Of a stretch of 36,729 nucleotides of DNA, positions 1-36,729 are shown piece after piece. How positions within the stretch are numbered: position 1 is the first letter of the stretch; the number at the start of each line of letters is the position of its first letter. The DNA is taken from contig ONAS01000046.1 of assembly GCA_900315815.1 (NCBI GenBank), positions 1 to 36,729 of the forward strand, in the 5' to 3' direction. The position numbers and the translations under genes were made by a program. This stretch comes from an uncultured Eubacteriales bacterium (GTDB lineage: Bacteria > Bacillota > Clostridia > Oscillospirales > Acutalibacteraceae). The notes beneath the pieces are model-generated. The model saw only the letters and a list, made by a program, of their open reading frames with translations. It was not told the origin of the DNA and made no database searches.

Positions 1-2310
1 ATATCTGTATTTATTGCTCACCTTGAAAACGGAAGCCGGGACCGGTCCGAGAACGCGGAGCGGGAGATCGGGATAATCCGTTTTGAGACAAGCGGTCATT
101 TCTGTCAAAAAGGCGCGTGCCGCGTCCGCGGAAAGCCGCGCGTTATCGCTGACGAAGCCGATCAGACAAATCGTCGCGAAGGGCGGATACAGCATCGCTT
201 TGCGCAGCTGAATCTCCGAGTCATAAAACGCGTCGTAGTCCTGACGGGCGGCAAGCGAGATGATCGGATTCTCGGGGGTAAAGGTCTGGATGATCGCTCT
301 CCCCTTGTCCCTGCCTCTGCCGGAGCGTCCGACGACCTGCGTCAGCAGTGAAAACGTGTTCTCATAGCTGCGGTAGTCATCCACATACAGCATGCGGTCG
401 GCGTTCAGAACGCCCACCAGCGTCACATTGGGAAAGTCCAGTCCCTTTGCGACCATCTGCGTTCCGACAAGGATATCATACTCGCCGTTTGCGAACGCGT
501 TCAGCTTCTTTTCATGGGAAGAACGCGTCATCGTGCTGTCGGTATCCATTCTGAGGATCCTTGCCTGCGGAAAGATCTCTGCCAGCTCCACCTCGGCGCG
601 CTGTGTCCCCGTACCGGACAACCTGAGGCTGTGGCTGTGACAGGTCGGACACTCAGAGGTGTATTTCATCGACCAGCCGCAGTAATGGCACATCAGCCGG
701 TTATTGGCGCTGTGATAGGTCAGCGAAATGGAACAATTCGGGCAGGTCAGCGGTTCCTTACAGCTGTTGCAGGTGACAAACGAATTGCAGCCCCTGCGGT
801 TCAGCAGCAGGATCGACTGCTTGCCGCGGTCGAGATTATCCTCTATGCTCTGCAGCAAGCGGCTTGAATAGCTGCCTGTATTGCCGACAGCGACCTCCTC
901 ATTCATGTCCTCGATGATGACCTCGGGCAGCGTCGCAGCACCGTAGCGCTTTGTCAGGGTATGCTTGTGATATACGCCGGTCGACGCGTAATAATAGGTC
1001 TCCACGCTCGGGGTCGCAGAGGACAGCACCAGCAGCGCACTGCTTAAGGAACAGCGCATACGCGCCAGATCCTTGGCGTGAAAGCGCGGTTTTGACTCGC
1101 TTTTGTAGGTATGCTCCTGCTCCTCGTCCATGATGATCAGTCCGAGATCGCGGCAGGGCGCAAAAACTGCGGAACGAGTACCGATCGCTATCTTAGCTAT
1201 TCCGCGTTGGACGCGCTTATATTCATCCAATCGCTCACCGAGCGAAAGCGCACTGTGGAAAACCGCCACCTTGTCTCCGAAACGCCCCTTGAACACCGCA
1301 AGCAGCTGCGGCGTCAGCGCGATCTCCGGCACCATTACGATGACGTCCTTGTCATCCGCGACAGCCTGTTCGATCAGCTTGAAGAACACAGAGGTCTTTC
1401 CGGAACCGGTCACTCCGTACAGCAGAGATACGGCAGGCGCGTCGGCGCGATACAGCGCAAGCAATTCATCATATGCCCTTTGCTGTTCATCGGTCAGAAC
1501 GACGTCGCGGATCACGGAATCGCTCGTCTGAGGGATCCGGAACACCTCGTCGTCAAAATACGCAGCGATCCCCTTTTTTACCAAGGTATCGGGAACGGAG
1601 GACGTCACGCCGGTATAATAGCAGATCTCTTTGGCGGAGGCACAGCCAACCGACTGCAAAAACTCGACAACGCTCTGCTGCTTCGGACTGAGCTTGACGC
1701 TGTCTATCATGTCATCAAAGTCATCCGCCAGCCGCAGCATCCGTATCGTTTTATCACCGATCCGTCTGAGCGCGGCGTCGGATTTTTCCAGAACACCTTC
1801 GGCGGCCATTTCATCGGGGACCGCGGAATCGACATATCCCAGCTCTGAGAGCAGTGCGCGCTTTTCCACTTTATTATTCTTAGAACGAATAATAGAAACG
1901 ATCCTGCGCCACTCATCGGGCAAATCATAGAATCTGTCGCCCAAATCCCTGCTGACGGAATACTCTGCCGACAACCGATAATTGATCCCCGCAGGAAGCA
2001 TCGCTCTGACCGCGTCATAAAATGCACAGAAGTAATGTTCCTTCATAAAGGCGCACATGCTCAGCTGCTCCGAGGACAGCACCGGTTCATTGTCCAGTAC
2101 ACAGGCGATCTCCTTGAGACCGGAGACGTCCTCTGCGGTACCGGTGCCGGTCACGATCCCCTGACGCCGCGCGTTACCTCTGCCGAACGGCACAACGACC
2201 CTGCACCCCGTCAGATCACGCACAACGGATGACGGAATGAGGTAGCTGAACTCTTTATCAAAATGATAGACGGCGTTTTCAACGGCAACGCGTGCAACAG
2301 CGGAACTCAT
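1..2310 (-). CDS. priA: Primosomal protein N' (replication restart helicase PriA), 3' end cut by window edge
   Basis: PriA is the superfamily 2 DNA helicase that reloads the replisome at stalled forks. The frame is open from the ATG at 2310 down to base 1 (770 codons) with no stop. Visible parts are an N-terminal DNA-binding region, a Walker A motif GVTGSGKT at about residues 299-306, a Walker B reading DEEQ, an SATPS motif, a zinc-binding cysteine cluster (paired CxxC motifs, nt about 630-790), and the helicase C-terminal segment with GTQMVAKG and a QVVGRSGRG motif. The end reads LGPVPA, as expected just before the family C-terminus, so only a few tens of residues are missing. It is the last gene of the yicC-remA-gmk-rpoZ-priA operon and starts 8 bases after rpoZ. 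DEEQ replaces the more usual DEEH. Confidence 0.95.
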   Translation of the reverse strand, partial: MSSAVARVAVENAVYHFDKEFSYLIPSSVVRDLTGCRVVVPFGRGNARRQGIVTGTGTAEDVSGLKEIACVLDNEPVLSSEQLSMCAFMKEHYFCAFYDAVRAMLPAGINYRLSAEYSVSRDLGDRFYDLPDEWRRIVSIIRSKNNKVEKRALLSELGYVDSAVPDEMAAEGVLEKSDAALRRIGDKTIRMLRLADDFDDMIDSVKLSPKQQSVVEFLQSVGCASAKEICYYTGVTSSVPDTLVKKGIAAYFDDEVFRIPQTSDSVIRDVVLTDEQQRAYDELLALYRADAPAVSLLYGVTGSGKTSVFFKLIEQAVADDKDVIVMVPEIALTPQLLAVFKGRFGDKVAVFHSALSLGERLDEYKRVQRGIAKIAIGTRSAVFAPCRDLGLIIMDEEQEHTYKSESKPRFHAKDLARMRCSLSSALLVLSSATPSVETYYYASTGVYHKHTLTKRYGAATLPEVIIEDMNEEVAVGNTGSYSSRLLQSIEDNLDRGKQSILLLNRRGCNSFVTCNSCKEPLTCPNCSISLTYHSANNRLMCHYCGWSMKYTSECPTCHSHSLRLSGTGTQRAEVELAEIFPQARILRMDTDSTMTRSSHEKKLNAFANGEYDILVGTQMVAKGLDFPNVTLVGVLNADRMLYVDDYRSYENTFSLLTQVVGRSGRGRDKGRAIIQTFTPENPIISLAARQDYDAFYDSEIQLRKAMLYPPFATICLIGFVSDNARLSADAARAFLTEMTACLKTDYPDLPLRVLGPVPASVFKVSNKYRY

Positions 2311-2318
2311 CGTGAATA

Positions 2319-2513
2319 TCAGTCTTCTTCCAGAATGTTATACTTATGATTCTTAAAATCCTCGATTGCGAGAAGGACAGGCTTTTCGTCGCTGATGATG
2401 CCCTCCTCCTTGAATTCGTCGGCAATTTCTCTGGCGCGCTTTGCAACGCCGATGACGAGCGCGTAGCGGCTCTCCTTACCGGTCAACATATCATCCAGTG
2501 ATGCTCTTTTCAT
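2319..2513 (-). CDS. rpoZ: DNA-directed RNA polymerase omega subunit
   Basis: This 64-residue protein is the small omega subunit that helps fold and assemble the beta-prime subunit of RNA polymerase. The typical omega features are present: an N-terminal segment (SLDDMLTGKESRYALVI), the helix VAKRAREI and a KPVLLAIEDF segment. The length fits Firmicutes omega. An AAGGAG site lies 8 bases before the ATG. It sits between gmk and priA, the standard arrangement in Firmicutes. Confidence 0.95.
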   Translation of the reverse strand: MKRASLDDMLTGKESRYALVIGVAKRAREIADEFKEEGIISDEKPVLLAIEDFKNHKYNILEED

Positions 2514-2518
2514 AACGA

Positions 2519-3088
2519 TTACTCCTTATTTTTTCTATCTGAAATGATGGACAGCACCTCATTCGCGGCGCGTTCGGCATCATCATTGACAACTACATAA
2601 TCAAACAGGTGATGGTGTGCAAGCTCTTCACGGGCAGTTTTGAGACGCTCGGCGATCACCTCAGGGGTCTCGGTACCTCTGCCCTCAAGCCGTGCCTGCA
2701 GTTCTTCGAAGGACGGCGGTGCGACAAAGATGCTCAGGCACTCGGGATAGGCTTCTTTGATCTGGAAAAAGCCCTTTAATTCGATTTCCAGAATGACGTC
2801 CAGACCCTCGTCCAGCATCCGGAATACCGGTTCGCTGGGCGTTCCGTAACAATTGCCGACGTACTCGGCATATTCCAGAAAGCCGCCGTTCGCGATCAGA
2901 TCGTCAAATTCACGTCTGGTCACAAAATAATACTCTCTGCCGTTTTGCTCTCCCTCACGCGGAGCGCGGGTCGTAGCGGAAACAGACAGGCGGATATTCG
3001 GATTCGCGGCAAGCAGCTTCTTCATGATCGTGCCCTTGCCAACGCCGGATGCACCGGTAAATACGATCAACAGTCCCTTACGCATCAT
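2519..3088 (-). CDS. gmk: Guanylate kinase
   Basis: Guanylate kinase phosphorylates GMP to GDP with ATP in the cytoplasm. The P-loop GASGVGKGT is near residues 12-20. It is followed by the GMP-binding region SATTRAPREGE with NGREYYFV, and by the segment FLEYAEYVGNCYGTP. The frame opens further upstream at 3112, but the ATG at 3088 (or the next codon, 3085) is preferred: a GGAGGAGG site at 3091-3098 precedes it and the resulting 188-189 residues match the family. The start overlaps the last codons of remA, which implies translational coupling. Confidence 0.95.
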   Translation of the reverse strand: MMRKGLLIVFTGASGVGKGTIMKKLLAANPNIRLSVSATTRAPREGEQNGREYYFVTRREFDDLIANGGFLEYAEYVGNCYGTPSEPVFRMLDEGLDVILEIELKGFFQIKEAYPECLSIFVAPPSFEELQARLEGRGTETPEVIAERLKTAREELAHHHLFDYVVVNDDAERAANEVLSIISDRKNKE

Positions 3089-3323
3089 TAGCCTCCTCCA
3101 TGCGCGATGCAATTGTTTCGGTCGTCAGCGCGGACAGCACGATATATTCGCTGTCGGTGATGATGACCGCCTTGCATTTTCTGCCGAAGGTCGCGTCGAT
3201 CAGCGTGGACGCCGCCTTGCTCATCTGAACGATACGCTTGATGGGAGCGGATTCCGGACTGACGACGGAAACGATTTTGCTGATATTGACAACGTTGCCG
3301 AAGCCGATGTTCACAAAACGCAT
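3078..3323 (-). CDS. remA: RemA/DUF370 family regulatory protein
   Basis: This 81-residue protein belongs to the DUF370/RemA family. In Bacillus subtilis RemA is a DNA-binding activator of biofilm matrix and osmoprotection genes. The N-terminus MRFVNIGFGN, the NISKIVSVVSPESAPIKR segment and the block KAVIITDSEYIVLSAL are family hallmarks. A GGAGGG site lies 4 bases before the ATG. It lies between yicC and gmk, a conserved gene order in Clostridia and Bacilli. The target genes in this organism cannot be read from the sequence. Confidence 0.9.
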   Translation of the reverse strand: MRFVNIGFGNVVNISKIVSVVSPESAPIKRIVQMSKAASTLIDATFGRKCKAVIITDSEYIVLSALTTETIASRMEEANDA

Positions 3324-3334
3324 ATGACCCTCCG

Positions 3335-4213
3335 TTATTCGATATTCTGGACCTGCTCACGGATCTTTTCGATCTCGCCCTTGATCTCAACGACCTTGTG
3401 GGCAAGCTTGGAATCCGTGACCTTGGAGCCGATGGTGTTCGCCTCGCGGTTCATTTCCTGAACGATAAAGTCCAGCTTTCTTCCGGTCGGCTGAGTCGCG
3501 TCGAGAAAGCTCTTCATCTGGTCGAAATGAGAACGCAGACGAACGGTTTCCTCATCAACGGCGACCTTATCGGCAAAGACAGCCGCCTCGGTCAGGATCC
3601 GCTGTTCATCGATGTTATTGCTCTGCAAAACATCCTTGAGCTTCGCAAATAATCTCTCGCGGTACTCGACGACGGTCTGCGGAGAACGTTCCTCGATCTC
3701 GCCGACGATCGAAATGATATGCTCTGCGCGGGAGAGGATGTCGGCACGGAGCTTTTCGCCTTCCACGCGGCGCATCTCCAGAAAATGGCTGAGCGCTTCA
3801 TCCACCGCGATCTTCACATCATTGAACACCGCTTCCTCATCGGTCGGCGGACGGTGGATCTGAAAAATATCGCCGAAGCGCGCCAGTACGGATACGGAAA
3901 TATCCTCGCGCACGCCGTAATCCTTTGCCAGCGTATGCATCGCGTCGATATAGCCCTTGGCAAGCGGGCGGTTCAGCTCGACCTCCACGGCGGTATCGTC
4001 GTTCTCTGTCACCGACACATACATATCCACCTTGCCGCGGCTGACCTTCTCGCCGACATATTTCTTGAGCTTTTCCTCAAGAAAGCTGTAGCCCCTGCCG
4101 GTACGGCAGCTGAATTCATAGTAACGGTGATTGACGCTTTTTATCTCAACAATAATGTCGCGTGTTCCGACAGAGATCTCCGCTCTGCCGAAGCCCGTCA
4201 TCGACATAACCAT
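3335..4213 (-). CDS. YicC family endoribonuclease
   Basis: YicC-family proteins are about 290 residues long; members have been shown to act as endoribonucleases. The conserved N-terminal MTGFGRAE motif, an EIKSVNHRY segment and the C-terminal end (EIKGEIEKIREQVQN) are all present. The frame could start at 4273, but the ATG at 4213 has a GGAG site 8 bases upstream and lies downstream of the promoter at 4245-4273, so it is chosen (292 residues). It is the first gene of the operon continuing through remA, gmk, rpoZ and priA. Confidence 0.92.
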   Translation of the reverse strand: MVMSMTGFGRAEISVGTRDIIVEIKSVNHRYYEFSCRTGRGYSFLEEKLKKYVGEKVSRGKVDMYVSVTENDDTAVEVELNRPLAKGYIDAMHTLAKDYGVREDISVSVLARFGDIFQIHRPPTDEEAVFNDVKIAVDEALSHFLEMRRVEGEKLRADILSRAEHIISIVGEIEERSPQTVVEYRERLFAKLKDVLQSNNIDEQRILTEAAVFADKVAVDEETVRLRSHFDQMKSFLDATQPTGRKLDFIVQEMNREANTIGSKVTDSKLAHKVVEIKGEIEKIREQVQNIE

Positions 4214-4244
4214 CTTGCTCACTCCTTCAATAATCCTTGCATGT

Positions 4245-4273
4245 ATTTTAACACTCCCGATAAAAACTGGCAA
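4245..4273 (-). promoter_or_regulatory. Sigma-A promoter of the yicC-remA-gmk-rpoZ-priA operon
   Basis: Read on the minus strand, TTGCCA (4268-4273) and TAAAAT (4245-4250) are separated by 17 bases. They stand about 32 bases upstream of the chosen yicC start. Confidence 0.65.
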
Positions 4274-4302
4274 TAGAGTTGTTACAACATTGTAATTTCT
4301 GA

Positions 4303-4331
4303 TTGCATTATTTTTTCGGATATGGTATATT
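4303..4331 (+). promoter_or_regulatory. Sigma-A promoter of the YebC-family gene
   Basis: TTGCAT (4303-4308) and TATATT (4326-4331) are 17 bases apart, with an extended -10 TGG just before the second hexamer. It is back to back with the yicC promoter. Confidence 0.65.
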
Positions 4332-4366
4332 ATAGAGGTTAAAATATAACAAAGGAATGATAAACA

Positions 4367-5095
4367 ATGTCAGGACACAATAAATGGAGTACCATTAAAC
4401 AGAAAAAGGGTAAAAACGATGCTGCCCGCGCCAAGGTATTCACCAAGATCGGCAGAGAGCTTCTGGTAGCGATCCGCGACGGCGGCAGCGCCGATCCCAA
4501 TGTCAACTCCAAGCTGCGCGACTGTATCGCAAAAGCAAAGGCGAACAATGTTCCCAACGACAACATCGAGCGTATCATCAAAAAGGCTCAGGGCGGCGAA
4601 AGCACCAACTATGAAGCGGTCACCTATGAGGGCTACGGTCCCTGCGGCGTCGCTGTCATCGTAGAAGCGCTGACCGACAACCGCAACCGTACCGCGGGCG
4701 ACGTCAGACATTACTTCGACAAATTCGGCGGCAACATGGGTACCCCCGGCTGTGTCAGCTTCATGTTTGAGAAAAAAGGCGTTCTGATCATCGAACGTGA
4801 AGATCTCGAGAAGGACGAGGACACCGTTATGGAGGATGCGCTGGAAGCAGGTGCGGCTGACTTTGAGGCGGATGAGGATATCTTCACCATCTATACCGAG
4901 CCGGACGATCTGAGCGCTGTCCGTGACGATCTGACAGCGAAGGGTTATGAATTTGCTTCCGCTGAGGTCGAGCAGGTTCCCTCCAACTACGTCAAGATCG
5001 AGGATCCCGACGTTCAGGTCCAGATGCAGAAGATGCTGGATATCTTTGAAGACAACGACGATATCCAGAATGTATGGCATAACTGGGAAATGTGA
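4367..5095 (+). CDS. YebC/TACO1 family protein (PmpR-type regulator or translation factor)
   Basis: This 242-residue YebC/TACO1 family protein is known in different bacteria as a DNA-binding regulator and as a ribosome-associated factor that helps translation of proline stretches. The N-terminus MSGHNKWSTIKQKK, the NVPNDNIERIIKKA segment and the block YEGYGPCGVAVIVEALTDN are near-invariant family signatures. The length is standard. It is monocistronic, with its own promoter and a strong hairpin terminator at 5127-5165. Confidence 0.93.
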   Translation: MSGHNKWSTIKQKKGKNDAARAKVFTKIGRELLVAIRDGGSADPNVNSKLRDCIAKAKANNVPNDNIERIIKKAQGGESTNYEAVTYEGYGPCGVAVIVEALTDNRNRTAGDVRHYFDKFGGNMGTPGCVSFMFEKKGVLIIEREDLEKDEDTVMEDALEAGAADFEADEDIFTIYTEPDDLSAVRDDLTAKGYEFASAEVEQVPSNYVKIEDPDVQVQMQKMLDIFEDNDDIQNVWHNWEM

Positions 5096-5126
5096 TCGGA
5101 TACATAAAACTGCATAATAGTACAAA

Positions 5127-5165
5127 AACGGCTGTTACCGGAAAGGCAACAGCCGTTATCTTTTT
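5127..5165. terminator. Bidirectional intrinsic terminator
   Basis: A perfect 10-bp stem (5127-5136 with 5148-5157) with an 11-base loop is followed by a T-rich run on the plus strand and by TTTTTG on the minus strand. It lies between the converging YebC-family gene and Fn3 gene. Confidence 0.8.
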
Positions 5166-5186
5166 GTTATCGATCAGTCGTTATTA

Positions 5187-7022
5187 TTATTCGACCGGAG
5201 CGTCTGTCTGCGGTTCGGAAGGCAGATCGGAAACAGCCGGCGCACCGGTTTCACTGACGTTTTCGGTATTGTTTTCGTTCAGCTCAGCCTCAGTGGCTTC
5301 CTGCTCGGTCATATCTTCCTTCAGGACCTCGGATTCATACGTCAAGCTCACGCCGGCGGTATTGAAGGAGCTGAGATTCTTGCCGATCTCGCTGCATACG
5401 CGGACGGTAAAGGTGTACTTCACACCGTTCTCACAGCCGCCGAATACATAAGAGGTGCCGGTGATCTGGTTTTCGGGATTGACGCGCTGCCAGCCGCCGG
5501 AGGTCGCCGTCTTGTAATACAGCGCATAAGCGGGAGCGAGCTTCACGGCATCCCAGCTGACCTTGATATTGCCGTCGTCATCCTGCTTGACAGCATTCAG
5601 CTTTGTCGGGATATCAAAGTAGGAGAATACAGGTCCCGGGACAAAACCGGACATAAACGCGCCCTTGGAATCGATGCAGCGGACGGTAAAGCGATAATTG
5701 GAAGCGTTTTCACAGTTTTTGTAATAGAACACATTCTTTGTCGCGACGCCGATCTTCTTCCAGCCGTTGTTGACGCCGAATCGGCTGACAAATACCTGAT
5801 AGCGAGAAGCACCGGGGACCGCGTCCCAGGTGATCTTCGCCACTTTCGGAGTGGTTGTCACCGCAGCGGCGATATTGCCGGGCGTCTCGAGCTGGGTGTC
5901 ATAGCTGATATATTCCGCGGAGAGCTTTTTGATGCTGCAGCCGCTGATCAGATTCTTTTTATTGCTCAGGCAGCGGACGGTAAACTGATAAGAGGTATGT
6001 CCCTTGCCCTTGGTGAACTCGCAGGATTCGCCCTTGACATTGGCGATCGTGTGCCAGTGTTCATCGTTTTCCGCCTTAGCGTAGACGCGATAATAGCTGA
6101 CGCCCTTGACTCCCGCCCACGTGACGGTGATCTTATCAACGTCAGCCTTGACGGATTTCAGTTCGGGAGGCGCGACAAGGTACTTGGTGCTGATGCCCTC
6201 CTTGTCGTAGCCGCTGATCAGCTCGCCGTAGCAATCCAGCGCACGGACGGTAAAGGTATACTCCTTGCCGTATTCCAGCTCGTTGATGTACTGGTAATAG
6301 GTTTTATCGGTCTTTCCGAGAGTCTTCCAGTTCTTCTGGTCGCCTTCTTTATAATAGACACGGTAAGCCGCCGCTTCCTCGATCGGGCTCCAATACACGG
6401 TGATCCCGGGAGCGGAGCATTTGATGTTCTTCAGTACGGGCGCCTCGGAATACAGGCCGTTCTTTGCGTCACCGCCGCCCATGAGCAAATTGCCGTCTAC
6501 ATGGATCTTATAGGTGAAGGTCGCCGCCATCTCTTCCTTGGTGAAAAACGCATCCCAGCGGACACCGTTATTATAGTCCCAGTTCGCGTCGGTAAAGTAA
6601 TAGCCCTTGTCCGTGATGCGCGTCAGGAAGATGCTGTGGGAATCGCCGCGGATACGGACGATATCTCCCGCGTAAAGATCTCCCATGTTATAATCGATAT
6701 GATTATAAAAGCTGTCGGCATAGTATTTGATACCGAAAACATCATGAAGCATCTGGACTGCGTAGCCGTAGCACTGCCATGCATAAGCCTGACCGTTTTC
6801 ATAATACGCGCCGGAGTAGCCGTTGGGGTAATACTTTTCCTTGAGCTGCTGAAGACGTGTCGCAAAGGTCGTCTCGGAAGGGATGGACCAGCCGGTCTCG
6901 CCGAGCGCGGTTTGTGCGCCTGTATCGGCAGTCTCAGACTTGGCTGCCGAAGCAGGGATCACGGTAATCGCCGTCAGTATTGTCAGTATCGAAAGTATCG
7001 CTGCCAGGTATCTTTTGAACAT
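5187..7022 (-). CDS. Secreted protein with a Cys/His (NlpC/CHAP-like) domain and four fibronectin type III repeats
   Basis: This 611-residue protein starts with a signal peptide (about 1-27, ending ASA). Residues about 45-175 form a domain with WQCYGYA (Cys84), DSHSIFLT (His129) and DANWD (Asp145). This Cys-His-Asp layout recalls NlpC/P60- or CHAP-type cysteine hydrolases, but no precise family is claimed. Four Fn3-like repeats of about 90 residues follow, each with a W in strand B, a YRVYYK-like strand and a YTFTVR strand, and then an acidic Glu/Thr-rich tail. No sortase motif or anchor is visible, so it is probably released or wall-bound. AAGGGG lies 6 bases before the ATG. A role in cell-wall or host-glycan contact is inference. 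Confidence 0.8.
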   Translation of the reverse strand: MFKRYLAAILSILTILTAITVIPASAAKSETADTGAQTALGETGWSIPSETTFATRLQQLKEKYYPNGYSGAYYENGQAYAWQCYGYAVQMLHDVFGIKYYADSFYNHIDYNMGDLYAGDIVRIRGDSHSIFLTRITDKGYYFTDANWDYNNGVRWDAFFTKEEMAATFTYKIHVDGNLLMGGGDAKNGLYSEAPVLKNIKCSAPGITVYWSPIEEAAAYRVYYKEGDQKNWKTLGKTDKTYYQYINELEYGKEYTFTVRALDCYGELISGYDKEGISTKYLVAPPELKSVKADVDKITVTWAGVKGVSYYRVYAKAENDEHWHTIANVKGESCEFTKGKGHTSYQFTVRCLSNKKNLISGCSIKKLSAEYISYDTQLETPGNIAAAVTTTPKVAKITWDAVPGASRYQVFVSRFGVNNGWKKIGVATKNVFYYKNCENASNYRFTVRCIDSKGAFMSGFVPGPVFSYFDIPTKLNAVKQDDDGNIKVSWDAVKLAPAYALYYKTATSGGWQRVNPENQITGTSYVFGGCENGVKYTFTVRVCSEIGKNLSSFNTAGVSLTYESEVLKEDMTEQEATEAELNENNTENVSETGAPAVSDLPSEPQTDAPVE

Positions 7023-7073
7023 AAGTAACCCCTTATTTCGAATTAGTTACAACTTTGTTAATTTTACTATCCT

Positions 7074-7103
7074 ATTATAGCAAAAACCGACACTGAAATA
7101 CAA
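7074..7103 (-). promoter_or_regulatory. Sigma-A promoter of the Fn3 protein gene
   Basis: On the minus strand TTGTAT (7098-7103) and a consensus TATAAT (7074-7079) are 18 bases apart, about 50 bases upstream of the start codon. Confidence 0.55.
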
Positions 7104-7232
7104 TAGGAAAAATGTATAAAGATACGTACACTTATGACGCGAATTGGTAAGGATGACACAACCTTTTTGAACAGTTTGTAAATTAAAAGGAACATCGCAA
7201 AAAATGACCATATTCCCGCTGTTTGGCAAACA

Positions 7233-7263
7233 ATAAAGCCGCTCCGGTTAAGAGCGGCTTTAT
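7233..7263 (-). terminator. Intrinsic terminator after the P-loop protein gene
   Basis: Two 12-base arms (7233-7244 and 7252-7263) pair perfectly around a 7-base loop. On the minus strand the stem is followed by a short T-rich stretch. It lies 18 bases past the stop at 7282. Confidence 0.65.
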
Positions 7264-7281
7264 GTAATGGCGGTTCGTTAA

Positions 7282-7698
7282 TCAGATTTCCTCGCAGACT
7301 GCGGAGAGACCGGACGGAAGCGCTTCCTCGCCGGCAGATACAAGCAGAGTGATATTGGCTTCGGTCTCTTTCTCGAGCTCGTTGAGCTTGGTAACAAAGG
7401 CTTCGATACCGGAAACGCCCTCAGTGCAGATCTTGAAGGTGGAGTCAACAAAGATATCGGTCACGTCATAGTTGCCCGCGCAGATACCGCTGATAAAGCC
7501 GTAGAGCATGTCATAGCCCTTTACGCCGTAAGCGTCGGTATCGATCAGACGAGCCTTGTGAGTAACGTCATAAGTCAGCTTGGCGCCCTTGTCGATCACG
7601 ACAACGTTGCCGCTGGAACGGGCAACAGACTCGTTCGCAAGCTGAATGAGCTTCTTTGTTTTTCCGGAACCTTTCTTACCGATAATTAATGTAACCAT
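7282..7698 (-). CDS. Small P-loop ATP-binding protein of unknown function
   Basis: The protein (138 residues) opens with strand VTLIIG and a Walker A motif GKKGSGKTK. A DIFVDST segment further on looks like a Walker B strand. No helicase, kinase or transport domain follows, so it is a minimal P-loop NTPase. I do not recognise a characterised family. An AGGAGG site (7708-7713) lies 9 bases from the ATG at 7698 and only 3 bases from an in-frame ATG at 7704, so the inner start is preferred. It has its own terminator. No clear promoter was found in the 80 bases separating it from pgi upstream, and it may be read through from pgi. Confidence 0.75.
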   Translation of the reverse strand: MVTLIIGKKGSGKTKKLIQLANESVARSSGNVVVIDKGAKLTYDVTHKARLIDTDAYGVKGYDMLYGFISGICAGNYDVTDIFVDSTFKICTEGVSGIEAFVTKLNELEKETEANITLLVSAGEEALPSGLSAVCEEI

Positions 7699-7785
7699 TT
7701 TCATATTCCTCCTGTGAAATGACAGTTTTATTCGAATATAGAATTATAATCAACTATTCTCAGCGATGGATCACCGCATACAGTA

Positions 7786-9123
7786 TTACTTCAAACGAGC
7801 CTCAAGCTCCGCCTTACGGTCTTCAAAACCGGGTTTGCCGAGAAGCGCGAACATATTCTTCTTGTAGCTTTCAACGCCGGGCTGGTTGAAGGGATTGACG
7901 CCGAGCAGATAGCCGGAGATCGCGCATGCCTTCTCAAAGAAGTAGATCAGATAACCGAGGTTGAACTCGTCCATCGCGTCGACGTTGAGAACGATATTGG
8001 GAACGCCGCCGTCGTTATGCGCGAGTACGGTGCCTTCGAACGCCTTGCGGTTGACAAACTCCATGGACTTGCCGGAGAGGAAGTTCAGACCGTCAAGGTT
8101 CTCGGGATCGGTGCCGATGGCGACTTCGCGCTGGACCTGATCAAAGAGGACAACGGTCTCAAACAGATTGCGTCTGCCGTCCTGGATATACTGACCCATA
8201 GAGTGCAGGTCGGTGGAGAACATAACGGACGCCGGGAAGATGCCCTTCTGGTCCTTGCCCTCGGATTCACCGTAAAGCTGCTTGAACCATTCGTTCATCA
8301 AGGTGAACGCAGGCTCATAGCTGACGAGGATCTCGGTGGATTTGCCCTTGCGATAGAGCAGATTGCGGATCGCCGCGTACTTGTAGCAGTCATTGGTATT
8401 GAGGTCGGCATTGTCAAACTCATCCTGAGCCGCCTTTGCGCCCTGCATCAGCGCATCGATGTCGGCGCCGGATACAGCGATCGGCAGAAGGCCGACAGCG
8501 GTGAGAACAGAGTAACGGCCGCCGACATTGTCCGGAACAACAAAGGTCTCATAGCCTTCGCGGTCGGCAAGCTGCTTCAAGGTGCCCCTCGCCTTGTCGG
8601 TGGTGCAGAAGATACGATCCTTAGCGCCTTCCTTGCCGTACTTCTTCTCGAGCATTTCGCGGAATACGCGGAACGCGATCGCAGGCTCGGTGGTGGTGCC
8701 GGACTTGGAGATCATGTTGATGGAAATGTCCTTGCCCTCACAGATCTCAAGCAGCTCCGCAAGCGCGTTGGAGCTGATAGAATTACCGGTATAGTAGATC
8801 TGGGGTGTGTCCTTGCACAGCGCGTTGTAGTTCGGGGACTTGATGAACTCGATCGCCGCGCGGGCGCCGAGATACGAGCCGCCGATACCGATAACGACGA
8901 AAATATCGGAATTCTGCCGGATCTTCTTTGCCGCGGCTTTGATGCGGGCAAATTCATCTTTGTCATAATCGGTCGGGAGAGTCAGCCATCCGATATAATC
9001 GTTGCCGAGACCCGTTCCGGAATGAAGCGCTTCATGGGCGGCATTTACCGAGGGAGCGATACCGACGTATTCGTCAGCTCCGAGAAAGCCCTGAAGATGC
9101 TTATCACTTAATTTAGTAGGCAT
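7786..9123 (-). CDS. pgi: Glucose-6-phosphate isomerase
   Basis: Pgi interconverts glucose 6-phosphate and fructose 6-phosphate in glycolysis. Motifs include [11 protein letters not shown], the [14 protein letters not shown] phosphate-binding loop, the [11 protein letters not shown] active-site Glu region and [10 protein letters not shown]. At 445 residues it matches the bacterial short form. The frame is open to 9174, but the ATG at 9123 follows GGAGG by 6 bases and gives the family N-terminus. It is controlled by the promoter at 9187-9215. Confidence 0.96.
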
Positions 9124-9186
9124 ATATATCCTCCTTATAATTCCCGAGAAGAAAAAAAGTATATTCCCCCTCATAATAGTAATAGC

Positions 9187-9215
9187 ATTATACTATATTT
9201 TCGGCATCTTTGCAA
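9187..9215 (-). promoter_or_regulatory. Sigma-A promoter of pgi
   Basis: On the minus strand TTGCAA (9210-9215) and consensus TATAAT (9187-9192) are exactly 17 bases apart, about 64 bases before the pgi start. Confidence 0.7.
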
Positions 9216-9307
9216 CAGCATTTAGCAGATTTTTGTGAATGAATTCAAAATTTTGTAGTAATTATTCTCGTCGGCACAAGATGTTGTGAGTCGGATCGTG
9301 TCGAGAG

Positions 9308-10459
9308 CTATAATCCGATGAAAGCCCGCCACAGCAGGGCGAAAACGGATGAAAAGGATTTCTTTTCCACGTCCGATGCGGCAAGGATATCAAACGACGC
9401 AAGCTCATCTCCGTTGAGCGTATACGATACCGTCCCCAGCTTATCTCCCTTCATGACCGGAGCGGGAACGCTTTCCTCCATGGTCACGGAGCGCTTGAGC
9501 TTCTTCCCCTCCCCCTTCGGGAGCGTCAGCGACGCTTTATCCGCACAGACAACGCCGACCTCTTTTTCCATTCCGCCTTCCACGGCTACGGGATACAGCT
9601 CGTCATTCAGGCTCAGTTCAACGGTCTCAAAGCCTGCGAAGCCGAAATCCAGCAAAGTCGCCGCGTCCTTGAAGCGCGCAGTGCCGCTGTCGGCACCCAG
9701 CACCACGGCGATCAGACTCATCCCGTTTCTTTCGGCGGTCGCGGTGATACAGGAGCCGGCGTCTCCGGTGGTGCCGGTTTTCAGCCCGGTGATACCGTCA
9801 TACGTCCGCAGCAGCTTATTGGTATTGACGATCTGCGTCTCACCGCCGCGCAGATTATCCAGCCAGATACCGGTATAATCGAAGATTTTTCGGTGTTTGA
9901 TCAGCTCGCGCGACATCAGTGCAACGTCATAGGCAGACGTCAGATGTCCTTCTTCATCCAGACCGTTACAGTTTTTGAAGACGGTTTCCATCATGCCGAG
10001 CTGCTGCGCTTTATCATTCATCGCGGCGACAAAATCATCCTCGGTGCCGCTGATGAATTCCGCCAGCGCGACTGCAGCGTCATTGGCTGAAGCGACGGCG
10101 GTTGCTTTGATCATATCGTCGACCGTCATCTGTTCGCCCTCTTCCAGCCAGATATCGGAGCCGCCCATCGAAGCCGCATGAGCGGACGCGGTCACCACAT
10201 CGTCCAAGTGGATCTTTTCACTGTCGAGCGCTTCCATTACCAGCAAAAGGGTCATCACCTTGGTGATGGACGCACACGGCCGCTGCTCGTGCGCATTTTT
10301 CTCAAAAAGAATTTTACCTGATTTTGCATCCATCAGCACCGCCGACGGAGAGGATATGCTGTCATCCTCCAACGAAGACACGGTCATGCAGGGCGTAAAA
10401 ATCAAGAACAGGGTCAGAAACAGAGCCGTGAAGCGTACGGTCATAACGCGTTTTGTCAT
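9308..10459 (-). CDS. D-alanyl-D-alanine carboxypeptidase (penicillin-binding protein 5 family, DacF-like)
   Basis: This serine-type carboxypeptidase trims the terminal D-Ala from peptidoglycan stem peptides outside the membrane. A signal sequence covers about residues 1-30. The catalytic triad of motifs is complete: SITK at 64-67, SAN at 124-126 and KTG at 227-229. The region after about residue 275 fits the small C-terminal beta domain, and the end is hydrophobic. It is the last gene of the operon with metY and ispDF, 55 bases after ispF. Its Shine-Dalgarno sequence lies inside a hairpin (10469-10496), hinting at translational control. DacF in Bacillus is forespore-expressed; that role is not shown here. 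Confidence 0.92.
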   Translation of the reverse strand: MTKRVMTVRFTALFLTLFLIFTPCMTVSSLEDDSISSPSAVLMDAKSGKILFEKNAHEQRPCASITKVMTLLLVMEALDSEKIHLDDVVTASAHAASMGGSDIWLEEGEQMTVDDMIKATAVASANDAAVALAEFISGTEDDFVAAMNDKAQQLGMMETVFKNCNGLDEEGHLTSAYDVALMSRELIKHRKIFDYTGIWLDNLRGGETQIVNTNKLLRTYDGITGLKTGTTGDAGSCITATAERNGMSLIAVVLGADSGTARFKDAATLLDFGFAGFETVELSLNDELYPVAVEGGMEKEVGVVCADKASLTLPKGEGKKLKRSVTMEESVPAPVMKGDKLGTVSYTLNGDELASFDILAASDVEKKSFSSVFALLWRAFIGL

Positions 10460-10468
10460 ACAAAAGCA

Positions 10469-10496
10469 CCTCTTTCAATTATAGCTATGAAAGAGG
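10469..10496 (-). promoter_or_regulatory. Hairpin covering the ribosome binding site of the carboxypeptidase gene
   Basis: CCTCTTTCA (10469-10477) and TGAAAGAGG (10488-10496) form a perfect 9-bp stem with a 10-base loop. On the minus transcript the downstream arm contains GAAAGAGG, the Shine-Dalgarno sequence for the start at 10459, so folding would mask it. The loop also contains TATAAT without a good -35. Confidence 0.5.
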
Positions 10497-10514
10497 CGCA
10501 TGGATTATGTGCGA

Positions 10515-10991
10515 TTATTCAATTTCCTCCAACAGGCAGACAGCAGTGGCGGAGATCCCCTCCAGCCTGCCGGTGAAGCCAAGCCTTTCTTCGGTAGTCG
10601 CCTTGATGCTGACGGCGTTCTTTTTCAGTCCGCAGGCAACGGCGATATTCTCGCGCATTTCATCGATGTAGGGCGCGAGCTTCGGCTCCTGAGCGCAGAT
10701 CGTGGAATCGATGTTGACGATCCTGTACCCCTCCGCCTTCAGCATACCGACAACATCCCACAGCAGCTTGACCGACTCCGCATCCTTGTATTTGGGGTCG
10801 TTATCGGGAAAATGCTTGCCGATATCGCCCAGCGCAGCCGCGCCGAGCAGTGCGTCCATCACAGCGTGAAGCAGGACGTCCGCGTCTGAATGACCGAGAA
10901 GGCCCTTCTGATAAGGAATCTCCACACCGCCGAGGATCAGCTCTCTGCCGTCGGCGAACTGATGGACATCATAACCGTATCCGATTCTCAT
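10515..10991 (-). CDS. ispF: 2-C-methyl-D-erythritol 2,4-cyclodiphosphate synthase
   Basis: IspF closes the cyclodiphosphate ring in the MEP pathway of isoprenoid synthesis. The metal-binding DVHQF near the N-terminus, [23 protein letters not shown] in shortened form ([10 protein letters not shown]), the HFPDNDP loop and the late [12 protein letters not shown] segment are family signatures. The length of 158 residues is normal. It starts 4 bases after ispD, with AAGGAAG in the end of ispD. Confidence 0.96.
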
Positions 10992-10995
10992 AGCA

Positions 10996-11682
10996 TTACT
11001 TCCTTTTTATCAGCGCCTCCGCGATCACGACGTCGGAGGGCGTGGTCAGTTTGATATTGGTATACTCGCCTCTGACGACCTTTACCGGAACGCCGATGGC
11101 TTCGACCATGGCGCAGTCGTCGGTGACGGAAAGCTGATTGGCAACAGCGTTCTCGATCGCGCGGCGATAGAGATCCGCCTCAAACACCTGCGGCGTCTGA
11201 ACCGCCCAAAGCGAGGAGCGGTCGGGTGTGGAAAGGATATTGCCGTCCTCCCCTATCACCTTTACCGTATCCGTCACAGGCGTTCCGAGCGTCGCCGCCG
11301 AGGTCTCATAGGCAGCATTCAGCACGCGGGAGATCTCATCGGGAGTGATCAGCACACGCGCGCCGTCGTGGATCGCAAAATGCGTTGTCTGCCGTGATGC
11401 GGCGCGGACGCCGCGGCTGACGCTTTCAGCACGAGTCTTGCCTCCGGCGGTCACCGTCATCACCTTTTTGAAGGAGAACGCGGTGTGCGCGATATCGTTG
11501 ATATCCTGTGAGCGGGCGACAACGACGATCTCCCTGATCTGATCGCATTCATGGAACGCGCGAATGGTATATTCGATCGCGGGTCTGCCGCACAGCGGGA
11601 TCAGCTGCTTTGACATTTTGGTACCCATCCGGGTACTGTCGCCCGCGGCGACAATAATGGCTGTCGTATATCTGTCACTCAT
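10996..11682 (-). CDS. ispD: 2-C-methyl-D-erythritol 4-phosphate cytidylyltransferase
   Basis: IspD transfers CMP from CTP to methylerythritol phosphate, two steps before IspF. The nucleotide-binding loop [10 protein letters not shown], the KQL motif, [18 protein letters not shown] and the C-terminal [11 protein letters not shown] segment are all present. Its ATG overlaps the metY stop by 4 bases (ATGA), so the two are translationally coupled. Confidence 0.95.
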
Positions 11683-12944
11683 ACTTGCTCCAATGCCTGA
11701 CTGAGATCGGCGATGATATCCTCAACATCCTCGATTCCGACGGAAAGACGGATCATGTTGGGAGCGATACCGGCGTCGAGAAGCTGACGGTCGGACAGCT
11801 GACGATGTGTCGTCGTAGCGGGATGCAGTACACAGGTACGCGCGTCGGCTACATGGATCACGATCTTCGCCAGCTTGAGCGCCTCCATAAAGCGGGCCGC
11901 GCCTTCCTTACCGCCCTTGATGCCGACAGAAATCACGCCGCAGGAGCCCTTGGGCATATATTTCTTTGCGATCTCATAATAGCGGTTGGAGGGCAGTCCG
12001 GGGTAATTGACCCATTCGACGTTGGGGTTCTTTTCCAGAAATTCCGCGACAGCCTGTGCGTTCGCACAGTGACGCGCCATCCGCAGATGGAGTGTTTCCA
12101 GTCCGAGATTCAGCAGGAACGCGTTCTGCGGCGACTGCTGAGAACCGAAGTCGCGCATCAGATGAGTGCGGCACTTTACGATATAAGCCGCCTTGCCGAA
12201 CTGCTCGGTGTAAACGATACCGTGATAGGTCTCATCGGGCGTGGTCAGCATGGGGAAATCGCCCTGTGTCCAGTCAAAATTACCGGAATCGACCACACAG
12301 CCGCCGAGAGCGACGGCATGCCCGTCCATATACTTGGAGGTGGAATGCACCACGATATCCGCGCCCCACTCAAAGGGACGGCAGTTGACCGGGGTCGCAA
12401 AGGTGTTGTCCACGATCAGCGGTACGCGGTGCGCGTGAGCGACCTTTGCAAACATCTCGATATCGACGACGTCCAGCGAGGGATTGGTAACGGTTTCGAT
12501 AAATACCGCCTTGGTGTTGGGCTTGAACACTTTGTCCAGCTCTTCTGCGGCGATGGTCGGGCTGACAAAGTCAAAGTCGATCCCGAGGTCGCGCAGCGTC
12601 TTATTGAACAGGTTGAAAGTACCGCCGTAGATCGCGGCGGAAGCGATGATATGATCGCCCGCTTTGGCGATATTGGTGACGCTGATGAGGGACGCCGCCT
12701 GTCCCGCAGAGGTCAGCATCGCGCCGACGCCGCCCTCCAGAGCGGCGATCTTCTTTTCCACAGCGTCGAGTGTGGGATTGCCCAGACGGGTATAGAAAAA
12801 TCCGTCTTCCTTCAGATCGAACAGATTGCCCATCGTTTCGGCGCTGTCATAAACAAACGTCGTGCTCTGGGCGATGGGAACGACACGAGGGTCGCCGTTC
12901 TTCGGCTCATAGCCGGCTTGTACACATAAGGTGTCCAGTTTCAT
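11679..12944 (-). CDS. metY: O-acetylhomoserine sulfhydrylase (MetY-type, PLP-dependent)
   Basis: The enzyme makes homocysteine from O-acetylhomoserine and sulfide with pyridoxal phosphate in the cytoplasm. The N-terminus (DTLCVQAGYEP), FFYTRLGNPT, the EGG helix start, TNPSLDVVDI, DNTFATP and the PLP-lysine region HSTSKYMDGH identify the Cys/Met metabolism PLP family. The 421-residue length fits MetY rather than the shorter cystathionine synthases. The ATG at 12944 has GGAGG 5 bases upstream, whereas the open frame to 13004 runs into the upstream gene. It lies one base after that gene's stop. Confidence 0.92.
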   Translation of the reverse strand: MKLDTLCVQAGYEPKNGDPRVVPIAQSTTFVYDSAETMGNLFDLKEDGFFYTRLGNPTLDAVEKKIAALEGGVGAMLTSAGQAASLISVTNIAKAGDHIIASAAIYGGTFNLFNKTLRDLGIDFDFVSPTIAAEELDKVFKPNTKAVFIETVTNPSLDVVDIEMFAKVAHAHRVPLIVDNTFATPVNCRPFEWGADIVVHSTSKYMDGHAVALGGCVVDSGNFDWTQGDFPMLTTPDETYHGIVYTEQFGKAAYIVKCRTHLMRDFGSQQSPQNAFLLNLGLETLHLRMARHCANAQAVAEFLEKNPNVEWVNYPGLPSNRYYEIAKKYMPKGSCGVISVGIKGGKEGAARFMEALKLAKIVIHVADARTCVLHPATTTHRQLSDRQLLDAGIAPNMIRLSVGIEDVEDIIADLSQALEQV

Positions 12945-12945
12945 A

Positions 12946-13473
12946 TTATCCTCCAAATAAACCCTTAATGAACTCTGTGATCTTGTCCGTTCCCAGTACA
13001 ACAAGCGCTACGATGATCAGAAAAGCAACTGCCGACAGCACCTTGATGGTCGTCCTGAGAGCGGGACTCATCTTCTTTTCATCTTCCTCCGTCCCCGACC
13101 GGAGCCGCTTGATATGTACGGAGATATCGTCCATCATCGGTTCGATACGGTTGGGTACGGTTTCGATGGAGCTGAGCAGTGCGGACGCCTTCTCAAGCGC
13201 GGAAAACGGCACCAGCAACGAGATATTCGACAGCTTGACGTCGTAACCGGTGACGATCTCATTCGCTAATCCCTGCGGATAGGTGTTGTTTTCCAGATAC
13301 GGAATGTCAGCGTCGGCGAGCAGGCCGCACAGCATCGCGCGTTCTGTACCTCCGATCACGCACAGCCTGACCGGCTCGTTGACGTCGGTGATCTCATAGA
13401 GCTTTTTCCGGCATTCGGGGCAGTGAGAATCCGATTCTCTGAAGACAGATTTGCATGTTTTGCAATACTTCAT
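12946..13473 (-). CDS. Zinc-ribbon membrane protein with a DUF2007-like domain
   Basis: The 175-residue protein begins with a treble of cysteine pairs (CKTC at 4-7 and CPEC near 18-21) typical of a zinc ribbon. A middle region (CVIGGTERAMLCGLLADADIP in part, then VPFSALEKASALL) resembles the DUF2007 putative signal-transducing domain. It ends with a single transmembrane helix around residues 145-165. The function is unknown. The ATG at 13473 follows AAGGAG; longer in-frame starts lie upstream of the promoter and are rejected. It leads the operon into metY, with a 1-base gap. Confidence 0.75.
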   Translation of the reverse strand: MKYCKTCKSVFRESDSHCPECRKKLYEITDVNEPVRLCVIGGTERAMLCGLLADADIPYLENNTYPQGLANEIVTGYDVKLSNISLLVPFSALEKASALLSSIETVPNRIEPMMDDISVHIKRLRSGTEEDEKKMSPALRTTIKVLSAVAFLIIVALVVLGTDKITEFIKGLFGG

Positions 13474-13498
13474 TGGCTCATCTCCTTTTCGGTGTAAT

Positions 13499-13527
13499 AT
13501 TATACCATAAAGGAAAGACGATTTCAA
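13499..13527 (-). promoter_or_regulatory. Sigma-A promoter of the zinc ribbon-metY-ispDF operon
   Basis: On the minus strand TTGAAA (13522-13527) and TATAAT (13499-13504) have 17-base spacing, with TGG extending the -10. The start codon is 26 bases further. Confidence 0.75.
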
Positions 13528-13544
13528 TAGATTTGTTTTGATCG

Positions 13545-13572
13545 ACAGGGGCAGGTCATCCCCCGCCCCTGT
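13545..13572 (-). terminator. GC-rich hairpin after dpaB, probable terminator without U-tract
   Basis: ACAGGGGC (13545-13552) pairs with GCCCCTGT (13565-13572), with further G-C pairs inside. It starts 11 bases past the dpaB stop on the minus strand. No T-run follows, so it may instead be a dispersed palindromic repeat. Confidence 0.4.
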
Positions 13573-13582
13573 ACATACAGTT

Positions 13583-14155
13583 TCACTGAAAAACCGGCTG
13601 CGGCTGAATATGATCCAGCGCCAGCGCCACACTGTCCGGGATACGCTCGAACAGCGCGACAAGCGAGGTCGGTTTTGATGCGGGATTATCCTGAGCCATC
13701 GGGACGAAGTATACGTTTTTGCGGTTCATCAGCCGGGCGATATTTTCGCCGGATGCACCCAGCGCGTCATTGCTCGCGACCGCCAGCAGTACCGGCGCGC
13801 CGATCCTCAGCTGGGATTTCACCGCCATGGTGACGGGCGTATCGGTGATCCCCAGAGCGATCTTTGACAGCGTATTCCCCGTACAGGGAGCGACGACCAT
13901 CAGACGGCACATCGCTTTCGGACCGATCGGCTCCGCGTCGGTGATCGTATGGATCACACTTTTTCCGCATATGTTTTCTACCCTAGATACGATATCCCGC
14001 GCCTTTCCGAAGCGGGTCGAGGTCGAATAGGCGTTCTCGCTCATAATAGGCAGCAGCTCATATCCGAGAGAACGCAGCCGCGCCATTTCGGCGATACTTT
14101 TTTCAAAGGTGCAAAAGGAGCCGGTCATCGCATAGCCCAGAGTGATCTTTTCCAC
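13583..14155 (-). CDS. dpaB: Dipicolinate synthase subunit B (flavoprotein-like)
   Basis: DpaB (SpoVFB) works with DpaA in the mother cell to make dipicolinic acid, which is packed into the spore core. The protein resembles flavoprotein decarboxylases: GYAMTGSFCTFEKS near the N-terminus, PIMSENAY, and VVAPCTGNTLSKIALGITDTP in the cofactor-binding region (shown in parts). The start is a GTG at 14155 with AGGAGG 6 bases upstream, inside the 3' end of dpaA, so the genes overlap by 53 bases. 190 residues is normal. Confidence 0.93.
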   Translation of the reverse strand: MEKITLGYAMTGSFCTFEKSIAEMARLRSLGYELLPIMSENAYSTSTRFGKARDIVSRVENICGKSVIHTITDAEPIGPKAMCRLMVVAPCTGNTLSKIALGITDTPVTMAVKSQLRIGAPVLLAVASNDALGASGENIARLMNRKNVYFVPMAQDNPASKPTSLVALFERIPDSVALALDHIQPQPVFQ

Positions 14156-14987
14156 CGTTTTCCTCCTTTAGGATATTGATGATTGTGTCTTTGATGATCC
14201 TTCCGGCGGCCTTTGGAGCGGTTTTCCCCGGCAGACCGAGAGCATGGACAAAAGTCAGTCCGCGCGCGTTTGCCGTATCGGCGTCCATTCCGCCGGGAGC
14301 TGAAGCGAGGTCGATCAGGATCACATCCTCGCGAACGCGTCGTAGCTTTTCGCGATCAAGGACCGGTGCAGGGACCGTATTATAGATCAGTGAATACTCA
14401 TTAATTTCTTTCAAAGAATAATCCACCGCACTCATTCCCTCCAGACGGATCCATTCGCGGTCCGAAGGCTTGCGTGCCGCGACCGTGACACGAGCGCCGA
14501 GAGCATTCAGACAGCGTGACAGCGTCTTTCCGATCCTGCCCCAGCCAAGCACAAGCGCGTTCGCTCCCCGGATGGAATCCTCATAGATCCGCATCGTAAG
14601 GCCGACAGCTCCCTGAGCTGTCAGCACGGCGTTTTGTATCAGAAAGTCCTCACGCGCCGCATAATCATACACCTTGCCGGTCACATACTCCGAAATCCTC
14701 TGCGAACCGCCGCAAAAAACGATCTTGTCTGCGGACAGTCTGCCGAATTCCTCTGCCGGAATGGTTTCTGCGGAATACGGGCAGGTCAGCGCACCGTTCG
14801 TCAAGGGACGAATCGGCAGCACACAGATGTCCGCCCATCCGACGGCTTCTCCAACGGACGCGATTCGGATATCGCACATGCTCTGCAAGCGGTCAAAGCC
14901 GGCGATCGCCACCTCTGCCCCGCTGTCCGAAAACGCCTTCGCCGCGTACAGCATTCGCTTATCGCCGCCGATAACAGCTGTTTTCAT
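14103..14987 (-). CDS. dpaA: Dipicolinate synthase subunit A
   Basis: DpaA (SpoVFA) is the Rossmann-fold dehydrogenase-like subunit of dipicolinate synthase. The N-terminus AVIGGDKRM, a second nucleotide-binding motif VLGWGRIGKTL around residue 145, and IDLASAPGG near 225 are typical. At 294 residues it fits the family. A GAGGTGA site precedes the ATG. The promoter at 15014-15040 matches sigma-K, the late mother-cell factor that drives this operon in Bacillus. The presence of dpaAB is good evidence that the organism sporulates. Confidence 0.94.
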   Translation of the reverse strand: MKTAVIGGDKRMLYAAKAFSDSGAEVAIAGFDRLQSMCDIRIASVGEAVGWADICVLPIRPLTNGALTCPYSAETIPAEEFGRLSADKIVFCGGSQRISEYVTGKVYDYAAREDFLIQNAVLTAQGAVGLTMRIYEDSIRGANALVLGWGRIGKTLSRCLNALGARVTVAARKPSDREWIRLEGMSAVDYSLKEINEYSLIYNTVPAPVLDREKLRRVREDVILIDLASAPGGMDADTANARGLTFVHALGLPGKTAPKAAGRIIKDTIINILKEENGGKDHSGLCDDRLLLHL

Positions 14988-15013
14988 TCGCTCACCTCAG
15001 TTCATTCATACTG

Positions 15014-15040
15014 TATTCTATGTAAACGCGGTTTTTTGGT
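15014..15040 (-). promoter_or_regulatory. Sigma-K-like sporulation promoter of dpaAB
   Basis: On the minus strand the -10 reads CATAGAATA (15014-15022), an exact fit to the sigma-K consensus CATANNNTA. An AC dinucleotide (15039-15040) sits 16 bases upstream as the minimal -35. No sigma-A promoter was found here. Confidence 0.6.
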
Positions 15041-15069
15041 GCAAAAGGAAAAGCCCCCGAAGGGGCTTT
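15041..15069 (-). terminator. Intrinsic terminator after the DUF1540 gene
   Basis: AAGCCCC and GGGGCTT (within 15051-15069) form a stem with a small CGAA-type loop. It is followed on the minus strand by TTTTCCTTTT. It separates the DUF1540 gene from the dpaA promoter. Confidence 0.75.
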
Positions 15070-15126
15070 GTTGCGGGAGTCAAGCATAGCTCCCTGATCA
15101 TTTCGGAACCTTCAAGCGGTTGGATA

Positions 15127-15315
15127 TCAGCCGAAGATCCCTTTGCTTCTGCACTCGAAGCTGTTGCAGTCGACGCACTTTACATCGGTGGGATTGCTCT
15201 CATGCGTCGCAACGTTGATGGTATCGAGCGAGCAATAATTCTCGTCGCCCTTGTGATACTTACAGTCCTTCACCGTACAATGGATATGATAATTTGCTGG
15301 TCCTTCATTATACAT
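15127..15315 (-). CDS. DUF1540 domain small cysteine-rich protein
   Basis: The 62-residue protein has eight regions of Cys/His including HCTVKDCKYH, NYCSL and CVDCNSFEC, a layout matching DUF1540 proteins common in sporulating Clostridia, where their role is unknown. GAGGTG lies 8 bases before the ATG. It has its own terminator and a possible forespore-type promoter. The cysteine spacing suggests metal binding; that is inference. Confidence 0.82.
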   Translation of the reverse strand: MYNEGPANYHIHCTVKDCKYHKGDENYCSLDTINVATHESNPTDVKCVDCNSFECRSKGIFG

Positions 15316-15358
15316 TTTCTTTCACCTCGATCAAGATTTGACGGAGATCCGTCGCTGA

Positions 15359-15387
15359 TAGTATCGGTGAAAAAACGAAAGATATAC
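15359..15387 (-). promoter_or_regulatory. Possible forespore (sigma-F/G-like) promoter of the DUF1540 gene
   Basis: On the minus strand GTATA (15383-15387) and GATACTA (15359-15365) are 17 bases apart, resembling sigma-G elements (GMATR and CATNNTA) apart from the first -10 base. No convincing sigma-A promoter is present. Weak evidence. Confidence 0.3.
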
Positions 15388-15430
15388 ACAAATCGCGATC
15401 ATTCAAATAGTATAGAACGAGGTGAAAACG

Positions 15431-15751
15431 ATGTACATACTGGGTCTGGTAATACTGGTATTTTTTGCCGTGATCGGCTTGGCGTCATTTGCGGGCGAAT
15501 TGTATCACGCCAAAATGAGGGACTGCGCCGACAGGCTGATCCTGCTGATACCGCATGTTGACGAGGATACCGCGGAGATGCGGATCCGATCGGCGATCGC
15601 GGCGGCGGAATCGATAAAAGCCGGCAGGATCATCTGTGTCTGTTCAGCGGATGATCCCGCTTTCGCGATCTGCGAACGATTGCAGGAGGATCATCCGATT
15701 CTCGAGATCGTCGGCCGCTTTGACACATTGAAAACAGCTCCTGCCGTCTGA
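15431..15751 (+). CDS. Small membrane-anchored protein of unknown function
   Basis: The 106-residue product has one N-terminal transmembrane helix (about residues 2-24) and a soluble cytoplasmic or external part of about 80 residues with alternating helices and strands (RLILLIPHV, RIICVCSA, ILEIVGRF). No family is recognised. The ATG at 15431 follows GAGGTG by 6 bases; a GTG at 15422 is in frame but would itself lie in the Shine-Dalgarno sequence. The stop overlaps the shared terminator. Confidence 0.65.
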   Translation: MYILGLVILVFFAVIGLASFAGELYHAKMRDCADRLILLIPHVDEDTAEMRIRSAIAAAESIKAGRIICVCSADDPAFAICERLQEDHPILEIVGRFDTLKTAPAV

Positions 15752-15766
15752 CAGGAGCTGTTGTGA
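15733..15766. terminator. Terminator between converging genes
   Basis: AACAGCTCCTG (15733-15743) pairs perfectly with CAGGAGCTGTT (15752-15762). On the minus strand TTTTC follows, serving the ATP-grasp gene; the T-run is weak on the plus strand. Confidence 0.7.
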
Positions 15767-16714
15767 TTACAGCTTGATATTGTTGTACTCGTCTCCGAGG
15801 ATATCGGCGACTTCTTTCAGATGACCGGTGCGCTTTTCCTTGAGCTTGAAGTGCTGGACAAGTCCGTAGCCGGGGTATTCATTGCCCTCGACAAGCACCG
15901 GTCCGTCAACAGAAAACGCGACGTCCCAGCCGATGTAGCGGATCTGCGGGATGCGCTGATGCGCCTCGACGCACATATCAAAGGCTTCCTTGACGCCGTG
16001 GATCAGAACGTCGGAAAACTTCATGCCGGTCATCGGGTGCGTATCGTAGATATTGCCGTAGTCATCGACAACGTTGCTGTCGATCCTGCCGTCCGCGCCG
16101 ATGCTGAAATACAGGTCGTTGGTACATCCGATGACCTCTGCGTCATCCTGGTTGATGCGCAGGGCGTTGGCGATCATCGTCGATTTGCCGTCCTTCATGA
16201 GCGTGATCACGCGAAAGGGATACAGCGCGTCCACATCTTTGATGTCGGCGACCTTGAGCTTGCTGATGCCGTGACCGCCCTCGCCGTGGGTCTCTTTCGC
16301 GAATACGGTGGTTTTGCCTTTCAGAAACGCTCTGAGGTCCTCCGCGGTACTGACGCGCAGATTGATGAAATCGCGCTTGAGATACTTTTTGAACAGCTCG
16401 TTGAAGATCAGCTTGTCGTTGAGTACGACCAGATATTCCTCGCTGTTGAGATACGCAAGCAGCTTATAGAACTTCTTTGCCGTTGCGAAGGTATCCTTTT
16501 CCTTATTGCTCAGCTCGATGAAATTACAGCGGAAATAATCCGTATAGCCGGTACCTCTCGTCAGGAAGTTCCACATCATGCTCATGCGGATGTAAAAACG
16601 GCTTTTCCCGGTGTTCTCATGAATGATATCGATATGCTTTTTCATGCGGTCATGGTTGATATCCTTGAATTTATTCAGCAGCCATCTGCCGGCGGACATT
16701 GCCATAGCGCTCAC
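15767..16714 (-). CDS. Sugar-transfer-associated ATP-grasp family protein
   Basis: The 315-residue protein has an ATP-grasp fold. The middle contains a nucleotide-binding strand and glycine loop (VFAKETHGEGGHGISKL). The C-terminal part contains the metal and ATP ligands (GWDVAFSVDGPVLVEGNEYPG, in parts), much like the ATP-grasp proteins found in polysaccharide loci (ATPgrasp_ST). ATP-grasp enzymes join a carboxylate to an amine or thiol; the substrate is unknown. It begins 10 bases after the GatD-like gene in the murT operon, which suggests a carboxylate ligation on a cell-wall precursor. The hydrophobic N-terminus may contact the membrane. Confidence 0.78.
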   Translation of the reverse strand: MSAMAMSAGRWLLNKFKDINHDRMKKHIDIIHENTGKSRFYIRMSMMWNFLTRGTGYTDYFRCNFIELSNKEKDTFATAKKFYKLLAYLNSEEYLVVLNDKLIFNELFKKYLKRDFINLRVSTAEDLRAFLKGKTTVFAKETHGEGGHGISKLKVADIKDVDALYPFRVITLMKDGKSTMIANALRINQDDAEVIGCTNDLYFSIGADGRIDSNVVDDYGNIYDTHPMTGMKFSDVLIHGVKEAFDMCVEAHQRIPQIRYIGWDVAFSVDGPVLVEGNEYPGYGLVQHFKLKEKRTGHLKEVADILGDEYNNIKL

Positions 16715-16724
16715 TCCGTTTCAG

Positions 16725-17432
16725 TTAATTGATTCGTTCGCTGAGCTTTCTCAGCGTATTTTCATAGCCCTTCTTCTCATATGCAAGGGGCTTATCATCC
16801 GGTGATTTCTTGAGGATCAGACCGGCGATATAACACAGGAAATGCGGGTTCTTTTCAAGCACGGGGCCGGTGATATGGGTACCGTAAAAATGCTTGTCAA
16901 GGACGCCCTCCGTCATTTCACCGTCCTTGTTGCCGATGCCGAAGGTCACGGTATCCATCGGCGCTTTGACGCCGTCGACCATGCTTGATTTGTTGATAAA
17001 GCCGACCAGCGGCTGATCGAGAAAATCGGTCTTTGCAATGATATCGGCAGTATAGCGCCTGCCGCGTTCTTCCGTAACGGTGAAGTCGTACAGGCCCAGG
17101 CCGTCATACGATTTTCCGCTGCCGTCCGTGATCATTTTGCCGAGCATTTCAAAGGAATTGCCCGTCATCAGCAGGGGCTTGCCGGAGGCGATATACGCTT
17201 TGAGCTGATCCCTGTATTTCAGAAAATCAGCAAGCACGACCTTTTGATTCTTCTCCGTACCGGAGCCGACAAAGATAAAGTCATATTCGTCGAGTATCGC
17301 ATCTTCGCTGAGGCTGACGCGGTCGATCCCCGCTTCTTCCCCGTTCTTTTCCAGCATCCGCTTCAGACAGAGGATATTGGCGTAATCGCCGTAGAGGTTC
17401 ATGATATCGTGATACAAATGCAGCAACTTCAT
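16725..17432 (-). CDS. GatD-like class I glutamine amidotransferase fold protein, catalytic residues apparently lost
   Basis: GatD is the glutaminase partner of MurT in lipid II isoglutaminyl synthase, which amidates D-Glu of the stem peptide. The fold is recognisable: HLYHDIMNLYGDYANI near the N-terminus, FIFVGSGTEKNQ, and GTHITGPVLEKNPHF near the C-terminus. By eye, the nucleophile elbow reads LLMTGNSFEMLG where CGG is expected, putting Gly91 in place of the Cys. The usual HGP histidine is Thr188 (HITGP), and GFxNH reads GFINK. It therefore probably does not hydrolyse glutamine in the normal way. It starts 1 base after murT. 235 residues is normal. Confidence 0.8.
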   Translation of the reverse strand: MKLLHLYHDIMNLYGDYANILCLKRMLEKNGEEAGIDRVSLSEDAILDEYDFIFVGSGTEKNQKVVLADFLKYRDQLKAYIASGKPLLMTGNSFEMLGKMITDGSGKSYDGLGLYDFTVTEERGRRYTADIIAKTDFLDQPLVGFINKSSMVDGVKAPMDTVTFGIGNKDGEMTEGVLDKHFYGTHITGPVLEKNPHFLCYIAGLILKKSPDDKPLAYEKKGYENTLRKLSERIN

Positions 17433-17433
17433 G

Positions 17434-18759
17434 TTAAACCTCCTCTACCTTGGACAGAAATTTTTCTTTATCGGAGAAGCAGGTGATCGCGTAGATGTAC
17501 TCCTTGCGATCGGAATCCAGATGCTCCGACGCTTTGGCGATATCCTCGAACAGCCTGATCTTCTCCTGCGGGATATCGGTATAGCTGAACCGCGCGGCAA
17601 GATCGTTGACATATGCGCCCGCCAGAACGATCTCATGGATATTGGGATTGTTGAGCATTTCAAAATCGATATCCCACAGCCACGACACATCGCTGGTGAA
17701 ATATTTGCGGCTGACCGCGTCGACGATGATCAGAACGTCGGTACCGCTGTCGCAAGCGCACGCGACACGCAGAGAATGGTCATAGGAAATGCTGTTCTCA
17801 TGCTTGGAGGTCAGCAGCGTACCGGTTCGTTTTCCGAGCCTGAAGTTGATGACACGGCCGTTTTTCAGGACATAATCGTTCATATCGTCGGCGATCGCTT
17901 TTGAGTCGATCCCGACCAGACGCGCCACGGTATACGCGGCAAGAATGTTGTAGATGTTGTATAGCGATTTGAGTGCGAGCGAGATGCGGTATTTGCCGTC
18001 CAGCTCCAGCCACCCCTCCTTGAGGTCGACCGCCGTAACGGTATAGTCGGTATCATTGCGCTTGTAGCCGCAGGCGGTACAGGCATAATGACCGATATGG
18101 TTATAATGATGTGTCGTATAGGTCATCGGAGCCTTGCAGATCGGACAGTAGGCGCCGTCGTTGTACACGCTGTGAAGCTCTTTTTCATCCGAGGAAAGCT
18201 CGTCCGCGCCGAACCAGACCACATTTTTTCTGCCGTGACCGAAAACGGATACCAGCGGGTCATCCGCATTGAGGATCAGGCGGGTGCCGTCATGGATGCT
18301 GTCGGCGATCGCGTCAAAAACGAACTCGGGATGACCGTTGCGGGTAAGCTGGTCACGGTAAAGGTTGGTGATGACATAATCGGTCGCGTCGATATAGCTG
18401 AACGTCTTTTTGGCGTAACGCTCGTCGCTTTCGATCAGCAGGATATCCGCCTTGACCTTACCGGACAAGGTCGCGTTGGACAGGACCATCGTGGTGACGC
18501 CCTCGATCTGATTCGATCCCTCGCGGTTCCACGCGACGGTCTTGCCGTTCTTGGTGAGGATATGCGCGATCATTTCCACGGTAGAGGTTTTGCCGTTGCT
18601 GCCGGTAATCGCGATGATATGCTCCGGAAGCTGCACGCGCTTGAGGATATCCGGGCAGAGCTTCAAGGCGATCTGACCCGGCATGCTGCTTCCCTTGCCG
18701 ATCAGCTTTCCGACAAAGCGCAGGATCTTGCAGATAAGTATCGTAAAAAACTTCTTCAT
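17434..18759 (-). CDS. MurT-like Mur ligase with zinc ribbon
   Basis: MurT activates the D-Glu carboxylate of lipid II with ATP for amidation. An N-terminal membrane-associated helix is followed by the P-loop ITGSNGKTST (about 51-60), the Mur ligase middle domain with TNLYRDQ and NADDPL, and an inserted zinc ribbon (CPIC 205-208, CTAC 227-230). A SLYNIYN segment and the MurT C-terminal domain with SDVSWLWDIDFE follow. The KNPxG loop of typical MurT reads SKHENSIS here, and the ND-ADG stretch reads VDAVSRKYF. The frame opens at 18807, but the -10 box lies at 18799-18804, so the ATG at 18759 is used (441 residues). Confidence 0.85.
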   Translation of the reverse strand: MKKFFTILICKILRFVGKLIGKGSSMPGQIALKLCPDILKRVQLPEHIIAITGSNGKTSTVEMIAHILTKNGKTVAWNREGSNQIEGVTTMVLSNATLSGKVKADILLIESDERYAKKTFSYIDATDYVITNLYRDQLTRNGHPEFVFDAIADSIHDGTRLILNADDPLVSVFGHGRKNVVWFGADELSSDEKELHSVYNDGAYCPICKAPMTYTTHHYNHIGHYACTACGYKRNDTDYTVTAVDLKEGWLELDGKYRISLALKSLYNIYNILAAYTVARLVGIDSKAIADDMNDYVLKNGRVINFRLGKRTGTLLTSKHENSISYDHSLRVACACDSGTDVLIIVDAVSRKYFTSDVSWLWDIDFEMLNNPNIHEIVLAGAYVNDLAARFSYTDIPQEKIRLFEDIAKASEHLDSDRKEYIYAITCFSDKEKFLSKVEEV

Positions 18760-18798
18760 AACCGATTTTCCTTTTCTTGGTCTGTCAATGATCAATTC

Positions 18799-18827
18799 AT
18801 TATACATGATTCTTTGTCGAAATTCAA
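18799..18827 (-). promoter_or_regulatory. Sigma-A promoter of the murT-like operon
   Basis: On the minus strand TTGAAT (18822-18827) and TATAAT (18799-18804) are 17 bases apart. It rules out the upstream in-frame ATG at 18807 as the murT start. Confidence 0.7.
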
Positions 18828-18907
18828 TACCATTGAGAAAAACGCATATAATTATCAGAAAAATTCTAATAAAAATTCTAATACGGCAGAAAGCACAACC
18901 GAAAAAA

Positions 18908-18916
18908 TGGTATGAT
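18908..18916 (+). promoter_or_regulatory. Extended -10 promoter candidate for alr
   Basis: TGG immediately before TATGAT (18911-18916) forms an extended -10 about 40 bases before the alr start. No clear -35 hexamer lies 17 bases upstream. Confidence 0.4.
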
Positions 18917-18956
18917 AATAAATTGAAAAAATATCGTCATACCGAGGAGAACAGCT

Positions 18957-20117
18957 ATGACTGACACCTATGTAAAAATTGATCTGAAAACCATGGCGCA
19001 GAACGCGCGCAACATCGTCGCGAAGTATCCGGAATACGGCACATTCATCGGCATCGTCAAGGGCGACGCCTACGGTCACGGATACGGGATCGTCAACGCC
19101 CTGTATGAGAACGGGATCCGCTATTTTGCGGTCTCCTCCATGGAAGAAGCGGCGGATTTCCGCAAGGAAAACACCAAAGCCCCTCTGCTGTGTCTGGAAC
19201 CCATCGCGACTGACAGGATCAGCGAGGCGGCTGAGCTGCAGCTGACGCTTGCGATCCCCGATCTCGATTATCTGAACAGCCTTCTGGATACACACTGCCC
19301 CTATCCGTTCAATCTGCATCTCCAGATCGATTCCGGCTTCAACCGTCTGGGCTTCAAGGATAAGAGGGAGATCAGAAAAGCAGCGGATCTGATCGAAAAA
19401 TCCCCGTATTTTCTGGAGGGCGTCTATCAGCACTACGCGACAGCCGGCATTTTTGACCCGCATTTTGACGCGCAGACGAACCGTTTCCGTGAGCTGACCT
19501 CTCTTCTGGATCTTTCCAAGATCCCGCTCATCCATCTCGGCAGCGGCATCGCGCTGATGGCACACCCGAAGGCGGATATCGCCACAGCGACCCGCATGGG
19601 TCTGATGATGTACGGCTACAATATCTCCCCGGATTCCTACGGCGGCGGTCTCAAGGACAGACTGCGCTCCATGCGCGACGATTATTATCACAAGAAATAC
19701 CATCTCAGCGAGGTCATCCGCGATGTTGAGCTGGATCTGACTCCCGCGATGACCTATCAATGCAGGATACTGCAGCTGAAGGACGTCAAAAAGGGCGAGC
19801 ATATCGGCTACGGAGCGGGTTACACCGCCGAAGAGGATATCAGGATCGCCGTTCTCCCGGTCGGCTACAACAACGGCATCGGTCATCAGAACAACGGCAG
19901 GGTCGCCGAGATCAACGGCAGGCTCTTCTCCTTTGTCGGCGAGATGGGCATGAATATGTCCGCTGTGAAGGTCGACGCCGACGTCGCGATGAATGACGAG
20001 GTCACATTGCTCGGCGGAAAAATCACGCTCGGGATGTTTTCACGCTTCTCCGGAATGGGGTTGGCGGAGATCATGCTTGGGATCGGAAAGAACAATCCCA
20101 GATACTATATTGATTAA
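18957..20117 (+). CDS. alr: Alanine racemase (PLP-dependent)
   Basis: Alr makes D-alanine for peptidoglycan. The PLP-lysine motif VKGDAYGHG is at residues 34-42 (Lys35), the strand QIDSGFNRLGF at about 123-133, the phosphate-binding IHLGSG near 192, and the second catalytic Tyr in IGYGAGY near 285. At 386 residues it is slightly long because of an insert of about 20 residues near 224-255 (SPDSYGGGLKDRLRSMRDD region). GAGGAG is 7 bases before the ATG. It is divergent from the murT-like operon, consistent with wall synthesis. A different amino-acid racemase specificity cannot be excluded. Confidence 0.88.
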   Translation: MTDTYVKIDLKTMAQNARNIVAKYPEYGTFIGIVKGDAYGHGYGIVNALYENGIRYFAVSSMEEAADFRKENTKAPLLCLEPIATDRISEAAELQLTLAIPDLDYLNSLLDTHCPYPFNLHLQIDSGFNRLGFKDKREIRKAADLIEKSPYFLEGVYQHYATAGIFDPHFDAQTNRFRELTSLLDLSKIPLIHLGSGIALMAHPKADIATATRMGLMMYGYNISPDSYGGGLKDRLRSMRDDYYHKKYHLSEVIRDVELDLTPAMTYQCRILQLKDVKKGEHIGYGAGYTAEEDIRIAVLPVGYNNGIGHQNNGRVAEINGRLFSFVGEMGMNMSAVKVDADVAMNDEVTLLGGKITLGMFSRFSGMGLAEIMLGIGKNNPRYYID

Positions 20118-20134
20118 CAGGACAACGACTTTTT

Positions 20135-22336
20135 ATGAGCGATAACGAACAGCTTTTTGAACTGACCGGTCAGGTTGAAACAATCATATACAGAAACGAA
20201 GAAAACGGCTATACCGTCATCGAGCTGGCCGGTGAAGAGAGCATGATCACCGCGACCGGTATCATGCCGCTCGTCAGCGTCGGCGAAACGGTCAAGCTCT
20301 ACGGCGTATTCAAAAAGCATCCATCCTACGGCGAGCAGTTCGCGGTATCGGCGTTTGAACGCGCGATGCCGGGGAACATGGACGGTATTCTGAAGTATCT
20401 GTCCAGCGGCGCCGTCAAAGGCGTCGGACCCGCGACCGCGCGCAGACTGGTGCTGGAATTCGGCAGTGATACCCTTGCCGTTCTGGAAAACGAGCCGGAG
20501 CGCGTCGCTAAGCTGAAAGGCATCTCCATGAAAAAGGCGCTGGAGATCAGCGAACAGCTGAAAAGCGTAGTCGGCATCCGCGAGCTGATGATCTATCTGG
20601 CCAATTATTCCGTATCACCGAACGCCGCTGTCAAGATCTGGAAACGTCTGGGCAACAATGCGATCCCGATGATCGAGGAAAACCCCTATATACTCTGTGA
20701 GGAGGGCATGGGCATCTCCTTCGACACCGCGGATCTGATCGCTCTCTCCCATGAACAGCCGAAGGACGCGCGCGTCAGAGTACGCGCGGGACTTTCCCAC
20801 GTATTGAGCCACAACCGGCTCAACGGCCATACCTGTCTGCCGACAGACAGACTGCTCCCCACCGCGGCGAGCCTGTTGGAAACAGAGCTCGAGACCTGCG
20901 AGTCGGCGCTCAGGGAAATGATCGACGACAGCACTCTGGTCGCCGATACCTTTGACGGCAAGGAATACATTTTTCTGCCCTCTCTTTACGACTGTGAAAA
21001 CTACATCGCAGCGCGCATCAGAATGCTGATGCGTTATCCCGCGATGGTGATCGACGGCGTCGAGGAAAAGATCCGGCGCATCGAAAGCTCGGATAACATC
21101 GAATATGCCGCCTTGCAGAGGAAAGCGATCCGGGAGGCGCTGACAAAAGGTCTGCTGATACTGACCGGCGGTCCCGGAACCGGCAAGACCACCACGCTGA
21201 ACGCGATCATCCGACTGCTCAAGGAAAGCGGTCAGAAGGTATCTCTGTGCGCTCCCACCGGACGCGCCGCCCAGCGGATGACGTCGGTCACCGGCGAAGA
21301 GGCAAAGACCATCCACCGTCTGCTGGAGGTCAGCTTTGACATCGATGACAAGCCCGCCTTCAAGCGCAACGAGCGGAACCTGCTCAACTGTGACGCGCTG
21401 ATCATCGACGAGGTCAGCATGGTGGATTCCCGGCTGTTGGAATCCGTCATGCGCGCACTCCCTCTCTCCTGCCGCCTGATCCTTGTCGGCGATTCCAATC
21501 AGCTCCCGTCGGTGGGAGCCGGAAACGTCCTGCACGATCTGATCTCCTCCGGCGTGATCCCCGTCGTCACCCTGACTGAGATCTTCCGCCAGTCGATGCA
21601 GAGTCTGATCGTCATGAACGCGCACCGGATCATCAACGGAGAAATGCCCGATCTGGCACGCCGGGACAACGACTTTTTCTTTATGCGCTCGCCCTCGTTT
21701 GAGGACACTGCCTTCACTGTCGGCGATCTGTGCAGCCGGCGGCTGAAAAACACCTACGGCTACAATATGCTGGACAACATACAGATCCTATCCCCCACCA
21801 AAAAAACAATGCTCGGCACCTTTGAGCTGAACAATCGTCTGCAATCGCTGGTCAATCCGCACCCTGCGCGGACCGTCAAGGTCGGTTATTACACGATCGG
21901 CGAGGGCGACAAGGTCATGCAGAGCAAAAACAACTACAACATCCTCTGGCAAAAGGATGACGGAGAATTCGGAGAAGGCGTCTTCAACGGCGATATCGGC
22001 GTGATGGCCGAGATCAACACCGCCGCAAAGCTCTATAAGGTGCGCTTTGACGATAAGGTCGCGACCTACGACAGTGAAAGCATCTCCGAGCTGGAGCTTG
22101 CCTATGCCTGCACTGTCCATAAAAGTCAGGGCAACGAGTTCGACTGCGTCGTCATGCCGATGTTCCGCGGCGCGCCTCAGCTGATGTACCGCAATCTCCT
22201 GTACACCGCCGTTACCAGGGCGAAAAAAATGCTGATCATCGTCGGTGACGACAACGCCTTGAGATATATGGTCGAAAACAACCGCCGTCAGCTTCGCTAC
22301 AGCGGTCTGAAATCATTTCTGTCGAGGGAACAATGA
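20135..22336 (+). CDS. recD2: RecD2-type ATP-dependent DNA helicase (SF1B)
   Basis: RecD2 helicases unwind DNA 5' to 3' without RecBC and act in repair. The 733-residue protein has an N-terminal OB-like region, helix-hairpin-helix motifs (GVGPATARRL near 95), Walker A GGPGTGKTT at 345-353, CAPTGRAAQRM, DEVSMVD as Walker B, GDSNQLPSVGAG, and late motifs AYACTVHKSQGNEFD and LYTAVTRAKK. It starts 17 bases after alr with only a weak AGGA. Its last codons overlap the comF start (ATGA). Confidence 0.95.
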   Translation: MSDNEQLFELTGQVETIIYRNEENGYTVIELAGEESMITATGIMPLVSVGETVKLYGVFKKHPSYGEQFAVSAFERAMPGNMDGILKYLSSGAVKGVGPATARRLVLEFGSDTLAVLENEPERVAKLKGISMKKALEISEQLKSVVGIRELMIYLANYSVSPNAAVKIWKRLGNNAIPMIEENPYILCEEGMGISFDTADLIALSHEQPKDARVRVRAGLSHVLSHNRLNGHTCLPTDRLLPTAASLLETELETCESALREMIDDSTLVADTFDGKEYIFLPSLYDCENYIAARIRMLMRYPAMVIDGVEEKIRRIESSDNIEYAALQRKAIREALTKGLLILTGGPGTGKTTTLNAIIRLLKESGQKVSLCAPTGRAAQRMTSVTGEEAKTIHRLLEVSFDIDDKPAFKRNERNLLNCDALIIDEVSMVDSRLLESVMRALPLSCRLILVGDSNQLPSVGAGNVLHDLISSGVIPVVTLTEIFRQSMQSLIVMNAHRIINGEMPDLARRDNDFFFMRSPSFEDTAFTVGDLCSRRLKNTYGYNMLDNIQILSPTKKTMLGTFELNNRLQSLVNPHPARTVKVGYYTIGEGDKVMQSKNNYNILWQKDDGEFGEGVFNGDIGVMAEINTAAKLYKVRFDDKVATYDSESISELELAYACTVHKSQGNEFDCVVMPMFRGAPQLMYRNLLYTAVTRAKKMLIIVGDDNALRYMVENNRRQLRYSGLKSFLSREQ

Positions 22337-23004
22337 GCTTTTTCTATCAACTTGTCTGCGTCTTATTTCCCGAACACTGCCCCTACTGCGGCTGTATCAT
22401 CGATCCCGAACAGATCGCCTGCGAAAAGTGCCGTCAAAAGCTGGATAAACGGCAGAAGCCGATCATCCGCGGCGCATCCGGCTTTCGCTGTGTTTCATCA
22501 TTCGTCTATGACGGAAGTGTGCGCCGGATGATACTGCGCATCAAATACCATGAAAGAGTGCAGTATCTGCCGCAGGTCGCGCAGATCCTGGCAAAGGATA
22601 TCCGTACGACTTATCCGGACTGTCGATTCGATTGCCTGACAAGCGTGCCGATGCACAAAAAGGATCTGTTCAAGCGCGGATTCAATCAGGCGGAGCTGTT
22701 GGCTAAGGAGCTGTCAAAGCTGCTCGATATCCCTTACGAGGAAACACTCGTCAAGGTAAAGCGCACAAAGAAACAGCACACGCTGAATTACGCCAAACGA
22801 AAAAACAACCTCAACGGCGCGTTCAATATCATCGACAAAGAACGGATCACGGGCAAAAACATCCTGATCATCGACGACATCATCACGAGCGGGATCACAC
22901 TGGGGACCTGCTGTAAGGTATTGAACAGAGCTAAGCCCCGATTATTATGCTGTGCGACGATCGCAAACGCAAACGCCCGATTACCCCGTTCAGCCATAAT
23001 ATAA
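22333..23004 (+). CDS. ComF family protein (phosphoribosyltransferase fold)
   Basis: ComF proteins help take up single-stranded DNA in competence; the fold is that of a type I phosphoribosyltransferase. An N-terminal zinc cluster (CPYCGC and CEKC), the RGFNQAELLAKEL motif and the PRPP loop ILIIDDIITSGIT are clear. At 223 residues it has the usual length. It is translationally coupled to recD2, so repair and DNA-uptake functions are co-transcribed here. Confidence 0.92.
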   Translation: MSFFYQLVCVLFPEHCPYCGCIIDPEQIACEKCRQKLDKRQKPIIRGASGFRCVSSFVYDGSVRRMILRIKYHERVQYLPQVAQILAKDIRTTYPDCRFDCLTSVPMHKKDLFKRGFNQAELLAKELSKLLDIPYEETLVKVKRTKKQHTLNYAKRKNNLNGAFNIIDKERITGKNILIIDDIITSGITLGTCCKVLNRAKPRLLCCATIANANARLPRSAII

Positions 23005-23007
23005 CAC

Positions 23008-23036
23008 TTGAAAAGTACACACATCAAAGATATAAT
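23008..23036 (+). promoter_or_regulatory. Sigma-A promoter of the mreB homologue
   Basis: TTGAAA (23008-23013) and TATAAT (23031-23036) are 17 bases apart and begin 3 bases after the comF stop codon. Confidence 0.8.
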
Positions 23037-23073
23037 ACAAAACAGAAACCAAAATCATACAAGGAGAACGGAT

Positions 23074-24087
23074 ATGGATATAGCGCTGGACTTGGGCACC
23101 GCGAATTCACGTGTGAGAATCAGCCCTGATGAAAACGCGATCGATGAACCGTCGGTGATCGCATTCAACACCGAGGATAATGAAATATTGGCATACGGCA
23201 GGGACGCCTACCAGATGCTCGGCAGGACCTCCTCCAAAATCAGCGTTGTCTTCCCGCTGGAGGGCGGCGTGATCGCAGAGTCGGGTCTGGTCGAGGAGCT
23301 GGTCAACATCTTCCTGTGCGAGGTCTGCAACAGCAAGGTCATCATGCCGCGTGTTGTCGCCTGTATTCCCGGAGAGATCACCGAGGTGGAAAAGCGCGCT
23401 GTGGTCGGCGCGATCTCCAGCTTCGGCGTTCGGCGCGTCCTGCTGATCGAAGCGGCAAAGGCAGCGGCTTTCGGAACAGGACTGGATATCATGAGCGCGC
23501 ACGGCGTCATGGTCGCCGACCTCGGCGCAGGTACCGTAGACATCGCCGTCATGAGCCTCGGCGGCATTTCCGTCGCCAAAACCATCAAACAGGCAGGCAA
23601 CGCTATGGACGACGAGATCATCAAGTACATCCGCAAGCAGCATAATCTCATCATCGGCAAAGCGATGGCGAAGTCCTGCAAGGAAGCGATCGCCTGCGTT
23701 ATACAGTTCCCCGAGGAACGTACCTTCCGCGTCAAGGGACGCGACGCTGTCCGCGGACTGCCGAGAGCAATGCAGGTCACCTCTACCGAGATCATGAAGG
23801 CGATCAAGGATGTCGGCATCAACATCATCAACACCATCGTCGACGTACTGGAGGATACCCCTCCCGAGCTTCTGGGCGATATCCACAGCGACGGCATCAC
23901 CCTGACCGGCGGACTGAGTCAGCTCTACGGTCTGCGCGAGCTGTTGGAACAGCAGACCGGCATCAAGGTGCGCGTCGCAAAGGAACCGAGCGACAGCGTC
24001 GTCAAGGGATGCTTCAGAGCGACTAAGTACATAGAAGAAGCCGAAGCGCAGAAATCGACCCTCAACCCCCTGATGACGGTATATTGA
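23074..24087 (+). CDS. MreB/Mbl family rod shape-determining protein
   Basis: MreB-type actins polymerise under the membrane and guide lateral wall synthesis. The nucleotide-binding motifs are seen: phosphate 1 DLGTANSRV at the N-terminus, phosphate 2 ADLGAGTVDIAV near 150, and the adenosine motif TLTGGLSQLYGL near 290. LGRTSSKISVVFPLEGGVIAE (in parts) aligns with the MreB segment before the first helix. The ATG at 23074 follows AAGGAG and gives 337 residues, a family length. Phosphate 2 has GAGT where GGGT is usual. mreC/mreD are not adjacent, so this may be a second paralogue. Confidence 0.88.
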   Translation: MDIALDLGTANSRVRISPDENAIDEPSVIAFNTEDNEILAYGRDAYQMLGRTSSKISVVFPLEGGVIAESGLVEELVNIFLCEVCNSKVIMPRVVACIPGEITEVEKRAVVGAISSFGVRRVLLIEAAKAAAFGTGLDIMSAHGVMVADLGAGTVDIAVMSLGGISVAKTIKQAGNAMDDEIIKYIRKQHNLIIGKAMAKSCKEAIACVIQFPEERTFRVKGRDAVRGLPRAMQVTSTEIMKAIKDVGINIINTIVDVLEDTPPELLGDIHSDGITLTGGLSQLYGLRELLEQQTGIKVRVAKEPSDSVVKGCFRATKYIEEAEAQKSTLNPLMTVY

Positions 24088-24098
24088 TATCACATAAC

Positions 24099-24130
24099 AA
24101 CGCCCGCTGTATGGTTCAGCGGGCGTTTTC
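24099..24130 (+). terminator. Intrinsic terminator of the mreB homologue
   Basis: AACGCCCGCTG (24099-24109) pairs perfectly with CAGCGGGCGTT (24117-24127), followed by a short T-run. The same stem can serve the converging SDR gene. Confidence 0.8.
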
Positions 24131-24889
24131 CTATCGTTCATTCTTTTTCCTTTGGAAGTGATAGGCGAGCTTCAGCAAAAACTTTTCGGATATAAAGTGC
24201 TTGAAGAACAGCCCGACCTTGATGGATGCTGACGGGACGATGAGCAGCTTTCCTTTCAGCGCTCCGTCGACAGCGATCCGCGCACAGTCCTTGGATGAGA
24301 TCCCTTTCATGGCAAACCGCACCTTGGCGACGTCGTTGAATTCCGTATCCACCGGTCCGGGACACAGCGCAGACACACGGACATGACTGCCCTTCCTGCG
24401 CAGCTCCTCATAGATCGCCTCTGTCAATCTCAGGACATAGTTCTTGCCGGCGTAATATGTGGAGAGGAGCGGTCCGGGCATAAAGCCGGCGGACGACGCC
24501 ACATTCAGGATCACCCCGCTGTCACGCGCGATAAAGTCACGCAGAAACAGCTTCGTCAGGATATGCAGAGCGCGGATATTGACGTCGATCATGTTCAGCT
24601 CGGTATCGAGGTCAGCCGCCGCAAATTCTCCGGCAAGCCCGAATCCCGCGTTATTGATCAGCATGTCCACACCGTCGTCCTTGGTCATCTCGAACAGCTC
24701 ACGACAGCAGTCTGCACAGCCGACGTCGGTCGTGATGATCCTGACGCTCACGCTGTTCAATTCATCCTTCAATTCCTTCAAACGGTTCTCGCGTCTGGCG
24801 ACCAGGATCAGATCCCACCCCTTTGCGGCGAGATACCGCGCCATATCGCGTCCGATCCCCGACGATGCGCCGGTTATCAATGCTTTCAT
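24131..24889 (-). CDS. Short-chain dehydrogenase/reductase
   Basis: This 252-residue classical SDR uses NAD(P)H. The cofactor loop TGASSGIG is at residues 6-13, NNAGFG near 83, the catalytic Ser in NVASSAG, and the YxxxK motif as YYAGK near 153. An extended C-terminus with basic residues may touch the membrane. The ATG at 24889 has GAGGTG 4 bases upstream and follows the previous stop by one base; in-frame codons up to 25033 lie inside the upstream gene. Substrate unknown. Confidence 0.92.
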   Translation of the reverse strand: MKALITGASSGIGRDMARYLAAKGWDLILVARRENRLKELKDELNSVSVRIITTDVGCADCCRELFEMTKDDGVDMLINNAGFGLAGEFAAADLDTELNMIDVNIRALHILTKLFLRDFIARDSGVILNVASSAGFMPGPLLSTYYAGKNYVLRLTEAIYEELRRKGSHVRVSALCPGPVDTEFNDVAKVRFAMKGISSKDCARIAVDGALKGKLLIVPSASIKVGLFFKHFISEKFLLKLAYHFQRKKNER

Positions 24890-24890
24890 G

Positions 24891-25463
24891 TCACACCTCA
24901 AACAGCTTATCGATGTCCGCCTTCGCGCGATCCAGAATCGCTTCCACATCCGCGCCGACGATATCCAGCCCCTCGGCTTTGATGTATTCAAAATCGGAGA
25001 TGCCGAAAAATGACTCACACAGCGTCCGCACATATCCGAATCCGTATTCGTCCGAGAAAACGGCGCCTCCCGCGGTGGTTACAAAGTACAGCTTTCTCGC
25101 CCTGCACAGCGGAGAAGGGATCCCCTCATCGGAATAATCAAAGGTCAGGCCGATGTTGCACAGGGATTCCAGATACGCTTTCAGCACAGCGGGGATCGAC
25201 AGATCCCAGTAAGGCGCAGCGATGACCACGACGTCAGCTTTTTTGAACTGCTTCGCGTTATCAAAGATCGGATGATCAAAATCTCCCTGCGCCGTCCGTT
25301 CCATCCGCAGAGCCAGCGTATCGCCGTACAGCGGCTGCGCATTTTTACGGTCCAGCTTCACTTCCTCGATCTCGCCGCTGAGCTTTGACAGCAGATGATC
25401 GGCAAGGCGCTTCGTGCGTGATCCTTCCCGCACACAGGCGTTGATAAACAGAATATGATCCAT
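24891..25463 (-). CDS. Flavodoxin-fold NAD(P)H oxidoreductase (azoreductase-like)
   Basis: The 190-residue protein has the flavodoxin-2 fold. The first strand and phosphate loop read ILFINACVREGSRT, AAPYWDLSIPAVLKAYL is the FMN-contacting loop seen in AzoR-like enzymes, and TTAGG follows a later strand. Such FMN-dependent NADH enzymes reduce quinones or azo compounds. It lies 10 bases after another flavodoxin-fold gene and runs directly into the SDR gene, forming a three-gene redox operon. Confidence 0.88.
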   Translation of the reverse strand: MDHILFINACVREGSRTKRLADHLLSKLSGEIEEVKLDRKNAQPLYGDTLALRMERTAQGDFDHPIFDNAKQFKKADVVVIAAPYWDLSIPAVLKAYLESLCNIGLTFDYSDEGIPSPLCRARKLYFVTTAGGAVFSDEYGFGYVRTLCESFFGISDFEYIKAEGLDIVGADVEAILDRAKADIDKLFEV

Positions 25464-25473
25464 CGTATGTTCC

Positions 25474-26091
25474 TTATCTCACAAAATTGGTATGGACTCT
25501 CGCCTCACGCTCGGGCAGACCGAACTGTTTCTTTCCCAGAGCGATGCTCTTCATCAGGAAGATCATGTTATGCGCAAGGTAACGCATCATCTGCATGCCC
25601 TCCGCATCCTCAGCCGCCTCACCTTTTGCCGCACCGTGAACGCCGTTCCAGTAATAGCCGGAAGCAACAGGCATACCGCTGATGGTAAAGTACTTGTTCA
25701 GCTCGTCAAAGGTCGCGGTGAGTCCTCCTCTGCGGGCAACGGCGATCGACGCGCCGACCTTCATCGTCTTATCGCAGGAGCAGCTGTAAAAAAGCCTGTC
25801 AAGGAAGGAGATCAGCGTACCGTTCGCGGAAGCGTAATATACAGGCGTCGCAAATACCACACCGTCTGCCTCTGCGAGCTTCGGCGCGGTCTCATTGACC
25901 GGATCATCGAAAACACAGGCGCCTTTTTTGCGGCAGGTTCCGCAGGCGATACAGCCGTGTATCGCCGCCGTACCGAGATCGACAACGTCGACCTCTATTC
26001 CCTCTGCTTCGAAGATCTTCTTCATTTCATCGACCGCCATTGCGGTATTGCCGTCCTTGCGGGGACTTCCGTTGATCATTAGTACCCTCAT
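25474..26091 (-). CDS. Flavodoxin family NADPH-dependent FMN reductase-like protein
   Basis: This 205-residue protein starts with the FMN phosphate loop MINGSPRKDGNT. It also has CIACGTCRKKGACVF (four clustered cysteines, typical of this iron-sulfur-flavoprotein-like group) and FATPVYYASANGTLISFLDR, the usual flavin loop. The C-terminal half carries an MMRYLAHNMIFL helix. It leads the redox operon under a strong promoter at 26121-26148. The substrate is unknown. Confidence 0.88.
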   Translation of the reverse strand: MRVLMINGSPRKDGNTAMAVDEMKKIFEAEGIEVDVVDLGTAAIHGCIACGTCRKKGACVFDDPVNETAPKLAEADGVVFATPVYYASANGTLISFLDRLFYSCSCDKTMKVGASIAVARRGGLTATFDELNKYFTISGMPVASGYYWNGVHGAAKGEAAEDAEGMQMMRYLAHNMIFLMKSIALGKKQFGLPEREARVHTNFVR

Positions 26092-26120
26092 AGTATCACC
26101 TCATATTTTTGATTAATTCT

Positions 26121-26148
26121 ATTATAGTCCCCTCAAAAAATATGTCAA
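26121..26148 (-). promoter_or_regulatory. Sigma-A promoter of the flavodoxin/SDR operon
   Basis: On the minus strand a consensus TTGACA (26143-26148) and consensus TATAAT (26121-26126) are 16 bases apart, likely a strong promoter. Confidence 0.8.
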
Positions 26149-26164
26149 TCAAATAATCGGGGTA

Positions 26165-26193
26165 TTTACAAACCATCGGGAATTCAATATAAT
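26165..26193 (+). promoter_or_regulatory. Sigma-A promoter of the mscS-type gene
   Basis: TTTACA (26165-26170) and TATAAT (26188-26193) are 17 bases apart and diverge from the flavodoxin promoter. Confidence 0.75.
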
Positions 26194-26212
26194 GATACCG
26201 GGAGTTGAGATT

Positions 26213-26935
26213 ATGGAAAATGTTTTTCAAAAGATCCTGGACTATCTGCCGGACATCGGCGTTGCCGTGCTGATTCTGGTACTGGGTGTCATCCTGACCC
26301 TGATCATCGCAAAAATCGCCAAAAAAGCGATGGGACGTTCCAAGCTGGATCCGTCGCTGACAGCGTTTTTTGTCAGGCTGATACATATCTTCTGCTACGT
26401 GATGATCGCGATAGCCGTACTGTCAAAGCTCGGCGTATCCCCCACCGGACTGATCGCATTCTTTTCTGCGTCGATGGCGGCGGTAGCGCTTGCTCTCAAG
26501 GATAACATCGCCGACATTGCCAGCGGCATCGTACTGCTGTTCACCCGACCGTTCGTCACCGGCGACTTTATCGAATTCGGCGCCCATAAGGGATTCGTCA
26601 CAAAGATCGACCTGATCCACACCAGGATCCGCACCTATGACGACACCGAGGTCATCGTACCGAACTCCAAGATCACCACCACAGAGGTCAATAACTATTC
26701 CTCCAGTCCCGAGATCCGCGTCGTCATCAATGTTCCGATCAGCTACAAGGCGGATCTGGACAAGACCAAGGAAGTGCTGTTCAACACCGCAGTGCGCTGC
26801 TGGTGCTATTTTGAGGACTACTGGACGGTATATTTCAAACTGACGGAAAGCATCAAGAAGGCGCTTGACGAAAACGACATCGCCATCCCCTTCAATCAGC
26901 TCGACGTCCACATCATCGACCAACCGAAATCATAA
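26213..26935 (+). CDS. Small-conductance mechanosensitive channel, MscS family
   Basis: MscS channels open on membrane tension to release solutes in osmotic downshock. The 240-residue protein has two N-terminal helices (about 13-37 and 50-72) and the small-residue-rich pore helix FFSASMAAVALALKD, followed by SGIVLLFTRPFVTGDFIE (in parts), the family hallmark. A beta domain with VPNSKI and a short C-terminal alpha/beta domain follow. The -10 box covers the in-frame ATG at 26192, so the ATG at 26213 with GGGAG 8 bases upstream is the start. Confidence 0.94.
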   Translation: MENVFQKILDYLPDIGVAVLILVLGVILTLIIAKIAKKAMGRSKLDPSLTAFFVRLIHIFCYVMIAIAVLSKLGVSPTGLIAFFSASMAAVALALKDNIADIASGIVLLFTRPFVTGDFIEFGAHKGFVTKIDLIHTRIRTYDDTEVIVPNSKITTTEVNNYSSSPEIRVVINVPISYKADLDKTKEVLFNTAVRCWCYFEDYWTVYFKLTESIKKALDENDIAIPFNQLDVHIIDQPKS

Positions 26936-26950
26936 CCGAATCATCAAAGA

Positions 26951-26980
26951 AAGGCTGCCGGAAAGCAGCCTTTTCTTTAT
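26951..26980 (+). terminator. Intrinsic terminator of the mscS-type gene
   Basis: AAGGCTGC (26951-26958) and GCAGCCTT (26965-26972) form a stem followed by TTCTTT. It lies between converging genes and probably works both ways. Confidence 0.75.
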
Positions 26981-27624
26981 GCGTTTTCATCTCTGACACA
27001 GCGGTAAAACGCAAGCAGTATCAATACATAGCACACGGTTTTCGGGAGCATGAGCATCCCGAGCAGCGGGACGTATGAAGCGCCCAGAACCACAGCGGCA
27101 TAAAACGCGAATGACAAGGTGACATAAAGCCAGATAAAGCGGATGTGCGGTATACCGCGCGTCCTGAAATACAGGACGACGATCAGGATCCCGAGTATCA
27201 GGAACGGGATATTGCGGATGATCCCCCAAAGAAACGGGCTGTCGTTTTCGAGCCACTTGTTCTGCGGAAAACAGCACAGCGCGATCCGCGCGGCGCTCAG
27301 CAAATAGACGACAGCGGTCACCGAACGTTTCTTTTCTGCCCCGTCCAGCCGCAGCCAGATATGATACATCAGGACATAAAACACGGTCATGGTGATCGAA
27401 GTCACCAGCTTGCCGACGCCGACAGCCGTGTTGAAATCACCTTCCGCAAAATAGCCGAGCATCCGCGGTACCAGATGGAACGCGTCGCCTCCGCCGAGGA
27501 CAAGACAGGCGATCCCCATCAGCCGTTGTTTATTGTTCTTTGAACGAATTAAAATCAGCAAGCCGACGGTGATTGCCAAAAGCAGATACAGAATGTCAAA
27601 GATACTCTCGCCATATTCTTTCAT
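26977..27624 (-). CDS. Seven-helix integral membrane protein of unknown function
   Basis: The 215-residue protein has about seven hydrophobic segments (near 8-27, 37-57, 68-92, 102-120, 132-152, 161-186, 187-207), with short charged loops. A GGGDAFHLVPRM stretch in the second helix stands out. I do not recognise the family; no ATPase or transporter signature is visible. Its ATG overlaps the stop of the radical SAM gene (TGATG), and GGGAGG lies 8 bases upstream, so it is the third gene of the VYAGP-peptide/radical SAM operon. It could export, process or sense the product, which is inference. Confidence 0.75.
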   Translation of the reverse strand: MKEYGESIFDILYLLLAITVGLLILIRSKNNKQRLMGIACLVLGGGDAFHLVPRMLGYFAEGDFNTAVGVGKLVTSITMTVFYVLMYHIWLRLDGAEKKRSVTAVVYLLSAARIALCCFPQNKWLENDSPFLWGIIRNIPFLILGILIVVLYFRTRGIPHIRFIWLYVTLSFAFYAAVVLGASYVPLLGMLMLPKTVCYVLILLAFYRCVRDENA

Positions 27625-28667
27625 CAGGTGTTCCTCCCGTTATCGCGCAAACTCCGCGCGCAGTTTGGATATTCATACAGCTTTCGATGTACAAAGAAAT
27701 TATAGGAGCGGCATCCTCCTCCGCAGTAAGCGCCGTATTCGCACGAGGCGCATTCACCGGTCAGCAAATCGGGCGTAAAGCGTCTGTTATAGGCAAAGCC
27801 GTCGGGATTTTCCCATATGTCGCGCAAAGGAGTCTCGCGCAGATTCCCCTCGATAAAGCGCGCATCATACATCGATTCACATCCGCGCACATTCCCGACG
27901 CTGTCGATACCGATGACCGACAGTCCCGCGCCGCATCCGGGAAAGGTCCTGCGTCCGTACGGATCACCGCGGATCAGACCCTCGTCAGCGGTAAAATATC
28001 CGATATTATCGGCGATCCCGATGGGAAACGGCGCATCACCGCGATGCCTGACGACAAAGCCGATCACCGCGTTCGGATCAAAGCGCACATCGACGCCCGT
28101 CGCGGCGGCATTCCCCATCGGAGAGCATGCCTGCAGCTGCCACGCTGCAAGCGGATATCGGCGTATCCCGGCATACAGCTCCTCCAGTGAAAGCACATTT
28201 TCCGCGTTCAGCGTCGTTATCATCGTCGTGACGATCCCTGCGCCGGTCAGCGCCTCGATCGCCTTGACGGCACGCGCATAACTGCCCGGCTGACGATATC
28301 GGTCATGCACACGTTCGACGCCGTCCAGCGACACCGCCACCGATTCGATATCCAAGTCCCGCAGATCACGGATGATATCCTCGGTGAACAGAAAGCCGTT
28401 GGTGATGATCGTCACCCTGATGCCGTACTCCGACAGCCGCTGTACGATGGTTCTCCAGTCACGCCGCATGAACACCTCCCCGCCGATCAGATTGACGCGG
28501 CGACAGCCGAGATCATTCAGCTGGTCACAGATATCCAGGCATTCGTCGGTGCTCAGCTCGTCACGGCGGGCTTTGCCTGCCTTTGAGCCGCAGTATTTGC
28601 AGGAAAAACAGCACGCCAGCGTGATCTCCCACACACACGAGGTCAGCCGGTACGGACAGCTATTCAT
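27624..28667 (-). CDS. Radical SAM/SPASM domain protein, candidate peptide-modifying enzyme
   Basis: This 347-residue protein has the radical SAM CxxxCxxC cluster motif at Cys19, Cys23 and Cys26 (ACCFSCKYC), a GGE-type motif (LIGGEVFMR) and the usual TIM-barrel strands. The C-terminal SPASM domain has CGAG...GNVRGC and then CASCEYGAYCGGGC (CX2CX5CX3C) plus a late Cys, enough for two auxiliary iron-sulfur clusters. SPASM proteins usually modify peptides or enzymes through carbon radicals. The ATG at 28667 overlaps the last codons of the upstream VYAGP gene; an earlier in-frame start at 28712 is possible but would lie deep in that gene. No separate leader-binding (RRE) domain is obvious. Confidence 0.9.
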   Translation of the reverse strand: MNSCPYRLTSCVWEITLACCFSCKYCGSKAGKARRDELSTDECLDICDQLNDLGCRRVNLIGGEVFMRRDWRTIVQRLSEYGIRVTIITNGFLFTEDIIRDLRDLDIESVAVSLDGVERVHDRYRQPGSYARAVKAIEALTGAGIVTTMITTLNAENVLSLEELYAGIRRYPLAAWQLQACSPMGNAAATGVDVRFDPNAVIGFVVRHRGDAPFPIGIADNIGYFTADEGLIRGDPYGRRTFPGCGAGLSVIGIDSVGNVRGCESMYDARFIEGNLRETPLRDIWENPDGFAYNRRFTPDLLTGECASCEYGAYCGGGCRSYNFFVHRKLYEYPNCARSLRDNGRNT

Positions 28668-29058
28668 CGAATCCGACCGGAGGTCCGGCATATACATCCA
28701 TCGGGTCTTCATCGTCCGTCTGATAGTTTATCGGATACGGCGGCTTTTCAGCCGGAATAAACGGCGCATTCATCCCCGTCATGTCAGGCCCCGCATAGAC
28801 GCCTGCCGCCATTTCGGGATCGCCCGTCAGAAGCTCCGGCGTTTCATCGGAGCATGCTTTTTTTGAACGAGCTAAGTCTGTCCCGCATTGGTCACAGAAC
28901 CTTGCACCGGGCTTTGCCGGTGCGCCGCAGGATGGACAGAAAGCGTCTGATCCCTGCTCGTTCTGCGGATCAGACGGCTCGGCGGGAGGACTCAATTTTC
29001 CGTCGCCCATCATTCCGGGACCTGCGTATACGCACATAAATTTTGGACCTTTTCGCAT
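28660..29058 (-). CDS. Small zinc-ribbon protein with three VYAGP motifs, candidate radical SAM substrate
   Basis: The 132-residue protein is low in predicted structure, rich in Pro, Asp and Glu, and carries VYAGP at residues 10-14, 87-91 and 122-126. The first two are followed by a Met-rich GMMG or DMTG. Between them sits a compact zinc ribbon, CPSC (41-44) and CDQC (55-58), and a lone Cys69. The ATG at 29058 follows AAGGAG by 7 bases and gives the N-terminus MRKGPKFMCVYAGP. The repeated short motif, the small acidic protein and the coupled downstream radical SAM/SPASM gene together suggest a multi-core peptide substrate. No homologue is recognised with certainty. Confidence 0.72.
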   Translation of the reverse strand: MRKGPKFMCVYAGPGMMGDGKLSPPAEPSDPQNEQGSDAFCPSCGAPAKPGARFCDQCGTDLARSKKACSDETPELLTGDPEMAAGVYAGPDMTGMNAPFIPAEKPPYPINYQTDDEDPMDVYAGPPVGFDE

Positions 29059-29079
29059 ATCGGTACTCCTTTCATGAAC

Positions 29080-29130
29080 AAATACGGCCTCTCCGCAAGG
29101 AAGAGACCGCATGGATTTGATATTGTATCA
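29080..29130 (-). promoter_or_regulatory. Leader of the VYAGP operon: extended -10 and imperfect hairpin
   Basis: On the minus strand TGA plus TACAAT (29122-29130) forms an extended -10 overlapping the permease stop codon. An imperfect hairpin (29085-29109, GCAA-type loop) follows, then a TATTTG stretch. The hairpin could terminate the ABC transporter transcript or attenuate the VYAGP operon. No good -35 is seen. Confidence 0.35.
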
Positions 29131-29988
29131 GCCCTTGACCGCGCCTGCGGCAACACCCTTGATGATATACTTCTGGCAGATGAGATAGAAGATGATGACC
29201 GGCACGATAGACAGGAAGATCAGCGCCATCGTAGCGCCAAGGTCGACCGTACCGTAACTGCCCTTGAGGTATTGGATGTGGATCGGGATGGTTCGGTATT
29301 TATTGATATCGAGTACCAGATACGGCAGGAGATAGTCGTTCCATACCCACATGATCTCAAGAATACCGACGGAAATCAGCGTAGGCTTCAGCATCGGGAG
29401 AACTACCATGAAGTAGGTTCTCAGAGGACCGCAGCCATCGATGGACGCCGCCTCTTCGATCTCGATCGGGATCGATTTGGCAAAGCCGACAAACATAAAG
29501 ATGGCAAGTCCGGCGCCGAAGCCGAGGTAAATGATCGGGATCGTCCAAGGAGTGTTCAGCTTCAGGGTATCCGCAGTTTTGGACAGCGTGAACTGTACCA
29601 TCTGGAAGGGAACTACCATGGAGAAAACGCAAAGATAATAGAATATCTTGCAGAAAAGGCTGTTGACACGAGCAACATACCATGCCGCCATCGAGCAGAA
29701 CAGAAGGATCAGCGCGGCGGACAGAATGGTGATGACAACGGTGAACAGCGCGCTCTTCCAGAACGGATAGCCGCCGAAGGTCATACCGGTGACATAGTTG
29801 TCAAAGCCGTTCCAAAGCTCGCCGAAGGGCAGCGCAAAGGTATTGGTCTTGACAGCGGTGTTCGGTTTGAATGAGTTGATGATAACGGTGAAGACCGGCA
29901 TGACATAGATCACGCAGATGATCGCCAGTATCACCGACATCACGGTCTTACGGGTCTTTTCCTGTTTGATAGTTTTCTGTTTACCCAT
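29128..29988 (-). CDS. Carbohydrate ABC transporter permease, MalG type
   Basis: The 286-residue protein has six membrane helices and the ATPase-contacting EAA loop, EEAASIDGCGPLRTYF, near residues 185-200. It ends with the MalG-type tail (IIKGVAAGAVKG). It forms a heterodimer with the preceding MalF-type permease; the stop of that gene overlaps this start (TAATG). No ATPase gene is in the cluster, so a shared MsiK-type ATPase encoded elsewhere is expected. Confidence 0.93.
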   Translation of the reverse strand: MGKQKTIKQEKTRKTVMSVILAIICVIYVMPVFTVIINSFKPNTAVKTNTFALPFGELWNGFDNYVTGMTFGGYPFWKSALFTVVITILSAALILLFCSMAAWYVARVNSLFCKIFYYLCVFSMVVPFQMVQFTLSKTADTLKLNTPWTIPIIYLGFGAGLAIFMFVGFAKSIPIEIEEAASIDGCGPLRTYFMVVLPMLKPTLISVGILEIMWVWNDYLLPYLVLDINKYRTIPIHIQYLKGSYGTVDLGATMALIFLSIVPVIIFYLICQKYIIKGVAAGAVKG

Positions 29989-30998
29989 TACTGCTGCACC
30001 TCTTTTCTTCTGGTCATGACCAGCTGCGCGATACCGAGGATCGCAACAAGGAAGAAGAATACAACAGCCTTAGCCTGAGCAGCGCCGCGCGTCGCCATAG
30101 CCGAGAAGCCGTTGGTGATGTTCAGCGCAAGCATTTCTGTCTGACGGAACGGTTCACCGTTGGTAAGAGCAAGGTTCTGGTCGAACAGCTTGAAGCCGTT
30201 GGTCAGAGTCAGGAAGGTACAGATCGTGATCGCAGGCATTACGTTGGGGATAATGACCTTGAATAGGGTCTGTCTCTTAGTAGCGCCGTCGATCTTGGCC
30301 GCCTCGATGATATCCTCAGGAACAGCCTGAAGACCGGCGATATAGATAATCATCATGTAGCCTATCTGCTGCCACAGGATGAGGATGATCAATCCCCAGA
30401 AACCGTATTCAGCCTTCATGAGGATGGAGGTCTGATACGCGGAAAGGATACCGTCAAAGATCATCGACCAGATATAGCCCAGTACGATACCGCCGATCAG
30501 GTTCGGCATGAAGAAGACGGTACGGAACAGATTGGAGCCCTTGATGCCCTGTGTCAAGGCGTATGCGACGGCAAACGCCAGAATATTGATCAGGATGACG
30601 CTGACCAGGGCGAACAGCGCCGTAAACCAGAACGCGTGCAGGAACGACTCGTCACTGAACGCTTTTACATAGTTGTCAAAGCCGACCCAAGTGGGCTTGG
30701 AGATGACCTTGAAGTTGTTGAAGGAAAGGAACGCGCCCTGAGCAAACGGCCAGATAAAGCCGATAATGAACGCGGCAAATACCGGACCGATAAACAGCCA
30801 CGACCATTTGCGCAGCGAACGGCGCGTCATGGAGCTGTGACCCGCGCGGATCTTCCGCTTAGGGGCCTTCACAGCCGTTTTCACAGCCGTATTCTCAGCG
30901 CCTGACGTTTCGGCCTGAGCAACAGCGTCGACAGATTCTTCGACGGCATTCTCAGCCTTGACCTCGGCTTCTGCGGCTGCAGCATTATTCTTATTCAT
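29988..30998 (-). CDS. Carbohydrate ABC transporter permease, MalF type
   Basis: The 336-residue protein carries an unusual N-terminal cytoplasmic stretch of about 60 residues rich in Ala and Glu, then a basic patch, then six membrane helices. The EAA loop reads EAAKIDGATKRQTLFK around residue 235, diagnostic of sugar importers of the MalF/UgpA group. The ATG at 30998 follows AGGAGG by 5 bases, so the open frame to 31022 is not needed. It pairs with the MalG-type permease and the binding lipoprotein gene. Confidence 0.92.
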   Translation of the reverse strand: MNKNNAAAAEAEVKAENAVEESVDAVAQAETSGAENTAVKTAVKAPKRKIRAGHSSMTRRSLRKWSWLFIGPVFAAFIIGFIWPFAQGAFLSFNNFKVISKPTWVGFDNYVKAFSDESFLHAFWFTALFALVSVILINILAFAVAYALTQGIKGSNLFRTVFFMPNLIGGIVLGYIWSMIFDGILSAYQTSILMKAEYGFWGLIILILWQQIGYMMIIYIAGLQAVPEDIIEAAKIDGATKRQTLFKVIIPNVMPAITICTFLTLTNGFKLFDQNLALTNGEPFRQTEMLALNITNGFSAMATRGAAQAKAVVFFFLVAILGIAQLVMTRRKEVQQ

Positions 30999-31039
30999 GT
31001 TATCCTCCTGTTCACGGTTCAAGCCGTGCGGATCATCCT

Positions 31040-31077
31040 AAAAAGAGTGCGGGGCAGGCGAACACCGCCCGCCCCGC
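31040..31077 (-). terminator. Intercistronic hairpin after the solute-binding protein gene
   Basis: Arms at 31049-31060 and 31066-31077 form a GC-rich stem with one mismatch. It is followed on the minus strand by ACTC and TTTTT (31040-31044). It stands between the binding protein and permease genes, where partial termination or 3'-end protection commonly gives excess binding protein. Confidence 0.65.
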
Positions 31078-31097
31078 AAAATAAGTGCAGATATTGA

Positions 31098-32408
31098 TTA
31101 TTCAGCAATAGCCTGATACTGCTTTGCCCAACCGTCTACGAAAGCTTCGGTGACCTTAGCCCAGTTGTCAGCGCTCTGGTCAGCATTGTAAGCGTTCAGT
31201 GCGGAAACGAGATCCTTACGATACTCGTCAACATTGGGCTGATAGTTGGTAACCCAATCCATGACATAGCAGTCCTTGGAGGTGTACTCATCAGCATTCT
31301 TCAGGAAGCCGTTGGAGGATTCAGCAGCGTTCTTGTAAGGCATGATACCAAGCTGCTCTACCATAGCGGTAGAAGCGTCCTTGTCGGATACGAGCCATAC
31401 CATGAAGTCGATGGTAGCCTTCTGGTCAGCCTCGGAAACGTTGGCGTTAACAGCCCAGCAGTTCTCAGTACCGCAGTTCAGACCGGCCTTCTCTTCGCCG
31501 TCAACACCGCAGTAGTAGGGGATCATCTTAGCATTCGGAACTGTCTCGGAAACAGCTGCATACTCCCAGGAGCCGTTTACAAAGAAAGCAGCCTTGCCGG
31601 TCTTGAACTCGTTCTCAGCGTCGTGACCGCCGGTAGCGAGATCGGTCGGAGCGGTGAGGGAGTTGTTGATGCAGAGGTCATACAGGTTCTTGAAGTTGTC
31701 CATGTAGGTACCCTTGATGGAAGCGGGGCATTCTTTCCAGCCGCCGTCGTCGCGGGACTCATAGTAGTACTCAAGGTTAGCCATGTGACCGGTGAATCTC
31801 CAGGAGGAGCTGTCATCCATGTCGGAGGAGGAGAAAGCATCGAAGCCCAGCTCAGCAGCGCGAGCGTGGATGTCCTCAGCAACAGCCTTCAGACCTGCGA
31901 AGTTGGTGATCTCGTCCATGGAATGGCCGGCCTTCTCGATCAGATCGGGGTTAGCGATGATGCCGTAGCACTCATAGCAGTAGCCGATGGAAACGAGCTT
32001 GCCGTCAGCGTCATACAGGTTGTACGCGTCGGTCTTCAGTTCCTTAGCGATGTCGGTGTCGGTCAGATCGAGAGCGAACTCGCCCCAATCCTTAACGCCC
32101 TGCTGGTTGCCGATAACAAACAGTGTGGGGGGGTTGGACTTGTCCATCTCAGAGGTGAGAGTGGTCTTGTAAGTGCCGGAAGCAGCGGTTACTACCTTAA
32201 CCTCTACGCCGGTCTTCTCAGTGTAGGTCTTTGCCAGTGACTGCAGAGTCTCGTCGATCTCAGGCTTGAAGTTGAGCCAGTATACGGAACCCTTTTCGCC
32301 GCTGTCGCCGCCTTTGTCGCTGTCTTTCTTGTCCGAGCTGCCGCCGCACGCCGCAAGGGAAACTACCAGCAGAACAGCAAGGACAAGAGCTAAAATTCTC
32401 TTTTTCAT
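31098..32408 (-). CDS. Extracellular sugar-binding lipoprotein of an ABC importer
   Basis: This 436-residue family 1 solute-binding protein captures a carbohydrate outside the membrane and delivers it to the permeases. The signal sequence ends in a lipobox LAAC (Cys21), followed by a Gly/Ser/Asp linker. GSVYWLNFKPE begins the first lobe, AAFFVNGSWEYAAV is the conserved second-lobe segment, and GINCG-like LNCGTENCWAVN precedes the hinge region. It leads the importer operon under a consensus promoter with a leader of about 100 bases. The sugar is not evident, but the divergent GH13 gene suggests maltodextrin or a related alpha-glucan. Confidence 0.93.
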   Translation of the reverse strand: MKKRILALVLAVLLVVSLAACGGSSDKKDSDKGGDSGEKGSVYWLNFKPEIDETLQSLAKTYTEKTGVEVKVVTAASGTYKTTLTSEMDKSNPPTLFVIGNQQGVKDWGEFALDLTDTDIAKELKTDAYNLYDADGKLVSIGYCYECYGIIANPDLIEKAGHSMDEITNFAGLKAVAEDIHARAAELGFDAFSSSDMDDSSSWRFTGHMANLEYYYESRDDGGWKECPASIKGTYMDNFKNLYDLCINNSLTAPTDLATGGHDAENEFKTGKAAFFVNGSWEYAAVSETVPNAKMIPYYCGVDGEEKAGLNCGTENCWAVNANVSEADQKATIDFMVWLVSDKDASTAMVEQLGIMPYKNAAESSNGFLKNADEYTSKDCYVMDWVTNYQPNVDEYRKDLVSALNAYNADQSADNWAKVTEAFVDGWAKQYQAIAE

Positions 32409-32517
32409 CTTCTTTTCTCCTTTTTTAATGTTATTATTTTTTGCCGTAAAAACGACATAAGATGAGCAAAGAACAACAAGAAAACAGGACGCGTTCAGCG
32501 CCGTATTTTTCTCTCAA

Positions 32518-32546
32518 ATTATACTCAAAAATCACCTGTTTGTCAA
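32518..32546 (-). promoter_or_regulatory. Sigma-A promoter of the sugar importer operon
   Basis: On the minus strand consensus TTGACA (32541-32546) and consensus TATAAT (32518-32523) are 17 bases apart, an ideal promoter. Confidence 0.85.
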
Positions 32547-32684
32547 CACTGAAATAGCGTATTATGACGACTAATTTCACTTATTTTTTTCATCGCTGAT
32601 CGAGTCGGTTTTGCATATCGGATTCCCGGATCATTCAGCCCCGAGGAGTATCATCCGTTTTTCGGGCATATTTGCGTTTTCATA

Positions 32685-32713
32685 TTTACAAATTCTGCAG
32701 GAGCGTGTAAAAT
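32685..32713 (+). promoter_or_regulatory. Sigma-A promoter of the GH13 gene
   Basis: TTTACA (32685-32690) and TAAAAT (32708-32713) are 17 bases apart, about 36 bases before the start codon. Confidence 0.65.
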
Positions 32714-32749
32714 TGGATTCATAAAGAGAAAAAATCAAAGGAGGAACCT

Positions 32750-34033
32750 ATGGCGAAAAAAACTGCAAAAAATTTAAGAAATATGACAATGTATCAGGTA
32801 TTTGTGCGCAACTTTTCCGAGGACGGAAGCTTTAATTCTGTCAAAGAAAAATTGCCGGAGATCCGCGCTCTCGGTACCGATATCATTTGGCTGATGCCCA
32901 TCCACCCCATCGGCAAGCTTCAGCGCAAGGGGACGCTCGGCTCTCCCTATGCGATCTCCGATTACCGTGCGGTCAATCCGGAGTTCGGCACCATCGAGGA
33001 CTTCAAATCGCTGGTGGATGAGATCCACGCGCAGGGCATGAAATGTATCATCGACGTCGTCTACAATCACACCTCCCCCGATTCAGTGCTCAGCAGCCTG
33101 CATCCATCATGGTTTTACCACAAAGAGGACGGCAGCTTCGGCAACCGCATCGGCGACTGGAGCGATATCATCGACCTGGATTATTCCAACACCGATCTGT
33201 GGCGTTATCAGATCGACACCCTCAAGCTCTGGGCGTCGATCGTCGACGGCTTCCGCTGTGACGTAGCGCCGCTGATTCCGCTGGATTTCTGGCTGCAGGC
33301 GCGCAAAGAGGTCGAAGAGGTCCGTCCCGGCTGTATCTGGCTGAGCGAATCCGTTGAACCCGGCTTCATCACCTATCTGCGCGGCAGAGGTATGACCGCG
33401 CTGTCGGACAGCGAGATCTATCAGGCGTTCGATATGTGCTACGACTATGACGTCTACGGCGAGTGGCGCGATTATCTCAGCGGCAAAGGCTCGCTCGCCC
33501 GTTATGCCGAGGCTGTCAACCGTCAGGAGTATATTTATCCGGACAATTACATCAAGCTGCGGTTCCTTGAGAATCACGACCAGCCCCGCGCGGCATATCT
33601 GATCCCCGACGACAAGGCGCGCCGCAGCTGGACGGCGTTCACCTGCTTCCAGAAGGGCATGACCCTGATCTACGCCGGACAGGAATACGGGATCGAGCAT
33701 CTTCCAAGCCTGTTCGACAAGGATACCGTACCGTTTGACTCGGCGGATAAGGATGAACGGGAATTCCTCAGAACACTGGCGGACATCAAAAAGCAGGATG
33801 TATTCACCGACAGCACCTATCATGTAACGGCTGTCAGCGACAGCTTCCTGGTCGCGGCGCATACCGGCAAAAGCCGTCAGGCGCTCGGCGTCTTTTCCGT
33901 CAAGGGCGAAAGCGCGTGGGTGCCGGTGGAATTCGAGGACGGCGTCTACACCAACCTGATCGACAACAGCGACGTCGAGGTATTCCGCGGCGGGATCCGC
34001 TCCTGCGGAGAGCCGATCATCCTCATACGCTGA
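32750..34033 (+). CDS. Cytoplasmic alpha-amylase family glycoside hydrolase (GH13)
   Basis: GH13 enzymes cut or transfer alpha-glucosidic bonds. The four conserved regions are complete: DVVYNH (102-107), GFRCDVA with nucleophile Asp171, WLSES with acid/base Glu200, and ENHD (274-277). There is no signal peptide, so it acts on imported oligosaccharides. At 427 residues it is compact, with a short C-terminal beta domain. AAGGAGG lies 5 bases before the ATG. It diverges from the sugar importer and probably processes its substrate. Specificity (maltodextrin hydrolase, glucosidase, sucrose-type enzyme) is not resolved by eye. Confidence 0.92.
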   Translation: MAKKTAKNLRNMTMYQVFVRNFSEDGSFNSVKEKLPEIRALGTDIIWLMPIHPIGKLQRKGTLGSPYAISDYRAVNPEFGTIEDFKSLVDEIHAQGMKCIIDVVYNHTSPDSVLSSLHPSWFYHKEDGSFGNRIGDWSDIIDLDYSNTDLWRYQIDTLKLWASIVDGFRCDVAPLIPLDFWLQARKEVEEVRPGCIWLSESVEPGFITYLRGRGMTALSDSEIYQAFDMCYDYDVYGEWRDYLSGKGSLARYAEAVNRQEYIYPDNYIKLRFLENHDQPRAAYLIPDDKARRSWTAFTCFQKGMTLIYAGQEYGIEHLPSLFDKDTVPFDSADKDEREFLRTLADIKKQDVFTDSTYHVTAVSDSFLVAAHTGKSRQALGVFSVKGESAWVPVEFEDGVYTNLIDNSDVEVFRGGIRSCGEPIILIR

Positions 34034-34084
34034 TGACGGAACGAAAATACGACCCCTCTCCCCTTTTTCAACTGAACAAATCAC

Positions 34085-34122
34085 AACAGGGAGCTTTGCA
34101 TCGGCAAGGCTCCCTGTTTTCT
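34085..34122 (+). terminator. Intrinsic terminator of the GH13 gene
   Basis: AACAGGGAGC (34085-34094) pairs with GCTCCCTGTT (34109-34118), with an inner TGC/GCA pairing, and is followed by TTCTC. It may also serve the converging zinc-ribbon gene. Confidence 0.75.
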
Positions 34123-34138
34123 CATTTCAACTTATTTA

Positions 34139-35209
34139 TTATTTTTCATCGGAAGGCTTATCCGCCTCTGCAGCGTTCGTGCTGACCGTAACGGTCTCCT
34201 CGGGCTTCATCTGCGCGAGGACCTCGGGCGACGGGATGTACGGACCGACATGCGCGGGCTTGCGCTCACCGCAGCCGCAGGTCCCGACATAATTCTGGTT
34301 GATCTTGCCGCAGCCCGGGCACTTCCATTCGTTCGGACCCGGCTCCTTTTCAGGCTCGGCGGGCTTTTCGGACTTCTTGGATTTTTCGGGCTTCTCCGGC
34401 TCGACAGCGATCACCTGCTCCTCAGGCTCCTGCGGGATCAGCTCGGGATGGACCTCTCTCCAGTTAAAGAGCTTGTCGTTGGGCTTCTTCTCGCCGCAGC
34501 CGCAGGTACCGACATAGTTCTGGTTGATCTTGCCGCAGTTCGGGCACTTCCACTCGTATTCCTCAGGCTCACGCTCGGGGATCTCGGGCTTCTTCGGCTT
34601 CTTCTCCTCTTCCGGCTCGACAGTGATCACAGGCTCTTCCTCAGCCTGCTGAGGCACCAGCTCGGGATGGACCTCTCTCCAGTTGAAGAGCTTATCGTTC
34701 GGCTTCGGAGCGCCGCAGCCGCAGGTACCGACGTAATTCTGGTTGATCTTGCCGCAGCTCGGGCATTTCCACTCATGCTCCTCCGGTTCGCGACCGGGCT
34801 CAGGCTCGGACTCGGTCACGGGCTCCTGATCCGGCTCAAGCGCCTTATCGCCGGCGGGTGCGTCATCGGCAGTCTTGGATCTGAAGAAGGAGCGCTTCGC
34901 CTCTCTTACCTTGATAAAGGTAAACGCAGAACCGTCCATCGCGGTCAGCGTCAGTTGATCGCCGACCATCGCGCAGTGATACAGGTTCATTGTCGGCTCT
35001 CCGGATTCCAGCTTCATCATACCGTTTTCAAAGACCTGATAGAAATAGAACATGGGATAACCGCTGTCCTCTTTGCCGAGCAGAGCGGCGGGGATCAGAC
35101 AGGAACCGTCTTTGTAAAACTGCACGACCTGCTTTTGAACATCCTCTTCATGGACCTCAACATCCGTGACAGGCAGCCACTTTCCGATAAACAAATTATT
35201 ATCAGCCAT
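34139..35209 (-). CDS. Protein with a lipocalin-like N-terminal domain and three tandem zinc ribbons
   Basis: Residues 1-105 look like a small beta-barrel (GKWLP, YKDGSCLIP, VGDQLTLTAMDGS), similar in pattern to lipocalin-like domains. Three near-identical zinc ribbons follow at about 147-166, 220-239 and 295-314, each CPxCGKINQNYVGTCGCG (CX2CX10CXC). They are joined by acidic, proline-rich linkers that repeat KPNDKLFNWREVHPEL. No signal peptide or membrane helix is seen, so it is probably cytoplasmic. I know no function. It is expressed alone from a consensus promoter. Confidence 0.75.
   Translation of the reverse strand: MADNNLFIGKWLPVTDVEVHEEDVQKQVVQFYKDGSCLIPAALLGKEDSGYPMFYFYQVFENGMMKLESGEPTMNLYHCAMVGDQLTLTAMDGSAFTFIKVREAKRSFFRSKTADDAPAGDKALEPDQEPVTESEPEPGREPEEHEWKCPSCGKINQNYVGTCGCGAPKPNDKLFNWREVHPELVPQQAEEEPVITVEPEEEKKPKKPEIPEREPEEYEWKCPNCGKINQNYVGTCGCGEKKPNDKLFNWREVHPELIPQEPEEQVIAVEPEKPEKSKKSEKPAEPEKEPGPNEWKCPGCGKINQNYVGTCGCGERKPAHVGPYIPSPEVLAQMKPEETVTVSTNAAEADKPSDEK
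34257..34770 (-). repeat. Three tandem coding repeats of about 220 bases
   Basis: The zinc-ribbon-plus-linker units recur with periods of about 73 and 75 codons and share long near-identical DNA stretches around the CGKINQNYVGTCGCG codons. The repeats lie entirely within the open frame. Confidence 0.8.
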
Positions 35210-35228
35210 TCTGATACTTCCTTTCCGT

Positions 35229-35243
35229 GTGATGAATCATCAC
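35229..35243. promoter_or_regulatory. Perfect palindrome in the leader of the zinc-ribbon gene, possible operator
   Basis: GTGATGA and TCATCAC flank a single central base. It lies between the -10 box and the ribosome binding site of the gene starting at 35209, where a repressor could act. Confidence 0.4.
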
Positions 35244-35255
35244 TTTATCTAACAT

Positions 35256-35285
35256 ATTATAGTATATTTCGCGTTTTTCTGTCAA
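35256..35285 (-). promoter_or_regulatory. Sigma-A promoter of the triple zinc-ribbon gene
   Basis: On the minus strand TTGACA (35280-35285) and TATAAT (35256-35261) are 18 bases apart. Confidence 0.75.
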
Positions 35286-35469
35286 TATTTTTCATAAGAA
35301 ACTCAGAGATTTTTTAAAACTATTCGTCATCATGCACAAAAGGAGTCAATTGTTTTTGACATACCCAAAGATAATAATTCATATTCAGAAAAAAGAATCC
35401 ATGATCGCGCAGCAGAAGTCAAATATCGGCGTCCATACCCATAAAACGGAAATTCATGATGGCGGTTTA

Positions 35470-35498
35470 TTGACATTTTTTCGGATAGCCGATACAAT
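35470..35498 (+). promoter_or_regulatory. Sigma-A promoter of the EndoU lipoprotein gene
   Basis: TTGACA (35470-35475) and TACAAT (35493-35498) are 17 bases apart, about 58 bases before the start codon. Confidence 0.75.
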
Positions 35499-35556
35499 AG
35501 AAACATCAGACCACGACGGATGATACTGAACAACAATCTGAAAAAGGAGTCGGAAT

Positions 35557-36246
35557 ATGAAACGGATCATCATAGCTCTGCTGCTGGCCGCGGTGGGGAT
35601 CGCCTCTCTCACAGGCTGCGATATCGTCGATAAGGTGAAGCAGGACGTCAAGTCCGGGCTGAATGACGCGTTCAGCGAGGCGCAGTCAAAAATCGACGAC
35701 GCGAAAAAAGAGATCAGATCGGGGCTGAAAGACGCCGAAAACGCGAACGACGAGGGACTGAACGGAAAAAGCTCAGCCTCTTCAAAAGATGAAAACAGCG
35801 GGACTGCGGACAAAACCTATACGATGCAGGATATCGGCAAGCTGAAAGACACCGGTAACTTTGCGAAGGGCGCCCTCGATCATATCTTTGACGGCACGAT
35901 CAACAAAAAGGGCGAGGCGACGGGCTATCACTACGATATGGTGAGCGACAGCAAAGGCAGTATCATTCCCGGCACCGAAAGCGAGACCGACAGCAACGGC
36001 GTATTCACCGCTAAGGTAAAGGTCGACGGCGTGAAGAAAAAGGGGTTTTCATCCTTTTATCCGTCCGACTGGACGCCGCAGGAGGTCGTAGACGCGATCA
36101 ACCGGGCGTATAAAGACGCGATGAGTGACGATTCGAACCCTCACGGCGATCTGTGGATCGGCTTTGCAGGGGATTTGGAGATCGATATGTACCTGAACAA
36201 TCAGAAGAAGATCGTCACGGCATACCCGATCTACACGGAGGACTGA
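35557..36246 (+). CDS. Lipoprotein with C-terminal bacterial EndoU-type RNase domain
   Basis: The 229-residue protein has a lipoprotein signal peptide with lipobox LTGC (Cys21), an amphipathic, Lys/Asp-rich helical region (about 22-65), a Ser-rich linker, and a C-terminal domain from about 105. That domain shows the bacterial EndoU pattern: DHIFDGTINKKG, GYHYD, SIIPGTES, GVFTAKVKVDG with following lysines, and SSFYPSDWTPQEVVDAI. The two histidines, a lysine and the Ser-x-FYP segment correspond to the EndoU catalytic set. Bacterial EndoU domains are RNA-cleaving polymorphic toxins. AAGGAG precedes the ATG. A small gene follows at once and may encode immunity. Confidence 0.82.
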   Translation: MKRIIIALLLAAVGIASLTGCDIVDKVKQDVKSGLNDAFSEAQSKIDDAKKEIRSGLKDAENANDEGLNGKSSASSKDENSGTADKTYTMQDIGKLKDTGNFAKGALDHIFDGTINKKGEATGYHYDMVSDSKGSIIPGTESETDSNGVFTAKVKVDGVKKKGFSSFYPSDWTPQEVVDAINRAYKDAMSDDSNPHGDLWIGFAGDLEIDMYLNNQKKIVTAYPIYTED

Positions 36247-36249
36247 GCT

Positions 36250-36561
36250 ATGGAATATGTTTTTAAACTGAAAGCAGGCAGAAAGACGATTCCCGTCATC
36301 GAATTCGCGGACAGCACCTATGCTCTCGCAGGTGAATTCCTGCTTGCGGAGCGCAGCATCTTAAAGGAGATCGCCGCCCTGCTCGAAAGCAAAGAAAGCG
36401 GCACGCTGAGCGGCAACGCCTTTACCCTGACGGTGGAAGGCAAAGACGCCGTGATAACCAACGATATCACGGACAAGACCCTTAGCGTTCCGACAGAAGA
36501 GCTCAGACAGCTCACAGAGGACTACCGCGCAGAGGTCAGACGTCTGAGAAAGCGGACATGA
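36250..36561 (+). CDS. Small protein, candidate immunity protein to the EndoU toxin
   Basis: The 103-residue protein begins 3 bases after the EndoU gene, with GGAGG lying in the last codons of the toxin, so the two are co-translated. It has no signal peptide or membrane helix, and shows an alternating strand-helix pattern with a charged C-terminal helix (EELRQLTEDYRAEVRRLRKR region). No family is recognised. Position and size fit an antitoxin or immunity protein, but this is inference. Confidence 0.65.
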   Translation: MEYVFKLKAGRKTIPVIEFADSTYALAGEFLLAERSILKEIAALLESKESGTLSGNAFTLTVEGKDAVITNDITDKTLSVPTEELRQLTEDYRAEVRRLRKRT

Positions 36562-36630
36562 TCTTGGTTTCCGATACAGGCATAACAGCCGTCACACATT
36601 AATATATAAAAAGCCTCCGAAGATAGAAAT

Positions 36631-36729
36631 TGGTATGCTCCCTTTATGGAAGACAGTGAAATGAAAAAACACTGTCAAACATGAAGGGAGCTTTTGTTAT
36701 GCCCAAGAAAGGAAAAATCAAAGCAGAAG
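36631..36729 (+). mobile_element. Possible left end of an insertion sequence, incomplete
   Basis: TGGTATGCTCCC begins at 36631, and its GCTCCCTT (36637-36644) pairs with AAGGGAGC (36684-36691), with an inner CAGTG/CACTG pairing. Just after, a new frame starts. The TG terminus, the stem-loop before the gene and the Lys-rich start recall IS3-type elements, but the element runs out of the window and the family cannot be fixed. Confidence 0.35.
36699..36729 (+). CDS. Start of an unidentified gene, possibly a transposase, cut by the window edge
   Basis: The ATG at 36699 follows AAGGGAG by 8 bases and encodes MPKKGKIKAE before the window ends. This is too short to assign; small basic starts of this type are common in IS3-family first open frames. 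Confidence 0.4.
   Translation, partial: MPKKGKIKAE

Follow-up and report, generated by a model that had tools for sequence, protein, structure and literature searches.

The stretch of DNA analysed here (the window) comprises positions 1 to 36,729 of a contig from an uncultured Eubacteriales bacterium of the Acutalibacteraceae (GCA_900315815.1, ONAS01000046.1), on the reverse strand of which lie three coupled genes coding for a small protein with repeated VYAGP pentapeptides, a radical SAM/SPASM enzyme and a membrane protein (Table 1). The description of these genes in an earlier annotation made from the letters alone (hereafter the sequence-only reading) is confirmed. The first product is an acidic protein (pI 4.2; 21 acidic and 10 basic residues) of the length previously given, with VYAGP at the three places previously given and, between the copies, a zinc ribbon that scores above the family cut-off (Pfam Zn_Ribbon_1, E 2.3e-8); it holds no X-Y-G site. 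The DNA pattern for VYAGP occurs three times in the 2.38-Mb genome, each time inside this gene, and the reversed control pattern not at all; the three copies therefore exceed chance. The AlphaFold model of the protein, built from single-sequence input, has a pLDDT of 52 and is of little use outside the ribbon, where the low confidence may reflect disorder. A short inverted repeat noticed by eye between an ABC permease gene and the target gene (GGTCTCT...AGAGGCC, 29081-29112) is perhaps a weak terminator or processing site.

Table 1. Features of the VYAGP locus in the window (forward-strand positions).
Feature	Position	Strand	Remarks
Shine-Dalgarno-like AAAGGAG	29066..29072	-	ahead of target gene ATG at 29058
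Predicted target/precursor protein	28660..29058	-	132 aa; three VYAGP sites and zinc ribbon
VYAGP site 1	29017..29031	-	residues 10-14
Zinc ribbon	28873..28941	-	residues 40-62; optional in the family
VYAGP site 2	28786..28800	-	residues 87-91
YPIN (YPx[N/S/R/G] motif)	28726..28737	-	candidate recognition element
VYAGP site 3	28681..28695	-	residues 122-126
Radical SAM/SPASM enzyme	27624..28667	-	splicease-like clade; ATG at 28667 preferred
Membrane protein	26977..27624	-	215 aa; coupled in the window

As the sequence-only reading had it, the last codons of the VYAGP gene overlap the start of the radical SAM gene, the probable ATG of which sits in the final 8 bases of its neighbour (ATGAATAG); the open frame with an ATG extends to 28712. 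The enzyme carries the complete CxxxCxxC (residues 24-31) and SPASM CX2CX5CX3C (residues 311-324, in the numbering of the frame 27627-28682) described before, and these cysteines, together with C250, C268 and C341, are invariant across 20 aligned homologues. Pfam recognises both domains (Radical_SAM, 2.5e-26; SPASM, 7e-6), the AlphaFold model is confident (pLDDT 86.8), and a structure search of the PDB with this model returned known radical SAM folds, PqqE, SkfB and SuiB being the best; SkfB is also the best PDB match by sequence. The stop of the enzyme gene overlaps the start of the membrane gene by one base (TGATG), and for the product of the latter a hydropathy scan over 19 residues gives the expected seven hydrophobic peaks. 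Its inclusion in a conserved system does not hold: the membrane protein was found in only 3 of 83 enzyme loci and is rejected as a component. ABC transporter genes, including one for a solute-binding protein, and an amylase gene of opposite orientation flank the pair upstream; downstream are two flavodoxin-fold reductases and a short-chain dehydrogenase, with a mechanosensitive channel on the other strand. The membrane and channel genes recur in L007 and L008 only; the dehydrogenase group adds L061, and the reductase group L033 and L065.

Homologues of the enzyme were sought with a three-row alignment in the contigs of 84,980 species, each represented by a single genome; the best 80 of 125 confirmed loci, the window and two loci of the same genus gave a set of 83. 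A partner was called where an open frame with the motif had its stop between -130 and +90 bases from the estimated enzyme start, and such an abutting upstream gene is present in 79 of the 83 loci. Among the remaining four, L059 is cut by a contig end, with the end of a zinc-ribbon frame visible, L055 has a CVYAGPP frame downstream of the enzyme, and L063 has an IYAPP frame just downstream on the opposite strand. The fourth, L028, is devoid of a motif gene in its 11 kb, and a six-site zinc-ribbon relative lies on another contig of the same genome; no enzyme occurs in the 3-kb stretch around that target, so a target need not be encoded beside the enzyme. Two separate motif-bearing frames surround a single enzyme gene in L089 (one per side) and L090, and L061 (1645-2703) has a tandem of three paralogous frames (about 105-112 aa), with one YAPP site and no zinc ribbon in each. 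The sources named for many loci are rumen, other ruminant stomach and faecal, and the groups named are Clostridia or Bacillota.

The distribution of the enzyme is sporadic; in the genus to which the window belongs, 3 of 36 genomes carry it, the window's own counted. Across 293 genomes of the class there are five close matches (at least 490 bits, own genome counted) and five of sister type (302-312 bits). The same number of genomes was surveyed for VYAGP by exact codons only, with full site positions for 14. Tandem clusters occur in four of these 14 genomes (G000, G259, G168 and G336), each of which has the enzyme; G225 has the enzyme and scattered exact VYAGP, its target carrying variant sites, and in the other nine exact VYAGP is scattered. 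Tandem copies are thus confined to enzyme-bearing genomes within this sample. As far as tested, neither of the two computable outcomes that the sequence-only reading had named as contrary to its proposal, widespread VYAGP proteins without a radical SAM gene and a clade always beside an unrelated target, was found.

The 79 partners contain 330 Y..P sites, 201 of which are VYAGP. The residue before Tyr is V in 264, A in 26, L in 20 and I in 8; Tyr+1 is A in 282 and G in nine (VYGGP 5, LYGAP 4); Tyr+2 is G in 249 and A in 44, followed by P by definition. Four residues before Tyr, M is the commonest (140 of 330), and the motif is followed by E, G, P or D, then often by M, Y or F, and then often by M or F. 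The strict pattern [VA]Y.[AGCS]P was counted 278 times in the partners, against a mean of 2.0 and a maximum of 7 in 200 shuffles. Since a looser version of the motif had served to select the partners, the control frames, rather than this selection, carry the argument: the 688 other open reading frames in these loci, 207,477 aa in all, hold the strict pattern three times, never twice in one frame, and match the looser motif in 32 cases. When the Tyr of the strict pattern is replaced by another letter, the 278 matches fall to 6 for V, 3 for M, 2 for C, one each for F and I, and none for W, H or L. Copies number one to ten per partner, with at least two in 77 of 79.

VYAGP is very probably the target of the enzyme; the earlier proposal that it forms the modified core gains this grade from the one to ten copies, with a nearly invariant Tyr, in 79 abutting partners. 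Were the VYAGP protein a partner or chaperone of the enzyme and its repeats a binding motif, the folded domains of some targets (FHA in L023 and L082, a kinase in L082, FMN reductase in L065) would be accommodated, and the role of substrate is itself a predicted one. Such an arrangement is nevertheless improbable, as the copy numbers and the near-invariant Tyr suit a multi-site substrate better, and as the domains change and the motif stays, which makes the motif, rather than any domain, the constant. Among these composite proteins, L082 (3761-5023) joins a kinase-like domain, a VYAAP site and an FHA domain in a single protein beside the enzyme, and L065 (3901-4992) has VYAGP sites fused to its FMN-reductase domain, which falls into the same BLAST group as the FMN-reductase gene downstream of the enzyme in the window (25474-26091).

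The zinc ribbon is likewise variable. The pattern CxxC...CxxC is found in 62 of the 79 partners (Zn_Ribbon_1 at 1e-3 in 57), and among the 17 without it at least two, L050 and L065, have a near-variant. L007, with one of the two enzymes nearest to that of the window, has a partner that lacks the ribbon but keeps three Y-A-G-P sites. Because of these 17 partners, the suggestion that the ribbon is a necessary scaffold or recognition element is not supported, and the ribbon is rejected as a generally required recognition domain. The same cysteines bear on whether the enzyme could be a thioether maturase of the sactipeptide or ranthipeptide kind acting on target Cys. Cys does stand two residues before Tyr in 50 of the 330 sites, and SkfB is the best PDB sequence match, but the other 280 sites have none there, VYAGP itself is free of Cys, and four Cys make up the ribbon pattern in the 62 partners, so that this chemistry is very improbable indeed.

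A further element, YPx[N/S/R/G], had escaped the sequence-only reading, which was right about the VYAGP repeats as features of the target. Of the 79 partners, 67 have it, 66 of these a single time, and its 68 sites compare with a shuffle mean of 14.2; the rate is 68 per 14,672 aa in partners versus 68 per 207,477 aa in control frames. Of the 12 partners devoid of it, five have no YP.. at all; L064 and L047 do have YPDN and YPSN, respectively, within their open frames, ahead of the assigned start. This motif may be a docking element.

The best NCBIfam matches of the enzyme are TIGR04103, which we take to be the subclass IPR026482 named in PMC11002830 (228 bits; cut-off 725), and TIGR03913 (207 bits; cut-off 592); the mycofactocin maturase model gives 136 bits. 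Ten sister enzymes (L092-L096 and L100-L104) were taken from the class survey and a plasmid search, and a first tree combined them with 30 VYAGP-type enzymes of 87 loci and five outgroup rows; a second was built from the same rows minus four long ones, with two outgroup rows remaining. The VYAGP clade is supported at 100/99 in the first tree and 100/98 in the second, and its union with the PlpX-family and DUF1843 enzymes at 96/89 and 98/92. A group of VYAGP and all X-Y-G enzymes apart from TIGR04133, mftC and TIGR04053 receives 96/85, and 100/100 with two outgroup rows. Alternative trees in which all X-Y-G enzymes form one clade apart from VYAGP (p-AU 0.288) or in which VYAGP joins the third X-Y-G group (p-AU 0.186) are not rejected, the tree program warned of long branches in both trees, and the order inside the splicease-like group is not firm. 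Nine signature residues (V13, W72, Q178, Q180, M185, G245, G254, L303 and G319; add 4 for the numbering of the frame 27627-28682) are shared without exception by all 12 ingroup rows, namely four VYAGP enzymes and eight of the ten sisters, and none of them is found in more than one outgroup row of five. Most of them are missing from the mftC enzyme (L105), which falls well away from the VYAGP clade. Judged by sequence, the enzyme belongs in a splicease-like superclade of X-Y-G/A systems, a grouping of our own. The sequence-only reading had presented the repeat protein and the radical SAM enzyme as a candidate new RiPP-like system; the pair is indeed conserved, and the link to spliceases had been missed.

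X-Y-G/A/M sites occur in the frame just upstream of the enzyme in eight of the ten sister loci. In the Nostoc locus L100, a Nif11 precursor ending GSIALYGLPPELF, with an LYGLP site, lies beside a TIGR04103 enzyme above the cut-off (853 bits). DUF1843 triplets carry LYG, PYG and MYM in L103, and LYA, MYA and PYG in L102; PLYGIEP repeats are present in L092 and L094, a VMYG site in L101, and FYGLPP, which may be due to chance, in a gene annotated as phosphotransferase in L104. A site beside the enzyme was looked for in L095 and none was found, and in L096 the only site is TYA, roughly 800 bases upstream in a frame of 86 aa. Ala or Met at Tyr+1 thus occurs among the sisters (LYA, MYA, MYM), as does Gly in some VYAGP partners (VYGGP, LYGAP). 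In L093 (368-1309), many YG[VIA]P-like sites come after a chagasin-type (I42) peptidase-inhibitor domain, a hint of a link between ketoamide sites and the inhibition of proteases. Some DUF1843-type enzymes apparently have a zinc ribbon of their own, C-terminal in L102 and L103 and N-terminal in L104, with Pfam scores below the cut-off.

Among characterised systems, PlpX excises tyramine at X-Y-G (PMC11002830), and its printed tag, PIRPLYGLPI, follows the form X-Y-G-x-P (PMC10533398), whereas the sites of the VYAGP system follow X-Y-A-x-P. Spliceases are described as forming ketoamides in ribosomal peptides and proteins, with uses in protease inhibition and bioorthogonal labelling (PMC11002830, PMC10533398), and spliced products as inhibiting proteases (PMC11117315, PMC10373908). 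The VYAGP system resembles PlpX/PlpY in its radical SAM/SPASM enzyme with TIGR04103 as best NCBIfam match, in the signature common with L100 and in having several sites per target. It differs in that its enzyme is below the family cut-off, its sites are mostly X-Y-A, and most of its partners, which are 79-421 aa long (incomplete L047 left out), are zinc-ribbon proteins, with no Nif11 domain among the families listed. A phmmer search for PlpY, a truncated RRE, covered 9,620 six-frame segments from the 83 loci; its query, the L100 protein called PlpY-like from its place and size, had no hit at E up to 10. Because of the cut-off and this result, the enzyme was left out of the TIGR04103 family.

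The GDL/DUF1843 systems (TIGR03913) have sister enzymes and tandem targets with LYG, PYG, LYA, MYA and MYM sites. The VYAGP enzyme is again below the cut-off, DUF1843 is absent from the 23 families listed for the 79 partners, and the zinc ribbon is in the target, whereas in the GDL/DUF1843 system it is tentatively placed in the enzyme (L103, zf-ChsH2 1.6e-4, below cut-off). The clostridial X-Y-G enzymes come from the same bacterial class, and the targets in L092-L094 bear LYGIxP or YG[VIA]P repeats; these targets are without sequence kinship to those of the VYAGP system, and the enzymes have about 510 aa with a C-terminal extension (L092-L096) or 384 aa (L101). As far as tested, the VYAGP system is a variant with the same enzyme group, another site, other target proteins and no PlpY found. 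Scott et al. (2022), as cited in PMC10533398, reported 27 other characterised and 939 predicted splicease systems under a title that names peptides and proteins, and the VYAGP clade may already be listed among them. Literature searches for "VYAGP" gave a match on gels only, and those for zinc ribbon with radical SAM gave matches not containing "zinc ribbon".

We therefore read the pair, with a probability of roughly 60%, as a protein-modification system in which a splicease-like enzyme would act on each X-Y-A-x-P site. The enzyme would recognise its target with YPx[N/S/R/G] as docking element and modify the Tyr of each VYAGP site. By analogy with known spliceases, part of this tyrosine is most likely excised; the kinship of the enzyme and the resemblance of the motif to those of X-Y-G spliceases suggest that tyramine would be removed, leaving a Val ketoamide before Ala. 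Contrary to a splicease are the X-Y-A sites in place of X-Y-G (282 of 330), the score below the TIGR04103 cut-off, the failure to find a PlpY-like protein and the two of ten sister loci without a convincing site (L095, L096).

Kinship with spliceases could also be by descent only, and the enzyme could catalyse another radical reaction at the VYAGP Tyr, such as a cross-link to the following Met, Phe or Pro, desaturation or decarboxylation. SPASM enzymes catalyse many reactions, the nearest PDB folds are PqqE, SkfB and SuiB, the conserved residues after the motif (E/G/P/D, then M/Y/F, then M/F) are possible cross-link partners, and the mycofactocin maturase, which modifies a terminal Val-Tyr, is a weaker relative. 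However, the sites beside the enzyme in eight of ten sister loci argue for splicing, and the distant mftC enzyme, without most of the signature, argues against mycofactocin-like chemistry. A three-residue Tyr cyclophane (triceptide) requires a C-beta at Tyr+2 and is disfavoured by the Gly that stands there in 249 of 330 sites. Other chemistry at this Tyr is accordingly regarded as unlikely, if well short of negligible.

Three further candidates were rejected. The one PqqD match in the window genome, on contig C73 beside an apparent PEP-utilising enzyme (by eye), is unlinked to the pair and was not retained as the RRE of the system. The structural model has about 14 residues ahead of the first strand, so that no RRE is predicted to be fused to the enzyme N-terminus. 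Prokaryotic viperins (pVip) have the viperin fold, a nucleotide substrate and no SPASM domain; a viperin or defence role was dismissed given weak PADLOC matches (67.7 and 65.3 bits) and the full SPASM cysteine set.

Clustering of neighbouring frames of at least 60 aa, with some flanks ended by contig ends, placed no gene other than the enzyme and partners in more than 10 of the 83 loci among the 25 largest groups; an ABC ATPase group, among the larger ones, reached 9. A same-strand gene follows the enzyme within 200 bases in 36 of the 79 loci with at least 300 bases downstream, and among the 25 of 50 Pfam families listed none occurs in more than two of these 36 genes, one of which codes for a rhomboid protease. 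In some pathways, RiPPs that include spliceotides leave the cell through C39-peptidase transporters (PMC10885120), and L095 and L096 adjoin an apparent C39-peptidase ABC exporter (by eye). As no recurrent peptidase or peptide exporter lies beside the VYAGP pair, its product probably remains inside the cell as a protein, although a protease or exporter encoded elsewhere in the genome may serve it.

If spliced, this product would stay in the cell as a multi-site protein resembling protease inhibitors; Val or Ala ahead of the ketoamide would, speculatively, suit elastase-like enzymes. More tentatively still, and on balance doubtfully, the clade could represent a new splicease branch that acts at X-Y-A-x-P without PlpY and turns resident zinc-ribbon, FHA, kinase and flavoprotein scaffolds, rather than secreted peptides, into carriers of one to ten ketoamide warheads with Val or Ala ahead, that is, into proteins of gut and rumen Clostridia for protease inhibition or covalent capture at several sites. 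If true, a branch apparently without PlpY, with another site and up to ten sites per protein, would widen the set of splicease enzymes, gut and rumen bacteria would hold electrophile-bearing proteins inside the cell, and VYAGP proteins that are now recognisable by their zinc ribbon alone or by nothing would be given a function.
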